Source: Pseudomonadota bacterium (lineage in GTDB: Bacteria; Pseudomonadota; Alphaproteobacteria; Dongiales; Dongiaceae). From it: a stretch of 64,000 nt of DNA. The notes under the pieces are model-generated. The model made no database searches. It was not told the DNA's origin and was given only the letters and a program-made list of their open reading frames with translations. Each line of letters begins with the position of its first letter. Position 1 is the stretch's first letter. A program made the position numbers and the translations under genes. The DNA is taken from NCBI GenBank assembly GCA_016183985.1, contig JACPDN010000010.1, forward strand, positions 62,001-126,000, given 5' to 3'. Below, piece by piece: positions 1-64,000 of this stretch.

Positions 1-591
1 CGATTTGGGCCAGGGCCGCGTGTCGCCTTCGGGCTTGGGCTTCCATCCCGACGCCACATCGGTCTGCCCGACATCGGAGAAGGGATCGGTATAGGTCTCG
101 TCATAGGCAACGCCCGAACTCATATCGAGGACGTGTTGCAAGGTGGCGCCTTCATAGCCCGTGGCCTTGAGCTCCGGCAGATAATCGGTGATCCGTCCAG
201 CCGGGTCGAGATCGCCACGGCCGGCTAGAATGCCGATGAGGCAGCCGGTCAGCGATTTCGCGACCGATTGCGACAGATGGCTGGAGCGCTCGGTCATGCC
301 GTTCATATAGCGCTCGAAAACGATGGCGCCGTCCTTGAGAACGATGAAGCCGTCGGTGAAATTGTCGTCGAGAAACTGGCGGATCGTCAGTTCGCCGCGC
401 GCCGCCTGGAAGCGGACATCATCGAGGCGGAAGGCGCGTCGCGGCAGATCGCTGATCGGGCCCGAACCGCGCCAAACCTCGGCGGTCGGCAGGATCTCGC
501 GGATATGGTGGAACGCCCAGCGATTATGGGGCGCCCGATCCCAATCGGCACGGGGAATACGGGGAGAATGTGCTCCGGCGTTCATCGCCAT
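1..591 (-). CDS. Serine hydrolase, beta-lactamase (class C-like) family, 3' end outside window
   Basis: This reading frame is open from the window edge to an ATG at 591; 197 codons are visible. The protein carries SVAKS around residue 109, the SxxK motif of serine beta-lactamases and penicillin-binding-like esterases, with S109 as nucleophile and K112 as general base (codon for S109 at 265-267). It is preceded by FERYMNGMTERSSHLSQ, typical of the EstB/6-aminohexanoate-dimer-hydrolase branch. No signal peptide is seen, suggesting a cytoplasmic hydrolase or esterase rather than a true beta-lactamase. A second ATG at 585 is possible. The substrate cannot be inferred. The C-terminal half, including the KTG-like motif, lies outside. 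Confidence 0.8.
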   Translation of the reverse strand, partial: MAMNAGAHSPRIPRADWDRAPHNRWAFHHIREILPTAEVWRGSGPISDLPRRAFRLDDVRFQAARGELTIRQFLDDNFTDGFIVLKDGAIVFERYMNGMTERSSHLSQSVAKSLTGCLIGILAGRGDLDPAGRITDYLPELKATGYEGATLQHVLDMSSGVAYDETYTDPFSDVGQTDVASGWKPKPEGDTRPWPKS

Positions 592-595
592 CACT

Positions 596-708
596 CGTCA
601 TGGTCCGCGAAGGCGGACCACCCACGATGTTGCCGGCGATTTTGCCGGCTACTGCCAAGGCAATTCTGTCAGCAACTCATGGGTGGTCCGCCTGCGCGGA
701 CCATGACG
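596..708. repeat. Paired-palindrome intergenic repeat (family A, full copy)
   Basis: A palindromic element beginning CGTCATGGTCCGC and ending in the inverted GCGGACCATGACG. Inside each arm is a smaller hairpin (TGGTCCGC...GCGGACCA) followed by CCCACGA or preceded by its complement CTCATGGG. Related copies lie at 11918, 14136, 26345, 50083 and 53553. It sits between the serine hydrolase and the potF 3' end and does not interrupt a gene. Confidence 0.75.
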
Positions 709-732
709 GCTCATTGTGAACCGTCATGTGCG

Positions 733-799
733 ACCACCCCATCGGGTGGTGTAACTCTCTGCTCGCACATGGCGCCCGTTCTTGGAAGAACGGGCGCCA
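733..799 (-). terminator. Two hairpins downstream of potF, probable transcription terminator
   Basis: ACCACCC-CAT-CGGGTGGT (733-750) and the long perfect hairpin TGGCGCCCGTTCTT...AAGAACGGGCGCCA (770-799) stand 20 bases after the potF stop. No T-run follows on the minus strand, so it may work as a 3' stabilising structure rather than a classical intrinsic terminator. Confidence 0.5.
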
Positions 800-820
800 T
801 GGCAATCGGCAGTTGCAAGC

Positions 821-1984
821 TTACTTCGTCAGCTCGGTCCAGATGGCGGTGTAGAGTTCCGTCACTTCCGGCGGGCAGGCTGCCTGGATGAAGGTCTTCT
901 GGCCTTCCGGCAGGTTGATTTCCGGTGCCGCGGCAAATTCCTTGTCGAGGAACTTGTCCGAACCGGTGATGCCGTTGGCGTATTTCGCGAAGTCCGAAAT
1001 CAGCGCAGCGTTTTCCGGGTCCATGATGAAGTTCTGGAACTTCTTCGCGTTCTCGATGTTCGCCGCACCCTTGATGACCGCGACGTTATCCATCCAGACG
1101 GCGAGACCTTCCTTCGGGTAGCCATAGACGATCTTCGGGTTCTGGAGACGGGCGCGCATCGAAGCGCCGTTCCAGTTCAGGCCCGCCATGATGTCTTCCT
1201 TGGCGTATTTCTCGACATTGCCGTAATCCATCGAAATCCAGTTCGGCTTCGAGGCCATCAGCACGTCACGGACCTGCTTCAGTTCGTCCTTGTTGCCGTT
1301 GCACACCGGGTTGAAGCCCTTATAGGCAAGGGCCGCACCGATGACGTCGTTCATTTCGGGAACGACGTTGGTCTTGCCCTTCAGCTCGGCCGGGGTGTCA
1401 AACAGAATCGCCCAGGTGTTCGGATCGCCCTTATAGGCACCGGTGTTGACGGTGAGGCCCGTGGTGCCCCACTGCCAGGGAACCGTGTAGTTGCGACCCT
1501 TGTCGAAATCGACATCGACCCAGCGCGGGTCCATGTTCTTGAAGTTCGACATGGTGTTCGGCTTGGTTTCTTCCAGCAGGCCTTCATTGATGAAGACCGC
1601 GACGAAGTTGTTGCTGGGCACCACGATGTCGAAGCCATGGCCGCCGGCCTTGATCTTGGCGAGAGCAACGTCGTTCGAGTCGTAATCGGTGACCGTCACC
1701 TTGACGTTGTTCTCTTTCTCGAACTTCTCGATCAGCTTGGGGTTGGTGTAGTTGCCCCAATTGTAGATGTTGAGCGAACCACCGGCCGGCGCTGCGGCAG
1801 CGGCTTCGCTGGTCGCCGTCGAAGCAGCGGGTGCCGCGTCGCTGGTGGCGGTCGAAGCAGCTTCGCTGGTCGCCGTCGAAGCGCCTTCCGACGCCGCTTC
1901 TTCCTTCTTCTCACCGCAGGCGCTCAGCGCCAGCATGATGGTGACGGCCATGGCCGTGCTTTTAAATGCCTGTAGATATGTCAC
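821..1984 (-). CDS. potF: Putrescine/spermidine ABC transporter substrate-binding lipoprotein
   Basis: Extracytoplasmic binding protein of the PotD/PotF family, capturing polyamines in the periplasm for the PotGHI translocator. The start is taken as GTG at 1984 because GGAGG lies 5 bases upstream; this gives 387 aa with a lipoprotein signal (MAVTIMLALSAC, lipobox Cys near residue 23). After the Cys comes a linker of roughly 40 residues built from repeats of ASTATSEA, then the mature fold starting with LNIYNWGNYT, a hallmark of the family. It is last in the operon and separated from potI by 165 bases. An upstream ATG at 2059 would destroy the signal peptide and is rejected. Confidence 0.93.
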   Translation of the reverse strand: MTYLQAFKSTAMAVTIMLALSACGEKKEEAASEGASTATSEAASTATSDAAPAASTATSEAAAAAPAGGSLNIYNWGNYTNPKLIEKFEKENNVKVTVTDYDSNDVALAKIKAGGHGFDIVVPSNNFVAVFINEGLLEETKPNTMSNFKNMDPRWVDVDFDKGRNYTVPWQWGTTGLTVNTGAYKGDPNTWAILFDTPAELKGKTNVVPEMNDVIGAALAYKGFNPVCNGNKDELKQVRDVLMASKPNWISMDYGNVEKYAKEDIMAGLNWNGASMRARLQNPKIVYGYPKEGLAVWMDNVAVIKGAANIENAKKFQNFIMDPENAALISDFAKYANGITGSDKFLDKEFAAAPEINLPEGQKTFIQAACPPEVTELYTAIWTELTK

Positions 1985-2149
1985 TTGATCCTCCAACTTG
2001 CTGCTGCACTGCCCCGCCAGATTTCCCGGCTTCAGAGCGTCTTCTAAGTTCAAACCCAAACCAGTTTAGTTCCGGCGCCTACCTGGTCACCCGCCCGTCC
2101 ACGGTTCTTCCCGTGTCGGGATTTCTCCCATGTTGGGCCTGCCGGTCGC

Positions 2150-3043
2150 TCATGTTTTCTTCCTGTTGAGCAGGAAGAAGATCGTCACCATCACGATCGA
2201 TATCGCCAGGAAGACCGACGAGATGGCGTTCATTTCCGGTGTCACGATACGCCGCAACTGCCCCAGCATATAGGTGGGCAGCGTATCCTGCCCGCCCGAT
2301 TTCACCAATTCGGTGATCACAACGTCGTCAAGCGAGATGACAAAGGCCAGCATGCCGCCGGCCAGCACACCCGGCCAGAGCAGCGGCAATGTCACATACC
2401 GGAAGGTCTTGAACGGCGTTGCATAGAGATCAGCCGCGGCCCGCTCCAGCGAGAGGTCCATGTTCTCGAGGCGCGCCCGGATCGGCAGATAGGCGAACGG
2501 GATGCAGAACGCGGTATGGGCGATCAGCAGGTAGCCGAGGCCCGTATAACCCGTCGCCACCTTGATCGCCGCAAAGAAGATCAGGAGCGCGATGCCGGTC
2601 ACGATCTCCGGCACCATCAACGGTTGGTTGATGAAGGCGTAGATGAAGGTAAGGCCGGGAAAGGGCTTGGTCCGGGTTGTGGCCAAGGCCGCCATGGTGG
2701 CGACGATGGTCGAGACCACCGCCGCAAACGTCGCGATGGTGAGCGAGCGGATCGAGGCGTCATAGACCTGCTGGTTGGCCCAGGCCGATTCGTACCAGCG
2801 CCACGAGAACCCCGCCCAGATCGCAACCGAGGTTCCGGCGTTGAAGGAATAGACCACGAGAGTCAGGATCGGCGCATAGAGCATCACGAAACAGATCATC
2901 GCGATGGTCGTAAAGCCGCTCTGCTTCTTGATATCGAAACCGCGGCCCCACTTTTTCCGAACGGCTACGCTGCCGCCCTGGTTGGTTCCAAGGTTAGTAC
3001 CCGGGTTGGTCCCCAGGTTATTCCCTTGTGCGACCTCAGCCAT
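2150..3043 (-). CDS. potI: Polyamine ABC transporter permease, PotI/PotC type
   Basis: Inner-membrane permease of 297 aa with about six transmembrane segments, the first being TTIAMICFVMLYAPILTLVVY. The EAA-type loop that docks on the ATPase is recognisable (ERAAADLYATPFKTFRYVTLP). ATG 3043 overlaps the potH stop by 8 bases (ATGGCTGA), implying translational coupling. The N-terminus bears a short GTNxGTNxGTN repeat not usual in the family, encoded by imperfect tandem repeats at about 2980-3025. Confidence 0.93.
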   Translation of the reverse strand: MAEVAQGNNLGTNPGTNLGTNQGGSVAVRKKWGRGFDIKKQSGFTTIAMICFVMLYAPILTLVVYSFNAGTSVAIWAGFSWRWYESAWANQQVYDASIRSLTIATFAAVVSTIVATMAALATTRTKPFPGLTFIYAFINQPLMVPEIVTGIALLIFFAAIKVATGYTGLGYLLIAHTAFCIPFAYLPIRARLENMDLSLERAAADLYATPFKTFRYVTLPLLWPGVLAGGMLAFVISLDDVVITELVKSGGQDTLPTYMLGQLRRIVTPEMNAISSVFLAISIVMVTIFFLLNRKKT

Positions 3044-3977
3044 GACGCGCCTCCGTCTTCGAGGCGTTGCGGACATAAAGCAGCAGCGCAATCATGACGA
3101 TGGCCATCAAGGTGATTGAGAGTGCGGCCCCCAGCGGCCAGTTGCGGCCCTGTCCGAACTGCATCTCGATGAGGTTGCCCAGCATCAGATTGCGCCCGCC
3201 ACCCAGCACGCGCGGCGTCACATAGGCGCCGAGCGAGGGGATGAAGACCAGGATCGACCCGGCAATGACGCCGGGCTTCACTAGCGGGAAGATCACATGC
3301 CGCAGCACACGCCAGCGCGTCGCATAAAGATCATAACCGGCCTCGACCAGCCGGAAATCGATTCGCTCCATGCTGGCATAAAGCGGCAGCACCATCAGCG
3401 GCAGATAGACATAGAGCAGGCCCATCATCACCGCGAAATCGGTGAACATGATCTGCAGCGGCGCATCGATCACGCCGAGCCCCAGCAGCAGCGAATTCAC
3501 GATGCCCTCATTGCGGATCACTTCCATCACCGCGAAGGTGCGGATGAGGAGGTTGGTCCAGAACGGGATGGTGATCAGGAACAGCCACAATTCGCGCGAT
3601 TTTTCATTTCGCGTGGCGATGAAATAGGCCGTCGGGAAGCCGAACAGCAAGGCCAGGATGGTCGTGAAGAAGGAAAGCTTGACCGAGCGCAACAGGATCG
3701 AGACATGCGCGTCGGCGACGGTGACGGCATCCGTGAAGATGTCCTTCTGCAGGATGACGCTGTACCAGCCGTCGCCCGAGAATTGCCATTCCACGCCGCC
3801 GTAATCGCCCTTCTTCAGGAAGGAATAGACGACGACGATGATGAGCGGGCCGATCGCCGCGAAGAGCAGAATGATGAGGGCCGGCGCAGACAAGAGCCAG
3901 CGGTTGCGCGTGTCGCGCCGATCGACCGCCGCCGCCGCGCTGGCGGCCGGATTTGAAGCTGATTTCCCATCCGCCAT
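3036..3977 (-). CDS. potH: Polyamine ABC transporter permease, PotH/PotB type
   Basis: A 313-aa inner-membrane permease. An alanine-rich cytoplasmic N-terminus is followed by a first membrane segment WLLSAPALIILLFAAIGPLI and about five more. The EAA-loop signature VEAGYDLYATRWRVLRHVIFP is present. It heterodimerises with PotI to form the translocation channel. It lies 6 bases after the potG stop and overlaps potI by 8 bases, so the four genes form one operon. Confidence 0.94.
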   Translation of the reverse strand: MADGKSASNPAASAAAAVDRRDTRNRWLLSAPALIILLFAAIGPLIIVVVYSFLKKGDYGGVEWQFSGDGWYSVILQKDIFTDAVTVADAHVSILLRSVKLSFFTTILALLFGFPTAYFIATRNEKSRELWLFLITIPFWTNLLIRTFAVMEVIRNEGIVNSLLLGLGVIDAPLQIMFTDFAVMMGLLYVYLPLMVLPLYASMERIDFRLVEAGYDLYATRWRVLRHVIFPLVKPGVIAGSILVFIPSLGAYVTPRVLGGGRNLMLGNLIEMQFGQGRNWPLGAALSITLMAIVMIALLLYVRNASKTEARHG

Positions 3978-3983
3978 GATGGC

Positions 3984-5078
3984 TCAGTCCTTCAGGATCT
4001 GCATGGCGTCGGGCGCGACGCGCAGGCCCACGGCATCGCCGGCCTTCAAGACCTCTTGATGCCCGCGGCGATTCTGCACCCGCGCCGTCACGTGCTTGTT
4101 GGCACCGTCGATCTCCACATGGAAGGTCGTATCGGTGCCGAAATAGACGACGTTTGAGATCTTGCCATTGAGATGGGCTTCAGCACCAGGGCGCACCAGG
4201 TCGATGCGTTCCGGGCGGATCGCCAGAGTCACAACGGCGCCGACGCCGACATTTTCGGCAACCGGGTGGCTGATGGTGACGCCGGAGGGCAGTTTGATCT
4301 GACCGTCGCCGCCGATGCGCTGGGTCACTTCGGCTTCGATAAAATTGGTCTCGCCAATGAAATCCGCGACGAAGCGGACCGTCGGATGCTCATAAATCTC
4401 GGTGGGCGAGCCGATCTGCAGGATCTTGCCCTTCGACATGACCGCGATGCGGTCCGACATGGTGAGCGCTTCTTCCTGGTCGTGCGTCACGAAGATGAAG
4501 GTGATGCCGGTTTCCATCTGCATGCGCTTCAACTCGATCTGCATCTCCTTGCGGAGCTTCAAGTCGAGCGCGGAGAGCGGCTCGTCGAGCAGCAGCACCT
4601 TGGGCCGCGGCGCGAGTGCGCGGGCCAGCGCCACGCGCTGCTGCTGGCCGCCGGAAATCTGGCTGGTGCGGCGGTCTTTCAGTTCTTCCATGCGGACGAG
4701 TTTCAGCATGGCGGCGACCGTCTGCTGCACTTCGGCCTTGGGCTTGCCCAGCATTTCGAGACCGAAGGCGATGTTCTGCGCCACGGTCATATGCGGAAAC
4801 AGGGCGTAGGATTGGAAAACCGTGTTCACATGCCGCTTATATGGCGGAAGATGGGCCACCTCGTCGCCTTCCAGCAGGATCGAGCCCTCACTCGGCATCT
4901 CGAAACCTGCGATAAGGCGCAGCAGGGTGGTCTTGCCGCATCCCGACGGCCCCAGCAGCGTGAAGAATTCGTTTTGGCGGATTGTGACCGAGACATTGTC
5001 GAGGGCGCGAACCTCTGCGCCGGCCGTCCCGAAAATTTTGCTTACGTTTTTAGCTTCGACAGCTACAGCAGCTGACAC
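3984..5078 (-). CDS. potG: Polyamine ABC transporter ATP-binding protein
   Basis: ATPase that powers PotHI. Visible motifs: Walker [13 protein letters not shown] signature [14 protein letters not shown], Walker [13 protein letters not shown], and a C-terminal TOBE domain (about residues 270-364) including IRPERIDLV. The start is placed at GTG 5078, giving 364 aa, with GGGGG about nine bases upstream; this matches the usual family start just before [16 protein letters not shown] at 5120 lacks a spaced ribosome binding site. First gene of the minus-strand operon potGHIF, divergent from the LysR regulator. Confidence 0.93.
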
Positions 5079-5194
5079 GATAGATAGCCCCCGTCCTGGT
5101 TTGCGCCATCCGCCACACACCCCTTCTCAAAGCCCTTCTGAGCGAGGCTTTTCGTGGGCTCGGCCTTATCCGGCCAGGATTTTGCGCGGGGCCA

Positions 5195-5222
5195 AGATTA
5201 GGCATTCGGTTGGCAAGGTCAA
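5195..5222 (-). promoter_or_regulatory. Candidate sigma70-type promoter of the pot operon
   Basis: On the minus strand TTGACC (5222-5217) and TAATCT (5200-5195) are separated by 16 bases. Transcription would begin roughly 110 bases upstream of potG. Confidence 0.5.
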
Positions 5223-5271
5223 TCACGGCGTTGCACAAAAGTGAAATTTGTTGACTTGTTTTCATCGCACG

Positions 5272-5283
5272 ATGCATGTGCAT
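5272..5283. promoter_or_regulatory. Small inverted repeat in the pot/LysR divergent region
   Basis: ATGCA-TG-TGCAT is a perfect 5-bp dyad in the 400-base space between potG and the LysR gene. It is a candidate operator for the LysR-type regulator. The rest of this gap (5223-5478) holds an AT-rich patch at about 5240-5270 and no gene that I can support. Confidence 0.3.
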
Positions 5284-5478
5284 ACGTCCATGGCGCGCAA
5301 TTGAACTGACGGGTTCTCTTGTTCGCGCCTCGGGTCTTTACGCCCCGGACACGCAATTTCGCGACCGCGAACTCCATCCATTCGGTCAATGAGCGAATGA
5401 GATCGATAGCGCGTTTTTCGAACGACGCTGATAGATTGCGCGCCGCATGACACATTCCCGGCCCCTGCGGACCCAGCG

Positions 5479-6429
5479 ATGAGCACGAACCGAAACAAGA
5501 ACAGACGGCAGTTGCCGCCCTTGAATGCCTTGCGCGCCTTCGAAGCCGTGGCAAGGTTCCTGAGCTTCACCAAGGCGGCCGAGGAATTGCTGGTGACGCA
5601 AAGCGCCGTCAGCCGCCAGGTGAAGAACCTCGAAGACATTCTGGGCGTCGCCCTCATCCTCAGGAAAGCGCAGCTCGAACTGACCGAGGAAGGCAAGCGC
5701 CTGCTGCCCGTCCTCACCGACAGCTTCGACCGCATGGATGGGATCATCGGCTCGTTCCGGCGCCAGTCGAAGAAGCCGCCGCTGAGCCTTGCCGTGCCGC
5801 CGACCTTCGCCCGTCGCGTGCTGCTGCCGCGCCTGCCGGAATTCCAGCGCGCCAATCCGGATCTCGAGATCCGGGTGGAGACGCCGCCGGTCAATCCGGA
5901 CTTCCGCAATTCCGGCCATGACCTTGCCATCCTCTTCGGCGAGATCGAGGCCGAAGGGCTTATTGCCGATGTGCTTATGCGCGAACGTTCCTCGCCACTT
6001 TGCGCGCCGGACCTTTTTAAGAAAGCCGGCTGGCCCGATGTGAAGACCATGATCGCCAAGGCGCCGCTGCTTCATATCCGGCAAGGGAACGATTCCTGGC
6101 ACGATTGGCGGATGCTCGCCCGCCAGGTGGGCTTTGCCGGCGTCCCCGTCGAGCGCGGTGTGGTGGTGGAAACCGCCGATCAGGCCGTGCAGGTGGCCAT
6201 TTCCGGCGGCGGCGTCACCGAGGTCGATCCGCGGCTCTGCGCCGAGGAAGTCAAAAGCGGCCAGTTGGTGGCACCCTTCGACATCAGCATCATGACGGGC
6301 CGCACCTATACGCTGGTCTGCCGCCCGGATGAGACAGACCTCGCCCGCATCGCCGCCTTCCGCGATTGGGCGCTGGGTGCCATCACCGAGTCCAACATCC
6401 CGGAAGTGCTCGAACCGAAGGTGCCATGA
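5479..6429 (+). CDS. LysR-type transcriptional regulator, GcvA-like
   Basis: A 316-aa LTTR. The N-terminal winged helix-turn-helix spans about residues 14-75, with the GcvA-type opening LPPLNALRAFEAVARFLSFTKAAEEL and recognition helix VTQSAVSRQVKNLE. The remainder is a type 2 periplasmic-binding-fold effector domain. The divergent arrangement with potGHIF (start codons about 400 bases apart) suggests it controls polyamine uptake or itself, but GcvA-like paralogues are numerous and the target cannot be fixed from sequence. The stop overlaps the next gene by four bases (ATGA). Confidence 0.9.
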   Translation: MSTNRNKNRRQLPPLNALRAFEAVARFLSFTKAAEELLVTQSAVSRQVKNLEDILGVALILRKAQLELTEEGKRLLPVLTDSFDRMDGIIGSFRRQSKKPPLSLAVPPTFARRVLLPRLPEFQRANPDLEIRVETPPVNPDFRNSGHDLAILFGEIEAEGLIADVLMRERSSPLCAPDLFKKAGWPDVKTMIAKAPLLHIRQGNDSWHDWRMLARQVGFAGVPVERGVVVETADQAVQVAISGGGVTEVDPRLCAEEVKSGQLVAPFDISIMTGRTYTLVCRPDETDLARIAAFRDWALGAITESNIPEVLEPKVP

Positions 6430-7127
6430 ACGCCCAGGAAATCCAGGCCCGCATCCTCTATCGCGATGCGCTGATGCTGGTGATCGACAAGCCGGCGGGG
6501 CTCCCCGTCCATGCCGGCCCCGGTGGCGGGCCTAATCTTGAGCGCGATTTCGAGCATTTGCGCTTCGGCCTGCCCAAGCCGCCCGCTCTGGCACATCGCC
6601 TCGACCGCGACACCTCCGGTTGCCTCGCCTTGGGACGGCAGCATAAAGGGCTCTCGAAGCTGGGGAAGCTGTTTCAGGACGGCCTGATCGGCAAAACCTA
6701 TTGGGCCGTCACCACTTCCGCCCCACCCGAAGCATCCGGCACGATCTCGGCGGCCCTCAAAAAGCTCACCACCCGCGCCGGCGGCTGGCGCATGGTCGTG
6801 GTGGGCGATGATGAAAAGGACGCCCAGAAGGCGGTCACCGATTATAAGGTGTTGGGATCGGGCGGCGGCTATTGGTGGCTGGAGCTTCATCCCCGGACCG
6901 GGCGGACCCACCAGATCCGCGTCCATCTCGCCCATCTCGGCTGCCCTATATTAGGGGAGCCACAGTATCTGGAGCCGGGCTCGGCCAAACCGAAGGCCAA
7001 ATTGCATCTCCATTCCCGCTCCCTGATCGTCCCTTTATATCCCAAAAAGGATCCGATCCGGGTCGAGGCGCCGCCGCCCTCCCATATGATTCCGGCCCTG
7101 AAGGCTTGCGGGTATGTAACCGGCTAA
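6426..7127 (+). CDS. RluA-family RNA pseudouridine synthase
   Basis: A 233-aa enzyme that isomerises uridine to pseudouridine in rRNA or tRNA. The catalytic motif HRLDRDTSG (Asp60 catalytic) and the C-terminal RTGRTHQIRVHLAHLGCPI are diagnostic. There is no N-terminal S4 domain, as in RluA/TruC-like short members. ATG 6426 overlaps the LysR stop, so the two are probably co-transcribed. Which site is modified is not determinable. Confidence 0.9.
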   Translation: MNAQEIQARILYRDALMLVIDKPAGLPVHAGPGGGPNLERDFEHLRFGLPKPPALAHRLDRDTSGCLALGRQHKGLSKLGKLFQDGLIGKTYWAVTTSAPPEASGTISAALKKLTTRAGGWRMVVVGDDEKDAQKAVTDYKVLGSGGGYWWLELHPRTGRTHQIRVHLAHLGCPILGEPQYLEPGSAKPKAKLHLHSRSLIVPLYPKKDPIRVEAPPPSHMIPALKACGYVTG

Positions 7128-7145
7128 GCAGATTTTGCCGGTTAC
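7116..7145 (+). terminator. Hairpin overlapping the end of the pseudouridine synthase gene
   Basis: GTAACCGGC (7116-7124) pairs with GCCGGTTAC (7137-7145) around a 12-base loop containing TTTT. It overlaps the stop codon. No trailing T-run, so termination is uncertain. Confidence 0.35.
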
Positions 7146-7161
7146 ACGGCAAGGCTGGGAC

Positions 7162-7190
7162 TTGTCATCGCGGGGGCATCCTTATATAAC
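7162..7190 (+). promoter_or_regulatory. Sigma70-type promoter for rpmI-rplT
   Basis: TTGTCA (7162-7167) and TATAAC (7185-7190) are spaced by 17 bases. The predicted transcript has an approximately 85-base leader before rpmI, where autogenous control by L20 would be expected from other bacteria. Confidence 0.65.
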
Positions 7191-7281
7191 CCGCCCGCAC
7201 GGCCTAAGAATGCGTCCAAGGCGAACCATAGGGCATGCCCAAACGCAGCCGAATGCACAATCATTTCAATAGGATACTGAA

Positions 7282-7485
7282 ATGCCCAAGATGAAAACCA
7301 AGAGCAGCGCCAAAAAGCGCTTCAAGCTCACTGCCTCTGGTCTGGTCAAGTTCAAGCCGTCCCAGAAGCGTCACCGCCTTATCAGCAAACCGACGAAGAT
7401 GAAGCGCCAGGCCCGCCGCGGCGAGGTCATGGCTGATGTTGATGCCAAAAAGGTCATCAAATTCTTCATCCCCAACGGTCTTTAA
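7282..7485 (+). CDS. rpmI: 50S ribosomal protein L35
   Basis: 67 aa, highly basic, with the family opening [19 protein letters not shown] and internal [18 protein letters not shown]. It is a component of the large ribosomal subunit. It is followed 26 bases later by rplT. The infC gene that often precedes this pair is not present here. Confidence 0.97.
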
Positions 7486-7511
7486 GACGCTTTTTTTGAC
7501 GGAGAACTAAA

Positions 7512-7871
7512 ATGGCACGTACCAAGCGGGGCGTTACATCGCACGCCCGCCACAAAAAAGTGCTCGAGATGGCCAAGGGCTATGTCGGGCGTTCCTCTAC
7601 GAACTTCCGCATCGCCATCGAGAAGGTCGAAAAGGGCCTGCAGTATGCGTATCGCGACCGCCGCGCCAAGAAGCGCGATTTCCGCGGTCTGTGGATCCAG
7701 CGCATCAATGCCGGTGTCCGTGAGCACGGTCTCACCTATTCGCAATTCATCAACGGCGTGAAGAAGGCCGGTATCGAAGTCGACCGCAAGGTTCTCTCCG
7801 ACCTCGCCATCCACGAGCCGGCCGCTTTTGCGGCGCTGGTGAAGCAGGCCCAAGAGGCGCTGGCGAAGTAA
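7512..7871 (+). CDS. rplT: 50S ribosomal protein L20
   Basis: 119 aa, early assembly protein of the 50S subunit binding 23S rRNA. Begins with the characteristic [17 protein letters not shown] and contains [28 protein letters not shown] ribosome binding site precedes ATG 7512. Co-transcribed with rpmI; a small lipoprotein gene follows only eight bases after the stop. Confidence 0.98.
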
Positions 7872-7879
7872 GCACGGCC

Positions 7880-8287
7880 ATGCCGGCACTTCGTCTCAAG
7901 CATCTCTATGTGATTGCAGCCGTCGCCCTGGCTCTGCCAGCGGTGACGGCTTGCGATTCCTACAGGCAAGATGTGGCGACTGTACAGGCTGCCGAGAGCG
8001 TCGTGCCGGGCAAGACCAATGACGCCGTAGCCCGCGAGATCGCCGGTGCCCGCGGTTCCGTCAAATGGAAGGGCGAAAAGGCCGAGCGGTACAACAACGA
8101 CGCCATCGCCCTGGTCACCGCTGATATCGAGCGCGTCGGCCAGTCGGGCGCCACGCACAAGATCGCGCTGGAATTCGTCAACAATCGCGAAACCCGCAAG
8201 GTTGCGTTCGAGCAGGCCTATATCGACGGCAAGCCGCAGACCCTGCTGGGCGGCGCCTTGGCCTTGTTTATGATGCAACTGGACTAA
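7880..8287 (+). CDS. Small uncharacterised lipoprotein between rplT and pheS
   Basis: 135 aa. The signal peptide KHLYVIAAVALALPAVTAC has a plausible lipobox (VTAC, Cys25). The mature part is hydrophilic, with short beta-prone stretches (THKIALEFVNNRETRKVAFEQ) and a hydrophobic C-terminal GGALALFMMQLD. I recognise no family. It follows rplT by eight bases and ends before a strong terminator, so it appears to be transcribed with the L35-L20 genes. Odd placement for an envelope protein. Confidence 0.75.
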   Translation: MPALRLKHLYVIAAVALALPAVTACDSYRQDVATVQAAESVVPGKTNDAVAREIAGARGSVKWKGEKAERYNNDAIALVTADIERVGQSGATHKIALEFVNNRETRKVAFEQAYIDGKPQTLLGGALALFMMQLD

Positions 8288-8322
8288 CCGGCTCCTGTTA
8301 CGCGCCACAAGGCGCTGCATGC

Positions 8323-8355
8323 AAGGAGGCCGGTTTACCCCGAGCCTCCTTTTTT
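8323..8355 (+). terminator. Rho-independent terminator
   Basis: AAGGAGGC (8323-8330) pairs with GCCTCCTT (8344-8351) and runs into TTTTTT. It closes the rpmI-rplT-lipoprotein operon. No Phe-rich leader peptide is visible, so a pheST attenuator is less likely. Confidence 0.8.
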
Positions 8356-8407
8356 GTTTTCCGTAAAATGCGATCAAAAGAAACCGCCGATCAAAAGGGA
8401 TCGAACG

Positions 8408-9511
8408 ATGAGTGAGAGTGGTCAGGATCTTGGGGCTATGCAGGCGAAATGGCTGAATGCCGTCGCCGCCAGCGCCAGCATCGAAACGCTGGAGCAGGTG
8501 CGCGTCGACGCGCTCGGCAAGAAGGGCGAGATCTCGGGATTGATGAAGACCCTGGGCGCGATGGACCCGGATGCGCGCAAGGAGTTCGGCGCCAAGATCA
8601 ACGTCGTGAAGGATGAGGTCACCGCCGCCATCGAGGCGAAGAAGACCAATCTCGCCGACGCGGCCTTGAATGCCAAGCTCGCGCGCGAGACGCTCGACCT
8701 CACCTTGCCGGCGCGCCCCGAATATGAAGGCCGCATCCACCCGATCAGCCAGACCATCGACGAGATCATCGCCATCTTCGGCGAGATGGGCTTCTCGGTC
8801 GCGGAAGGGCCGGATATCGAGGACGATTTCCACAACTTCACCGCGCTCAACATCCCGGCCGATCATCCGGCGCGCCAGATGCAGGACACGTTCTATCTGC
8901 CGCAGAAGGCCGATGGCAGCCAGATGGTTTTGCGCACGCATACCTCGCCGGTGCAGATCCGCACCATGCTGAAGGGCGATTTGCCGATCCGCGTCATCTG
9001 CCCGGGCCGCACCTACCGCGTGGACAGCGACATGACGCATTCGCCGATGTTCCACCAGGTCGAAGGCCTGGTGATCGACACGCATACCAATATGGGCCAC
9101 CTCAAAGGCTGCCTGCAGGATTTCGTGCGCGCCTTCTTCGGCATCGACAACCTGCCGGTCCGGTTCCGCCCCAGCTATTTCCCCTTCACCGAACCCTCGG
9201 CGGAAGTCGATATCGGCTGTGACCGGTCGGGTGGCGAGCTGAAGCTCGGCGGCGACAAGGATGGCAATGCCAAGCATTGGCTCGAGATCCTGGGTTCCGG
9301 CATGGTGCACCCGAATGTGCTGAAGAATTGCGGCATCGATCCCGCGAAATACCAGGGCTTTGCCTTCGGCATGGGGATCGAGCGCATCGCCATGCTGAAA
9401 TACGGCATTCCCGATTTGCGCACTTTCTACGAAACCGACCTGCGCTGGCTCAGGCATTACGGTTTCGTGCCCCTCGATATCCCCACAGCTGTGGGAGGAT
9501 TGACACGATGA
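8408..9511 (+). CDS. pheS: Phenylalanine-tRNA ligase alpha subunit
   Basis: Catalytic subunit of the alpha2beta2 class II synthetase that charges tRNA-Phe. 367 aa from ATG 8408 (an upstream ATG at 8354 lies in the terminator and is rejected). An N-terminal coiled coil (about 20-90) is followed by class II motifs, including [20 protein letters not shown] (motif 2 region) and [22 protein letters not shown] (motif 3). The stop overlaps pheT by four bases. Confidence 0.97.
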
Positions 9512-11901
9512 AATTCACGCTCTCCTGGTTGAAGACGCATCTCGAAACCGATGCGGATCTCGCCACCATCACCAAGAAGCTCACCGATCTCGGCCTCGAG
9601 GTCGAAGGCGTCGAGGACAAGGCTGAAAGCCTGAAGCCCTTCGTCGTCGGCTATGTGGTCGAAGCCAAGCAGCACCCGAATGCCGACCGCCTGCGGGTGT
9701 GCCAGGTCGATACTGGCAAGGGCGTGTTGCAGGTGGTCTGTGGTGCGCCGAATGCGCGGGCCGGACTCAAAGGCGTCTTTGCGCCCGTCGGCACGCATGT
9801 GCCCGGCACCGGGCTTGATCTCAAAGCCGGCAACATTCGCGGCGAAGCCTCGAACGGCATGCTGTGCTCAGCCCGCGAATTGGGTTTGGGCCAGGATCAT
9901 GACGGCATCATCGAGCTACCGGACGACGCGCCGGTGGGTGCAAGCTTCGTCGAATACAGGAAGCTCAACGACCCGGTGATCGAGATCAAGATCACACCGG
10001 ATCGCGCCGATTGCCTTGGCGTCTTCGGTGTCGCGCGCGATCTGGCCTCAGCGGGCTTGGGCAAGCTGAAGCCCATCGCCGAGAAGCAGGTCAAGGGCAC
10101 ATTCCAGAGCCCGATCCAGTGGAAGATCGATGAGAGCGCCAAAGCCTTGGTGCCCTATACCGCCGGCCGCTATTTCAAGGGCGTCAAGAACGGCCCCTCA
10201 CCCCAATGGCTGCAGGACCGGTTAACCGCCATCGGCCTGCGCCCGATCTCGGCGCTGGTCGACATCACCAATTTCGTGACCTTCGATCTCTGCCGGCCCT
10301 TGCACGTTTTCGACGCCGACAAGGTGAAGGGCGATGTGGTCATGCGTTCCGCCAAAGAAGGCGAGACGATCCTGGCGCTCGACGGCAAGACCTACGATCT
10401 CGAGCCCGGCATGGTCGTGATCGCGGATGATCAGGGGCCTGAAGCGATCGGCGGCATCATGGGCGGCGAAGTTTCCGGTTGTTCCGAGACCACGACCAAT
10501 GTCTTCGTCGAGGCCGCTTTGTTCGACACGACCGTGACGGCGAAGACCGGCCGCAAGCTCGGCATCCTCTCCGACGCGCGCTATCGCAACGAACGCGGGC
10601 TCGACCCGCAATCGGAGCTGTGGGGCATGGATGTGGCGACGCGCCTCATCCTGGAGATCTGCGGCGGCGAGCCCTCCGAGATCACCAGCGCCGGCGCCTT
10701 GCCGAGCGGCACCCGCGAACTCACCTTCCGCCCGGCCCGCGTCTTGGCTTTGGGTGGTGTCGAGGTGGCGCCGGCGAAGCAGAAACAGATTCTGGTCGAC
10801 CTTGGCTTCAAGGTCATCGAGACGAGTGCCGAGAGCTGGAGCGTCACGACCCCGAGCTTCCGCGCCGATGTCGAAGGCGAGGCGGACCTGGTCGAGGAAG
10901 TCATGCGCGTGCATGGCTTCGATCATATTCCTGCCACCTCAATGCCGCGCGCCGGCGCGATGCCGCCGGTCGCCGTCACCTTGGGGCAGAAACGCGTACA
11001 GCAGACCAAAAGGTTGCTCGCCGTGCGCGGCCTCAACGAGACGGTGACCTTCAGCTTCATGCCGAGCGGTGTGGCGGCGATGTTCACGGGCAATAACGCC
11101 CTCGTGCCGCTCGCCAACCCGATCAGTGCGGACCTTGACGTGATGCGCCCCTCCATCCTCGGCAATCTGCTGATGGCGGCGGAACGGAATGCGGCGCGTG
11201 GCTTCTCCGATATCGCCCTGTTCGAGGTCGGCCCTACCTATCTCGGCGAAACCGCGAAGGATCAGATCCTCAGCGCCACGGGCCTGCGCGTCGGCAACAC
11301 GCCGCGGCATTGGCAGGTGAAGCAGCGGCCCTTGGACGCCTATGACGCCAAGGCCGATGCCTTTGCGCTCCTCTCCGCCTTCGGCGTGCCGGTCGAGAAC
11401 CTGCAGCTCGAAGCGGCGGCACCCGCCCATTACCATCCCGGCCAGTCGGCCGTTCTGCGCCTCGGCCCCACCATCCTCGGCCAGTTCGGCACCATCCACC
11501 CGAAGGTGGCCCAGGCCCTCGGCGTGAAGGGGGCCGCCGTCGGCTTCGAGGTGTTCCTCGAACGCCTGCCGGCACCCCGCTCGAAGGGCACCGCGCGGCC
11601 GATGCTCAACGCCTCGGCCCTACAGCCCTTGGAGCGCGACTTCGCCTTCATCGTCGATGCAAGCGTCGCCGCCGAGAAGCTGGTCAAAGCCGCCAAGGGC
11701 GCCGACAAGGCGCTCATCACCGAGGTGAAGCTGTTCGACCTTTTCCAAGGCGGCAGCTTGCCCGATGGCAAGAAGTCGCTCGCTCTGTCGGTAACGCTGC
11801 AACCGCGCGACAAGACATTGACGGATGCCGAGATCGAGGCCCTGTCTGCCAAGGTCGTGGCAGCGGTGAACAAGGCGACCGGCGGCGAGCTTCGGAAGTA
11901 A
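9508..11901 (+). CDS. pheT: Phenylalanine-tRNA ligase beta subunit
   Basis: 797 aa, full length for the bacterial subunit. The N-terminal tRNA-binding domain (about residues 40-150) contains [21 protein letters not shown]3/B4 editing domain follows, then B5, the catalytic-like core and the C-terminal anticodon-binding FDX-ACB domain, which starts near [12 protein letters not shown]. The ATG at 9508 overlaps the pheS stop (ATGA), giving coupled translation of the two subunits. Confidence 0.97.
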
Positions 11902-11917
11902 GCTGCTCATACGCGTT

Positions 11918-12008
11918 CGTCATCCCCGGGCTTGGCCTGGGGATCCACGACTTGCCTTCTTCATATCGGATGGTAACTCGTGGATGGCCGGGCCAAGCCC
12001 GGCCATGA
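11918..12008. repeat. Paired-palindrome intergenic repeat (family A, full copy)
   Basis: CGTCATCCCCGGGCTTGGCCTGGGGATCCACGA, then a 28-base linker, then ACTCGTGGATGGCCGGGCCAAGCCCGGCCATGA. Two small palindromes face each other across the linker, and the inner ends ATCCACGA/TCGTGGAT are themselves complementary. Confidence 0.75.
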
Positions 12009-12043
12009 AGGTGCGCGTGAAATGCGGCGAGACCCGTCGCTTA

Positions 12044-12168
12044 CCCCCTCTCCCCCACCCTCCCCCACGTTGGGGGGAGGGAGTCCGACCGAGTTCGCTG
12101 CGCCGATGGCGTTCAAGCTGGCTAAAGTCCCCTCCCCCCAACGTGGGGGAGGGTTAGGGAGAGGGGGC
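12044..12168. repeat. Long inverted repeat (family B)
   Basis: Arms of C-rich CCCTCTCCCCCACCCTCCCCC type and the matching GGGGGAGGGTTAGGGAGAGGGGG flank a core with CCGACCGAGTTCGCTGC. Within the left half CCCCCAC-GTT-GGGGGGAGGG folds on itself, and the same occurs on the right. The second copy is at 14718-14838. Together with the neighbouring family A copy it fills the pheT-htpG gap. Confidence 0.75.
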
Positions 12169-12241
12169 TCTTGATTCTCCCTCCGACTCGCCGCATATGA
12201 GCGGCCAAAGGGACAATTCAGTCAGGAGTAGACCAGTCATC

Positions 12242-14110
12242 ATGACGCTGGAACGCCATGGTTTTCAGGCCGAGGTTTCGCGCCTTCTGCATATCGTCGC
12301 GCATTCGCTTTACAGCGACAAATCGGTTTTCCTGCGCGAGCTTATCTCTAACGCCTCGGATGCCTGCGACAAGCTGCGCTATCTGGCGCTGACGCAAGCT
12401 GAGTTGCTGGAGGGTGGCGGCGACCTGGCGGTGACGCTGACGGTCGACAAGGCGAATAAGACCCTGACCATCGCCGATAACGGTATCGGCATGAACAAGG
12501 ACGATCTCATCAGCCATCTCGGCACCATCGCGCGGTCAGGCTCGGCGAAGTTCGCGGAGGAATTGGCGGGGGCGAAGACGCAGGAGCAGAAGGTCAGCCT
12601 CATCGGCCAGTTCGGCGTCGGCTTCTATTCGGCCTTCATGGTAGCAGACAAGGTCGAGGTGATCTCAAGGAAGGCCGGCGAGACACAGGGCTGGCGCTGG
12701 GTGTCGGACGGAACCGGCGAGTTCACGGTGGAGGCAGTCGAGAAGCCAACGCGCGGCACCGACATCATCCTGCATCTCAAAAAAGAGGAAGGCGAGTGGC
12801 TGGAGGCGGCGCGCCTGGAGCATGTCATCGCCAAGCATTCCGAGCATGTGGCGCTGCCGATCCATTTGAAGGACGGCGCGGAGGAACGCCACGTCAACCA
12901 GCAGGCGGCCCTTTGGACCAAATCGAAGTCCGAGATCACGGATGACCAGTATCGGGATTTCTACCGCCACATCGCCCATGCCTGGGACGAGCCCTGGGCC
13001 ACGATCCATTTCAAGGCCGAAGGCAAGATCGACTATATGGCGCTGCTGTTCATCCCCAGCCAGCGGCCGATCGATCTCTTCAACCCGGAACGCAGGCAGT
13101 CGCTGAAGCTTTACGCCAAGCGCATCTTCATCACCGATCAGTCGGATGAAATCCTGCCCGGCTGGCTGCGCTTCGTGAAGGGCCTGGTGGATTCCGAGGA
13201 TCTGCAGCTCAACATCAGCCGCGAGATGCTGCAGGCAAGCCCAGTCATTGCCAAGATTCGCGCGGCACTCGTGAAGCGCATCCTGTCCGACCTTAACAAG
13301 AAGGCCAATGACGACGACAAGGCCTCTTATGAGGGCTTCTGGGACAATTTTGGCCCGGTGCTGAAGGAAGGCCTTTACGAGGATGTCACCCAGCGTGACG
13401 AGATCCTGAAGCTGGCGCGTTTTCGCACGACCGGTAGCGATGGCTGGGTGAGCCTCACCGACTATGCCAGCCGCATGAAGGAAGGACAGAAGGCCATTTA
13501 TTACATAACCGGCGACAGCCTCGACACGGTGGCGCGCTCGGCCCAGCTCGAAGGCTTCAAGGCCAAGGGCATCGAGGTCTTGCTGCTGACCGACCCCATC
13601 GACGAGTTCTGGATTCCGGCGGTCGAGAAATTCGGCGAGGCGGAGTTCCGCTCGGTGACGCGCAGCGGTTCGGACCTCGATACCGTGAAGGCGCCGGAAG
13701 GCGAAAAGGAAGACGAGAAGAAACCGGTCGCCGAGAATGTCGACGCACTGATCTCGTTCCTCAAAGTGACGCTCAAGGACAATGTGAAGGATGTGCGCCT
13801 CTCCGAGCGCCTGACCGACAGCGCCTGCTGTCTGGTGGCGGATTCGGGCGATATGGACATGCATCTGGAGCGCCTGCTGCGGCAGCACAAGCGCCTGGAA
13901 GCAAGCCTGCCGCGCGTCCTGGAGATCAACGGCCGCCACCCGCTGGTCGCCGCCATGACCAAGCAGGCCAGCAAGGAAGGCGATTGGCATGAACTCGCTG
14001 AAGCCGCCTGGCTGCTGCTCGACCAGGCGAAGATCCAGGACGGCGAACCGCCGGCGGATCCGGCGCTCTTCGTGAAGCGGCTGAATGCGCTGCTGGCGAA
14101 GGCGATTTGA
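12242..14110 (+). CDS. htpG: Molecular chaperone HtpG (Hsp90)
   Basis: 622 aa ATP-dependent dimeric chaperone. The N-terminal GHKL ATPase domain shows LRELISNASDACDKLR, ADNGIGM and GQFGVGFYSAFMVAD. The middle domain includes SRQ-like LNISREMLQ and the C-terminal dimerisation region runs to the end. ATG 12242 is chosen because CAGGAG lies upstream and the family usually starts just before ERHGFQAEV; a further ATG at 12197 would add 15 unrelated residues. Flanked on both sides by palindromic repeats, so it is likely monocistronic. Confidence 0.96.
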   Translation: MTLERHGFQAEVSRLLHIVAHSLYSDKSVFLRELISNASDACDKLRYLALTQAELLEGGGDLAVTLTVDKANKTLTIADNGIGMNKDDLISHLGTIARSGSAKFAEELAGAKTQEQKVSLIGQFGVGFYSAFMVADKVEVISRKAGETQGWRWVSDGTGEFTVEAVEKPTRGTDIILHLKKEEGEWLEAARLEHVIAKHSEHVALPIHLKDGAEERHVNQQAALWTKSKSEITDDQYRDFYRHIAHAWDEPWATIHFKAEGKIDYMALLFIPSQRPIDLFNPERRQSLKLYAKRIFITDQSDEILPGWLRFVKGLVDSEDLQLNISREMLQASPVIAKIRAALVKRILSDLNKKANDDDKASYEGFWDNFGPVLKEGLYEDVTQRDEILKLARFRTTGSDGWVSLTDYASRMKEGQKAIYYITGDSLDTVARSAQLEGFKAKGIEVLLLTDPIDEFWIPAVEKFGEAEFRSVTRSGSDLDTVKAPEGEKEDEKKPVAENVDALISFLKVTLKDNVKDVRLSERLTDSACCLVADSGDMDMHLERLLRQHKRLEASLPRVLEINGRHPLVAAMTKQASKEGDWHELAEAAWLLLDQAKIQDGEPPADPALFVKRLNALLAKAI

Positions 14111-14135
14111 TTTGAGGCCATCTCACCATCCCTTT

Positions 14136-14214
14136 CGTCATGCCCGGGCTTGACCCGGGCATCCAGTCCATCAAGGCTAGCCGTGGATCCCCGGGCCTTC
14201 GCCCGGGGATGACG
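14136..14214. repeat. Paired-palindrome intergenic repeat (family A, full copy)
   Basis: CGTCATGCCCGGGCTTGACCCGGGCATCCA and, 15 bases on, CGTGGATCCCCGGGCCTTCGCCCGGGGATGACG. It is the most canonical copy in the window and fills the whole gap between htpG and the GNAT gene. Confidence 0.8.
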
Positions 14215-14222
14215 AGGAAAAT

Positions 14223-14696
14223 GTGTCCATGACCGACCTCAACTTCCGCCGCGCCACGCGCGCCGATCTCGAGGCCATCGTCGACATGCTGGTCGACGAC
14301 ATGATCGGCAGGAGCCGCGAGGACGGATCGCGGCCGTTGAATGCGAAATACCTCGCGGCCTTCGACGCGATCTCACGCGACGAGAACCAGTTCCTGCTGG
14401 TGGTCGAGGACGCGGGCGAGATCGTCGGCTCGCTGCAGCTCTCCTTCATTCCCGGCATCGCGCGGCTTGGCATGTGGCGCGGGCAGATCGAGGGCGTGCG
14501 GATCAAATCATCGAAGCGCGGCAGCGGATTGGGCCACCAGATGTTCGACTGGGCGATTGCGCAATGTCGCGACAAGGGCTGCGCGCTGGTGCAGCTGGCG
14601 ATGGACAAGACGCGCACCGACACCCTGCGCTTCTATGAATCGCTGGGCTTCAAGGCGAGCCATGAAGGCATGAAGCTGGATCTGACAGCGAAGTAG
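14223..14696 (+). CDS. GNAT-family N-acetyltransferase
   Basis: 157 aa, one GNAT domain. The acetyl-CoA pyrophosphate loop is IKSSKRGSGLGHQMFDWAI (a variant of Q/RxxGxG/A) and the C-terminal FYESLGFKASHEGMKL is typical of the fold. Start GTG 14223 has GAGG five bases upstream; ATG 14229 is an alternative. The acceptor is unknown. The gene is a lone cistron between two repeat elements. Confidence 0.87.
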   Translation: MSMTDLNFRRATRADLEAIVDMLVDDMIGRSREDGSRPLNAKYLAAFDAISRDENQFLLVVEDAGEIVGSLQLSFIPGIARLGMWRGQIEGVRIKSSKRGSGLGHQMFDWAIAQCRDKGCALVQLAMDKTRTDTLRFYESLGFKASHEGMKLDLTAK

Positions 14697-14717
14697 TTGG
14701 GCAAGAGCCGTCACTTG

Positions 14718-14838
14718 CGCCCCTCCACCCTAACCCTCCCCCTGAAGGGAGAGGGGACTTTACCGAGTTTGCTGCAATGTCGTTGCGACCCTCGCTCCAA
14801 TTCCCTCTCCCTTCAGGGGGAGGGTTAGGGTGGGGGCG
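14718..14838. repeat. Long inverted repeat (family B)
   Basis: CGCCCCTCCACCCTAACCCTCCCCCTGAAGGGAGAGGGGACTTTACCGAGTTTGCTGC... and the inverted arm CCCTCTCCCTTCAGGGGGAGGG ending GGTGGGGGCG. The core ACCGAGTTTGCTGC matches the copy at 12044-12168. It separates the convergent GNAT and ornithine-cyclodeaminase-family genes. Confidence 0.75.
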
Positions 14839-14840
14839 TT

Positions 14841-15788
14841 TCAGACCCGGTCCATCAGCAGGCGTGCCGCGGCGAGGTCTTCGATCGCGGTGCCGACGGA
14901 TTTGAAGAGCGTGATCTCGTCATCGGACTTGCGGCCCGGATGTCTGCCGCGGGCGAGGTCGAAGAGATCGGCGGCGATGCGGGCTTCGGTGAGGGCGCCG
15001 GATTTGATCGCCTGGACGATGTCGCCGGCTTCTTTCAGGGCGCCTTCGCGCGTGTCGACGAAGACCGTCGCGCGCTTCACCGCCTCGTCATCGCTTTCGC
15101 GCATGTCGGGGAGGAAGGCGCCGACGAGGTCGAGATGCGCGCCGGGTTTGAGCCATGCACCCTTCACCAGCGGCTCCCGCGAGAGGGTGCCGGTGCTGAT
15201 GATATCGGCGCCACGCACGGCGGCTTCGAGATCCTTCACGGCTTCGACCGCGATCCCGGCCTTGGCCAGCTCGGCAACGGCGGCTTCCGCTTTGGCAAAA
15301 TCGCGCGCCCAGAGGAGCGATTTGGTGATCGGGCGCACCGCACGATGGGCTTCGATGAGCGGCCGCGACAGTGCGCCGGCGCCGACCATGAGGTGCACGG
15401 CGGCATCTTTCCGCGCCGCGTAGGATGCCGCGAGCGCCGAAGCGGCCGCCGTGCGGCGCACGGTCAGGCATTTGCCGTCCATCAGCGCCTTGGGCGCGCC
15501 GGTGAGGCCGTCCAAGAGCAGATAGATGCCCTGGACCGCCGGCAAATTGCGCCCGCCATTTCCCGGCGTGATGGTGACGATCTTGATACCGACCGACTTC
15601 CCGGCGTCCCAGGCGGGCATCAGGAGCAGCGTCTGGTCCTCCTCACCCGGCACGGGGATGCCGTGATGGTGCCGCACGGGTACGGTCCAGTCGCCGGCGA
15701 AGGCGTCGTTAAGGGCGCCGACCAGGCTCTTATAGTCGAGTTTCCGGTCGATGATTTCGGGGCTGAGATAGGGGATTTGCTCGGTCAT
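14841..15788 (-). CDS. Ornithine cyclodeaminase / mu-crystallin family protein
   Basis: 315 aa NAD(P)-dependent enzyme. Family features: KIVTITPGNGGRNLPAVQGIYLL, the substrate-side LTVRRTAAASALAASYAA, a Rossmann-like MVGAGALSRPLIEAH, ADIISTGT, and the closing DEITLFKSVGTAIEDLAAA. Members act as ornithine cyclodeaminase, alanine dehydrogenase or ketimine reductases; the substrate cannot be told apart here. ATG 15788 is used; 13 codons upstream another start exists but adds atypical residues. Confidence 0.88.
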   Translation of the reverse strand: MTEQIPYLSPEIIDRKLDYKSLVGALNDAFAGDWTVPVRHHHGIPVPGEEDQTLLLMPAWDAGKSVGIKIVTITPGNGGRNLPAVQGIYLLLDGLTGAPKALMDGKCLTVRRTAAASALAASYAARKDAAVHLMVGAGALSRPLIEAHRAVRPITKSLLWARDFAKAEAAVAELAKAGIAVEAVKDLEAAVRGADIISTGTLSREPLVKGAWLKPGAHLDLVGAFLPDMRESDDEAVKRATVFVDTREGALKEAGDIVQAIKSGALTEARIAADLFDLARGRHPGRKSDDEITLFKSVGTAIEDLAAARLLMDRV

Positions 15789-16003
15789 GATGGCGGGCAC
15801 ATTAACGATGCCGTGATGGCCCTGCAATCGTCCGATATTTCAGTTTTACTTCAATGAGATGATGACATTTGCGCTGGCGCCCGGAATTGGGTACACCCAG
15901 GCTGCTGGACCGTGCTATCCTTTGTTCATGAATCGAGCCGCGTTGAGTAATGCCTTGCCGATCGCGCGCCATGGTCCAAAGACATTAAGGACCGGAATCC
16001 GCC

Positions 16004-17476
16004 TTGGCTAAGAAGCTCTTCATCAAGACCTATGGCTGCCAGATGAACGTCTATGACTCGGCCCGCATGGCCGACGTCTTGGCGCCTTTGGGCTATGGCC
16101 CGACCAATGACCCGACTGAGGCTGACATGGTCATCCTCAACACCTGCCATATCCGCGAGAAGGCCTCGGAAAAGACCTTCAGCGAGATCGGGCGCCTGCG
16201 CGTCGAGCAGGCACGCCGGCAGGGGGAGGGCGAGGACATGATCATCGCCGTCGCGGGCTGCGTGGCGCAAGCCGAGGGCGAAGAGATCATGCGCCGCATG
16301 CCCGAGATCGACATCGTGCTGGGGCCGCAGACTTATCATCGCCTGCCGGAGATGGTGGCGCGTGCGACACGTGCGCGCGACCAGCGCCGCGGATCCAATT
16401 TCATCCGCAAGCATAAGGGTGCCGGAATCCTCGACACCGACTTCCCGGCTGAATCGAAATTCGATCATCTGCCGGACGAAACGGGATCGCAGGGTATTTC
16501 GGCTTTCCTCGCCATCCAGGAAGGCTGCGACAAGTTCTGCACCTTCTGTGTCGTTCCCTATACGCGCGGCGCCGAATTCTCGCGCCCCGTTTCGCAGATC
16601 GTCGCGGAGGCAAAGCGCCTGGCCGGTGCCGGTGCGCGCGAACTGACACTGCTGGGGCAGAATGTGAATGCCTATCACGGCGAGGGGCCGGATGGGCGCG
16701 CATGGAATCTGGCGCGGCTTTGTTGCCATCTCGCTGAGAAAGTGCCGCAGATCACGCGCCTCCGCTACACGACCTCACATCCCCGGGACATGGATGACGA
16801 CCTGATTGCAGCCCATCGCGATCTCCCCAGCCTGATGCCGTTCCTGCATCTCCCCGTGCAATCGGGCTCGGACCGGATCCTCGCCGAGATGAACCGGCAA
16901 CACACGGCCGATCACTACCGCCGCCTCATCGACAAGCTCAAAGCCGCGCGGCCGGATATCGCGCTATCGTCGGATTTCATCATCGGCTTCCCCGGCGAGA
17001 CCGATGCCGATTTCAAGGCGACGCTGCAGCTGATCGAAGACATCACTTTCGCGCAAAGCTTCTCGTTCAACTACAGCCCGCGCCCGGGAACACCGGCTGC
17101 GGTGATGGCGGCGCAGGTGCCGCAGGATGTGATGAACGCGCGTCTCCAGGAAGCTCAGGCGCTGCTGGAAAAGCAACTCGTCGATTTCAACCGCGCGACC
17201 TTGGGGAAGACCATCCCCGTGCTGCTGGAGCGGCAGGGTCGCGACAAGGGCCAGCTGGTCGGCAAATCGCCTTATCTGCAGGCGGTTCATGTCGATGCGC
17301 CGGAACATCTCATCGGCACGGTGGTCGATGTCGATATCACCGATCTGGGGCATTACACCCTGGGCGGTCACCTGGCGGCGCAGGCCGCCTCTATCAACCT
17401 GGCGGTCAAGGCCGCCTCGGCCTACCCGGCGACGGGGAACGTCGCTGAGCTTCAACCGGAGAGAGCTATCGCGTGA
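16004..17476 (+). CDS. miaB: tRNA-2-methylthio-N6-isopentenyladenosine-37 methylthiotransferase
   Basis: Radical SAM enzyme adding the methylthio group to i6A37 of tRNAs. 490 aa. The N-terminal UPF0004 domain has Cys in [15 protein letters not shown] and VAGCVAQ (auxiliary cluster), then the radical SAM motif [16 protein letters not shown] and a C-terminal TRAM domain ending near TLGGHLAA. The frame starts with TTG at 16004, since no ATG or GTG precedes [10 protein letters not shown] closely. First gene of an operon continuing phoH-ybeY-corC-lnt. Confidence 0.96.
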
Positions 17477-18480
17477 GTGCCACCCCCCTCGCCCCGATCG
17501 CCGCGCCCATTCACCTGCAATTCGAAGACAACAGGCTGCTGCCGCAGCTCTTTGGCCAGCACGACCAGAACCTCGCTCGGATCGAGCAGGAACTGGGCGT
17601 CTCGATGGTTCCGCGCGGCAATCAGCTCGCCATTTCCGGCCCGGCAGAAGCTGTGGCTACCGCCAAGCAAGTCGTCACTGGGCTCTATCAGCGCTTGAAG
17701 CGCGGGTTGGAGGTCGATGCCGGCGAGGTCGATGCGGCCTTGCGCATGACGCGCGAGGATGACCGGCTGGAGCCCAATCTCTTCGAGGGTGGCAACGGCA
17801 AGGACGGCATGGCGATCCGCACGGCGCGGCGCCACATCACGCCGCGCTCGGCGATGCAGGCCAAATACATGCGCATGCTGCACGAGCATGAACTGGTCTT
17901 CGGGCTGGGGCCGGCGGGTACCGGCAAGACCTATCTTGCGGTTGCTGTCGCGGTGGCGATGCTGACCAAGGGTGCGGTCGACCGCATCATCCTGTCGCGA
18001 CCCGCGGTGGAAGCCGGCGAGAAGCTGGGCTTCCTGCCCGGCGACATGCGCGAGAAGGTCGATCCCTATCTGCGACCGCTCTATGACGCCTTGAACGACA
18101 TGCTGCCGGGCGACCAGGTGGTGAAGCGCATGACCTCGGGCGAGATCGAAGTGGCGCCCTTGGCCTTCATGCGTGGCCGCACCCTCGCCCATTCCTTCGT
18201 CATCCTCGACGAGGCGCAGAACACGACACCAATGCAGATGAAGATGTTTCTGACGCGTCTGGGGCAAGGGTCGCGCATGGCGATCACCGGCGATCTTTCT
18301 CAGATCGATCTTCCCAGCGGCACGAAATCCGGCCTCAAGGATGCGCTGGAAGCGGTCGAGGGCATCGACGGCTTGAGCGTCGCGCGCTTCTCGGAAGTGG
18401 ACGTTGTGCGTCATCCGCTGGTTGCCCGCATCGTCGGCGCCTATGACGCCCGTGACCGGAAAGCGGCCGGCAAAGGGTGA
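17473..18480 (+). CDS. ybeZ: PhoH-like ATPase (YbeZ type)
   Basis: 335 aa with an N-terminal KH-like segment (about 40-85) and a PhoH P-loop ATPase domain: Walker [33 protein letters not shown], and Walker [11 protein letters not shown]. It is presumed to work with YbeY in RNA maturation. GTG 17473 overlaps the miaB stop (GTGA), and its own stop overlaps ybeY the same way. Confidence 0.94.
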
Positions 18481-19010
18481 CCCCAGCTGCGCCATCCCTG
18501 AAGATCGGCGTCATCATCGCGGACAAGGCCTGGGACAAGGCCTTGCCCGATGCCGCCAAAATCGCCCGCAAAGCAACCCGGCGGACGATCATGGCTGCCC
18601 TCTCCGCCCGGTCGCTAGGCGCCAAGCGCTTGAAGGAAGCGGGAAAATTCACCCTCGACGTCACCCTTGATAACGACCGAGGCATGCGCCATCTCAACCG
18701 GGACTATCGGGGCAAGGACAAGCCGACCAATGTTCTTTCCTTTGCGGCGCTCGATGCCGGGCTGCCGCCGAAGGGCGTTCCCGCGCACTATCCCTGGGCT
18801 TTGGGCGATGTCGTCCTGGCGCTGGGCGTGGTGAAGCGGGAGGCCAAGGAACAGGGGAAAGAGTTGGCGCAGCACTATTGCCACCTGATCGTCCATGGTG
18901 TGCTACATTTGCTGGGCTTCGATCACGAGAGGGATCGAGATGCCCGCGCCATGGAGAAACTGGAGCGGGAAATCCTGGCCGGTCTCGGCTGGCCCGATCC
19001 ATACGCATAA
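18477..19010 (+). CDS. ybeY: Endoribonuclease YbeY (16S rRNA maturation)
   Basis: 177 aa single-strand-specific metal-dependent endoribonuclease involved in 16S rRNA 3' processing and ribosome quality control. The zinc motif HGVLHLLGFDHERD (HxxxHxxxxxH) is intact, and NRDYRGKDKPTNVLSF is characteristic. GTG start at 18477 overlaps the ybeZ stop. The N-terminal 30 residues are longer than in the E. coli protein. Confidence 0.95.
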   Translation: MTPAAPSLKIGVIIADKAWDKALPDAAKIARKATRRTIMAALSARSLGAKRLKEAGKFTLDVTLDNDRGMRHLNRDYRGKDKPTNVLSFAALDAGLPPKGVPAHYPWALGDVVLALGVVKREAKEQGKELAQHYCHLIVHGVLHLLGFDHERDRDARAMEKLEREILAGLGWPDPYA

Positions 19011-19027
19011 ACGAGTTTGAGCAGGTT

Positions 19028-19954
19028 ATGAGCGACATACCATCTAGAAACGGCGCGGCCGAAGAATCGGGTAAACCGCGCCTGGGTTTCAAAGGCCTGA
19101 TGCGCCTCTTCCGCAGGAAGGCCAGTGGCGAAAACGCCTTGCGCGACGCCATCGAGGAATTGATCGAGGAATCGGAAGCCGGCGATGACGGCGAGGCGCC
19201 GCTCGATTCCAATGAATCCTCCCTGCTGCTCAATGTCCTGAAACTCGGCGACCTCACGGCTTACGACGTCATGGTGCCGCGCGCCGACATCAAGGCAGCC
19301 CCTGAGGATATCGACCTCAAAGGCATCATCCAGATGGTGCGCGAGTTCGGCCATTCGCGCCTGCCGATCTATCGCGAGGATCTCGACGACATCGTCGGCA
19401 TCGTCCATGCCAAGGACGTGCTTGGCTTCTTCGCTGATCAGGAGAAATTCCAGCTGAAGAAGATTCTGCGCGAGCCGATGTTCATCTCACCCTCGATCCC
19501 CGTGCTCGATTTGCTGCTGCAGATGCGCCACGGCCGCGCCCATATGGCGCTGGTGGTCGACGAATATGGCGGCATCGACGGCATCGTCACCATCGAGGAT
19601 CTGGTCGAGGAAATCATCGGCGAGATCGAGGACGAGCATGACGTGGTGAAGGGCCCACATCTGGTGAGCCGCCCTGACGGCACGCTGCTCGCCGACGCCC
19701 GCACCCCGATCGACACCTTCGAGGAGAAAGTGGGGCCAGTCCTCACCGAAGAAGAGCGCGAGGCGGATATCGATACGCTGGGCGGCCTCGTCATGTCCTT
19801 GACCGACCGTGTGCCGTTGCGCGGCGAGCTCGTCACGCATTCATCCGGCATCACCTTCGAGGTGCTGGATGCCGATCCGCGGCGCATCAAGCGCCTGCGC
19901 GTGCGCAACGTCCCCGACCTCACAAATGCGCCGGAACCGGCCGCAAAGGACTAA
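19028..19954 (+). CDS. corC: CBS-domain transporter-associated protein, CorC/HlyC type
   Basis: 308 aa cytoplasmic protein. Two CBS domains (about 70-190) begin with YDVMVPRADIKAAPEDIDL and include HMALVVDEYGGIDGIVTIEDLVEEIIGEIEDE, followed by a CorC_HlyC C-terminal domain. The family is linked to magnesium/cobalt efflux. ATG 19028 has GAGCAGG upstream; a longer frame starting within ybeY is rejected. lnt follows four bases after the stop, a conserved neighbour pair. Confidence 0.92.
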   Translation: MSDIPSRNGAAEESGKPRLGFKGLMRLFRRKASGENALRDAIEELIEESEAGDDGEAPLDSNESSLLLNVLKLGDLTAYDVMVPRADIKAAPEDIDLKGIIQMVREFGHSRLPIYREDLDDIVGIVHAKDVLGFFADQEKFQLKKILREPMFISPSIPVLDLLLQMRHGRAHMALVVDEYGGIDGIVTIEDLVEEIIGEIEDEHDVVKGPHLVSRPDGTLLADARTPIDTFEEKVGPVLTEEEREADIDTLGGLVMSLTDRVPLRGELVTHSSGITFEVLDADPRRIKRLRVRNVPDLTNAPEPAAKD

Positions 19955-19958
19955 TTCC

Positions 19959-21506
19959 ATGCAGTTGATGGCGCGGCTTAACGCCTGGGTCGGCGGGCTC
20001 GAGGGTTGGCGCCGGCGTGGCTATGCGGCACTCATGGGCGCCGTCTCGGCGGCCGGCTTCGCCCCGGTGCATTTTGCCCCGGCGATGCTGGTCTCGCTGA
20101 TCTTCCTCTATTGGCTGATCCAGGCGGCGCCGACGCGGCGGCGCGCCTTCAACGTTGCCTGGTTCTGGGGCTTTGGCCATTTCATCGCCGGCAATCTGTG
20201 GATCGCCAATTCCTTCATGATCGATGCGGCCCGCTTCGGCTGGATGATGCCGCCGGTGATTTCAGGGCTCGCCGCGTTCCTGGCGCTTTATGCGGGCCTC
20301 ACGGGCCTCGTGGTGTGGCGTCGCGGCGATCTTTCGCCCGGCCGCATCATTGCCTTTGCCGCCATCTGGACCATCGGCGAATGGCTGCGGAGCCATGTGC
20401 TCACCGGCTATGCCTGGAACCTCACCGCTTATGTCTGGGATTGGCGCCCGGCCATGATGCAATCGGCGGCCCTTTGGGGCAGCTGGGGGCTCGGCCTCGT
20501 CACCACCGCCATCTTTACCTTGCCGGCGTCGCTCGCCGCGCCTGAGCGAAAGCGCGCGCGCACTGCCTGCATCGGTGCCATCGCAGCACTGGCCGTGCTG
20601 TTTATCGGCGGTGAATGGCGCCTTGCGGGCGATACGGGTGCGCATGTGCCGGGCATCAAGCTGCGCATCGTGCAGGCCAATGTCAGCCAGAAGGAAAAGC
20701 TCGAGGGCGGTTTCCGCGAGCAGCATTTCCTGAAGCATCTGGAACTCACCCGCAATACGCCGGGACTTGATAAGATCACCCATGTGATCTGGCCGGAATC
20801 CTCAATTCCCTTCCTGATCGACCGCGAACCGGCGCTGCGACAGATGAGCGCAGCCATCGTGCCGCCGAACGGTGCGCTGCTCGCCGGCACCATCCGCGGC
20901 GCACCGTCGAGTGGCGATCTGGAGCAAGTCTGGAATTCGCTGGTCGTGCTGGACGGCAGCGGTGCGATGCGTGCGACCGCCGACAAGGCGCATCTGGTGC
21001 CGCTCGGCGAATATGTCCCGATGCGCAAGCTGTTCCCGTTCATCAGCAAGCTGACACCGGGTGCGATGGACTTCTCGGCAGCCCCCGGCCCTGTGACAAT
21101 TCCGATCCCGGGCGCTCCCGATGTCGGGCCGTCGATTTGCTACGAGGTTATTTTCCCCGGCGCGGTTGTAGATGAGACGAAGCGGCCCGGCTGGCTGGTG
21201 AACATCACCAATGACGGCTGGTTCGGCAATTCGACCGGCCCCTATCAGCATTTCGCCACCGCCCGCTATCGTGCGGTGGAGGAAGGCATTCCTCTGGTTC
21301 GCGCCGCAAATACAGGGATTTCTGGCGTCATCGACGCATTTGGGCGCGTTGAAACACAATCGAAGCTCGGTGAAATCGCTGTCATCGACGCTGAATTGCC
21401 CCAAGCACTGCCGCCGACCTATTTCGCGCGTTTTGGCCTAGTAATCCCAGCATTACTCGTGCTCATAGCACTCATTCCTATGGCCCGGAGACGCCGTTCT
21501 GCGTAG
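19959..21506 (+). CDS. lnt: Apolipoprotein N-acyltransferase
   Basis: 515 aa inner-membrane enzyme that adds the third acyl chain to lipoproteins. About six N-terminal membrane segments (to about residue 205) precede a periplasmic nitrilase-like domain. Catalytic triad positions are visible: IWPESSIPF (Glu), DKAHLVPLGEY (Lys) and GPSICYEVIFP (Cys), then NITNDGWFGNSTGPYQH. A final membrane segment closes the protein. Confidence 0.95.
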   Translation: MQLMARLNAWVGGLEGWRRRGYAALMGAVSAAGFAPVHFAPAMLVSLIFLYWLIQAAPTRRRAFNVAWFWGFGHFIAGNLWIANSFMIDAARFGWMMPPVISGLAAFLALYAGLTGLVVWRRGDLSPGRIIAFAAIWTIGEWLRSHVLTGYAWNLTAYVWDWRPAMMQSAALWGSWGLGLVTTAIFTLPASLAAPERKRARTACIGAIAALAVLFIGGEWRLAGDTGAHVPGIKLRIVQANVSQKEKLEGGFREQHFLKHLELTRNTPGLDKITHVIWPESSIPFLIDREPALRQMSAAIVPPNGALLAGTIRGAPSSGDLEQVWNSLVVLDGSGAMRATADKAHLVPLGEYVPMRKLFPFISKLTPGAMDFSAAPGPVTIPIPGAPDVGPSICYEVIFPGAVVDETKRPGWLVNITNDGWFGNSTGPYQHFATARYRAVEEGIPLVRAANTGISGVIDAFGRVETQSKLGEIAVIDAELPQALPPTYFARFGLVIPALLVLIALIPMARRRRSA

Positions 21507-21607
21507 AATAGGTCAGTTCTTCATCCCACGGTTGAGCGCTGAAAAGACCCCTATCTACGGGAATAGACGAAGCAATTGACCCGCCTTGTTTGGTATGACA
21601 AGACAAA

Positions 21608-21624
21608 ACCGTCAGCGTGACGGT
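21608..21624. promoter_or_regulatory. Perfect dyad upstream of the XRE regulator
   Basis: ACCGTCA-GCG-TGACGGT is a perfect 7-bp inverted repeat about 140 bases before the XRE start. Perfect dyads of this size are common operators of XRE repressors. The 255-base lnt-xre gap otherwise contains no supported gene. Confidence 0.4.
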
Positions 21625-21761
21625 AGAGACTGCGAAACGCCGGGAAACGACTGAGACAAATACTTGTCCAGTGGCGGATTGCAGAGCGGGAAACAAGCTG
21701 CGGCGGTCTGGATCACGCATAGACGATCACACACCGCTGGCTCGAGGAGAGTGAGAGAGAA

Positions 21762-22253
21762 ATGGCAAAAGCGACCAAGCAAGGGAGCGCCCCGAAAGGA
21801 CGTAAATCGTCCGGCCGTATGGCTAGCAAGGGCTTCCCCAACCCGATCGACGTTCATGTCGGCCAGCGCATCCGGCTGCGCCGCACGTTGCTCGGGATGA
21901 GTCAGGAAAAGCTTGGCGAGGCGATCGGCCTCACCTTCCAGCAGGTACAGAAATATGAGCGCGGCGCCAATCGCGTCGGCTCCAGCCGTCTCTTCGATCT
22001 CGGCCGCGTGCTCGATGTGCCGATTTCCTATTTCTTCGAAGACATGCCGAATGCGGTCCAGGAGAAGAGCCCGTCGAAACTGATGGGCGTCGCGACCCCG
22101 GCCCCGGTCGATTACGAGCCGGATCCCATGGCCAAGCGCGAGACGCTGGAACTGGTCCGCGCCTATTACAAGATTCCCCAGGCTTCGGTGAGAAAGCGTA
22201 TCTTCGAGCTGACCAAGTCGCTGGCCAAGAGCTCCGCTGCCGACGAAGACTGA
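21762..22253 (+). CDS. XRE-family helix-turn-helix regulator next to metK
   Basis: 163 aa. After a basic, low-complexity N-terminus (about 25 residues) comes a Cro/C1-type HTH: VGQRIRLRRTLLGMSQEKLGEAIGLTFQQVQKYERGANRVGSSRLFDLGRVLDVPISYFFED. The C-terminal tail has an amphipathic helical stretch. This type of regulator between lnt and metK is recurrent in alphaproteobacteria (established synteny). Preceded by GAGAGTGAGAGAGAA. Its target may be itself or metK. Confidence 0.9.
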   Translation: MAKATKQGSAPKGRKSSGRMASKGFPNPIDVHVGQRIRLRRTLLGMSQEKLGEAIGLTFQQVQKYERGANRVGSSRLFDLGRVLDVPISYFFEDMPNAVQEKSPSKLMGVATPAPVDYEPDPMAKRETLELVRAYYKIPQASVRKRIFELTKSLAKSSAADED

Positions 22254-22270
22254 GGCCCGTCTTAGCAGGG

Positions 22271-22361
22271 TTGGCCGAAAAGGCCGGAAAAGGCCCGTTT
22301 TGGGCCAATTCCACACCCGGCGGGGCGATTAAAACCTGCTTGACCGGGGAATCCCGGTCAA
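22271..22361 (+). other. Array of hairpins between xre and metK
   Basis: GGCC-GAAAA-GGCC (22273-22285), GGCCC-GTTTT-GGGCC (22292-22306) and TTGACCGGG-GAAT-CCCGGTCAA (22340-22361) follow each other. TTGGCC at 22271 can also pair with GGCCAA at 22303, an alternative to the first two hairpins. A terminator follows directly. Confidence 0.5.
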
Positions 22362-22366
22362 CCATG

Positions 22367-22395
22367 ATCCCGGCCGCACCGCGGCCGGGATTTTT
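22367..22395 (+). terminator. Strong Rho-independent terminator before metK
   Basis: ATCCCGGCCGC (22367-22377), three-base loop, GCGGCCGGGAT (22381-22391) and a T-run. It ends the XRE transcript or acts in the metK leader. Confidence 0.85.
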
Positions 22396-22509
22396 GTTGT
22401 CCGACTCAGGGATTTGCCCCAGGGAACCACCCTGCCGGGATCACCCCTCGAACGCCCCTCCCGCAGCACGTGAACTTGTCGAACCTTTATCTTTGCGGGA
22501 ATTAGCCTC

Positions 22510-23679
22510 GTGTCCAAATCCTCCTATCTTTTTACCAGTGAAAGTGTGTCCGAAGGCCATCCGGACAAAGTCTGCGATCGCATCTCCGACAGCATCGTCG
22601 ATCTCTATCTGGGCGCGCAGCCCGACGCGCGCGTCGCCTGCGAAACCCTGGCCACGACCAACAAGGTCGTGCTGGCCGGCGAAGTGCGCGGCCCCGCCTC
22701 GATCACCCATGACAAGCTGATCGAAGCCGCCCGCCGCGCCATCAAGGAGATCGGCTACGAGCAGGACGGTTTCCACTGGAAGACCGCCGACATCGAATGC
22801 TACGTGCACTCGCAATCGGCCGACATCGCCCAGGGCGTCGACGCCGCCGGCAACAAGGATGAAGGTGCCGGCGACCAGGGCATCATGTTCGGCTACGCCT
22901 GTAAGGAAACGCCGGAACTGATGCCGGCGCCGCTGCAGTATTCGCACCAGATTCTGAAATTGATGGCGGAGGATCGCCACAGCGGCAAGGTGAAGGGCTT
23001 CGGCCCCGACGCCAAGAGCCAGGTGACGCTCGCTTACGAAAACGGCAAGCCGGTGAGGGCGACATCGGTCGTCGTTTCGACCCAGCATGCCGAAGACCTC
23101 GATCAGAAACAGGTGCGCGACCTCGTGCGTCCTTATGTCGAGAAAGTCCTGCCCAAGGGCTGGTTCCCGAAGGAGGAAGAATTCTACGTCAACCCGACCG
23201 GCAAGTTCGTGATCGGCGGTCCGGATGGCGATGCTGGTCTGACCGGCCGCAAGATCATCGTCGACACCTACGGCGGCGCCTCGCCCCATGGCGGCGGTGC
23301 GTTCAGCGGCAAGGATCCGACCAAGGTCGACCGGTCGGCAGCCTATGCCGCGCGCTACCTCGCCAAGAACGTGGTCGCCGCGGGTTACGCCGAGAAATGC
23401 GTCATTCAGGTGGCCTATGCGATCGGCGTGTCGAAGCCGCTCTCGGTCTATGTGAACACCTACGGCACCGGCAATGTCGATGAAGAGAAGCTGGTGCGCG
23501 CGATCGGCGAGGTGATGGACCTCAGCCCCCGCGGCATCCGCCAGCATCTTGGCCTCAACAAGCCGATCTACACCCGCACCTCGTCCTACGGCCATTTCGG
23601 CCGCGAGCCGGACGCCGATGGCGGCTTCTCCTGGGAGAAGCTCGACCTCGTCGCCAAGCTCCAGGCGGCGATGGCGTAG
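22510..23679 (+). CDS. metK: S-adenosylmethionine synthase
   Basis: 389 aa cytoplasmic enzyme making SAM from ATP and methionine. Three-domain signature: [14 protein letters not shown] at the N-terminus, [21 protein letters not shown], and the glycine-rich loop [19 protein letters not shown]. The start is GTG 22510, directly before [11 protein letters not shown]. The leader upstream contains the hairpin array and terminator. trmB follows 20 bases later. Confidence 0.97.
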
Positions 23680-23699
23680 CGCCTTACGGACGAACGTCG

Positions 23700-24413
23700 A
23701 TGACCGACAAAAACGCCGCGGCACCGGAGAACACCGGGCCGCGGCGAAACTTTTATGGCCGCCGCCAGGGCCGACCCTTGCGCGAGAACCGCAAGAAGTT
23801 GATGGAAACGCTGCTGCCTTCCATCACGGTGACCGTGCGCCCGAATGAAACGATCGATCCGGCGGCTTTGTTCGCGACGCCCAGGGATGAATACTGGCTG
23901 GAGATCGGCTTTGGCGGCGGCGAGCATCTGGCCGCCCAGGCCAAGGCAAACCCGCAGGCCGGCCTCATCGGCTGCGAAATTTTCTTGAACGGCATCGCCT
24001 CGGCATTGTCGCATATCGATACCGACAAGCTGGACAATGTGCGCATCTATCCGGAAGACGTGCGCGATCTGCTGCCGGCCTTGAAGCCGCAATCTTTCGA
24101 CAAGATCTTCTTGTTGTTCCCGGACCCCTGGCACAAGGCGCGCCATGCAAACCGCCGCTTCGTGAACCAGGCCAATCTCGACATCGTGGCGAGCCTCTTG
24201 AAGCCCGGCGGTGAATTCCGAGTGGGGAGCGACGATCCCGTCTATATCGGCTGGTCGCTTGCCCACACCACGCGTCATCCGGCCTTCAAATGGCAGGCCG
24301 AGAGTGCCGCCGATTGGGCGGTGCGTCCCGCCGACTGGCCCCCCACGCGCTACGAACAAAAAGCCATCCGCCAAGGCCGCGTGCCGCATTACTTCAGGTT
24401 CAAGCGGGTTTAA
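23700..24413 (+). CDS. trmB: tRNA (guanine-N7-)-methyltransferase
   Basis: 237 aa SAM-dependent enzyme forming m7G46 in tRNAs. Motifs: LEIGFGGGEHLA (SAM binding), FLLFPDPWHKARHANRRFVN (catalytic region, PDPWxKxRHxKRR type) and the C-terminal TRYEQKAIRQGRVPHYFRF. It consumes the SAM produced by the preceding metK product. Confidence 0.95.
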   Translation: MTDKNAAAPENTGPRRNFYGRRQGRPLRENRKKLMETLLPSITVTVRPNETIDPAALFATPRDEYWLEIGFGGGEHLAAQAKANPQAGLIGCEIFLNGIASALSHIDTDKLDNVRIYPEDVRDLLPALKPQSFDKIFLLFPDPWHKARHANRRFVNQANLDIVASLLKPGGEFRVGSDDPVYIGWSLAHTTRHPAFKWQAESAADWAVRPADWPPTRYEQKAIRQGRVPHYFRFKRV

Positions 24414-24507
24414 AGGCCGCCGATCATCGCAGCGCGATCGCTGTTGCGCGCGTTCTTGTTTTGTGCAAATACTCTCTTTACGATTAAATCTTAATCATAG
24501 GCGCGCA

Positions 24508-25410
24508 ATGACGGCAGTAGATGCTTCGGCAGATGCCGAGTGGCAGTTCATTGAAGGACGCAGCCTCGTATATGGCCTTGTCGGTCCGCGAGACTTGCCT
24601 GAGGGCGTTCGGCTGTTGGAGCTTTCTGCCGCGCAAAATCACCCAAAAGCGCTCAGGCAATTGGCTTTGATGCACTTCTATGGCTCTCACTTTCCCAGAG
24701 ACCCGGAGCGTGGCCGAACTTTGCTGGAGCAGTCGGCGACGCTTGGCGACACGGAGGCGATGGTGGGCCTTGGCAATTGGCTCCTCAGCAATGCCTTCGG
24801 TGGAGCGGATCGTACTGCTGCCATGGCTTGGTTTCGCAAGGCCGCTGACGCCGGAGACGAAGATGGTCAATTCCATGTGGGATTAATGCACGAAGCAGTT
24901 GGTGATTTTACCGAGGCAGCGACGTGGTACCAAATGGCGTCCAATGTTAGTAGCGACGCAGTTTGCGCGCTTGCGGCACTTCTTGCCGACGGCAAAGGCG
25001 TTCCACAGGACATTGAAGAGGCCTGTCGGCTTTATGACTGGGCTGGCGATGAACTTCAGGATCCTTGGGGCTATTATGGGTGGGCACGCCTGCACGACGA
25101 TCCGAAATATGGGCGACAAGATCTCTCAGAAGCCGCCGGCATTTATTATATGGCTGCCGATGATGGCGTTGCATTGGCGCAGTTGCGCTATGCGGAGCTC
25201 GCTGAACTCGGCCATGGCGTCCCCGACGAGAAGTACGACGCCTATGTCTGGACGCGTGTCGCGATGGAGCATCTGCCGAAAGAAGAGATGGCACGCGCCG
25301 AGGCGACTTTGGCACGCGTGAAGAAGAAGCTGTGGTTTTGGCAATTGCGCGCCGCCGAGAAGCAGGCGAAATCTACGATCGCCTTTCTCAAACCGCTTCG
25401 GCGGTGCTGA
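24508..25410 (+). CDS. Sel1-repeat (TPR-like) protein
   Basis: 300 aa with about five Sel1-like repeats, for example ALRQLALMHFYGSHFPRDPERGRTLLEQSATLGDTEA and CALAALLADGKGVPQDIEEACRLYDWA. No signal peptide or membrane segment. The repeats form an alpha-solenoid for protein-protein contacts; the partner is unknown. Codon use and composition are less GC-rich than the neighbours (many T/A third positions), and the upstream 94 bases are AT-rich. It interrupts the usual trmB-rimP-nusA order. Confidence 0.82.
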   Translation: MTAVDASADAEWQFIEGRSLVYGLVGPRDLPEGVRLLELSAAQNHPKALRQLALMHFYGSHFPRDPERGRTLLEQSATLGDTEAMVGLGNWLLSNAFGGADRTAAMAWFRKAADAGDEDGQFHVGLMHEAVGDFTEAATWYQMASNVSSDAVCALAALLADGKGVPQDIEEACRLYDWAGDELQDPWGYYGWARLHDDPKYGRQDLSEAAGIYYMAADDGVALAQLRYAELAELGHGVPDEKYDAYVWTRVAMEHLPKEEMARAEATLARVKKKLWFWQLRAAEKQAKSTIAFLKPLRRC

Positions 25411-25466
25411 AAGAAACTCGTGGATGGTACGCCTTCGCGTGCCATGACGATGGGGGTGTATCGCGC

Positions 25467-26285
25467 TTACGCCGCGAGCTGCCAGTAGATGTCCTTTGGC
25501 GACAACGTGAAGATTTCAACGCCGGTGTCGGTGACGCCGACCGAGTGTTCGAACTGCGCTGAGAGGGACTGATCGCGCGTCACAGTCGTCCAGCCATCGC
25601 CGAGGATCTTCACGTCGGCTTTGCCGGCATTGAGCATCGGTTCGATGGTGAAGATCATGCCGGGTTCCAGCACGACGCCGGTGCCGGGCTTGCCGTAATG
25701 CAAGACCTGCGGTGCGTCGTGGAAGACGCGGCCGACGCCGTGGCCACAGAAATCCTCGACCACCGAGAAGCGGTTCTTCTTCGCCAGCGTTTCGATGGCG
25801 TTGCCGACATCGCCCAATGTATTGCCGGGCTTCACCGCGGCAATGCCTGCCATCAGCGATTGATAGGTGACGTCACAGAGGCGGCGCGCCTTCACGCTGG
25901 CCTGGCCCACCAGATACATGCGGCTGGAATCGCCGTGCCAGCCGTCGACCAGGGGCGTCACGTCGATATTGAGAATGTCGCCCTCGGCCAACGTCTTCTT
26001 GTCGGAGGGAATGCCGTGCGTCACCACATGGTTCACGGAAATGCAGCTGGCGTGCTGGTAGCCCTTATAGCCGATCGTCGCCGGCACGCCGCCATGATCG
26101 CGCATGAAGGTCTCACACAATTTATCCAGAGCGGCGGTGGTCATGCCTGGACGCACATGCGTGCCGATGAAATCCAATGTCTCGGCAGCAAGGCGCCCGG
26201 CCCGGCGCATGCCGTCGAACCCCTCCGCATCATGGAGCGGAATGGAGCGGTTATTCATGTCGCGTTGCGCGGATAGTTTCATCAT
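25467..26285 (-). CDS. map: Methionine aminopeptidase, type I
   Basis: 272 aa metalloenzyme removing the initiator methionine. Metal ligands in NIDVTPLVDGWHGDSSRMY, the HGVGRVFHDAP histidine, FTIEPML and the final glutamate in SAQFEHSVGVT are all visible. The start at 26285 gives the longest form; the ATG at 26258 (263 aa) is equally plausible as neither has a clear ribosome binding site. Divergent from the helicase gene. Confidence 0.95.
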   Translation of the reverse strand: MMKLSAQRDMNNRSIPLHDAEGFDGMRRAGRLAAETLDFIGTHVRPGMTTAALDKLCETFMRDHGGVPATIGYKGYQHASCISVNHVVTHGIPSDKKTLAEGDILNIDVTPLVDGWHGDSSRMYLVGQASVKARRLCDVTYQSLMAGIAAVKPGNTLGDVGNAIETLAKKNRFSVVEDFCGHGVGRVFHDAPQVLHYGKPGTGVVLEPGMIFTIEPMLNAGKADVKILGDGWTTVTRDQSLSAQFEHSVGVTDTGVEIFTLSPKDIYWQLAA

Positions 26286-26344
26286 GAGGCTTATCTAAGA
26301 CTGATCGCGGGGAAGGTCAATGAAGCTGGTCCCCGTCATATTGG

Positions 26345-26379
26345 GCCGTCATGCCCAGGCTTGACCCGGGGATGACGGC
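26345..26379. repeat. Family A repeat, half unit
   Basis: GCCGTCATGCCCAGGCTTGA...CCCGGGGATGACGGC, an imperfect 35-base palindrome equivalent to one arm of the full family A element. It lies in the map/helicase divergent gap. Confidence 0.7.
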
Positions 26380-26444
26380 GTTCTCTGGGCCAGTCTTCGC
26401 CGCCCTTGCAATCCATCCCTTCCCGGGCCAATTCTGGTTGGACC

Positions 26445-29033
26445 ATGAGCGCGCATTCGCAACGCCTTACCGCAGTCCTCGGCCCGACCAATACCGGCAA
26501 GACCTATATGGCCATGGAGCGGCTCCTGGGCCACCGCTCGGGCATGATCGGCTTCCCGCTGCGGCTGCTGGCGCGGGAAAATTACGACCGGGCTGTTAAA
26601 TCCATGGGGCCCGAGGCCTGCGCCCTGGTGACGGGTGAGGAAAAGATCGTGCCCAGGGGGGCGCGCTATTTCTTCTGCACCGTCGAATCCATGCCGCTCG
26701 ACCGCCCGGTGGCCTTCATCGCCGTCGACGAGATCCAATTGGCGGCGGATACCGAGCGCGGCCATATCTTCACCGACCGGCTGATCCGGGCGCGGGGGCT
26801 GGACGAGACCATGTTCATGGGCTCGGACGCCGCAACCCCCTGGGTGAAGCTGCTGGCGCCGGGGATCGAGATCGTCAACCGGCCGCGCTTCTCGACCCTC
26901 TCTTACGCGGGCACCAAGAAGATCACGCGCCTGCCGCCGCGCTCGGCCGTGGTCGCCTTCTCGGCCGCCGACGTCTATGCCATCGCCGATCTCATCCGCC
27001 GCCAGCGGGGCGGTACCGCCATCGTGATGGGGGCGCTATCCCCCCGCACCCGCAATGCGCAGGTCGATCTCTATCAGGCGGGCGAGGTCGATTACCTGGT
27101 GGCGACTGACGCCATCGGCATGGGCCTCAACATGAATGTGGGGCATGTCGCCTTCGCCGCCGTGAAGAAGTTCGATGGCCGCTCCTTGCGTGCCCTCAGC
27201 CGTGCCGAGATCGGGCAGATCGCGGGACGTGCCGGGCGCCACATGACCGACGGCACCTTCGGCACCACGGCCGATGTGGGACCGATGGATCCCGACCTCA
27301 TCGAGGCGGTCGAGAACCACCGGGTCGATCCCATTCATTTCCTGATGTGGCGCAATGCCGAGCTCGATTTCCGCAGCATCGACGGATTGCTGAAAAGCCT
27401 CGATGCGCGGCCGCCGCATCCGGGCCTCGTTCGCCAGCAGGAGGCGATCGACCATCAATCGCTGGCGGCGCTCGCACGCGATGACGAGATCCGCGCGCTC
27501 AGCCAAGGCAAGGGCCGCGTCGCCCTGCTGTGGGAGGTGTGCCAGATCCCCGATTTCCGGAAACTGATGACGGATGCCCATATGCGCCTCATCGCGCAGA
27601 TCTTCCGGCATCTCGCCACGGGCGGCCTCGCCATCGGCCGCATTCCCACCGATTGGATCGCCGACCAGATGCAACGGCTCGACCGCATCGACGGCGATAT
27701 CGATCACCTCACGCAACGCATCGCCCATATCCGCACCTGGTCCTATATCGCGCAGCGCAGTGAGTGGTTGAGCGATGCGCCGCATTGGCAGGGCCGCGCA
27801 CAGGAGATCGAGGACCGGCTGTCCGATGCACTCCATGAGGCGCTGACACAGCGTTTCGTCGACCGGCGCCACGCGGCCCTCCATCGCCGCATGAGCGATG
27901 GCACCAAACTCGACGCCGTCTTCGGCGAGGATGGCAGCGTCACGGTCGAAGGACATGAAGTGGGGCTGTTGAAGGGGCTCGACTTCTTCCCCGCCGTTGA
28001 TGCCAATGCCGAAGAGGCGCGGCCGCTGCTGGCCGCCGCCCGCCGCGTGCTGGGGCCGGCGATGCGCCAGCGCGTCACCGACCTCATCGCCTCGCCCGAT
28101 GGTGACTTCAAGCTCTCCGCCATCGGTGCCGTCACCTGGCGCGATAATGTGCTTGCCAGACTCATCCGGGGCGATCAGCCGTTGCGGCCGATGATTGAAT
28201 TGAAGTCCATCGACCTCATCGACGGGCGTCAGCGCCAGGCGATCGAGCAGCGCCTGCGCCATTGGCTCGACCGGCTGCTGCGGCATCGCTTGCGCCCCAT
28301 TTTCATGGCACAAAGCGCCAAGTTGGAACCGGCGGCACGCGGGCTGGTCTATCAGTTGGGCGAGGGGCTGGGTGCGCTCAACCGCGAGACGGTTCGTGCG
28401 CAACTCTCCGCCCTCAGCAGCGATGACCGCAAGGCGCTGGCAGCCTTGGGCGTGCGCATCGGTGCCGTCACCATCTGGATGGGCCGGCTCGATGACAGGC
28501 GCCAGCGGCGGCTCCTGGGGCTTCTGGCGGCGCTGTGGCATCGCCTGGCGCTCGATGCCGAGGGCAAGCCCGACCCGGCGCGCCTCGATGCCATCGGCCT
28601 TGAAGCCTGGCAGATGGCAGGCGGCAAGCGTGTGGTGGCCGGCAAAGCTCACGCCTTCGGCGAGTTGGAGCGCCTGGCGCTTTCCTTGCGCGAGGCGGCA
28701 CATGCGAAGACTCTCTCGGCTGACGATACGAATGCCGCGAAGTTCAACATGACGCCGGAAGAACTTGGCCAGGCCATGCGGCAATTGGGGCTGCGCGCCA
28801 CGCTGCCGGGCGGTGCGCGTGCGCCGGCGCGGCCCAAGCGCGGCAAACCCAACACGGCGCCGAAACTGCCCCGTCCCGAACCCAAGATCGATCCCAATTC
28901 GCCATTTGCGGCATTGGCCGGCCTCCATGACCGCCTCGTCGCCAAGGAAGCGACGCCGCGCCCGCATAAGCGCAAACGGCGCCGGCATCGCTCGGTGACG
29001 ACACAAGCACCGCAGAAGCCGGACGTCCCATGA
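26445..29033 (+). CDS. SUV3-like ATP-dependent RNA/DNA helicase
   Basis: 862 aa. Walker A GPTNTGKT (residues 13-20), the DExH-box variant VDEIQ that is characteristic of mitochondrial SUV3 helicases, TDAIGMGLNMNV, and motif VI QIAGRAGRH are visible. SUV3 works in RNA turnover and its alphaproteobacterial relatives are little studied. The C-terminal third is rich in basic residues (PHKRKRRRHRS), suggesting nucleic-acid binding. ATG 26445 was chosen; it overlaps the next gene by four bases. Translational coupling with the Hsp15-like protein suggests a shared RNA role. Confidence 0.9.
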   Translation: MSAHSQRLTAVLGPTNTGKTYMAMERLLGHRSGMIGFPLRLLARENYDRAVKSMGPEACALVTGEEKIVPRGARYFFCTVESMPLDRPVAFIAVDEIQLAADTERGHIFTDRLIRARGLDETMFMGSDAATPWVKLLAPGIEIVNRPRFSTLSYAGTKKITRLPPRSAVVAFSAADVYAIADLIRRQRGGTAIVMGALSPRTRNAQVDLYQAGEVDYLVATDAIGMGLNMNVGHVAFAAVKKFDGRSLRALSRAEIGQIAGRAGRHMTDGTFGTTADVGPMDPDLIEAVENHRVDPIHFLMWRNAELDFRSIDGLLKSLDARPPHPGLVRQQEAIDHQSLAALARDDEIRALSQGKGRVALLWEVCQIPDFRKLMTDAHMRLIAQIFRHLATGGLAIGRIPTDWIADQMQRLDRIDGDIDHLTQRIAHIRTWSYIAQRSEWLSDAPHWQGRAQEIEDRLSDALHEALTQRFVDRRHAALHRRMSDGTKLDAVFGEDGSVTVEGHEVGLLKGLDFFPAVDANAEEARPLLAAARRVLGPAMRQRVTDLIASPDGDFKLSAIGAVTWRDNVLARLIRGDQPLRPMIELKSIDLIDGRQRQAIEQRLRHWLDRLLRHRLRPIFMAQSAKLEPAARGLVYQLGEGLGALNRETVRAQLSALSSDDRKALAALGVRIGAVTIWMGRLDDRRQRRLLGLLAALWHRLALDAEGKPDPARLDAIGLEAWQMAGGKRVVAGKAHAFGELERLALSLREAAHAKTLSADDTNAAKFNMTPEELGQAMRQLGLRATLPGGARAPARPKRGKPNTAPKLPRPEPKIDPNSPFAALAGLHDRLVAKEATPRPHKRKRRRHRSVTTQAPQKPDVP

Positions 29034-29425
29034 GCGAGACACAGCGCATCGACAAATGGCTGTGGTTCGCCCGCTTCCTCAAAAGCCGGTCGCTGGCCAC
29101 GACGCTCGCCGCCAGCGGACGCTTGCGCCTCAACGGCCAGCTCATCGCCAAGGCGCACCAACAGGTGAAGGCCGGCGACGTACTGACCTTTCCGCTGGGA
29201 CCGCATATCCGCGTCATCAAGGTGCTCGACCCAGGCACCAGGCGTGGTCCGGCACCCGAGGCGCAATCGCTCTATGAAGACCTTTCCCCGCCACCGCCAC
29301 GCCAGAAGCGTTCCGAGGGCGCGCCGGACGGTCTGCCCCCGCAGCGGGACGCCGGCGCTGGGCGCCCTACCAAGCGCGAGCGGCGGGCGCTCGATCACCT
29401 GATGAATGAGGATGAGAGCGATTAG
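29030..29425 (+). CDS. hslR: S4-domain RNA-binding protein, Hsp15-like
   Basis: 131 aa. The S4 domain occupies about residues 5-60 (RIDKWLWFARFLKSRSLATTLAASGRLRLNGQL). Hsp15 binds stalled 50S subunits carrying nascent peptidyl-tRNA. The C-terminal half is low complexity and charged. Starts at ATG 29030 inside the helicase stop codon (ATGA). Confidence 0.88.
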   Translation: MSETQRIDKWLWFARFLKSRSLATTLAASGRLRLNGQLIAKAHQQVKAGDVLTFPLGPHIRVIKVLDPGTRRGPAPEAQSLYEDLSPPPPRQKRSEGAPDGLPPQRDAGAGRPTKRERRALDHLMNEDESD

Positions 29426-29549
29426 CAGCGGTGCCCTGTAAAAACCCTACACCGTGTCTGCGCGGGCAGGGCCTGTTGCACCCCTTCGGGAACCTATGGT
29501 AGCTAGCCCGAAAGCGAAAGAAACAATTACGCCATCAGGAGCAGTCGCC

Positions 29550-29885
29550 ATGGCCTATGTCGTTACCGAGGCATGCATCAAGTGCAAATACATGGACTGT
29601 GTCGAAGTCTGCCCGGTCGATTGCTTCTATGTCGGTGCCAATACCCTGGTCATTCACCCGGATGAATGCATCGATTGTGGCGTCTGCGAACCGGAATGCC
29701 CGGCCGATGCCATTCTGCCCGATTCCGAACCCGAGGCAGAAAAGTGGCTGGAAATGAACCGGCAATATGCCCAGGTCTGGCCCAACATCACCCGCAAGGG
29801 CGAATCCCCGGCCGATGCCGATGAGTGGAAGGGCGTCGCCGACAAGTTCGAGAAGCATTTCGACCCCGGTCCCGGCAAAGCCTGA
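29550..29885 (+). CDS. fdxA: Seven-iron ferredoxin (3Fe-4S, 4Fe-4S)
   Basis: 111 aa, AvFdI-like. Cysteines at 9, 17 and 50 match the 3Fe-4S ligands, and 21, 40, 43 and 46 the 4Fe-4S ligands, in the exact spacing of Azotobacter FdI plus one. The C-terminal extension [20 protein letters not shown] is typical of the family. ATG 29550 is preceded by CAGGAG; an upstream frame beginning at 29454 is rejected. Often found upstream of carD in alphaproteobacteria. Confidence 0.95.
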
Positions 29886-29900
29886 GATCAGGCATGAGCC

Positions 29901-29925
29901 GAATTCGGGCATAGAATCCGAATTC
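29901..29925 (+). terminator. Hairpin after fdxA
   Basis: GAATTCGG (29901-29908) and CCGAATTC (29918-29925), followed about 25 bases on by TTATTTTTC. A second perfect hairpin AGCGCGAC-GCTAT-GTCGCGCT stands at 29953-29973. Confidence 0.5.
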
Positions 29926-30060
29926 ACTCTTCGTTCTTAAGTTATTTTTCCTAGCGCGACGCTATGTCGCGCTGGCGAATCCAGATTTTGATACCCACCT
30001 GAGCCTGAGCGCTACACCCGGTGGTTAAAGTCACTGCGTCCAGCGCATGACTGCCTTTCC

Positions 30061-30089
30061 TTGAATTCGAGCCCGATTTTTGCTATAAA
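30061..30089 (+). promoter_or_regulatory. Strong sigma70-type promoter in the fdxA-carD gap
   Basis: TTGAAT (30061-30066), 17-base spacer, TATAAA (30084-30089). It predicts a start near 30096, about 415 bases before carD. Confidence 0.65.
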
Positions 30090-30095
30090 AATAGG

Positions 30096-30424
30096 GAAGG
30101 TCGTTGGGGCGGAATCCATTGGAAAGATTAATCTTTTCAGTCCCGTCCAAGCCTAAAAGTTAACATCGGACCAGACTCGGAATCTATATGGAACCGGGCA
30201 GGGTCTGTTGCGGCCTCGACTCAAGAATTGTGACGATTTCGGGTCTCGCGAAGAAGGGCCCAAAGCGGGGAAAGCCAGCGGCGGCACTCCAATATATGGA
30301 GTGAGGGAAATTGAAGCCCTGGCAGGCGAGGTTTGTGGAGCAACTCCCTCAAGGATTTGAGGCGTTGTCCGGGAAGTTCGATCCCGTTCCGGTTGGGACG
30401 GGCATGGTGAGTGATCCCTTTTTG
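30096..30424 (+). other. Structured non-coding stretch: long carD leader or small RNA gene
   Basis: The 0.6 kb between fdxA and carD has no supported ORF. Downstream of the promoter are hairpins: AAAGATTAATCTTT (about 30123-30136), CACTCC-AATATAT-GGAGTG (about 30292-30310), CAAC-CCTCA...TGAGG-GTTG (about 30342-30369) and CCCGTTCC-GGTT-GGGACGGG (about 30383-30402), then TCCCTTTTTG (30414-30424), which could terminate a short RNA. I could not match it to 6S, tmRNA, RNase P or SRP RNA. Confidence 0.4.
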
Positions 30425-30510
30425 CCCCTTCACGCGGTCTGTCCGCCCCGGGGCCGGGTTCGGAACCGGATTTGTGACGTGTGACGTGATCGGATGAGAT
30501 GGAGCTGATT

Positions 30511-31050
30511 GTGATCGAGAAAGCTGTAGCTGCGAAGAAAACGGTAGTCGCCAAGGACAAGGATCTGGGTTTCAAGAAGGGTGACTTCGTCGTCTACCCG
30601 ACCCATGGCGTTGGCAAGGTCATGGGGATCGAGAGCCAGGAAATTTCCGGCCACAGCCTTCAGGTCATCATCATCCTATTCGACAAGGATCGCATGACCC
30701 TGCGCGTCCCCGTCACCAAGGCCAAGAATTCCGGCCTGCGTAAGCTTTCGTCGAAGAAAGTGATGGAAACCGCGCTCCAGACCCTCAAAGGCCGTTCGCG
30801 CGTGAAGCGCGCCATGTGGTCGCGCCGCGCCCAGGAATACGAAGCCAAGATCAATTCCGGCGACCCGGTATCGATCGCCGAAGTCGTGCGCGATCTGCAT
30901 CGTAATGCCGATCAGCCAGATCAGTCCTATAGCGAGCGGCAGATCTATCAGGCGGCCCTCGACCGCCTGGTCCGCGAACTCGCCGCCATCGAAGGCATGG
31001 ACGAGCAGGCGGCGACCGAACGCCTGCATCAGGTGATGAAGGCGGCGTAA
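30511..31050 (+). CDS. carD: CarD family transcriptional regulator
   Basis: RNA polymerase-binding regulator that stabilises open promoter complexes. The N-terminal Tudor-like RID opens with FKKGDFVVYPTHGVGKVMGIESQE; the C-terminal helical DNA-binding domain contains AMWSRRAQEYEAKINSGD. The start is put at GTG 30511 because GGAG lies six bases upstream; ATG 30499 in the same frame would add four residues. 179 aa. The long structured leader suggests post-transcriptional control or an intervening RNA gene. Confidence 0.93.
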   Translation: MIEKAVAAKKTVVAKDKDLGFKKGDFVVYPTHGVGKVMGIESQEISGHSLQVIIILFDKDRMTLRVPVTKAKNSGLRKLSSKKVMETALQTLKGRSRVKRAMWSRRAQEYEAKINSGDPVSIAEVVRDLHRNADQPDQSYSERQIYQAALDRLVRELAAIEGMDEQAATERLHQVMKAA

Positions 31051-31106
31051 AGCCACCCACCAGCTCTCTCCTCAGAGAGGCTCCCCGAGCGGCATCGACC
31101 GCTAAC

Positions 31107-31144
31107 GACGGATGGTCCCCGGATCCCCTTCCGGTCCATCCGTC
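31107..31144 (+). terminator. Hairpin downstream of carD
   Basis: GACGGATGG (31107-31115) pairs with CCATCCGTC (31136-31144), with an inner CCGG/CCGG pair. GGGGGTGTTCTCTG follows. The rest of the 312-base gap to the RTX gene holds a dyad with TTGACC and GGTCA at about 31240-31270 and nothing else supported. Confidence 0.55.
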
Positions 31145-31362
31145 GGGGGTGTTCTCTGCCCGCCCCGCCCCGCCTATTCCAGATGGCCCCGTTTCAGATG
31201 ATTGGGCCGTCTCCCTAAAAACCCAGCTTTTCCGTCCACTTGACCCCATCCATGGGTGAGCCAGGTCACAGAGCCGTTCCCGCGAGCGAACCATCCGACT
31301 TTTCCTCTCGACTACCGGTCAATGCGATCCCGCAGCAACCAAAGTAGCCTGAGGATAGGACC

Positions 31363-32325
31363 ATGCTCGAAGACCCGACCAAGCGCCTGACGACTCTCAC
31401 CACGCTGGATAGCTCGCTTTATTACGGGCAGATCTATCGTCAGCAGTATTACAGCACGACCTATGGCAACGACGCCGCCAACGTGCTCAACGGCGAGTCC
31501 CATGCCAATGCCATCTATGGCAATGGCGGCAACGACACGTTGAATGGCCTGGACGGCAACGACCTGCTCGACGGCGGTACCGGCAACGACACGCTGGATG
31601 GCGGCGAGCACAACGACAAGCTGTTCGGCGGCGACGGCAACGACACGATGTATGGCGGCAATGGCGACGACTACTTCGTCGGTGGCGAAGGCTACGACAA
31701 GATGTTCGGCGGCGCCGGCCATGACACGGTCGATTATTCGACCTCGACCCATGGCGTCTATATCCAGATGAACGGCAGCACCTTTGGCGGCAACGACCAG
31801 GTGAGCGGCATCGAGGATCTGATCGGGTCGAATTACGACGACGACATCGACGGCAATGACGACGCCAACCTGATCAAGGGCGGCGCCGGCAACGACAACA
31901 TCTGGGGCGGTGGCGGCAATGACACGATCTATGGCGGCGAAGGCGACGACATTCTCTTCGGCAGCACCGGCGCCAACATCATCGACGGCGGTGCGGGCAA
32001 CGACCATATCCATGCCGGCGCCGGCAATTACAACGACGTGGTGACCGGCGGCACGGGTGCCGACACCTTCCACTGGCAGGTCGACGTGGCGAACGGCCAT
32101 GACATCATCACCGATTTCGACCCGCTCCAGGACGCGCTTGACCTGCTCGACCCTTACGGCAACGGCTCGCCCAGCGTGTTCGTCAACACCTCGGCCGATG
32201 GCGACGTGGTGATCGCATTCGGCAGCAGCACGGTCGAACTCAACGGCGTGCAGAACCAGGGCTGGAGCTCGATCCAGGATCTGCAGAATGCCGGGTTCAA
32301 CATCGACTATACCGTGGTCAACTGA
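31363..32325 (+). CDS. RTX (hemolysin-type) calcium-binding repeat protein
   Basis: 320 aa. Tandem GGxGxDxLx nonapeptides such as NGGNDTLNGLDGNDLLDGGTGNDTL occupy about residues 45-130 and again 165-220, forming calcium-binding beta-rolls. There is no N-terminal signal, consistent with type I secretion through an uncleaved C-terminal signal (the last 60 residues include FDPLQDALDLLD). No enzymatic domain is seen. No type I secretion genes lie nearby. AGGATAGGA precedes ATG 31363. Confidence 0.9.
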   Translation: MLEDPTKRLTTLTTLDSSLYYGQIYRQQYYSTTYGNDAANVLNGESHANAIYGNGGNDTLNGLDGNDLLDGGTGNDTLDGGEHNDKLFGGDGNDTMYGGNGDDYFVGGEGYDKMFGGAGHDTVDYSTSTHGVYIQMNGSTFGGNDQVSGIEDLIGSNYDDDIDGNDDANLIKGGAGNDNIWGGGGNDTIYGGEGDDILFGSTGANIIDGGAGNDHIHAGAGNYNDVVTGGTGADTFHWQVDVANGHDIITDFDPLQDALDLLDPYGNGSPSVFVNTSADGDVVIAFGSSTVELNGVQNQGWSSIQDLQNAGFNIDYTVVN

Positions 32326-32350
32326 ACGCGACCGGCATAGGTTTATCGGC

Positions 32351-32388
32351 GACGCCCCGGCTGAAAGGCCGGGGCGTCATCGTTTTGT
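32351..32388 (+). terminator. Rho-independent terminator after the RTX gene
   Basis: GACGCCCCGGC (32351-32361), loop TGAAAG, GCCGGGGCGTC (32368-32378), then ATCGTTTTG. Confidence 0.8.
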
Positions 32389-32440
32389 CGCACATGCTAT
32401 GATCGGCCGAACTTTCCCGAGTCGCATCACATCAGCACCC

Positions 32441-33241
32441 ATGCCGGAACGAGAGAAATTCGCCATCCTGAAGAAGCCCAGCCGCATCTGGGCGCTCTCT
32501 CCCGTCCATGGCGACATGCCGCGTCTGCGGGCGCTCCACGCCTATATCGACGAGCAATTCGACCCGATGGACCGCATCGTCTATCTGGGCGGGTTCCTGG
32601 GGCGCGGCCCGGACGTTGCCGGCACGATGGATGAGATGATCACCTTCCGCCGCCAGATCCTGGCGCGGCGCTGCATGTTCCCCGAGGACATCGTCTATTT
32701 GCGCGGCCAGCAGGAAGAGATGTGGATAAAGCTGCTGCAGCTGCAATTCGCACCCAACCCGCGCGAGGTGCTGCCCTGGCTGCTGCAGCAGGGTGTCGGC
32801 CCCACCATCACCGCCTATGGCGGTGATCCGGCGGAAGGCATCATCCATTGCCGCGAGGGGGCGCTCGCCATCACGCGCTGGACCAATTCGCTACGCAACG
32901 CCCAGCAGGCCCGGCCGGGTCACGCGGCGCTGATGTCGGCCATCCGCCGCGCCGCCTATACCGACGATCTGGGACTGCTCTTCGTCCATGCCGGGCTCGA
33001 TCCGGAGCGCCCGCTCTCGGCGCAAGGGGACAGCCTGTGGTGGGGCGGGAGTGCCTTTGGCAGTCTCGATCATCCTTACGGCCAGTTCCTCAAGGTCATC
33101 CGCGGCTTCGACCGGCAGCATGGGGGGCCTGCCATGAGCGCCTTCACCATGACCCTCGATGGCGGCTGCGGCTATGGCGGCAAGGCCGTGGCGGCCCTGC
33201 TCGACCCCAAGGGCGAGTTGCTGGATCTGGTCGAGGCGTAA
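32441..33241 (+). CDS. PPP-fold metallophosphoesterase-like protein with lost metal ligands (probable pseudophosphatase)
   Basis: 266 aa. The frame aligns by eye with the bacterial PPP/ApaH-like phosphatases, but motifs are degenerate: GDxHG is SPVHG (20-24), GDxVDRG is GGFLGRG (50-56), GNHE is GQQE (89-92), and the later GHT appears as GFD. The VHAG motif (182-185) and the C-terminal GGCGYGGKAVA hallmark are retained. Hence the fold is probably kept while the bimetal site is gone. Start ATG 32441; ATG 32399 is possible. It follows the RTX gene after a terminator and converges with cca. Confidence 0.75.
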   Translation: MPEREKFAILKKPSRIWALSPVHGDMPRLRALHAYIDEQFDPMDRIVYLGGFLGRGPDVAGTMDEMITFRRQILARRCMFPEDIVYLRGQQEEMWIKLLQLQFAPNPREVLPWLLQQGVGPTITAYGGDPAEGIIHCREGALAITRWTNSLRNAQQARPGHAALMSAIRRAAYTDDLGLLFVHAGLDPERPLSAQGDSLWWGGSAFGSLDHPYGQFLKVIRGFDRQHGGPAMSAFTMTLDGGCGYGGKAVAALLDPKGELLDLVEA

Positions 33242-33243
33242 AA

Positions 33244-34473
33244 CTAGCCCAGACGCCTGCGCGCCTCGGCAAGGCACGCCGTCGCATCGCCCGCGAAATC
33301 ACCCGCAATCCACCATTGCTCCAGTTCCTCGAGCTTGGCGCCAAGTTCAGGGCCGGCGGCGAGGCCGAGCTTGATGAGGTCGCGGCCGGCCAGCGGAAAG
33401 GTCGGACGCGGCCAACTTTGCACGATGTCGAAGGCGCGGTGCCATGCCCCCTCGTCCGCACCCGGCTCCCAATCGAGGAGGATACGGTCGCGCGCGCGGT
33501 CGTTGCCCAGCATATAGATCTGGCGCCGGATCGCCGCATCGTCGGCAGCGTCGAAAATGGGGTGGGCATCGGTGGCCGCGAGCAGCCGGTCACGTTCTGC
33601 ATTGGAGAGCCGCAGCGTCTCGGCAATGTCAGCGCCGCGCCCCGTGATGGCAAGAGCTGCGAGGCGGCGGATGGCATCGGCGCTGAGCTGCAACCGCGTT
33701 TCCAGCGCGGCCACCTTGACGAGGCGGTCCTGACTGGTGGCCCAAGGGAGATAGGCGCCGGCGAAGTCGCGGGCCATCATGTCGCCCCAGACCGCAACGC
33801 CGCGGCGTGCCACCAGCAGCTTCAGCGTTTCCTGCCGCAGCCGTTCGCCGGAAAGGCGCTTCAATTCATGCCGGCGCTGCGTTGCCGCGGCAATCGCGGC
33901 GGCATCGAAATCGCCCGTGGCGTAATCGGCATGAAAGCGGAAGAAGCGCAGGATGCGCAGGTAATCCTCGTCCATGCGCTGGGCGGGATCGCCGACGAAA
34001 CGCACGTGACCCGCCTTCAGGTCGGCCAGCCCGCCGAAATAGTCATGGATGTTGCCGGCAGCATCACAGAACAGCGCGTTCATGGTGAGGTCGCGACGCG
34101 CCGCGTCCTGCTGCCAATCGTCGGTGAAGGCGACCGTGGCATGGCGGCCATCGGTTTCGACATCATGGCGCAAGGTTGTCACCTCGAAGCCGATATGATC
34201 GGCAACAGCCGTGACCGTGCCGTGCTTGATGCCGGTCGGCACGGCTTTGAGCCCCGCCGCCGCCAGGGCCATCAGCACCTTTTCTGGATCGAGATTGGTG
34301 GCGATGTCGATATCGCGGATCTCGCGCCCCAGCAGCGCATCGCGCACACAGCCACCCACGAAGCGGCCCTCGCCGCCGGCTGCGGCAAGAGCGTCGAGCA
34401 CTTTGGCGGCTGGCTGGCCTTGCGGCCAGGTGCGGCGCCAATCGGCGAGGTCGGGAAAAGCCGTGATTCTCAT
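33244..34473 (-). CDS. cca: CCA tRNA nucleotidyltransferase / poly(A) polymerase-type enzyme
   Basis: 409 aa class II nucleotidyltransferase. The head domain shows FVGGCVRDALLGREIRDIDIAT (GG and DxD metal motif) and RRDLTMNALF; RMDEDYLRILRFFRFHADY is the neck motif. It lacks an HD domain. In alphaproteobacteria this protein usually maintains tRNA 3' CCA ends. The start is ATG 34473 (34482 possible). It is divergent from ackA. Confidence 0.92.
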   Translation of the reverse strand: MRITAFPDLADWRRTWPQGQPAAKVLDALAAAGGEGRFVGGCVRDALLGREIRDIDIATNLDPEKVLMALAAAGLKAVPTGIKHGTVTAVADHIGFEVTTLRHDVETDGRHATVAFTDDWQQDAARRDLTMNALFCDAAGNIHDYFGGLADLKAGHVRFVGDPAQRMDEDYLRILRFFRFHADYATGDFDAAAIAAATQRRHELKRLSGERLRQETLKLLVARRGVAVWGDMMARDFAGAYLPWATSQDRLVKVAALETRLQLSADAIRRLAALAITGRGADIAETLRLSNAERDRLLAATDAHPIFDAADDAAIRRQIYMLGNDRARDRILLDWEPGADEGAWHRAFDIVQSWPRPTFPLAGRDLIKLGLAAGPELGAKLEELEQWWIAGDFAGDATACLAEARRRLG

Positions 34474-34591
34474 GGTCCGCATCCTAGCCGAAGGGCGCCG
34501 ATTGCGGATAGGGCTGGTTGCCTGGCCCGCTCCCCGCACCCCCATTGGCCCTTGCCAGGGACGGCCGGAACTGGCCTAGGATCGCTGCACC

Positions 34592-35788
34592 ATGCATGAG
34601 ATCATCCTCGCCCTCAACGCCGGCTCGTCCAGCATCAAGTTCCAGGCCTTTGCGATTGCCGGTGACGGGCTGGAGCGGCGCGTTTCCGGTCTGCTCGAGG
34701 GGATCGGCAACGCCGCGCGCCTCGTCATCCGGGATGGCGCCGGCAGGATCTTGCGCGACGATCATTTGAGCACGGCGGCGGCTCCCAGCGTCGAAGCGGC
34801 CGAGACGGTTGTCGGCGACTGGCTGCTCGGGGACGAGGCCATGCAGCTGATCGGCGGCAGGATCGCGGCCATCGGCCATCGCGTCGTCCATGGCGGGGCC
34901 GATTTCAGTACCGCAGCAAAGATCGACGATGAAGTGCTGGCGCGCATCACCGCCCTCACGCACCTTGCCCCGCTGCATCAGCCCAAGAACCTGGCACCGA
35001 TCCTGGCCTGGCGGCAGCGGCGGCCGGAGCTGCCGCAGATCGCCTGTTTCGACACCGCCTTCCATCGCGGCCATTCAGCACTTGCCGACCGTTTCGCGAT
35101 TCCCGACGAGCTCTACCGGGAAGGCGTCCGGCGTTATGGCTTTCACGGCATCTCTTATGAATATGTCAGCGAGAAACTCGGCGAGATCGCGCCCGCGATC
35201 GCCAAGGGTCGCGTCATCATTGCCCATCTGGGCAATGGCTGCTCGCTTTGCGCCGTGAAGGACGGACGCAGCGTTGACAGCACGATGAGCTTCACGGCGC
35301 TCGACGGCATCCCGATGGGGACGCGCCCCGGCGCCATCGATCCCGGCATCGTGCTCTATCTCATGCGCGAAAAGGCCATGGATGCGGCGGCGATCGAGAA
35401 ATTCCTTTATCACCAATGCGGCCTGAAAGGGTTGTCCGGCATCAGCAACGATGTGCGCGTGCTGGAAGCGAGTGCTGAGCCACAGGCGCGTCTCGCCCTC
35501 GATCATTTCGTCTATCGCATTGCCAAGGAGATCGGCGCCCTCGCCGCCGTGCTTGGCGGCATCGACGCCCTCGTCTTCACCGCCGGCATCGGCGAAAACG
35601 GGACTGACCTCCGCGCGCGGATCGTGGCGGCGTCAAACTGGCTGGGATTGCACCTCGATCCGGCCGCCAACGCAGCGCGCCAGACCGATCTTAGCGCGGC
35701 GGCCACGGGACCGCGCGTCCTCATGGTGCCGACCGATGAGGAATTGATGATCGCGCGCCACACGCGGCGCATCCTGTCCCTTACGTAA
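34592..35788 (+). CDS. ackA: Acetate kinase
   Basis: 398 aa, interconverts acetate plus ATP and acetyl phosphate. Signature LALNAGSSSIKFQAF at the N-terminus, catalytic region PQIACFDTAFHRG, YGFHGISYEYVSEKL, GHLGNG-type IAHLGNGCSLCAVKDGRSVDSTM and FTAGIGENGTDLR. No pta (phosphotransacetylase) gene is adjacent, which is unusual for ackA. The 3' end overlaps the convergent glycosyltransferase by eight bases. Confidence 0.95.
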   Translation: MHEIILALNAGSSSIKFQAFAIAGDGLERRVSGLLEGIGNAARLVIRDGAGRILRDDHLSTAAAPSVEAAETVVGDWLLGDEAMQLIGGRIAAIGHRVVHGGADFSTAAKIDDEVLARITALTHLAPLHQPKNLAPILAWRQRRPELPQIACFDTAFHRGHSALADRFAIPDELYREGVRRYGFHGISYEYVSEKLGEIAPAIAKGRVIIAHLGNGCSLCAVKDGRSVDSTMSFTALDGIPMGTRPGAIDPGIVLYLMREKAMDAAAIEKFLYHQCGLKGLSGISNDVRVLEASAEPQARLALDHFVYRIAKEIGALAAVLGGIDALVFTAGIGENGTDLRARIVAASNWLGLHLDPAANAARQTDLSAAATGPRVLMVPTDEELMIARHTRRILSLT

Positions 35789-36821
35789 AGAGGCGGACCG
35801 GTATCAGAACGAGGTTGGAGAGGAACTGCTCGGTGGCGGCGCGCCAGGAGAAGCGCTCCGCCTCGTTGCGGCATTGCTTCCTGGGGATCTTGAGGGCGCG
35901 GGCGATGGCGCGGCCGAGATCGAGGTCGAGGGCGCCGGAAATTCCTTCCTGCAGGATGTCCTTCGGCCCCGCGACCGGAAAGGCCGCGACTGGCACGCCT
36001 GAGGCCAGAGCCTCCAGGATGACGAGACCGAACGTGTCGGTGAGGCTGGGGAAGACGAAGACATCGGCGGCGGCGTAAAGCTGCGCCAGATCTTCGCCGA
36101 CTTTCTGACCGAGGAAGACCGCCTTGGGGAAGCGCGCCTTCAAATCGGCATGCTGCGGGCCGTCGCCGACCACCACCTGCGAACCGGGCAGGTCAAGCGC
36201 CAGGAAGGCCTCGATGTTCTTTTCGACCGCCAAGCGCCCGACATAAAGATGCACGGGGCGCGGCAGATCGCCGAAGGGCGGCGTCGCGTTGGCCTGTGGG
36301 CGCGGTCGGAACTGCCTGGTATCGACACCGCGCGACCAGCGCTTGATGCGCGAGAAGCCACGGGCGCGCAAGTCAGCCTCGATCGAGGGGGTCGCCACCA
36401 TGGTGGCCTGGGCCGCCGAATGGAAATGACGCAGCCAGGCATAGGTGAGCCGGACCGGCAGGCCGAAGCGGGCCGCTACATATTCCGGGAAGCGCGTGTG
36501 ATAGGCCGTGGTGAAAGGGAGCCCGCGACGGATGCAATAGCGACGCGCGGCAATCCCCAGCGGCCCTTCGGTGGCGATATGGATGGCATTGGGCGCCAGC
36601 GCATCGAGCCGGGCCGCCAAGCGTCGATAGGGGAACACAGCGAGGCGGATTTCCGGATAGGTCGGGCAGGCGACGGAGCGGAAAGATTGCGGCGAGAGGA
36701 TCGTCGGTCGATGGCCGGCGGCTGTCAGCTCATCCATGGTGCGGCCGATGGTGCGCACGACGCCGTTGGTCTGGGGCGCCCAGGCATCGGTGACGATGGC
36801 GATGTTGAGCGAGGCGCTCAT
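35781..36821 (-). CDS. GT4 glycosyltransferase, Agt-like (glycolipid synthesis)
   Basis: 346 aa, GT-B fold. N-terminal NIAIVTDAWAPQTNGVVRTIGRTMDEL and C-terminal VFPSLTDTFGLVILEALASGVPVAAFPVAGPKDIL (EX7E motif) are typical of family GT4. In alphaproteobacteria such an enzyme directly following a PlcP-type phosphoesterase makes glycosyl-diacylglycerols during phosphate limitation (established for plcP-agt loci). The start overlaps the plcP-like stop (ATGA), a tight coupling. An annotation as a generic glycosyltransferase would also be safe. Confidence 0.85.
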   Translation of the reverse strand: MSASLNIAIVTDAWAPQTNGVVRTIGRTMDELTAAGHRPTILSPQSFRSVACPTYPEIRLAVFPYRRLAARLDALAPNAIHIATEGPLGIAARRYCIRRGLPFTTAYHTRFPEYVAARFGLPVRLTYAWLRHFHSAAQATMVATPSIEADLRARGFSRIKRWSRGVDTRQFRPRPQANATPPFGDLPRPVHLYVGRLAVEKNIEAFLALDLPGSQVVVGDGPQHADLKARFPKAVFLGQKVGEDLAQLYAAADVFVFPSLTDTFGLVILEALASGVPVAAFPVAGPKDILQEGISGALDLDLGRAIARALKIPRKQCRNEAERFSWRAATEQFLSNLVLIPVRLFT

Positions 36822-37633
36822 GCGGTGGGAACCGCGGCAAGGCTTTTGGCCGGCAGCATGGAAAGCTGGTTCTGCTGGGCCCAATGGATGATCTCCAGCC
36901 GCCCGTCGCGATGCTCGACCAGCGCCGTGCAGCTTTCCACCCAATCGCCGTCATTGGCGTAGATGATGCCGTCGATTTCTTTCAGCGCCGCCTGGTGGAT
37001 ATGGCCGCACACGACGCCGTCAAAGCCGCGGCGTTGCGCTTCGGCCGCCACCGTGTTCTCGAAATCGCCGATGAACTTCACCGCATCCTTGACGCGGGAT
37101 TTCAGCCAGGCCGAGAGCGACCAATAGGGATAGCCGAAGGCGACGCGCGCCCGGTTGAACCAGTGGTTGAGGGCCAGCGCCAGCGTGTAGGCGGAATCGC
37201 CAAGTTTCGCCAGCCAGGGAGCGTAGCGCACGATGCCGTCGAAGGCATCGCCATGGATGATGAGCAGGCGCTTGCCGTTGGCGGTTTCATGCACCGCCTC
37301 GTTCATCACCATGACATCGCCGAAGGCGTGGTCGTCATAATCGCGCAAGGGTTCGTCGTGATTGCCGGGCACATAGATGACCTGCGTGCCCTTGCGCGCC
37401 TTCCTGAGCAGCTTCTGCACCACATCGTTATGACTTTGCGGCCAGAACCAGCCTTTGGAGAGGCGCCAGCAATCAATGACATCGCCGATGAGATAGATGT
37501 AGTCGGCTTCATTGGCGCGCAGAAAGTCGAGCAAGTATTCGGCCTTGCAACCGCGCGTGCCCAAATGGACGTCGGAGATGAAGATCGCCCGGTATCGTGC
37601 GGTCTGATGGCTCATCTGGGACATCGCGTTCAT
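36818..37633 (-). CDS. plcP: Calcineurin-like phosphoesterase, PlcP type (phospholipase C for lipid remodelling) or LpxH-like
   Basis: 271 aa. Metal-site motifs are complete: SDVHLGTRGCKAEYLLDFL (D21, H23), GDVID (51), GNHDE (90-94), HGDAFD and GHIH. The stretch DVHLGTRGCKAE is what I associate with PlcP rather than genuine LpxH, and alphaproteobacteria mostly use LpxI for lipid A. PlcP releases the head group of phospholipids, giving diacylglycerol for the adjacent glycosyltransferase. ATG 37633 has AAAGG upstream. A possible PHO box lies 63 bases upstream. Confidence 0.8.
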   Translation of the reverse strand: MNAMSQMSHQTARYRAIFISDVHLGTRGCKAEYLLDFLRANEADYIYLIGDVIDCWRLSKGWFWPQSHNDVVQKLLRKARKGTQVIYVPGNHDEPLRDYDDHAFGDVMVMNEAVHETANGKRLLIIHGDAFDGIVRYAPWLAKLGDSAYTLALALNHWFNRARVAFGYPYWSLSAWLKSRVKDAVKFIGDFENTVAAEAQRRGFDGVVCGHIHQAALKEIDGIIYANDGDWVESCTALVEHRDGRLEIIHWAQQNQLSMLPAKSLAAVPTA

Positions 37634-37695
37634 CTGCTGCCTTTGGCCCGACTCGAGAAGCCTCGTTTCATGGGCCGCTCAATAACGATGAAGCA

Positions 37696-37713
37696 ATTGC
37701 AGGATGATGACGC
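37696..37713 (-). promoter_or_regulatory. Candidate PHO box upstream of plcP
   Basis: Read on the minus strand GCGTCAT-CATC-CTGCAAT matches the CTGTCAT-N4-CTGTCAT consensus at 10 of 14 half-site positions with the right 11-bp period. Confidence 0.3.
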
Positions 37714-37838
37714 GAGGGGAGTCAGGCCGAATCTGTGAACGATTTCATGGGGGCGTCACGCGAATGACGCGGATGTGTCATGAAAGAAGCAGGGCGGCGT
37801 GGCTTACTTGGTGAGAGCCATCGCTCAGTGACGGATCC

Positions 37839-38663
37839 CTACTTCTGATCCACCGGGCAATAGAAGGTCGAGCGCGCGCCCTGGGTGATGCGTTTTACCG
37901 GGCCGCCGCATTTCCGGCAGGCTTCGCCTTCGCGGTCATAGACCTTCCAGCGGTGCTGGAAATAGCCGAGCTCGCCATTGGCCTGCACGTAATCGCGCAA
38001 GGAGGAGCCGCCGGCCTTGATGGCCTCGGCCAGCACCTTCTTGATCGCGGCCACGAGTTTCGCGGCACGTTCGCCGGTGATCGTGCCGGCGCGGCGCTTG
38101 GGGCTGATGCCGGCGCGGAAGAGCGCCTCGGAGGCATAGATGTTGCCGACGCCCACCACCAGGCGCTGGTCCATGATGGCGAGCTTCACCGACGTCTTCT
38201 TGCCCTTCAGCATCGCCGCGAGTGCCGGCCCGTCGAAAGCGTCGGAAAGCGGCTCGAGGCCCAAACTCCGGATGAGCTTGTGCTCCTCCAACGCGCCCGC
38301 GGCCACCAGGTCCATGAGGCCGAAGCGGCGCGCGTCGTTGAAGCGGACACAGGTGCCGTCGTCGATATCGAAGACGACGTGATCGTGACGGTCGAGCAGC
38401 GCCGGGCGCTTTTCGTTGATCACCATCGAGCCGGACATGCCGAGATGGACCAGCAGGATGCTGCCGTCATCGAGGTCGATGACGATGTATTTGGCGCGCC
38501 GGCGGATGGCTTCGATGCGCCGGCCGGTAAGGCGCGCCGCAAACCCTTCCGGGAAGGGAAAGCGCAGGTTCGGGCGGCGCTGCTCGACGGCGGTGAGGCG
38601 CCGCCCCAAGAGCTTCAGGGCAAGGCCGCGGCAAACCGTTTCGACTTCAGGTAATTCAGGCAT
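37839..38663 (-). CDS. mutM: Formamidopyrimidine-DNA glycosylase
   Basis: 274 aa base-excision repair enzyme removing oxidised purines. [13 protein letters not shown] gives the catalytic N-terminal proline and Glu; [17 protein letters not shown] is the H2TH region. The zinc finger reads C249-x2-C252-x16-C269-P-V-D272, so the fourth zinc ligand, normally Cys, is Asp (codon GAT at 37848-37850). It is divergent from ubiE, the usual alphaproteobacterial arrangement. Confidence 0.95.
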
Positions 38664-38781
38664 GGGAATAGCGGTAATGGGCCGCAGGGAGGCCGTCAAG
38701 TTATTGATCTTACAAGGCTGGCATCCCCGCGCTGCAAAGGCTAAAGTCCCGGCCAAACAGGAAATATTTAGATGTCGCCAG

Positions 38782-39558
38782 ATGCCTATTGAGACTTCCC
38801 ACGACCGAGACAACAACAGCGCCGAGACCACCTGGTTCGGCTTCCGCCAGGTAGCCGCCGGGGAAAAGGCGCATCTGGTGCAGGGGGTCTTTTCCTCGGT
38901 CGCCGGCAAATACGATCTGATGAACGATCTGATGTCCGGGGGCATCCACCGCCTGTGGAAGGCGGCGATGCTGGATTGGCTCAACCCGCGTCCGGGTTGG
39001 AACAGCCTGGATGTGGCGGGCGGCACCGGCGACATCGCCTTTCGCATCCTGGAACGGCGGCCCAGCGCCCATGTGACAGTCTGCGACCTCACCCCGGCGA
39101 TGCTCGAGGTCGGCCGCGACCGCGCGATCGACAAGGGCATCCTCACCGGCCTCGATTGGGTGAGCGGCAATGCCGAGGACCTGCCCTTCGAGGATATGAA
39201 GTTCGACAGCTATACGATCGCCTTTGGCCTCAGGAATGTCGGGCGCCAGCAGCGGGCGCTGGAGGAGGCCTATCGCGTGTTGCGCCCTGGCGGGCGGTTC
39301 CTGTGCCTGGAATTCAGCCATGTGGCACTCCCCGCCTTGGCCAAGCTCTATGACGTCTACTCGTTCAAGCTGCTGCCCTGGCTCGGCGAAGTGGTCGCCA
39401 AGGATCGCGATTCCTATCAATACCTGGTGGAATCGATCCGCAAATTCCCGACCCAGGACAATCTGGCCGGCATGATGGCCAAGGCCGGGTTCCAGAACGT
39501 TTCCTATCGCAACCTCACGGGTGGGATCGCTGCCCTGCATTCGGGCTGGCGCGTCTAG
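38782..39558 (+). CDS. ubiE: Ubiquinone/menaquinone biosynthesis C-methyltransferase
   Basis: 258 aa SAM-dependent enzyme of quinone biosynthesis. Motifs: [40 protein letters not shown] (SAM binding), [36 protein letters not shown] and the final [15 protein letters not shown]. The frame extends further upstream but homology begins shortly after ATG 38782. The ubiB start follows immediately. Confidence 0.96.
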
Positions 39559-41112
39559 ATGTTCCGTACCCTTCGTTCGATCTACCGCCTGTTCGATATC
39601 GCCCGCGTCTTCGCACGGCACGGCGCGTTGACCCCGTTCGAGGCAGCACTTTCCAACGCTGGCCTTGCCCCGGTGCTGCTGTTCTTCGCCCGCGTCCTCT
39701 TCGGGCGCGAGGTCGACGGCAAGCGGCCGGGCGAGCGCTTGGCTGCCGCCCTCTCCGAGCTTGGCCCGGCCTTCATCAAGTTCGGCCAGGTGCTCTCCAC
39801 CCGCTCCGACCTTCTGGGCGAACAGGTGGCAGCAGATCTGGCGAAACTCCAGGACCAGCTGCCGGCTTTCTCCTCCTTCGCCGCCAAATCGCGCGTCGAG
39901 GCGGAGCTGGGAGCACCGATCGCCAGCCTCTTCTCCAGTTTCGATGACGAGCCGGTCTCGGCCGCCTCGATCAGCCAGGTGCATTTTGCGATCACGACAC
40001 CGGAACTGGATGCGCTCGACGGCCGCCTCGTTGCGGTGAAAGTGCTGCGCCCAGGTATCGAGGAAGCTTTCCAAGCCGACATCGAATTGCTGCTGTGGAT
40101 CGCCGAGATCATCGAGCGCACACAGCCGAAATTGCGCCGCCTCAAACCCGTCGAGGTGGTGCGCACCTTCGCCGCCACCGTGCGCATCGAAATGGATCTG
40201 CGCCTCGAAGCGGCATCCGCCTCGGAACTGCGCGACAATTTCGCGGGCGATTCCACCTACCGCGTGCCCGTCATCGATTGGGCCCGCACCGCCAAGCGCG
40301 TGATGACCCAGGAACGCATGACCGGCATCCCGATGGATGATGGTGCTGCCATGCGCGAAGCCGGGCTCGACGTCGACGACGTGCTCACCAAGGCCGCCAA
40401 CATCTTCTTCAACCAGGCCTTCCGCGACGGTTATTTCCACGGCGACCAGCATCCCGGCAACATGACCGTGGGCTATGACGGCGCCATCCAGGTGGTCGAT
40501 TTCGGCATCATGGGGCGGCTGGAGAAGAAGACGCGCTTCTATCTGGCCGACATGCTGCTGGGCTTCCTGGAGCGCGACTACATCCGCGTCGCCAAGATGC
40601 ATATCGAGGCGGGCTATCTGCCGCAAAGCCAATCGCTCGACGAGTTCGCACTCGCTTTGCGCTCGATCGGCGAACCGATCCAGGGCCGGCCGCTGCATGA
40701 AATCAGCTTTGCCCGGATGCTGGGCCAGCTTTTCGCCATTGCCGAGACGTTCGATATGGAAGTGCAGCCGCAATTGCTGCTGCTGCAGAAGAACATGCTG
40801 ATGGCGGAAGGCGTTTCGCGCCAGCTCAACCCGACGCTCAATATCTGGACCCTCGCCCGGCCGCTCATTGAAGAATGGATGATCGAGAACCGTGGTCCCC
40901 GCGCACGTATCGAGCAAGGTGTCACCGATTTCCTCGACGTCATCGAGCGAGGCCCAGGTGTCTTGAAGACCGTCGACCGGCTGGTGAGCCATTTGGCCGA
41001 TGGCGGGCTGAAGCTCGACCCCGAGGCCTTGCGCGTCATCAACCGGCAAGGGTCGAGCTGGTGGCTGTGGCTGATCATCGCCGTGCTGACGGCCGCCCTG
41101 CTGTTCCGCTGA
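39559..41112 (+). CDS. ubiB: Ubiquinone biosynthesis protein kinase-like UbiB
   Basis: 517 aa atypical kinase/ATPase supporting ubiquinone synthesis at the inner membrane. KxGQ motif IKFGQVLSTRSDLL, alanine-rich loop AASISQVHFA, VAVKVLRPG, catalytic FHGDQHPGNM and metal-binding VDFGIMGRL are all present. C-terminal membrane segment WWLWLIIAVLTAALLF. Starts at the base after the ubiE stop. Confidence 0.96.
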   Translation: MFRTLRSIYRLFDIARVFARHGALTPFEAALSNAGLAPVLLFFARVLFGREVDGKRPGERLAAALSELGPAFIKFGQVLSTRSDLLGEQVAADLAKLQDQLPAFSSFAAKSRVEAELGAPIASLFSSFDDEPVSAASISQVHFAITTPELDALDGRLVAVKVLRPGIEEAFQADIELLLWIAEIIERTQPKLRRLKPVEVVRTFAATVRIEMDLRLEAASASELRDNFAGDSTYRVPVIDWARTAKRVMTQERMTGIPMDDGAAMREAGLDVDDVLTKAANIFFNQAFRDGYFHGDQHPGNMTVGYDGAIQVVDFGIMGRLEKKTRFYLADMLLGFLERDYIRVAKMHIEAGYLPQSQSLDEFALALRSIGEPIQGRPLHEISFARMLGQLFAIAETFDMEVQPQLLLLQKNMLMAEGVSRQLNPTLNIWTLARPLIEEWMIENRGPRARIEQGVTDFLDVIERGPGVLKTVDRLVSHLADGGLKLDPEALRVINRQGSSWWLWLIIAVLTAALLFR

Positions 41113-41762
41113 TGGCAAGCTTCGACACCGTTCTCTTCGATCTCGACGGCACGCTGACCGACCCCAAGGTCGGCATCACCACATCGATCCGCTACGCGCT
41201 GGACCAGCTGGGCGTTGCCCATGATCCGGCCGACGATTTCATCTGGTGCATTGGGCCGCCGATCCAGCGCAGCTTCGAACGCCTGGTGGGTGCTGCCAAG
41301 GCGGCGGAGGGTGTCAGCCACTACCGCGCACGATATGGCGCCACCGGCCTCTTCGAAAACGAACTCTTTGCCGGGATCGACGCAACCCTAGCTGCACTCA
41401 AGGCCAATGGGATCCGTCTTTTCGTCGCCACCTCGAAGGCGCATGTCTTTGCCCGGCCGATTGTCGCACATTTCGGGCTCGATCCGTTTTTCATCAGTGT
41501 CGAAGGCGCCGAGCTCGATGGCACGCGCTCGGACAAGGCCGAGGTTATCGCCCATGTGCTGGCAAGCCACGACGTCGATCCCGCCCGCGCCATCATGATC
41601 GGTGACCGCGAACACGACATCATCGGCGCGCGCAAGAACGGCCTGCGCAGTATCGGTGTGCTCTATGGCTATGGCGACACCGCCGAACTCCGCGCCGCCG
41701 GCGCCGACGAACTCTGCCCGACACCGGGCGACATCCTGGCGACACTAGCGCGCTTCGCGTGA
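41112..41762 (+). CDS. HAD-superfamily hydrolase, phosphoglycolate-phosphatase-like
   Basis: 216 aa. HAD motif I LFDLDGTLTDPKVG, motif II VATSKAHVFA (Ser/Thr position), motif III Lys in RSDKAEVI, and motif IV MIGDREHDIIGARKNGL. The cap domain sits between motif I and II. Candidate substrates include phosphoglycolate and pyrophosphate-like small molecules. ATG 41112 shares one base with the ubiB stop, and its stop overlaps the next gene by four bases. Confidence 0.9.
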   Translation: MASFDTVLFDLDGTLTDPKVGITTSIRYALDQLGVAHDPADDFIWCIGPPIQRSFERLVGAAKAAEGVSHYRARYGATGLFENELFAGIDATLAALKANGIRLFVATSKAHVFARPIVAHFGLDPFFISVEGAELDGTRSDKAEVIAHVLASHDVDPARAIMIGDREHDIIGARKNGLRSIGVLYGYGDTAELRAAGADELCPTPGDILATLARFA

Positions 41763-42193
41763 CCTTAAGCTATCTGACACTCTTCCTCACCGCCTTCGGC
41801 GCCGCCACGATTCTGCCGGGCTTTTCCGAAGTCACCTTCGCGACCCTGCTGCTGCAATCGCCACAGGATTGGCCGGTGCTGCTGATCGTCGCCACGGCAG
41901 GCAACACGCTGGGTGGCATCGCCAATTGGGTGCTGGGGCGCTTCCTGCTGCATTGGCAGGATCGCAAATGGTTTCCAGTGAGCCGCAAGCATCTTGCCCA
42001 AGCGAGCCGCCTGTTCCAGAAATATGGCTATCCGCTGTTGCTGCTGTCCTGGCTGCCGATCATCGGCGATCCGATCACCTTGGCGGCGGGCGTGCTGCGC
42101 GCGCGCTTCCTGCCCAGCCTGATCCTCATCCTCATCGGCAAGGCGGCGCGTTACGGCGTGCTTGCCTGGGCAACACTGGCCGCAGCCGCCTGA
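41759..42193 (+). CDS. YqaA-family small inner-membrane protein
   Basis: 144 aa with about four hydrophobic stretches; the family-type sequence PGFSEVTFATLLLQSPQDWPVLLIVATAGNTLGGIANWVLGRF and PLLLLSWLPIIGDPITLAAGVLR resemble VTT/DedA-like YqaA proteins, whose substrate is unknown. GTG start at 41759 overlaps the HAD stop (GTGA). Confidence 0.82.
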   Translation: MTLSYLTLFLTAFGAATILPGFSEVTFATLLLQSPQDWPVLLIVATAGNTLGGIANWVLGRFLLHWQDRKWFPVSRKHLAQASRLFQKYGYPLLLLSWLPIIGDPITLAAGVLRARFLPSLILILIGKAARYGVLAWATLAAAA

Positions 42194-42228
42194 TTGGCGT
42201 GCCGGCTGGTGCATGCTAAAACGGGGCC

Positions 42229-42687
42229 ATGCTGACAGCGCCGGCCTACAGCTATCGCGACGATCCCGCCGTTCCGTCCTTTCCCGATGACCGGCCGCTC
42301 ATCATATTCGACGGTGTGTGCGCCCTGTGTTCGGGCTTCGTGCGCTTGGTTCTGCGGCACGATCCGCGAGGGCAGTTCCGCTTCGCCCCGGCGCAATCGG
42401 CGCTGGGCACAGCGCTCTATCGCCATTACGGCCTCGATTCCGAAAACTGGGAAAGCAACCTGCTGATCGCGGATGGCCAGCTTTCCTTGCGCAGCGAGGC
42501 GGCCATCGGGATCATCAGCCGTTTCGGCGGCCTGTGGCGCCTGTTGCGAGTCTTGCGCGTCCTCCCGCGCTCCTGGCGCGACGGCCTCTATGACGTCATT
42601 GCCGCGAACCGCTATCGCTGGTTCGGGCAGCACGCCTATTGCGCCGTGCCGGACCCCGCCCTCGCCGACCGGTTCTTGGGCGAATGA
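42229..42687 (+). CDS. DUF393 / DCC thiol-disulfide oxidoreductase-like protein
   Basis: 152 aa. The DCC motif is seen in FDGVCALCSGFVRLVLRHDP (CxxC within DGVCALC) followed by FRFAPAQSALG, as in the thioredoxin-like DCC family. The C-terminal FGQHAYCAVPDPALADRFL is also family-like. Redox activity is presumed, no substrate known. The stop overlaps the next gene (ATGA). Confidence 0.87.
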   Translation: MLTAPAYSYRDDPAVPSFPDDRPLIIFDGVCALCSGFVRLVLRHDPRGQFRFAPAQSALGTALYRHYGLDSENWESNLLIADGQLSLRSEAAIGIISRFGGLWRLLRVLRVLPRSWRDGLYDVIAANRYRWFGQHAYCAVPDPALADRFLGE

Positions 42688-44372
42688 GACCGATCCTGGT
42701 CATCGGCGGCGCCGGCACCTTCGGCGCGCGCGTGGTGCGACTGCTGGCGCCGCGCGATGACTGCCAAATCCTTATCGGCGGTCGCGACCCGGCACGTGCC
42801 GCAACCTTGCTGAACGAACTGGGAGGCAAAGCCCGCTTCCAGCCGTTTGATCGCGTGAAGGACGTCGCCGCACAGCTTGGCGTGATCCAGCCCTGGCTGG
42901 TGATTGATGCGGCAGGACCCTTCCAATCCGACGATGCGCGCCCCTATGCCGTGCCCCGGGCCTGCATCGCCCATGGCATTCACTATATCGATCTGGCCGA
43001 CAACCGTCGCTTTGTCGCCGATATCGGGGCGCTGAATGATGCCGCGCGCGATGCCCATGTCACCATTATCAGCGGAGCCAGCAGCGTGCCGGCGCTGAGC
43101 ATGGCGGTTGTGGCGGAACTGGCGCGGGAGCTTGACGCGATCGACACCGTCGATATCGCGCTTTCCGCCAGCAACCGGGCAACAGCGGGGCCCAATGTCA
43201 CGCAGGCGATCCTCAGCTATGTCGGCAGGCCGATCACGTTCCTGAAAAGCGGCACCTGGCGGCAAGGTCATGGCTGGCAGGACCTGGTGCGAAAGTCGTT
43301 CGCGGTCGTGGGACGGACCGGCATCCGAAATCGCTGGGTGGGATTGTGCGAGGTGCCGGATCTGGATCTGTTGCCCCGTCGCTACCCCACGCTTGCCAAC
43401 GTGACCTTTCGCGCCGGTGCCGAACTGGCTGTCCAGAATCTGGCATTGTGGCTGCTGAGCTTTGCGGTGCGCTGGCGGTTCATGAGGAGCCTGAGCGCAC
43501 TGGGGCCTTTTTTGACACGCTTGCAGCGCGTCTTCGGCCAACTCGGCACCGACCGGTCGGCGATGTCGGTCAGTGTCATCGGACGCGACAACGCAGGCAC
43601 GGCCCGGCAGGCAATCTGGACGCTGATCGCCGAGGACGGCCACGGCCCCTGGGTCCCGAGCTTTGCCGCAGCCATCGCCGCACGGAAGCTGCTGCAGGGC
43701 GACATGCCGGTCGGCGCCTTTCCCGCAAGCGACGTACTGCAGCTGGCGGATTTCACCGATCTTTTGCAGCGCTTCCATCTTTTCACCGAGACGCAGTACG
43801 GCGCGCTGCCGGCACCTTTATATGCGCAGGTGATGGGAGCGGCCTTTGCCGCGGTGCCACCCGAAGTACAGGCGATGCACAGCCACCCGGCATCGACGCA
43901 AGTGGTGGGGCGCGGCAGTGTCAGCCGCGACAATCATCCGCTGGCACGCTTGGTTGGATACCTGTTCCGCTTCCCGCCGGCCCAATTGGATATTCCCGTC
44001 GCCGTTACCTTCGATATCCGTCCCGGTACCGAGATCTGGCGGCGCGATTTCGGCGGTCATCGTTTTGGCAGCCGCCTGTCGTCGCGCATCAAGGACGGGC
44101 GGCCCATCCTTACCGAGACCTTCTGGCCCTTCACCTTCGATTTTCACCTTGGTGGTGCTTCGGATGGCCTCGACATGCATATCCGCGGCTGGCGTCTCCT
44201 GGGGGTCCCGCTGCCCCGAAGCCTCGCCCCAGTCGTGCGGGCGCAGGAGCGCGTGGCAGATGGGCGTTTCACCTTCGATGTCGAAATCGCCCTGCCCTGG
44301 GGTCCGCTGGTTGTCCGTTATCGGGGTTTCTTACTGTGCCGAAAGCATGGCTCAAATGCCCCTGACATTTGA
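42684..44372 (+). CDS. Saccharopine-dehydrogenase-like NAD(P)-binding protein with C-terminal DUF4166
   Basis: 562 aa. N-terminal Rossmann domain starts VIGGAGTFGARVVRLLA and includes VIDAAGPFQ and YIDLADNRRFV, the pattern of saccharopine dehydrogenase-like enoyl/trans-acting reductases. The C-terminal ~170 residues (from about ALPAPLYAQVMGAAF) match DUF4166, ending FDVEIALPWGPLVVRYRG. The two-domain form is known but its reaction is not. Coupled translationally to the DUF393 gene. Confidence 0.82.
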   Translation: MRPILVIGGAGTFGARVVRLLAPRDDCQILIGGRDPARAATLLNELGGKARFQPFDRVKDVAAQLGVIQPWLVIDAAGPFQSDDARPYAVPRACIAHGIHYIDLADNRRFVADIGALNDAARDAHVTIISGASSVPALSMAVVAELARELDAIDTVDIALSASNRATAGPNVTQAILSYVGRPITFLKSGTWRQGHGWQDLVRKSFAVVGRTGIRNRWVGLCEVPDLDLLPRRYPTLANVTFRAGAELAVQNLALWLLSFAVRWRFMRSLSALGPFLTRLQRVFGQLGTDRSAMSVSVIGRDNAGTARQAIWTLIAEDGHGPWVPSFAAAIAARKLLQGDMPVGAFPASDVLQLADFTDLLQRFHLFTETQYGALPAPLYAQVMGAAFAAVPPEVQAMHSHPASTQVVGRGSVSRDNHPLARLVGYLFRFPPAQLDIPVAVTFDIRPGTEIWRRDFGGHRFGSRLSSRIKDGRPILTETFWPFTFDFHLGGASDGLDMHIRGWRLLGVPLPRSLAPVVRAQERVADGRFTFDVEIALPWGPLVVRYRGFLLCRKHGSNAPDI

Positions 44373-44514
44373 TGCGAACTTCCTTATAACACATTGATAT
44401 AAAACACGAATATGCATTCCGATTAGGTTTCATTAAGATTTTGGGGCGCATTTTCCTGGGGCATGCACGGCGCATCGGATCGGCCGGTTGCCGCTCGAAA
44501 CAGGAAAATCGCTT
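44373..44514 (+). other. AT-rich upstream region of the beta-helix/RTX gene
   Basis: CTTATAACACATTGATATAAAACACGAA and TTCATTAAGATTTTG give a markedly AT-rich patch in otherwise GC-rich DNA, a likely promoter area. Exact -35/-10 assignment is ambiguous. CAGGA lies nine bases before the ATG. Confidence 0.4.
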
Positions 44515-46785
44515 ATGGCAATTCGTTACATCTCGCCCACCGGCTGTGGCCTCATGGATGGTTCTTCGCCGGAGAACGCCGGCACTCTTTCGAGCCTGTC
44601 AAAATTCGTCGGCCAGGCCGGCCCGGATGGCGAGGTAAGGCTGATTGCCGATCAGGGCACCTATCACCCGACCGGGCAGATCTCGATCACCACCGGCGGC
44701 ACGGACGGCCACCCAGTCACGATCCGCGGCGTCGACAGCGCCGGCAATGCGATGGACGCCGATATCAGCGGCACGCGCCCGGAAAACTGGACCGTCGGCC
44801 AGAGCGAAGGATCGGAGCTTTTCCGCCTGCTGGGCGGTGCCAACAATCTGCATTTCCAGGATCTCGATATCAGCAATGTCGGCAATGGCGCGTTCCGCGT
44901 CGGCGCTGATATCAGCAATCTCATCATCGAGCATGTCGATGCCACCAACGTCTATCGCTTCGTCGACACGCTGGTTTCCGGCACCGCGACGACGGCCAGC
45001 GTCAGCGGCCTCACCATCAATGATGTCGATATTGCCGGCTACGCCAAGAACGCGATCCATATCGGCTATGACAGCCATGACATCCTGATCGAGAATGTCA
45101 CCGCCGATGGCAATGTCGTGACCAACGATCCCTATATCTCCGGCGTCCTGATCGAAGGGACCGCGCATGACGTGACTTTGCGCGATGTCGAAATGTCGAA
45201 CAGCAAGGCCGTGGGGACTGCCACCAGCTATTGGAACGGCGACGGCTTCACGACCGAGGTCAACACCTACAATATCCGCTTCGAGAACACGGTTGCGCGC
45301 GGCAATACCGATGCCGGCTACGATTTGAAATCAAGCGATACGGTCCTGGTCAATGCGGTTGCCGATGAAAACAACCGCTCGTTCCGCCTGTGGAGCGATA
45401 CCATTACCTTGCAGGACAGCATCAGCCTCAATCCGACCCATGCTGGCGGCAGTGCGGGTACGGCTCATGTCTGGATGGGTGCCGGCGCCACGGCAACGCT
45501 GGAGAACTTCCAGTTCAGTGATGGCCTCATCCCCAACACGCTGTTCGATCTTTCCAAGGGTGGCGCCACGCTGACCCTGGTCGATACCAGCATCCCGATC
45601 GGATATGAGAGCCTTGTCTGGCTGCTCAACGGATCGATCATCGAGCAGGTCGTGACGCCCACCAATGCGGCGCCGACGGGCATTACCTTAAGCGGCGGTG
45701 TCGTCGACGAGAACGCCGCAGCCGGCACGGTCGTCGCAACCCTTACGGCGATCGACCCTGACTCCACCGATCACCACACCTTCAGCTTGAGCGGCACGCA
45801 GGCCGATTATTTCGAGATCGTCGGCAATGAAATCCATGTGAAGGCAGGGGCAGCGCTGGATTTCGAAACCGCCAATCATCACGATCTAACGGTCACTGCG
45901 ACCGATGACGGCGGCCTGAGCCACAGCGAAGCCATCACCATTTCCGTCCGCGACATGGTCGAAGGCGGCAACGGCACCGCCGGCAACGACCTGATGAGCG
46001 GCACCACCGGCGCCGACACGCTGAGGGGCTTTGCCGGTGATGACACCTATATCGTCAATAACAAAGGAGATGTGGTGACGGAAACGATGGATTCCGGCAT
46101 CGATACCGTGAAGACCTCATTGACCAGCTATGCCCTCACCTCTCATGTCGAGAACCTGACCTATACCGGTACCAGCGGCTTCACCGGCGCCGGCAATTCG
46201 CTGGCCAACACCATCACCGGCAGCAGCGGCGCCGACTCGCTGCATGGCTGGGACGGCAATGACGTACTCAATGGCGGCGCCGGCAATGACACGCTTTACG
46301 GCGACAATCTCTGCGACACGCTCAACGGCGGCGCCGGCAATGACAAGCTCTATGGCGGTATGAGCAGCGACCAGCTCTATGGCGGCGACGGCAACGACTA
46401 CCTTTATGGCGAGGATGGCAACGACACCATCAGCGGCGGCAAGGGCATGGACATCATGTATGGCGGCGCCGGCAATGACAGCTTCGTCTTCGACCAGACG
46501 CCGACGGCGGCCAATGCCGATTTCATCCGCGATTTCTCGGTGCCGGGTGACACGATCCGCCTCGACCATGCGGTCTTCGACACGCTGGGGGTCGGCAAAC
46601 TATCGGCCGCGAACTTTGCTGCCTGGAGCGGGACGGCAACGGCTGACACCCATGTCCTTTACGACAAGGCGACCGGCAACCTCTATTACGATGCGACCGG
46701 TGGCGCGCATGACGACGCGCAGCTGGTGGCGACCCTCTCGAATATGCCCCAGGATCTGAGCGCGGACGACGTTTTCGTGTTCTAA
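44515..46785 (+). CDS. Secreted beta-helix / cadherin-like / RTX multidomain protein
   Basis: 756 aa. Residues ~1-370 are a parallel beta-helix with repeats such as DVDIAGYAKNAIHIGYDSHDILIENVTADGN, as in alginate epimerases and pectate lyases. About 385-485 is a cadherin-like domain (APTGITLSGGVVDENAAAGTVVATLTAIDPD). The rest holds RTX repeats (GGAGNDTLYGDN, GGDGNDYLYGEDGND) and a C-terminal type I secretion region. Likely an extracellular polysaccharide-active or adhesive protein. ATG 44515 is chosen over TTG 44488. No secretion genes are nearby. Confidence 0.85.
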   Translation: MAIRYISPTGCGLMDGSSPENAGTLSSLSKFVGQAGPDGEVRLIADQGTYHPTGQISITTGGTDGHPVTIRGVDSAGNAMDADISGTRPENWTVGQSEGSELFRLLGGANNLHFQDLDISNVGNGAFRVGADISNLIIEHVDATNVYRFVDTLVSGTATTASVSGLTINDVDIAGYAKNAIHIGYDSHDILIENVTADGNVVTNDPYISGVLIEGTAHDVTLRDVEMSNSKAVGTATSYWNGDGFTTEVNTYNIRFENTVARGNTDAGYDLKSSDTVLVNAVADENNRSFRLWSDTITLQDSISLNPTHAGGSAGTAHVWMGAGATATLENFQFSDGLIPNTLFDLSKGGATLTLVDTSIPIGYESLVWLLNGSIIEQVVTPTNAAPTGITLSGGVVDENAAAGTVVATLTAIDPDSTDHHTFSLSGTQADYFEIVGNEIHVKAGAALDFETANHHDLTVTATDDGGLSHSEAITISVRDMVEGGNGTAGNDLMSGTTGADTLRGFAGDDTYIVNNKGDVVTETMDSGIDTVKTSLTSYALTSHVENLTYTGTSGFTGAGNSLANTITGSSGADSLHGWDGNDVLNGGAGNDTLYGDNLCDTLNGGAGNDKLYGGMSSDQLYGGDGNDYLYGEDGNDTISGGKGMDIMYGGAGNDSFVFDQTPTAANADFIRDFSVPGDTIRLDHAVFDTLGVGKLSAANFAAWSGTATADTHVLYDKATGNLYYDATGGAHDDAQLVATLSNMPQDLSADDVFVF

Positions 46786-46793
46786 TCCGGGCG

Positions 46794-46824
46794 GGCGGGG
46801 GCCGTGTTGGGACGAGCCCCCGCC
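46794..46824 (+). terminator. Hairpin terminator after the beta-helix/RTX gene
   Basis: GGCGGGGGC (46794-46802) pairs with GCCCCCGCC (46816-46824), followed by TTGAATTT. Confidence 0.65.
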
Positions 46825-46853
46825 TTGAATTTCTCCACTGCAAACAGTAAATA
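46825..46853 (+). promoter_or_regulatory. Candidate promoter of coaBC-dut
   Basis: TTGAAT (46825-46830), 17-base spacer, TAAATA (46848-46853), about 40 bases before the coaBC GTG. Confidence 0.5.
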
Positions 46854-46895
46854 CTAGGTCTTACTGTGGAATGATCGGGCAGTGGAAATCGGGTC

Positions 46896-48104
46896 GTGGG
46901 TGCCGGGAAACGGGTTCTCCTCATCATCGCTGGCGGGATTGCCGCCTATAAGGCGCTGGATGTCATCCGGCGCGGGCGTGAGCGCGGGCTGGAATTCCGG
47001 ATTATCCTGACCAAGGGCGGGGCCGAGTTCGTGACGCCGCTATCGGTCGCCTCGCTCGCCGGCTCGAAGGCCTATACTGAGCTCTTCTCCCTCACCGACG
47101 AAGCCGAAATGGGCCATATCCGCCTGGTGCGGGAGGCCGATCTGGTCCTGGTGGCGCCCGCCACCGCCGACCTCATCGCCAAGATGGCCCATGGCCTTGC
47201 CGACGATCTTGCCTCAACGGCGCTGTTGGCCAATGACCGGCCGGTTCTCATCGCTCCGTCCATGAATGCCGTCATGTGGCAGAACCCGGCCGTACAGGCC
47301 AATGTGGCGACCCTGCGTGCCCGCGGTGTGGTCACGGTCGGCCCGGGTGCCGGCGACCTTGCCTGCGGCGAAGTCGGTGACGGGCGCCTGGCCGAACCGC
47401 TCGACATCGTCAACGCCGCCTTGCGCATCCTTGGCGACGGTCCGCTCAAAGGCCTGAAGGCGCTGGTGACGTCCGGCCCAACCTATGAAGCGATCGACCC
47501 GGTGCGTTTCATCGGCAACCGGTCGTCCGGCAAGCAGGGCCATGCGATCGCCGAGGCGCTGGCCGCTGCCGGTGCCGAGGTAACGCTGGTCGCAGGCCCC
47601 ACTGCCCTGGGCGATCCGGCCGGCTGCAAGACAGTCCATATCGAAAGTGCCGCCGAGATGCTGGCGGGGGCGCTGAAGGCGCTGCCGGCCGACATCTTCA
47701 TCGCCGCCGCCGCTGTCTCCGATTGGCGGCCCGCCGCCGAGGCCGGGCAGAAAATGAAGAAGCGCGATGGCGGCGCGCCTCCGCGGATCGAGCTTGCGAC
47801 CAACCCCGATATCCTCGCCACGATCTCGGCACCCGGGCCGAAACGCCCGCGTCTTGTCGTGGGCTTTGCCGCCGAGACGGAAAAGGTCGTGGAACACGCT
47901 ACTGCCAAGCGCGCCAAGAAACAATGCGACTGGATCCTTGCCAACGATGTTTCGGCAGCGACCGGCACATTCGGCGGCGCCGACAATAAGGTCCATGTCA
48001 TCACCGCCACGGGGGCCGAGGAATGGCCGCGCCTCAGCAAGACCGAACTTGCGCGACGCCTGGTGGCGAAGATTGCCGAAACATTGAAGGACAAGGCCCG
48101 ATGA
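46896..48104 (+). CDS. coaBC: Bifunctional phosphopantothenoylcysteine decarboxylase / phosphopantothenate-cysteine ligase
   Basis: 402 aa, two steps of coenzyme A synthesis. N-terminal flavin-dependent Coa[29 protein letters not shown] (PXMNXXMW-type substrate motif) and active-site region [17 protein letters not shown]-terminal Coa[25 protein letters not shown] and AAVSDWRP. Starts at GTG 46896. The dut gene overlaps by four bases, a conserved pair. Confidence 0.95.
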
Positions 48105-48565
48105 GCGGGATCAGCGTCGCCATTAACCGTTTGCCGCATGGCGCCGATCTGCCTTTGCCGGCCTATGCCACCGAGCAGGCCGCAGGGCTTGATCTGGTCG
48201 CGGCCTTGACTGCGCCTGTGACATTGCCGCCCTTGGGCCGTGCGCTCATTCCCACCGGCATCAGCATCGCCCTGCCCGCGGGTTATGAAGCGCAGGTCCG
48301 GCCGCGTTCCGGCCTTGCCCTGAAGCAGGGGGTGACGGTGCTCAACGCGCCAGGGACGATCGATGCCGATTATCGTGGCGAGGTCGGCGTCATCCTGGTC
48401 AATCTCTCCGATGCGCCGGTGACCTTGCAACGTGGCGACCGTATTGCGCAGTTGCTGCTGGCGCGGATCGAGCGGCTCGCCTGGGACGAAGTCACCGCCT
48501 TGCCCACGACAACGCGCGGCGCCGGCGGCTTCGGCTCGACGGGTGTCGCCGCCAAGAGTTCATAA
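48101..48565 (+). CDS. dut: dUTP diphosphatase
   Basis: 154 aa trimeric enzyme hydrolysing dUTP to dUMP. All five motifs seen: [10 protein letters not shown] (1), RPRSGLALK (2), [17 protein letters not shown] (3), [10 protein letters not shown] (4) and [10 protein letters not shown] (5). ATG 48101 overlaps the coaBC stop. Confidence 0.97.
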
Positions 48566-48597
48566 CCAGACGTTACAAACAGAGACGGGGAAGCTTC

Positions 48598-49053
48598 GTG
48601 CTCCATCCATCCAAACGATTGCTGTTCGCCATCGAGGCCGTGCTCGACATCGCCTATTACGGCGGTTCGCAGCCGGTGCAATCGGGCGACATTTCCACGC
48701 GGCAGGGAATCCCCCGTCGCTATCTGGAACAGGTGCTGCAGCATCTGGTGCGTTCCGGCATTCTCGCCGGCCATCGCGGCCCCAAGGGCGGCTATCTGCT
48801 GGCGCGCGAGAAGCGGCGCATCAATCTGGGCGAGATCGTGCGCGCCGTGCGGCAGTTCGAAGGCTCGCCGGACCCGGTGCAGACGGCCTCCGGCTCACGC
48901 GTGGCGCTCGAGATCGTGCGTCCCGTCTGGCGCGAGCTGCAGCAGGAAATGCTGACCAAGCTCGACGACGTCACGCTGGAGGATCTCTGCCAGAAAGCGC
49001 AGGCCGCCGGCATCCAGACCGATGCGCTGCAGCGGCTCGATTTCAGCATCTGA
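48598..49053 (+). CDS. Rrf2-family regulator without Fe-S cysteines (CymR-like)
   Basis: 151 aa. The N-terminal winged HTH (about 1-80) contains IPRRYLEQVLQHLVRSGILAGHRGPKGGYLLAREKRRINLGEIVRAV, family signature. The IscR/NsrR three-cysteine cluster site is missing; the only Cys is in DLCQK near the C-terminus. This and the position 51 bases before cysK suggest a CymR-like role in sulfur/cysteine control. The start is GTG 48598 with GGGGAAG upstream. Confidence 0.88.
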   Translation: MLHPSKRLLFAIEAVLDIAYYGGSQPVQSGDISTRQGIPRRYLEQVLQHLVRSGILAGHRGPKGGYLLAREKRRINLGEIVRAVRQFEGSPDPVQTASGSRVALEIVRPVWRELQQEMLTKLDDVTLEDLCQKAQAAGIQTDALQRLDFSI

Positions 49054-49104
49054 TGAAAATGCGGCCCGGAAGGGGCTCGCGACGACTAGACAAGGACAGG
49101 TTCC

Positions 49105-50061
<957 letters not shown>

Positions 50062-50082
50062 CACGAGGTCTGACTATTTTGT

Positions 50083-50174
50083 TGTCATGGTCCGCTTCAG
50101 GCGGGCCATCCACGAGTTTGCGGGCCGCGTGAGGAAAGCAACTCGTGGGTCCCCCGCCTTCGCGGAGGATGACA
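50083..50174. repeat. Paired-palindrome intergenic repeat (family A, full copy)
   Basis: TGTCATGGTCCGCTTCAGGCGGGCCATCCACGAG ... CAACTCGTGGGTCCCCCGCCTTCGCGGAGGATGACA. Most similar in its left arm to the copy at 596. It fills the cysK-moeB gap. Confidence 0.75.
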
Positions 50175-50200
50175 GTTCCGTGTGTTGAGGCAACGAATCC

Positions 50201-50965
50201 ATGGACGAACTCACCGATCGCCAGTTGGAACGCTACGCCCGCAATGTCATCCTCGACGAGGTGGGCGAGGATGGGCAGTTGAAGCTGCTCAAGGCCAAGG
50301 TGCTGGTAGTCGGGGCCGGCGGCCTGGGTGCGCCGCTGCTGCTCTATCTGGCGGCGGCCGGTATCGGCACCATCGGTGTCATCGATGACGATACGGTCGA
50401 CGTCACCAACCTGCAGCGCCAGGTGATCCATGACGATGCCGCCATCGATCACCCGAAGGTCGACAGCGCTGCCCGGCGCCTCAGGGCCCTCAACCCGGAT
50501 ATCGTCATCGAGCCGATCGATGCGCGCCTCAATGCCGAAAACGCCGAAGCCATCGTCGCCCGCTTCGACCTGGTGGCCGATGGCAGCGACAACTTCACCA
50601 CGCGCTATCTCTTGAATGACCTGTGCTTCCGGCTGAAGAAGCCGCTGGTCTCGGCGGCGCTGCTGCGCTTCGAGGCGCAGCTCTCGACCTTCAAGGCGCA
50701 TCTAGGCGCGCCCCATCCCTGCTATCGCTGCCTCTTTCCCGAACAGCCGCCCGAAGACCTCATCCCCCGCTGCGAGACCGCCGGAATCTTGGGGCCGGTC
50801 GCCGGCGTCATGGGGTCATTGCAGGCAACCGAGGTGCTGAAGGAAATCCTCGGCATCGGCGACAGCCTCTCCGGCCGCCTCGTCCTCTTCGACGCGCTCG
50901 CCATGGCGTTCCGCGAGGTGAGGTTCAAGCGAGACCCGCAGTGTCCGACCTGCGGGACGGCGTGA
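50201..50965 (+). CDS. moeB: E1-like adenylyltransferase, MoeB/ThiF/HesA family
   Basis: 254 aa. Activates a small sulfur-carrier protein (MoaD, ThiS or CysO-like) by adenylation. Nucleotide motif VLVVGAGGLGAPLLLYLAAAGIGTIGVIDDDTVDVTNLQRQVIH, ADGSDNFTTRYLLNDL, and two zinc CxxC pairs (CYRC and CPTC). The C-terminus is short, with no rhodanese domain. With cysK upstream it might serve cysteine or cofactor sulfur transfer; the exact partner is unknown. Confidence 0.9.
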   Translation: MDELTDRQLERYARNVILDEVGEDGQLKLLKAKVLVVGAGGLGAPLLLYLAAAGIGTIGVIDDDTVDVTNLQRQVIHDDAAIDHPKVDSAARRLRALNPDIVIEPIDARLNAENAEAIVARFDLVADGSDNFTTRYLLNDLCFRLKKPLVSAALLRFEAQLSTFKAHLGAPHPCYRCLFPEQPPEDLIPRCETAGILGPVAGVMGSLQATEVLKEILGIGDSLSGRLVLFDALAMAFREVRFKRDPQCPTCGTA

Positions 50966-51103
50966 TGAATGGCAGCCTGACGCGCATGTGGCACAAATTG
51001 AGCTGGCGGCAGCATTCTGGGCGCGATCCTTGTCGCCGCAGGTGCCCTTTCCGGCTGGATCTTCTGGCGCATCGGCATGTCGCCGGCACCTGCCGCAGAT
51101 TAA
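50965..51103 (+). pseudogene. Frameshifted small membrane protein
   Basis: ATG 50965 overlaps the moeB stop (TGATG) and encodes MNGSLTRMWHKLSW, then runs into an unlikely Arg-rich frame. The +1 frame from about 51010 encodes GSILGAILVAAGALSG, then WIFWRIGMSPAPAAD and TAA at 51101, a clear single membrane helix. A one-base shift near 51000-51010 would restore a ~45-aa one-pass protein. Either a sequencing error, a decayed gene, or a natural frameshift. Confidence 0.5.
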
Positions 51104-51128
51104 AGCCGGGCGATCCTGAAGATACGAA

Positions 51129-51157
51129 ACGGCCTGCCGGGTTTCTCGGCGGGCCGT
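51129..51157. terminator. Bidirectional hairpin between moeB cluster and hydroxyacid dehydrogenase
   Basis: ACGGCCTGCCG (51129-51139) pairs with CGGCGGGCCGT (51147-51157), one mismatch. It lies between convergent genes. Confidence 0.65.
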
Positions 51158-51162
51158 CTTGA

Positions 51163-52146
51163 TTACAGCAAGGCTTCCAGCACCCGGTCCGGCGGCTTGT
51201 GGCCGTCGACAAAGGTCTTGATGTTGATGATGACCTTTTCGCCCATGTCGACGCGGCCCTCGATGGTGGCCGAGCCCATATGCGGCAGCAGGACGACATT
51301 GTCGAGCTTCAGAAGTTTCGGATTGAGCGCCGGTTCATGCTCAAAGACGTCGAGGCCCGCGCCGGCGATCTCGTTCTTGTCGAGCATGCGGGTGAGCGCA
51401 TTCTCATCGACGACCTCACCGCGCGCGGTGTTGACGATATAGACATGCTTCTGCAGCAACTTGAGACGCCGCGCCGAAAGCAGGTGATAGGTGGCCGGCG
51501 TATGCGGGCAATTGATGGAGATGATGTCCATGCGCGAGAGCATCTGGTCGAGGCTCTCCCAATAGGTGGCCTCCAGCGCCTGCTCGATCGCCGCACTGAC
51601 GCGGCGGCGGTTGTGATAATGGACCGAGAGGCCGAAGCCCTTGGCGCGGCGCGCCACCGCCTGGCCGATACGACCCATGCCGATGATGCCAAGGCGCTTG
51701 CCGTAGATGCGGTGACCCAGCATGCTCATCGGACCCCAGCCTTGCCACTTGCCCGAACGGATCAAGCGCTCGCCTTCCGAAACGCGGCGCGAGACGGCGA
51801 GAAGGAGGGCCATGGTCATGTCGGCCGTATCTTCGGTGAGGACGCCCGGCGTGTTGGTGACGGTGATGCCACGCGCCCGTGCGGTCGCCAGGTCGATGTG
51901 ATCGACGCCGGTACCGAAGGAGGCGATGAGGCGCAGCTTGTCGCTGGCCTGGGAAAGGACACCGGAATCGATGCGGTCGGTGACGGTGGGAACCAGCACA
52001 TCGGCGATCTTCACCGCCTCGATGAGTTCAGCCTGGCTGAGCGGATGGTCGTCGAGGTTCAATTTCACATTGAACAGCTCCATCATCCGCGTCTCGATGA
52101 CGTCGGGCAGTTTGCGCGTCACCACCACCAAAGGCCTGTTGCTCAT
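51163..52146 (-). CDS. D-isomer-specific 2-hydroxyacid dehydrogenase (glyoxylate/hydroxypyruvate reductase type)
   Basis: 327 aa NAD(P)-dependent dehydrogenase. Rossmann motif GIIGMGRIGQAVARRAKGFG, catalytic Arg in NTARGEVVDENAL, Glu in LDVFEHEP, and His in LLPHMGSAT. Sequence flavour is GyaR/GhrB-like, reducing glyoxylate or hydroxypyruvate. ATG 52146 is preferred over upstream in-frame starts, whose residues are not family-like. Confidence 0.92.
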   Translation of the reverse strand: MSNRPLVVVTRKLPDVIETRMMELFNVKLNLDDHPLSQAELIEAVKIADVLVPTVTDRIDSGVLSQASDKLRLIASFGTGVDHIDLATARARGITVTNTPGVLTEDTADMTMALLLAVSRRVSEGERLIRSGKWQGWGPMSMLGHRIYGKRLGIIGMGRIGQAVARRAKGFGLSVHYHNRRRVSAAIEQALEATYWESLDQMLSRMDIISINCPHTPATYHLLSARRLKLLQKHVYIVNTARGEVVDENALTRMLDKNEIAGAGLDVFEHEPALNPKLLKLDNVVLLPHMGSATIEGRVDMGEKVIINIKTFVDGHKPPDRVLEALL

Positions 52147-52399
52147 CGTATTCGTCTCTCCCGGCACGGATCGCATCGCCCGCTTCTTAAGGTGAAGTCG
52201 TACCAAGCGGTTGGCGTCGTTGTCGAGGGGGTGCGCCGCCCGCCAGACCAGGGGGCGCCGATGGGCCGCATCCATGGCGCAAATACGGCCGCAATTGACG
52301 CAAAGGCGCCGTTTCGGGGACCGCCCAGGGTTTCAATGGCTTGACCGGGGGTCAAGGCCCCTATATCGCGTGGATATTCAAGCGAATCGGACCGGTTAC

Positions 52400-52918
52400 A
52401 TGACATTTTCCAGCGTTTTGCGCCGGATGGTATTCCTCGCCGCCGCAGCCCTGATAGGACTAGCCCTCATCGGATTCGGGTGCGGCATCGCCACGGCCGA
52501 GGACAAGCTGCCGCTGCCGCGCTTTGCCAGCCTGCAATCGGGCGAGGTCAATATGCGCGCCGGTCCCGGCGAGACCTATCCCATCATGTGGACCTATCAG
52601 CGCGCCGGCCTGCCGGTCGAGATCATCGAGGAATTCGATATCTGGCGCCGTATCCGCGACCATGACGGTGTCGTCGGCTGGGTGAAGTCGACCCTGCTGG
52701 TGGGCAAGCGCCATGTCATCGTGCGCGACAGCCAGCGGCCCTTGCGCGCCTCTGCCGAAGCCGGCGCCAAGCCGATAGCCTTCGTCGATCCCGGCGTCGT
52801 CCTCAAGGTTCTGGAATGCAGCGCCGATTGGTGCCGCCTGGAAGCCCAGGGCTATAAAGGCTGGATGATGAAGACCGAGTTCTGGGGCGTCTATCCACAG
52901 GAAACCCTGGAAGACTAG
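52400..52918 (+). CDS. Exported bacterial SH3-domain protein
   Basis: 172 aa. Signal segment RMVFLAAAALIGLALIGFGCGIATA (cleavage near TAEDK). Two SH3b-like units: SLQSGEVNMRAGPGETYPIMWTYQRAGLPVEIIEEFDIWRRIRDHDGVVGWVKSTLL and a second toward VLKVLECSADWCRLEAQGYKGWMMKTEFWGV. Such proteins bind periplasmic or cell-wall ligands. Divergent from the dehydrogenase and convergent with DUF3501. Confidence 0.87.
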   Translation: MTFSSVLRRMVFLAAAALIGLALIGFGCGIATAEDKLPLPRFASLQSGEVNMRAGPGETYPIMWTYQRAGLPVEIIEEFDIWRRIRDHDGVVGWVKSTLLVGKRHVIVRDSQRPLRASAEAGAKPIAFVDPGVVLKVLECSADWCRLEAQGYKGWMMKTEFWGVYPQETLED

Positions 52919-52928
52919 TCCAGATCCC

Positions 52929-53525
52929 CTAATCGAGATCACTGGCGAGGGCTTCGCGCGTCTCCTCGCCCATCACCGCCATATGGCCGTAGGCAGCGTG
53001 CGCGAAGCCGATGATGACCTGGGTGCCTGCCTGCTTGAAGGCCGCCGCTGCCGCGTCGGTGAAGGGGAAGTGAATGAACTGCACCGATGACGCTTTGCCC
53101 GCCTCATTGGTGCGGTCCTGGTCTTCTTCCGGCACGCCCTTCACTGTCTCGCTGCCGATCTTCAGGAAGGCTGCATGCTCTACGCCGCCGAGACGGCCGA
53201 GAAAATTGGCGCGGCGCACCGGGTCGTCAATCTCGAACATCACCGTCGCCACCAATTCGCGCCCTTGCGGAATGAGTGGATTATAGGCGCGCAATTCGTC
53301 GACGAGCTGTTCGTCGCCGCCCTTTTCGATGTGCAGCATCTCCTGCACCTGCTGCAGCATGGTGTCGAAATTCTCGAAATAGAAAGTGGCGACCGGCCCC
53401 ACCTCGACGCGACGCTTCTTCTTGAGCGCGACGACGGCTTGGCGCTTCTCGCGCCGCTGCTGGGCATATTCAGCCGCCGGCAGGACATCGGCCCTGGTGA
53501 TCTCTTTCTTGCGCAATGCGCTCAT
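52929..53525 (-). CDS. DUF3501 family protein
   Basis: 198 aa soluble protein. Recognised from MSALRKKEITRADVLPAAEY, the basic REKRQAVVALKKKRRVEVGP, and ATFYFENFDTMLQQVQEMLHIEKGG, and from its usual company. No catalytic motif evident. It is last in the minus-strand irr-rubrerythrin-Fe-S oxidoreductase-DUF3501 run. ATG 53525 has GAGGA seven bases upstream; ATG 53531 is too close to it. Confidence 0.82.
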   Translation of the reverse strand: MSALRKKEITRADVLPAAEYAQQRREKRQAVVALKKKRRVEVGPVATFYFENFDTMLQQVQEMLHIEKGGDEQLVDELRAYNPLIPQGRELVATVMFEIDDPVRRANFLGRLGGVEHAAFLKIGSETVKGVPEEDQDRTNEAGKASSVQFIHFPFTDAAAAAFKQAGTQVIIGFAHAAYGHMAVMGEETREALASDLD

Positions 53526-53552
53526 GGTCATTCCTCGTACTTCTTCTTGTGC

Positions 53553-53583
53553 CGTCACGCCCGCACTTGGTGCGGGGATGACG
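53553..53583. repeat. Family A repeat, half unit
   Basis: CGTCACGCCCGCAC-TTG-GTGCGGGGATGACG, an imperfect palindrome matching one arm of the family. It lies between DUF3501 and the Fe-S oxidoreductase gene, inside the presumed operon. Confidence 0.65.
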
Positions 53584-53601
53584 ATCGAGTCATCGCCCTT
53601 C

Positions 53602-54936
53602 CTACATCACCCCGTAAGCCCGGGCGAAGAGTTCGATCGGGTGCGGCGCCTGTTCTGCCGGTGGCTCACCCGGCTCAAGTGCACCTATGCCCTGCAGGAT
53701 ATGCGCGCCCGCCAGCGGGCATTCCGAGGCGACGTACTTTTTTGCGGCCTTGATCGCCTGGCGCGCGACTGGCTTGCCGATCTTGAGCGCCACCTCGAAA
53801 TTCTCGGCGAGCACGCCCCAGGCGCCGCCATGGCCGGAGCAACGCTCGATCACCGCCAGATCCGCGCCGGGGATGAGCTTCAGCATCTCGGTGGCCTTCT
53901 GGCCCATGTTCTGGGCACGCGCATGACAGGCGATGTGAAGCGCGACGCCACCGTCAAGCGGCTGCAGCCCCGGCGCCAGTCCTTCGCGCTTGGCAATATC
54001 GACGACATATTCGGCGACATCGAAAGTCGCGTTGGAAAGGCGCTTGATCTTGTCGTCATCGGGCAGGATCAGCGGCCATTCGAATTTCAGCATCAGCGCG
54101 CAGGACGGCACGAGCGCTATGACGTCGTAGCCCTGCTCGACATAGGGCAGCAGCACGTCGGCGACCGTTTGGGCATGTTCGGCGACGCGGGCCACATTGC
54201 CCTGCTCCAATTGCGGCATGCCGCAGCAGCGCGGATAGACGACCTCCGCAGCGATGCCGTTCTTGGCGAGCACCTTCAAAGTTGCCATGCCGATATCGGG
54301 GTTGTTGTAATTGGCAAAGCAGGTCGCATAGATGACCGCCTTGCGGCCATAAGCCGGCGCGTGCCTGTTGACCTCGAGCTTCTCCTCCATCGCGCGCAGC
54401 ACCAGGGTGCGGCCGTGGAATTTCGGCAGATGCGCGCGGTGATCGATGCCGACAACCTTCTCCATCACCTGGCGTGCTGCATTGTTATCGGCAAAGGCAT
54501 TGGCGATGGGCGCCACAATGCCGGCGGCCTTGCCGTTGCGGTCCGTCTCGGTGAGCTGCGCATAGATCTTATCGTTCTTGCCTTGGCGAAGCTCGGCAGC
54601 ACGGTAGCGCAGCATCAGATGCGGAAAATCAAGCGCCCATTCATGTGGCGGCACGTAAGGGCATTTGGTCATGAAGCAGAGGTCGCAGAGCGTGCAGGCA
54701 TCCACGACCTGCTTGTAATCAGCAGGCTTCACACCCGCCACTTCATCGGGGCTGGCGTCGACGAGATCGAAGAGGCGCGGGAAGGAGTCGCAAAGATTAA
54801 AGCAGCGCCTGCAGCCATGGCAGATATCGAAGACGCGATGCATCTCCGCATTGATCTTGTCCATGTCGTAGAAATCGGGGTTCTGCCAGTCGATCTTGTG
54901 GCGGAACGGTGCTTCCAGGCTGCCTTCGCGCATCAA
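53602..54936 (-). CDS. Fe-S oxidoreductase with heterodisulfide-reductase (CCG) domains, GlpC-like
   Basis: 444 aa. Two [4Fe-4S] ferredoxin motifs: [11 protein letters not shown] and [13 protein letters not shown] (about residues 39-95). Then a CCG domain with [20 protein letters not shown] and VPSCALML; the second CCG domain is partly degenerate ([10 protein letters not shown] in place of CCG). Members pass electrons in GlpC, HdrD and LutA-like complexes. Here it sits between rubrerythrin and DUF3501, so it could feed electrons to rubrerythrin, which lacks its own rubredoxin domain (inference). Confidence 0.87.
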
Positions 54937-55041
54937 CTTCCCTCAGCCGCTGGGTTGCAGGAGCAGTGGTTTGGAAATGATCGCAGCCACCGGTCCATCG
55001 CCTGAACCGGTGGCCAGGATCAAACCCGATCTCGGCAGAGA

Positions 55042-55461
55042 TCAGCCCAGCGTGTCGAGCGCTTTCTGGAAGCGGCCGGCATGGGACTTTTCGGCCTTGG
55101 CAAGGGTTTCGAACCAGTCGGCGATTTCGTCGAAGCCCTCTTCGCGCGCGGTGCGCGCCATGCCCGGATACATGTCGGTGTATTCGTGCGTCTCGCCAGC
55201 GATCGAGGCCTTGAGGTTCGGCGCGGTCGAACCGATGGGGAGGCCGGTTGCTGGATCGCCCACTTCCTCGAGGAATTCGAGATGGCCATGGGCATGGCCC
55301 GTCTCGCCTTCCGCCGTGGAGCGGAACACTGCGGCGACGTCGTTATAGCCTTCGACATCGGCCTTCTGTGCGAAATAGAGGTAACGGCGGTTCGCCTGGC
55401 TTTCGCCGGCAAAGGCGTCTTTCAGATTGCCTTCGGTCTTGGAGCCTTTCAGAGCAGCCAT
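55042..55461 (-). CDS. Rubrerythrin (diiron domain only)
   Basis: 139 aa ferritin-like four-helix protein. Diiron ligands appear in [39 protein letters not shown] and AEKSHAGRF. It lacks the C-terminal rubredoxin domain of classical rubrerythrin, so an external electron donor is needed for peroxide reduction. Start at ATG 55461 rather than the longer frame. It lies downstream of irr and upstream of the Fe-S oxidoreductase. Confidence 0.92.
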
Positions 55462-55572
55462 TTTCGTCTCCCTAGCTAAATGGGTTGCGGGGGCTTCTTG
55501 GTGCGGCGCTTCGTCACTCTCCCTGCCGTTGGCAGGAGGAAGGGCCGCGGACAAGCTCATGGATTGCCAGGA

Positions 55573-55602
55573 ATGCTAGGCCCGCCAGGATTACCCTGTC
55601 AA
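55573..55602 (-). promoter_or_regulatory. Sigma70-type promoter for rubrerythrin operon
   Basis: Minus strand TTGACA (55602-55597), 18-base spacer, TAGCAT (55578-55573). AT-rich CTTAAAACTATTCCAATCTG lies directly upstream and could hold an Irr site. Confidence 0.55.
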
Positions 55603-55654
55603 CAGATTGGAATAGTTTTAAGGAGATTGTTTAGTGACTGATCTGAATGCGGAT

Positions 55655-56074
55655 TTAAGAATTGTTCGCAAGCCGGACGATCACGTCGACGCGGGAGACT
55701 TTCATGCCCTCAGGCGGTTCGGGCAATTGGCTCAGGGCCACTTTATCCGCCGGAATATCCATCAGCCGACCTTCGCCTTCGACAAAGAAATGATGATGCG
55801 GCGTGACATTGTTATCGAAATAGGAGCGGCCCGGCTCCACGACGATCTCGCGCAGGAGACCGGCGCTCGTGAACTGATGCAGTGTGTTGTAGATCGTCGC
55901 CAATGAGACCTGGATACGGTTGCTAAGCGCCTCGGCATGGATGTCCTCGGCGGAAACGTGCCGGTCGCCACCTTCAAACAACAGCTTGGCAAGGGAAAGG
56001 CGCTGCCGGGTCGGCCGCAGGCCGGCATCCTTCAGCTTGGCGAGAATCGAGGTAAACGGTCGTTGGGTGTCCAT
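55655..56074 (-). CDS. irr: Fur-family regulator, Irr type
   Basis: 139 aa. HTH region LRPTRQRLSLAKLLFEGGDRHVSAEDIHAEA and SLATIYNTLHQFTSAGLLREI; the TPHHHFF metal/heme site is present. No C-terminal CxxC zinc pairs of Fur/PerR are seen, matching Irr. Irr controls iron metabolism in alphaproteobacteria according to heme/iron status. Placed upstream of rubrerythrin in the same direction, with a separate promoter in the gap. Confidence 0.88.
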   Translation of the reverse strand: MDTQRPFTSILAKLKDAGLRPTRQRLSLAKLLFEGGDRHVSAEDIHAEALSNRIQVSLATIYNTLHQFTSAGLLREIVVEPGRSYFDNNVTPHHHFFVEGEGRLMDIPADKVALSQLPEPPEGMKVSRVDVIVRLANNS

Positions 56075-56160
56075 GAAAAAAGCTTAATGCAAGCCGATCA
56101 GGGTGAAAAGCCGAAATCTAAAACCGCTCCAAGGCCCTGATCGGACAGTCTTTCTGGCTC

Positions 56161-58248
56161 TTAATTTCCGCCTTCCAGCTGCCGCTGCAGGGCGGCGGCC
56201 GCGTAATACTCGATGTAGTGATAGACCTTGGTTTCCAGCGCCGCTTTGACATGCGTCAAGGTGGCGGCCTTGTCCCCTTGGTCGAAGGCGCGGGCGGCCA
56301 TATAGAAATGCGCCTCGCAGAGCTGGTTGCGGATGTCCTCCGCCGACCCCTCATGCGCCTTGGTGATCAGGGTCTCGTCGTCGAACTTGCCCAGCATCCA
56401 TTTGATCAGCATGCCCGGCCAATCCTCGCGGTGTTTCTGCAACGTATTGCCGAGGAGTGTGCGCGCTGCCCCCGACTTGCCGTCGCGGCTGAGCAGCATG
56501 GCCTTCCATATCTGGCCGTAGCCATAGCCGTCATCCTCGGCGACCAGCCGGTCGGCCATATCGATCGCATCCTTGTCGCGCCCGGAAAGATAGAGAACGG
56601 CGATGCTCTGCAGGCTGTTGCGCGAGCCGTCATAGGCGATGGCGCGATTGGTGAATTCGATGGCTGCCTTCTCGTCGCCCTCGGCGAGTGCCATATAGCC
56701 GCGCGTCGCCAACAGATCGAAGCTCTCATCAATCGCCAGCGCTGCATCGAGATCGGCGGCAGCCTTCGCCGGATCGCCGGTATAGAGATAAGCGTTGCCG
56801 CGATTGTAATAATGCCAGTTGTTCTTCGGCTCCAGTTCGATGGCCCTGGTATAGGCAGCGATCGCTTCGTCATAGCGACCGGAATCAGAGAGGACGGCCG
56901 CGAGATTGCTGATGTAGTTCGGGTTGGCAGCGTCGTATTTCACCGCTTCACGATAGGCGGCCTCCGCGGCGTCGTATTTCTGCAGCCCATACTGCGCGCG
57001 GCCTACTTCATTGTTGAGGTCGGCGCGTGTCGCCGCATCGAGCCCGGTCGCAGTCAGTGCCATCTGGCAGGCGGCAAGGCGCCTCTCACCCGGCACCTTG
57101 TCGTCGCGGCACATATCGGCTGCCGCTTTGGGATCCAGCGGCGCGTCGGCGGGTGGTGTCGCTGGTGCTGCCGCCATTTGTTCGGCGTCTGCGGCCTCGC
57201 CAGTTTCGGCGACCTGCGTATCGCGCGCCGGTGCTGAAACAGGCGCCGTGTTGCCGGTCAACAGATTGAGCTTGTTATGCGCCAGTCGCGCAAAATTGCC
57301 CTTCGGGTATTGCTCGAGATAGGCCACGAAATCGGCCGGATCCTTGCTGTCCTTGACCGAGTTCCAGAAAGCAAGCTCCACCTCGCGGGCACCCTGATCG
57401 GCCTGAGCGGGTTGCGCCGACGAGCCATCGGCGGCCGCGGCCTGGGCCACGCTTTGGGCCGACTTATTGGCCGGCGTGAAATAGAACGGCGCGGTGAGCG
57501 AGGAGGATTCCCAGGGCGTCTGGGCATTCCCCGTTTCGCTCAGCACACTGCCGCGCACGTCGCGGAACGCCTCTTCGATGCTGAGCCCCGGGGTGACGAT
57601 GGCCTTGGCCAGTGCTGCGGTATAGGGGCTGTTGGCACCCTTGCCATCGGTCGCCACATCTCCCGGCGCCGTCGAATAGGCGACGAAGGAACCGCGCGGC
57701 GCCTCGATACGCGCGAGACCCATCTCAGCCGAGCGGAAGCTGCGCGGCAGCGGATTGTTACGGCAGGCATCGAGGATGATGATGTTGACGCGTGAATCAG
57801 CGAATTGCATCTGCTTCAAAACGGTATCCGCCGAGATCGCCTCGAGATCGACATCGGCCTCGCGCTTGATCTCGGCATGGACGGGAATGAGGTAGTTTTC
57901 ACCGGCAACCTGCAGGCCGTGGCCGGAGTAATAGAACAGCGCCGTCACATCCGCTCCGGCAGAGGTGAGCTTTTCGCCGAATTCACCGATGGCACGCTTC
58001 ATCGCCTTCTGATCCGCATCGGTAACGGCGATGACATCGAAGCCGGCCTGGGTCAGCGACCCGGCCATCAGCGTCGCATCGTTGACCGGGTTGGCAAGGC
58101 GGCCGAGCTCGCCGCCGTAATCGGCATTGCCGATGACCAGGGCGACACGGGGCTCCGCGTCGGCCCGGCCAAGACCCGCCGGTTGCAGAAGGACGGCGGC
58201 GGTGAGCACCATCAGCAGGCGCCAAGGATTGCGTGACAGAACCGGCAT
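56161..58248 (-). CDS. Secreted caspase-like peptidase (peptidase C14 / orthocaspase) with TPR repeats
   Basis: 695 aa. Signal peptide LLMVLTAAVLLQPAGLGRADA. The caspase-like domain (about 35-270) has RVALVIGNADYGGELGRLANPVNDA, catalytic His110 in YYSGHG and Cys162 in ILDACRNNP. A variable Ala/Pro-rich linker follows, then about five TPR units, e.g. YISNLAAVLSDSGRYDEAIAAYTRAIELEPKN. Both catalytic residues are present, so proteolysis is plausible, with arginine/lysine preference in most relatives. Divergent from the DMT transporter gene. Confidence 0.88.
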   Translation of the reverse strand: MPVLSRNPWRLLMVLTAAVLLQPAGLGRADAEPRVALVIGNADYGGELGRLANPVNDATLMAGSLTQAGFDVIAVTDADQKAMKRAIGEFGEKLTSAGADVTALFYYSGHGLQVAGENYLIPVHAEIKREADVDLEAISADTVLKQMQFADSRVNIIILDACRNNPLPRSFRSAEMGLARIEAPRGSFVAYSTAPGDVATDGKGANSPYTAALAKAIVTPGLSIEEAFRDVRGSVLSETGNAQTPWESSSLTAPFYFTPANKSAQSVAQAAAADGSSAQPAQADQGAREVELAFWNSVKDSKDPADFVAYLEQYPKGNFARLAHNKLNLLTGNTAPVSAPARDTQVAETGEAADAEQMAAAPATPPADAPLDPKAAADMCRDDKVPGERRLAACQMALTATGLDAATRADLNNEVGRAQYGLQKYDAAEAAYREAVKYDAANPNYISNLAAVLSDSGRYDEAIAAYTRAIELEPKNNWHYYNRGNAYLYTGDPAKAAADLDAALAIDESFDLLATRGYMALAEGDEKAAIEFTNRAIAYDGSRNSLQSIAVLYLSGRDKDAIDMADRLVAEDDGYGYGQIWKAMLLSRDGKSGAARTLLGNTLQKHREDWPGMLIKWMLGKFDDETLITKAHEGSAEDIRNQLCEAHFYMAARAFDQGDKAATLTHVKAALETKVYHYIEYYAAAALQRQLEGGN

Positions 58249-58456
58249 CTCGACCCATCCCTTTATTCTCACGAACCGGCGCCCCACCGGTTCTTCTTCC
58301 TTAGCGCGAAAGCCAAGCCCTTGGCCATGGGCCGAACTGTGATGACGCGCACCGGCCCCACACTTTCGCGGGTGCCATTTTCAGCGATGGTCCTCACCAG
58401 GCCGACCCGCTATGCTGGCCCTCTTCCCCGCACAATTCGTCAGATCGCCCCATTTC

Positions 58457-59410
58457 ATGACCGTCCCGACCCGCGCCCCGGACCGCCCGGTATTTGCCAT
58501 CCTGTTGATGAATCTGGCCGTTTTGGTCTTCACGTCGATGGACGGGTTGATCAAATACGCATCGGACACCTATGGCTACCCGACCGGCGAGCTCATCTTC
58601 GTGCGCAACCTCTTCGCCTTCATTCCCCTCATTGGCTACATGCTGGTGGTCGAGAAGCGGCTGCAGCTGACGACCGTCCAGCCCTGGGGCCATTTCTGGC
58701 GCGGCATCTTCGGCGTCTCGGCGATGTATTGCTACTTCCTGTCCTATCGGCTGCTGCCGCTGTCGGACGCCATCGCTCTCGGTCTCTCCGGCCCGATCTT
58801 CCTCACCACGCTATCGGTGCCGCTGCTGGGTGAAAAAGTGGGCTGGCGCCGCTGGAGCGCCGTCGTCATCGGCTTCATCGGCGTCGTGATCATGACCAGG
58901 CCAGGCTCCGGCGTTTTCGATCCGGCGGCACTGGTACCGCTGATCGCCGCCTTCTTCTATGCGCTCGCCATGATCTCGATCCGTAAGATGTCGGCCAATG
59001 AGCCGGCGACAACGATCGTATTCTATTTCACGGCCTTTGCCATGCTGGCCTCGCTCGTCACATTGCCCTTCGGCCGTTTCAACCCGGACCTTGCCTGGCG
59101 CTGGCCGGGCGGCGGGGCGGAAATCGGCTTGCTCGTGCTGATCGGCGTGATGGGCGGCGCCGCACAGATCGCGCTCACCACCGCCTTTCGCCGCGCCTCG
59201 GTCTCGGTCGTGGCGCCGTTCGATTACATGGCACTGGTCTATGGCTTCCTGATCGGCTTCCTGATCTTCGGCGAATCGCCGGACCGCTACCTCATCATCG
59301 GCGGTGTCGTCGTGGTGGCGAGCGGTATCTACATCATCCACCGCGAAACCCTGCTGGCACGCGAACGGCGGCGCAAAGCGACGCTGCCGTCACTACCGGT
59401 CGTCGAATAA
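58457..59410 (+). CDS. EamA/DMT-superfamily transporter
   Basis: 317 aa with about ten membrane segments and two EamA repeats: first half VFAILLMNLAVLVFTSMDGLIKYASDTYGYPTGELIFVRNLFA, second half beginning LVPLIAAFFYALAMISIRKMSANEPATTIVFYF. Similar to RhaT/YdcZ-type or S-adenosylmethionine-like carriers, but substrate unknown. ATG 58457 chosen; ATG 58412 would add 15 atypical residues. Confidence 0.87.
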   Translation: MTVPTRAPDRPVFAILLMNLAVLVFTSMDGLIKYASDTYGYPTGELIFVRNLFAFIPLIGYMLVVEKRLQLTTVQPWGHFWRGIFGVSAMYCYFLSYRLLPLSDAIALGLSGPIFLTTLSVPLLGEKVGWRRWSAVVIGFIGVVIMTRPGSGVFDPAALVPLIAAFFYALAMISIRKMSANEPATTIVFYFTAFAMLASLVTLPFGRFNPDLAWRWPGGGAEIGLLVLIGVMGGAAQIALTTAFRRASVSVVAPFDYMALVYGFLIGFLIFGESPDRYLIIGGVVVVASGIYIIHRETLLARERRRKATLPSLPVVE

Positions 59411-59454
59411 GCCCCTCGCCCCTACGCCTTGCTCCATGAAGTGGGGTGAGGGGC
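59411..59454. terminator. Bidirectional terminator between convergent genes
   Basis: GCCCCTCGCCCC (59411-59422) pairs with GGGGTGAGGGGC (59443-59454), one mismatch. Confidence 0.65.
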
Positions 59455-59459
59455 GCTTC

Positions 59460-60398
59460 TTACAGACGTTCTTCGATCGCGTCCCAGATCTGGTCTTCGA
59501 GGCAGACGCCATCGAAGCGGTTGATCTGCTGCAGGCCCGTGGGCGAGGTGACGTTGATTTCGGTCAAGTAATCACCGATCACATCGATGCCGACGAAGAT
59601 GAGGCCGCGGCGTTTCAGCTCCGGCCCGATGATCTCGCAGATTTCTTCTTCACGCTTGGTGAGGGTCGACTTCACCGCCTGACCGCCGACATGCATGTTG
59701 GAGCGCGCTTCGCCTTGTGCCGGCACGCGGTTGATGGCCCCCACGGGCTTGCCGTCGATCAGGATGATGCGCTTGTCGCCCAACCGGACTTTGGGTTCAT
59801 AGCGCTGGACCTGGATCGGTTCGCGATAGAACTGGGTGAACATCTCGAGGAGCGAGGCGAGGTTCTCATCGTCCGGTTTCACATGGAACACGCCGGCGCC
59901 GCCATTGCCAAAAAGCGGTTTCAGAATGATGTCCTTGTGCTCGGCCCGGAAAGCCAGGATCTCCTGGCGGTCGCTGGTGATGAGCGTCGGCGGCATTACG
60001 TTCTCGAATTCGGTGACCGAGAGCTTTTCCGGCGCATTTCGAACATGGGCTGGATCGTTGACCACCAGCGTCTCCGGATGAATGCGCTCCAGGATATGCG
60101 TCGCGGTGATATAAGCCATGTCGAAAGGCGGATCCTGGCGCATCAGGATGACATCGAGCGTCGAGAGATCGAGGGTCTCTTCCGCGCCCTGGGTCGCATG
60201 ATTGCCGCGTTCACGCCGGAACTCCACGGGCCGCGCGCGTGCCGTCACCTTGCCGTCACGCCAGGTCAGATGGCGCGGGTGATAGTGGTAGAGCGCATAG
60301 CCGCGCTTTTGTGCGGCAAGGCCCAGGACAAAGCTGGAATCACCGTCGATATCGATCGTTTCGACGGGATCCATCTGAATGGCAACGGCAAGCTTCAT
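59460..60398 (-). CDS. gshB: Glutathione synthetase
   Basis: 312 aa ATP-grasp enzyme adding glycine to gamma-glutamylcysteine. N-terminal [60 protein letters not shown] (ATP grasp), and [16 protein letters not shown] are diagnostic. ATG 60398 is used; an upstream ATG at 60485 includes the tandem repeat region and is rejected. Confidence 0.96.
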
Positions 60399-60419
60399 GA
60401 AAAATCTCTCAAAGCGAAG

Positions 60420-60465
60420 GGATGTGGTCGGCGAAAGGATGTGGTCGGCGAAAGGATGGTCGGCG
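60420..60465. repeat. Short tandem repeat upstream of gshB
   Basis: The 17-base unit GGATGTGGTCGGCGAAA occurs twice, followed by a shorter third unit GGATGGTCGGCGGG. Confidence 0.8.
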
Positions 60466-60502
60466 GGCAGTTTAGCGAGCGCCATGCGCGGCGCAAGCCG
60501 AG

Positions 60503-61363
60503 CTATTGCAGGCGCTGGCTGATATCCTGCAGCAGGCGCGCCACCTGATGGCGCTGGGCGTCATTGTCGGCGGTCTCCAGGAAGCGCGTCAGGGCAAGCT
60601 TGGCGGCCAGCAGATTGCCGAGGCGCGAATGGATGAGGCCGGCCTCGCGCCAGAAAGCGGCGGCATCGGGGGCAATCATCAGCATGCGCTCGACCACCGC
60701 GGCAGCCTTGGGCAGATTGCCCTCCTGAATGAGGCGCACCTTGATGTTGTTCTGCAGCCGCAGAAGGATATCGCGATTGCCAATCCCGGCATAATGGCCG
60801 GGTTGCAGCTCCGCCGTCTCACCCAAGGTCGTCTTCAGCCGCTGCCTGAGATCGCCGGTTTCCAGCATGCGGCCGCCATCGAAGGGATCGAGGATGGCAG
60901 CCCGCCCGTCATGAAACAGGCGCACGACGAAATGACCGGGGAAGTTCACCCCTTCGATCTGCCAGCCCTGGCTGCGCGCGGCATGGATATAGAGGATGGC
61001 CAGCGCCACCGGCAGACCCTGCCGGCGATCGATGACGCGCATCAGATCGGCATTCTGAAGATCGTCATAATTCATGCGGTCGCCGCGATAGGCGAACTCA
61101 CCTGCCATGATGTCGGCGAGCAATCGACAGCGCGCATCGAGTCCGTCTTGGCCGGCCAGTGCAAGTGACGGCAGGCTCACGGCCATTTTCATTGCATCGG
61201 CGATGGCCGCAAGATGCAGGCGATAGGGGTGGCGGGCCGCTTCCGGCCGGTCGCTCGCCGCGAGACTGAGAGCCGTTTCGGCAAGATCAATCTCGGCATC
61301 AGGCAGTGCGCCGACCCGGTTGAGGTCCGCCTCGATTTTGGCGCGGGCGTTCGTTTCTGGCAT
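60503..61363 (-). CDS. SirB1-like transglutaminase-fold/TPR protein
   Basis: 286 aa. The transglutaminase-like SirB1 core is seen in [55 protein letters not shown], followed by TPR-like helices ([21 protein letters not shown]). The typical Cys nucleophile is absent as in many SirB1 members, so it is probably non-catalytic. Often found near prmC/rsmI in proteobacteria; the role is unknown. Confidence 0.87.
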
Positions 61364-61393
61364 GGCGATGGTGCGACGGTTACAGGACGCTCT

Positions 61394-62329
61394 TTACGGC
61401 AATTTAGCCGGAACGCCCTGTTGTGTCGCCGGTTGCGTGGAGATCGGGAGCAGCGTGCTCTCGGCGCTGGCGGTCTTTTCGACCAACGCCGGCTGAGCCG
61501 GGGTGGATTTGATGGCCGGTGCCGGGGTTGATGCCTGGGTTGATGCCTGGGTTGACGCCGGGGTTGGTGTCGACGGCAGGCGCTCCACCGTTGCTGCGAC
61601 CACCGGTTCATCTGCCAGCATTTTTTTCTTGGCTGGGCCGGGTGGCGGATCGGCATAGGGCTTCTCGGCCGGGATGGGCGGCAGCGGGTCGCTGACCAGA
61701 CGGACGTAGCTCACCACCTCGCGCACATAAGCGATGTCGCGGGCGTGATCGATGACGCGCTGCCGCTCGATGTCGTTCTGCGCGACGCCCGTCAGATAAA
61801 CAGTGGAACGGATGCAATCGATGCTGAAATTATTGGCGCGGACCTGCCGATCCGCCATCAGTTTCAGGCGCAGGCGCTGAATGAGCCAGGAATCCTCGCT
61901 GTAATCACCGAAATCGAGCGCGCGGCCGATCTTGATGTCGTTCTTCACCTCGCGCACGCCGGTGGGCTGCCAGGCGATCTCGGTTGCCAGCTGCTTGTCC
62001 TCCGGCTTCTGCACGAAACCGGTCAGCAGCACGCGCCCCTCATGCACCTGCAGGCTCACTTTCTGGAACAGATATTGATCGTGGCGTAGCAGGCGTTCGT
62101 TGATCGTCACCCAGGTGAGGTTGTCATCGACGCCGGTCACCAGGCCGCGTTCCTGGGTCGCCAGATTGATGGTGGTGGCGGCAACGCCGACGGCGGCTCC
62201 AACCGGCGAGCAGGCGCTGAGCATCTGTCCCAGAAAAAGACCAGCCATCCCCCCGGCGACCACGCGCAGCGGGCGTATTGGCAAGGAACCAGCAAATCGC
62301 AGCAGGACCGGGGTCATGGCGCGAATCAT
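61394..62329 (-). CDS. BON-domain lipoprotein
   Basis: 311 aa. Lipoprotein signal with LSAC lipobox (VVAGGMAGLFLGQMLSAC). Two BON domains, VSLQVHEGRVLLTGFVQKPEDKQLATEIAWQPTGVREVKNDIKI and FSIDCIRSTVYLTGVAQNDIERQRVIDHARDIAYVREVVSYVRL, as in OsmY/DolP-type envelope proteins that bind anionic lipids. The Pro/Thr/Ser-rich tail (from about 220) has repeated STQA units. ATG 62329 has GGAG seven bases upstream. Confidence 0.88.
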   Translation of the reverse strand: MIRAMTPVLLRFAGSLPIRPLRVVAGGMAGLFLGQMLSACSPVGAAVGVAATTINLATQERGLVTGVDDNLTWVTINERLLRHDQYLFQKVSLQVHEGRVLLTGFVQKPEDKQLATEIAWQPTGVREVKNDIKIGRALDFGDYSEDSWLIQRLRLKLMADRQVRANNFSIDCIRSTVYLTGVAQNDIERQRVIDHARDIAYVREVVSYVRLVSDPLPPIPAEKPYADPPPGPAKKKMLADEPVVAATVERLPSTPTPASTQASTQASTPAPAIKSTPAQPALVEKTASAESTLLPISTQPATQQGVPAKLP

Positions 62330-62396
62330 GCCCGAACTCCGACTCGGGCTCAAGAGAAGTCTTAACGATAGGCGCTAAGTATTTGCTAGATTTGAG

Positions 62397-62774
62397 TCAG
62401 AACGCTTCAGGTCGCCAGGCGTCCGTGAGATGGACCGGCCAGCCTAGTTTGGCAAAAGCGACCACATCGCAGCGGATATCCAGCCCCGCAAGTTCCGGCC
62501 GGGTCTTCAAGTAATGGCCGAGGGCTCGGCCCAGGCGCCGCTGTTGCGGCCCCATAACGGCACCCCGGGCAAGCCCCGCCTCGCCCCTTGTCTTCACCTC
62601 GACCAAAGCGAGGACATTGCCTTTCCGGACCAGGATATCGATTTCGCCAAGCTTCGAGCGCCAGTTGCGCTCCAGGATCCGGTAGCCCTTGAGGCGTAGA
62701 TAGGCAACGGCCAGGCTTTCCGCCCAAAGCCCCCGGCGGCGCGCCTTCGCTCCCCGCTGCCGCCGATCACGCAT
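62397..62774 (-). CDS. yraN: YraN family (UPF0102) endonuclease-like protein
   Basis: 125 aa, restriction-endonuclease-like fold. ESLAVAYLRLKGYRILERNWRSKLGEIDILVRKGNVLALVEVKTR shows the ExxA, GEID and VEVKTR residues expected for a metal-binding nuclease core. ATG 62774 overlaps rsmI by eight bases; a GTG six bases upstream is possible. Confidence 0.93.
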   Translation of the reverse strand: MRDRRQRGAKARRRGLWAESLAVAYLRLKGYRILERNWRSKLGEIDILVRKGNVLALVEVKTRGEAGLARGAVMGPQQRRLGRALGHYLKTRPELAGLDIRCDVVAFAKLGWPVHLTDAWRPEAF

Positions 62775-63633
62775 CCCCACCCATTTCCTGCTTCAGCTCC
62801 AATGCCCGCTGATAGACCTGCCGCTTGGGCAAACCGGTAGCGGCCGCCACCGCCTCGGCGGCTTCCTTGACGCGCATCGCCTTCAACGCCTTGCGCAGGG
62901 CATCGTCGAGCGTGTCGGCGCTGGGCCCCGCATCCGCCAAAGGCGGCCCGATGACGATGACGATTTCACCCTTGGGCGGACCGGCCTGCGTATAATGATC
63001 GAGTAATTCCTGCAGCGACCCGCGCCGCACCTCCTCGAACATCTTGGTGAGTTCCCGCGCCACGGCCGCCGGCCGGTTGCCCAGCACGCCGCGCAGATCG
63101 GCAAGCGCTGTCGTCAGCCGGGGCGCCGTTTCAAACAGGACCAGCGAGGCACGAAGGCCCGCCACTTCCTCCAATTCCGCACGGCGCGCGGCCGATTTGG
63201 CATCGAGGAAGCCTAAGAACAGGAAACGGTCGGTCGGCAGGCCGGAAAGGATGAGCGCCATGACCGGCGCCGAGGGCCCGGGCAATGCCGTCACCTTGAG
63301 GCCCAAACCAGTCATCTCCCGCACCAGCTTGAAGCCCGGATCGGAAATGAGCGGTGTGCCCGCATCCGAGACCAAGGCGATCCTTTCGCCCCGGCTGACG
63401 CGCTCGATCAATTTCGGGCGCATCTCATCGGCATTGTGGTCGTGATAGGAAAGCAGCGGCTTCTTCAATCCCAGATGCTGCAGCAGACGGATGGTAATGC
63501 GCGAATCCTCGCAGGCGATGGCATCGGCGCCCTTCAGATAATCCGCCGCGCGCGGTGAAAGATCGCCCAGATTGCCGATCGGCGTCGCGACCAGTCCCAA
63601 TTCGCCATCACGCTTCTGCGATGTGGCCGTCAT
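62767..63633 (-). CDS. rsmI: 16S rRNA (cytidine(1402)-2'-O)-methyltransferase
   Basis: 288 aa SAM-dependent tetrapyrrole-methylase-fold enzyme. LGLVATPIGNLGDLSPRAADYLKGADAIACEDSR, SYHDHN, LVSDAGTPLISDPGFKLVRE and ALPGPSAPVMALILSGLPTDRFLFLGFL are RsmI signatures. The start is placed at ATG 63633; an in-frame ATG at 63696 would add a low-complexity 21 residues and leave only 32 bases to the divergent gene. Translationally coupled to yraN. Confidence 0.94.
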   Translation of the reverse strand: MTATSQKRDGELGLVATPIGNLGDLSPRAADYLKGADAIACEDSRITIRLLQHLGLKKPLLSYHDHNADEMRPKLIERVSRGERIALVSDAGTPLISDPGFKLVREMTGLGLKVTALPGPSAPVMALILSGLPTDRFLFLGFLDAKSAARRAELEEVAGLRASLVLFETAPRLTTALADLRGVLGNRPAAVARELTKMFEEVRRGSLQELLDHYTQAGPPKGEIVIVIGPPLADAGPSADTLDDALRKALKAMRVKEAAEAVAAATGLPKRQVYQRALELKQEMGGDA

Positions 63634-63728
63634 TCCGCCTTTTTCCTGTGCTGGCCTAGGTTTACTTGATGGGCCGCTGTCGTTAGGCTTTGTCATCGAA
63701 TCTCTTAGATTAATCTGCCGGAGTGATC

Positions 63729-64000
63729 ATGATCGCAGCATCGAAGCCGACGCGCCCCCTCTCTGCCTTGGCGGGTGCCCTTTTGTCGAGCTTCGCACTT
63801 ATGGCTGTGGCGGCTTGCGCCCCCAACGTAGCGCCGCCGCCCAAGGTTAGCCAGCCGGCCCCGGCGCCGGTCCCAGCACCGGCCACCCAGGCGCCCAGCA
63901 CCCCGGCCGAGCCAGTCGACACCGATATCAAGGTGGGTCTGCTGCTGCCATTGTCCGGCCAGCAGGGTGGGCTGGGTCGCGCCATGCTGCAAGCGGCCGA
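63729..64000 (+). CDS. LpoA-like penicillin-binding-protein activator lipoprotein, 3' end outside window
   Basis: Open to the window edge, 90 codons visible. Lipoprotein signal ALAGALLSSFALMAVAAC (Cys near residue 30), then a Pro/Ala linker and DIKVGLLLPLSGQQGGLGRAML, the start of a periplasmic-binding-protein fold. GGAG lies five bases before ATG 63729. Divergent from rsmI, the usual lpoA/rsmI arrangement. The position and fold support LpoA (LppC) but the C-terminus is not seen. Confidence 0.82.
   Translation, partial: MIAASKPTRPLSALAGALLSSFALMAVAACAPNVAPPPKVSQPAPAPVPAPATQAPSTPAEPVDTDIKVGLLLPLSGQQGGLGRAMLQAA

Follow-up and report, generated by a model that had tools for sequence, protein, structure and literature searches.

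In a 64,000-nucleotide stretch of DNA (the window), we found four neighboring genes, irr, rbr, RFO and the gene for a DUF3501 protein, which probably form an operon that reduces peroxide without heme and answers to an iron/heme switch, with a rubrerythrin (RBR) fed by an Fe-S oxidoreductase (RFO) and partnered by the DUF3501 protein. The RBR changes seen where partners are lost, together with viral gene patterns, support RBR, RFO and DUF3501 as a putative functional unit, and putative binding of Irr at a predicted ICE box just 5' of the rbr -35 element is supported by the position and conservation of that box.

Features of the irr-rbr-RFO-DUF3501 locus (window coordinates)
Feature	Position	Strand	Description
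irr	55655..56074	-	Fur-family iron/heme regulator, 139 aa
ICE-like Irr box CTTAAAACTATTCCAAT	55606..55622	-	10/14 consensus letters, 3 nt 5' of the -35 hexamer
rbr promoter	55573..55602	-	TTGACA (55602-55597), 18-nt spacer, TAGCAT (55578-55573)
rbr	55042..55461	-	aerobic-type rubrerythrin, no rubredoxin domain, 139 aa
RFO	53602..54933	-	GlpC/HdrB/LutA-like Fe-S oxidoreductase, two ferredoxin motifs and CCG-type cysteines, 443 aa from ATG
DUF3501 protein	52929..53531	-	PF12007, 200 aa

The first-pass annotation had read this locus as four same-strand genes for an Irr-type regulator, a rubrerythrin without its rubredoxin domain, a CCG Fe-S protein with intact ferredoxin motifs and a DUF3501 protein. 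All four do lie on the minus strand at that place, and family profile matches bore out their identities. Irr, a global iron regulator, matched PF01475 and the NCBIfam profiles IrrA (NF045678; 210.4 bits, cut-off 150) and Irr (191.5 bits, cut-off 170), with the genome's two other Fur-family proteins falling far below both cut-offs. Its HHH at residues 93–95 is the HxH heme-binding motif, H93 and H95 being invariant in 29 aligned sequences. RBR contains no cysteine and matched PF02915 (Rubrerythrin) with an overlapping Ferritin match; against the classical rubrerythrin profile (NCBIfam NF045767) it scored 139.5 bits for a cut-off of 200, and it has no C-terminal rubredoxin domain. Residues E20, E53, H56, E90, E93, E124 and H127, which we take to have ligand roles, are conserved. 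Its relatives include sulerythrin (1j30) and 4di0, both assigned to group 4 in PMC5114695.

The start of RFO was taken as the ATG, one codon after the TTG of the open reading frame list. The protein matched PF02754 (CCG; 37.4 bits) and is GlpC-like (197.2 bits), failing the NCBIfam GlpC equivalog cut-offs (197.2 against 278 and 136.7 against 279.9 bits). Both ferredoxin motifs are complete (C38/41/44/48 and C80/83/86/91) and invariant in 37 aligned sequences, and Foldseek matches were to LutA (4.8e-10), EtfD (1.9e-7) and HdrB (5.1e-7). The DUF3501 protein matched PF12007 at 202.7 bits (cut-off 25), and its model had a pLDDT of 93.3. A Foldseek search for its function returned a single significant match, 3fjv of the same family, with the next at E 0.028 and TM 0.21. 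A BchY-like NCBIfam match (22.7 bits, cut-off 425) was judged to be chance.

The order RBR-RFO-DUF3501 on one strand was found in 74 of 80 loci of the genome_contigs set, where all of the six others except L083 are truncated by the end of their contig, and in 40/40 loci of a second set. Gene order kept to this extent shows that the neighborhood is not due to chance; the earlier reading had staked itself on such conservation and is left standing. No fused open frame joining two of the four proteins was seen in the loci scanned; RFO-DUF3501 fusions are described in Nitrosomonas, and RBR with DUF3501 and no RFO in the Thermoproteales (PMC5114695).

We then assessed the linkage of irr to the trio. 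Among 289 alphaproteobacterial genomes, at least 114 had both irr and DUF3501, 33 irr only, 24 DUF3501 without a listed irr, and 118 neither; irr was taken from the strongest matches listed, and these genomes are related by ancestry, so that a p-value for the co-occurrence of the two genes would be unreliable. In 99 of the 114 genomes with both genes among the matches listed, irr lies immediately 5' of the trio. Directly upstream of an ordered trio it occurs at 53 loci of the genome_contigs set and 20 of the 40-locus set. On an Irr tree (93 rows, 139 columns; SAR11 represented by five of its 26 loci, and the short loci L001-L031 left aside), linkage to rbr was scattered, requiring 17 changes with 43 of 89 inner branches open, and a search of these 93 rows for an ancestral linkage did not distinguish gain from loss.

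A search for an Irr site (ICE) near 55600–55640, proposed by the first-pass annotation, located the box given in the table. Boxes were scored against consensus letters that we presume to be those of the ICE, a positioned ICE having at least 9/14 letters and then TTGAC within 12 nt. The box ends 3–6 nt 5' of the rbr -35 element in 68/72 Irr-linked loci, the window included (shuffles about 2). By group, a positioned ICE was present in 43/46 non-SAR11 (shuffles 0.26) and 25/26 SAR11 (shuffles 1.58) Irr-linked loci, compared with 3/38 loci without linked irr. A box of at least 11/14 letters anywhere in the 200 nt 5' of rbr was found in 47/53 loci with linked irr and in 14/19 without (mostly Methylocystis); thus it is only the place of the box, not the box itself, that is confined to Irr-linked loci. 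The window's own box is weak (shuffle p = 0.04 at its score), and as shuffles of 52850–56200 give 1.1 promoter-like sites, the rbr promoter, the sole such site there, is notable only by its position beside the ICE. With the strict pattern (up to two mismatches), the window's genome showed no excess of ICE sites (three places against six for the control), and we therefore claim no ICE regulon for it. In SAR11, another ICE-like site in the promoter extends to the -10, and in Methylocystis, where promoter elements were called by eye, the boxes lie about 66–71 nt 5' of the rbr start codon and downstream of a TTGGAC element.

Nine alphaproteobacterial genomes from five families keep irr-rbr without DUF3501 or a recognizable RFO. 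Compared with 112 partnered RBRs, in which 88 positions are at least 97% conserved, G19, H92 and G100 were changed in 5/5 partnerless families (S, Y and E, respectively, being among the letters seen instead), and Y94 and D96 in 4/5; none of 20,000 random placements matched this shared change (one RBR per family). The contrast holds within a single genus, where the RBR of G057, a carrier of the trio, retains all five residues and those of G561 and G649, which lack the trio, retain none. H92 is weakened as a strict mark of partnership, as Y occurs there in one partnered RBR (L141) and in sulerythrin, whose residues 92, 94 and 96 are Y, W and Q. G19, H92 and Y94 also occur in the classical rubredoxin-bearing rubrerythrin of D. 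vulgaris. Since some of these residues occur in that protein and three positions differ in sulerythrin, a docking role does not follow: the G19/H92/G100 region may be a docking patch or may reflect tuning around the di-iron site.

Relatives of RBR are encoded on 414 viral stretches, of which we examined the best 80 (49 distinct sequences, to which the Mosig isolate adds a 50th); eight other phage records with 39–45% identical proteins stand outside these counts. RBR was scored alone in 80/80 contigs (best 80 of 414, flanks up to 2 kb). Scans for DUF3501 returned 0 with a single-sequence query and 19 with an alignment query, and in 19/19 contigs carrying the pair no RFO was found. The RFO scan, which was negative for all of these viral contigs, used two short patterns over flanks of up to 2 kb; these are present in 132/133 alphaproteobacterial RFOs and 8/10 others, so some viral RFOs could escape it. 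The best 80 contigs keep G19, H92, Y94 and D96 in 80/80 cases and G100 in 76/80; the RBRs of the RBR-DUF3501 pairs keep the five residues in 19/19 cases, except G100 (18/19), although they share only 73–77% identity with the closest partnered RBR. A Mosig-like or SSB gene lies within the flanks of 27/80 viral loci, and seven of ten neighbors tried had PHROG matches. Viral origin is based on IMG/VR labels, phage genes near some loci and the isolate; the other contigs may be contaminated with host DNA, the RBR-DUF3501 contigs being the least protected.

We propose that the di-iron site of RBR would reduce either H2O2 or an organic peroxide, as is established for a single-domain relative, ferriperoxin of Hydrogenobacter thermophilus, a peroxidase required for aerobic growth that takes its electrons in vitro from NADPH and ferredoxin:NADPH reductase (FNR) (PMC3317640). 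RFO, a GlpC/LutA-like Fe-S relay, would re-reduce RBR in place of the rubredoxin domain; conservation of the operon speaks for this role, as do the residues altered in RBRs that have lost both partners. The first-pass idea of a peroxide/iron module fits, and its suggestion that the Fe-S protein feeds the rubrerythrin has indirect support, from those altered residues; its remark that no electron route was settled omits a 2016 proposal that RFO, within the trio, compensates for the lost rubredoxin domain (PMC5114695). Alternatively, general donors such as ferredoxin/FNR could feed RBR, with RFO acting elsewhere, for example in quinone-linked signalling or di-iron repair. The ferriperoxin assay, the Thermoproteales, the nine genomes without a recognizable RFO and the viral RBR-DUF3501 contigs all suit this alternative, which we nevertheless consider unlikely given that the RFO gene separates those of RBR and DUF3501 in 114/120 loci and that RBRs without both partners drift at otherwise near-invariant positions. 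DUF3501 would be a dedicated RBR partner in docking, assembly or stability, and perhaps is more closely required than RFO, because viruses carry RBR-DUF3501 pairs and RFO was not found there; these pairs, without an adjoining RFO in 19 viral contigs, strengthen the earlier suggestion that it may be an accessory of RBR. A main role of RBR as ferroxidase or in iron handling, with an operon that serves iron detoxification and is for that reason under Irr, seems quite improbable to us: other ferritin-like proteins such as that of mbfA are under Irr, and rbr of Pelagibacter was labelled a hypothetical ferroxidase (PMC2864753), but ferriperoxin is a peroxidase, and an operon-encoded Fe-S relay would better suit a reductase cycle.

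That Irr adjusts the module to iron, as also suggested by the first-pass annotation, agrees with the synteny and with the near-fixed distance of the ICE from the -35, data compatible with activation as well as repression. Apo-Irr can be activator or repressor, depending on the position of its site (PMC7762939). Bound just 5' of the -35, heme-free Irr would turn the operon on in iron or heme shortage, when a heme-independent peroxidase could cover for heme catalases. Here the box ends short of the -35, without overlap, in 68/72 Irr-linked loci, and Pelagibacter rbr rose 1.57-fold under iron limitation (PMC2864753). Against our model, stationary Pelagibacter cells short of sulphur had rbr mRNA down to 0.17 while the protein rose 2.24. 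Both the box position and the iron response count against Irr as a low-iron repressor of the operon (iron sparing), with the trio induced when iron and heme abound and peroxide chemistry driven by iron becomes a danger. Repression is nonetheless a serious possibility, if a little short of an even one, as mbfA is one of the established targets that Irr represses, the Methylocystis boxes could block the -10, and the second SAR11 box reaches it. In Rhodobacter sphaeroides, moreover, ccpA starts about 40 nt downstream of an Irr box and, when iron is limiting, is slightly higher without Irr, a sign of weak repression at similar spacing. Activation in iron or heme shortage is for us the slightly likelier reading, a working hypothesis with about an even chance of being right.

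A wider picture is tentative, and on the whole we doubt it: the operon would be Irr's old home, a heme-free peroxidase induced by heme shortage, with RBR-DUF3501 a transferable core and RFO a fixed electron port; phage RBR, including that of a Pelagibacter isolate, would plug into host RFO and DUF3501, and G19 and H92-G100 would record the dependence. The near-fixed ICE geometry, the natural losses, of which one falls inside a genus, and the viral cassettes of RBR with or without DUF3501 lead to specific tests. The electron route of aerobic-type RBR and the job of DUF3501, left open in 2016 (PMC5114695), become testable as the questions of which partner G19, H92 and G100 depend on, and whether Irr activates or represses the operon.

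By gene content, the locus belongs with the aerobic-type rubrerythrin system of Cardenas 2016 (PMC5114695), with which it shares its three co-located families, the absent rubredoxin domain and the proposed electron transfer: RBR without rubredoxin stands beside DUF3501 and an RFO with the CCG domain (PF02754; GlpC-like, for the COG0247-type). It differs in that the operon begins with irr and a promoter marked by an ICE; the main text of PMC5114695 contains neither the word 'Irr' nor the word 'regulation', and neither alphaproteobacterial loss cases nor viral cases were met in its available part. Ferriperoxin, a proven peroxidase (PMC3317640), and sulerythrin (1j30) are single-domain rubrerythrins of the same lineage, the former assayed with NADPH and FNR rather than with RFO. 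The mbfA gene of rhizobia and Rhodobacter is likewise a rubrerythrin-like gene governed by Irr and an ICE box, but MbfA is a membrane-bound ferritin for iron efflux, and the mbfA box is a repressing one that overlaps the start or the core promoter. GlpC, LutA, EtfD and HdrB share ferredoxin and CCG domains with RFO, which, unlike them, falls below the GlpC cut-off and has rbr and DUF3501, not genes for dehydrogenase subunits, as its neighbors. The trio, also present in the mitochondria of some protists (PMC7050145), was itself already known; to it we add the irr linkage, the ICE placement, the partner-loss residues and the viral cassettes.

Family searches confirmed all four genes that the first-pass annotation had read as Irr, a rubrerythrin, an Fe-S protein and DUF3501. 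The rubrerythrin (RBR) is of the aerobic type without a rubredoxin domain, and the Fe-S protein (RFO) is a GlpC/HdrB/LutA-like oxidoreductase. DUF3501 and RBR of this type each gave one match in the window's genome, and only the window's irr, of three Fur-family genes in that genome, passed the Irr cut-offs. The nearest named DUF3501 matches were from an uncultured Dongia sp. and a Dongia mobilis MAG (79–80% identity), and the host is an alphaproteobacterium near Dongia.

Features in the window, with the basis for each
Feature	Position	Strand	Basis
irr	56074-55655	minus	family search
rbr	55461-55042	minus	family search
RFO	54933-53602	minus	family search
DUF3501	53531-52929	minus	family search
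ICE-like box before rbr	55606-55622		search for Irr site
708-aa ORF adjoining irr	56161-58287	minus	by eye; caspase-type domain and TPR repeats in appearance

The RFO model (mean pLDDT 87.6) resembles LutA, EtfD and HdrB. Its invariant cysteines form two ferredoxin sites, whilst the first CCG region keeps C205, C236, C237 and C278 and the second keeps C336, C365 and C405, fewer cysteines than in a pair of full HdrB-type sites. The only match to the DUF3501 model (pLDDT 93.3) was 3fjv, a member of the same family whose structure is solved but unexplained.

The proposed check on co-occurrence across genomes showed a conserved neighborhood, with RBR, RFO and DUF3501 in that order on one strand in 74 of 80 named-genome loci (five of the remaining six being cut by a contig end) and in 40 of 40 loci of a second genome set; irr stands first in 53 and 20 of the ordered loci, respectively. 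DUF3501 was found in 24 genomes of a phylum-wide draw of 398 that included the window's own, and the trio of RBR, RFO and DUF3501 was present in all 23 others. Among 289 alphaproteobacterial genomes DUF3501 occurred in 138, whilst the matches listed, which omit weaker SAR11-type irr genes, placed irr in at least 147 and both genes in at least 114. In 99 of the 114 genomes among these matches, irr and DUF3501 shared a strand, with irr 1.5–4.5 kb upstream. The two genes were on separate contigs in 13 of the remaining 15, including two genomes (G660 and G574) in which irr, RBR and RFO stood together and DUF3501 elsewhere.

Upstream of rbr, TTTAGAA-N3-TTCTAAA-like sites followed by TTGAC were common to loci with a linked irr. 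We counted predicted Irr sites (ICE) matching at least 9 letters of the 14-letter consensus with TTGAC within 12 nt, using dinucleotide shuffles as the null. This arrangement was present in 43/46 Irr-linked loci outside SAR11 (0.26 expected from shuffles), in 25/26 of those from SAR11 (1.58 expected) and in 3/38 loci without a linked irr. Of the 68 positive Irr-linked loci, 62 had a gap of 3 or 4 nt between box and TTGAC and six a gap of 5 or 6 nt, and two of the four Irr-linked misses (L034 and L161) had 8 letters at the same place. A search for an ICE near 55600-55640, suggested by the first-pass annotation, recovered the candidate box CTTAAAACTATTCCAAT, which has 10 of 14 letters and lies 3 nt before TTGACA; taken alone, this box is unremarkable (p = 0.04). 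Boxes with 11 or more letters, at any point in the 200 nt before rbr, were found in 47/53 Irr-linked versus 14/19 unlinked loci, most of the latter being Methylocystis with the box 66–71 nt before the start codon. The box is therefore more widely shared, and it is its place that differs. It may already have been predicted in reconstructions of the Irr regulon.

Further sites were seen at some loci. In SAR11 loci such as L059, L072 and L095, the rbr promoter bears a second ICE-like site, which overlaps its spacer and -10, and irr often has its own ICE-like site 20–56 nt before its start. The palindrome TTTAGATTGATTCTAAA precedes rbr in both L139 and L146 (69 and 86 nt upstream), one hosted by a genome outside the class and one by an alphaproteobacterium with a trio unlike that of its relatives; this common palindrome suggests possible transfer of the trio together with its control site. 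Fur-family control of rbr may be wider still, because Fur-like TTGAGAA..TTATCAA-type palindromes lie upstream of it in L140, L143, L147, L158 and L159, outside the Irr-linked set.

Irr reportedly binds ICE when free of heme, and the position of the site determines whether it activates or represses (available part of PMC7762939). The 1.57-fold rise of Pelagibacter rbr in iron limitation (PMC2864753, available part) favors activation, but with the second SAR11 box, R. sphaeroides ccpA and sulphur-limitation data (the latter two from the available parts of PMC3413700 and PMC5069961, respectively) taken into account, Irr control of rbr may run in either direction.

Forty further irr loci were compared, 34 of them from 33 genomes with irr but without DUF3501 and six from the 15 whose irr has a different location. 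At nine, from nine genomes of five families, irr stood beside RBR (L183, L185, L194, L202, L203, L204, L211, L212 and L213) in a genome where DUF3501 was not found, nor was a recognisable RFO: six gave no match at E 1e-10, and the other three gave a 31% match over residues 200–375 only. A 12-letter box preceded rbr at one of the nine loci, the best match in the others being 6–8 letters.

These partnerless RBRs share 60–83% identity with the nearest partnered RBR (one with RFO and DUF3501). Among 112 partnered RBRs, 88 positions show conservation of 97% or more; 51 of them were unchanged across all five families, whilst G19, H92 and G100 were changed in all five and Y94 and D96 in four. When equally many changes were placed at random, under a null assuming positions equally free to change, 0/20,000 draws gave as many shared positions. 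Within one genus, all five residues are kept in G057, which has the trio, and lost in G561 and G649, which lack it. Of the putative metal ligands, E20, E53, H56, E90, E124 and H127 were kept in 9/9 partnerless RBRs, and E93 is D in five.

Relatives of the aerobic-type RBR were encoded on at least 414 viral stretches in an IMG/VR scan. The best 80 of these (L237–L316, 80–87% identity) all kept G19, H92, Y94 and D96, with G100 in 76, and no RFO, DUF3501 or irr was found in their flanks of up to 2 kb. Peroxiredoxin was also seen in the flanks of nine of these 80. In one isolate, Pelagibacter phage Mosig EXVC030M, a gene annotated as 'putative rubrerythrin' is flanked by a hypothetical gene and by the gene for an ssDNA-binding protein, and its product has all five residues. 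Ca. Pelagibacter ubique HTCC9565 (L090), which is related to the host of this phage, has irr-RBR-RFO-DUF3501. RBR was directly followed by DUF3501, with no RFO found in the flanks, in 19 IMG/VR contigs (L318–L336), the longest about 400 kb and not all of them necessarily viral. Their RBRs have only 73–77% identity to the nearest partnered RBR and keep the five residues in 19/19, except G100 (18/19). The viral collection yielded no RFO relative. In a set of 50,697 phage records, DUF3501 matched nothing and RFO gave a single partial match (27%). Going by title, none of the available papers joining rubrerythrin, phage and auxiliary metabolic gene was about phage-borne RBR.

Dependence of RBR on RFO and DUF3501 is the simplest account. 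In a cell that loses both partners, RBR would drift at residues near the di-iron ligands; for an RBR carried in by a virus, the host would provide the missing partner(s) and the residues would be kept. This supports functional coupling of RBR with RFO and DUF3501, a claim that lies apart from electron transfer itself and from the relative weight of the partners; to judge from the viral pairs, the closer partner may be DUF3501. Because several of the five residues are common to classical rubrerythrin, what is lost along with the partners may be the peroxidase function and not a docking face.

The available part of Cardenas et al. (2016; PMC5114695) described this RBR lineage with its conserved neighbors DUF3501 and RFO, reported all three together in 185 genomes, suggested that RFO stands in for the missing rubredoxin domain, and left open the RBR mechanism where DUF3501 is the sole partner. 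The reading of the four genes as a peroxide/iron module is partly supported. Its central inference, that the Fe-S protein supplies rubrerythrin with electrons, is thus already a published proposal, unproven in the available part of that literature. As far as the available parts of these papers go, mitochondria of some protists also have the trio (PMC7050145), and ferriperoxin, a single-domain relative needed for aerobic growth, has been proven to act as a peroxidase, with NADPH and FNR (PMC3317640). The interpretation is largely anticipated in print; relative to the available literature, the new points are the linkage to irr, the geometry of the promoter, the contrast on partner loss and the virus-borne cassettes.
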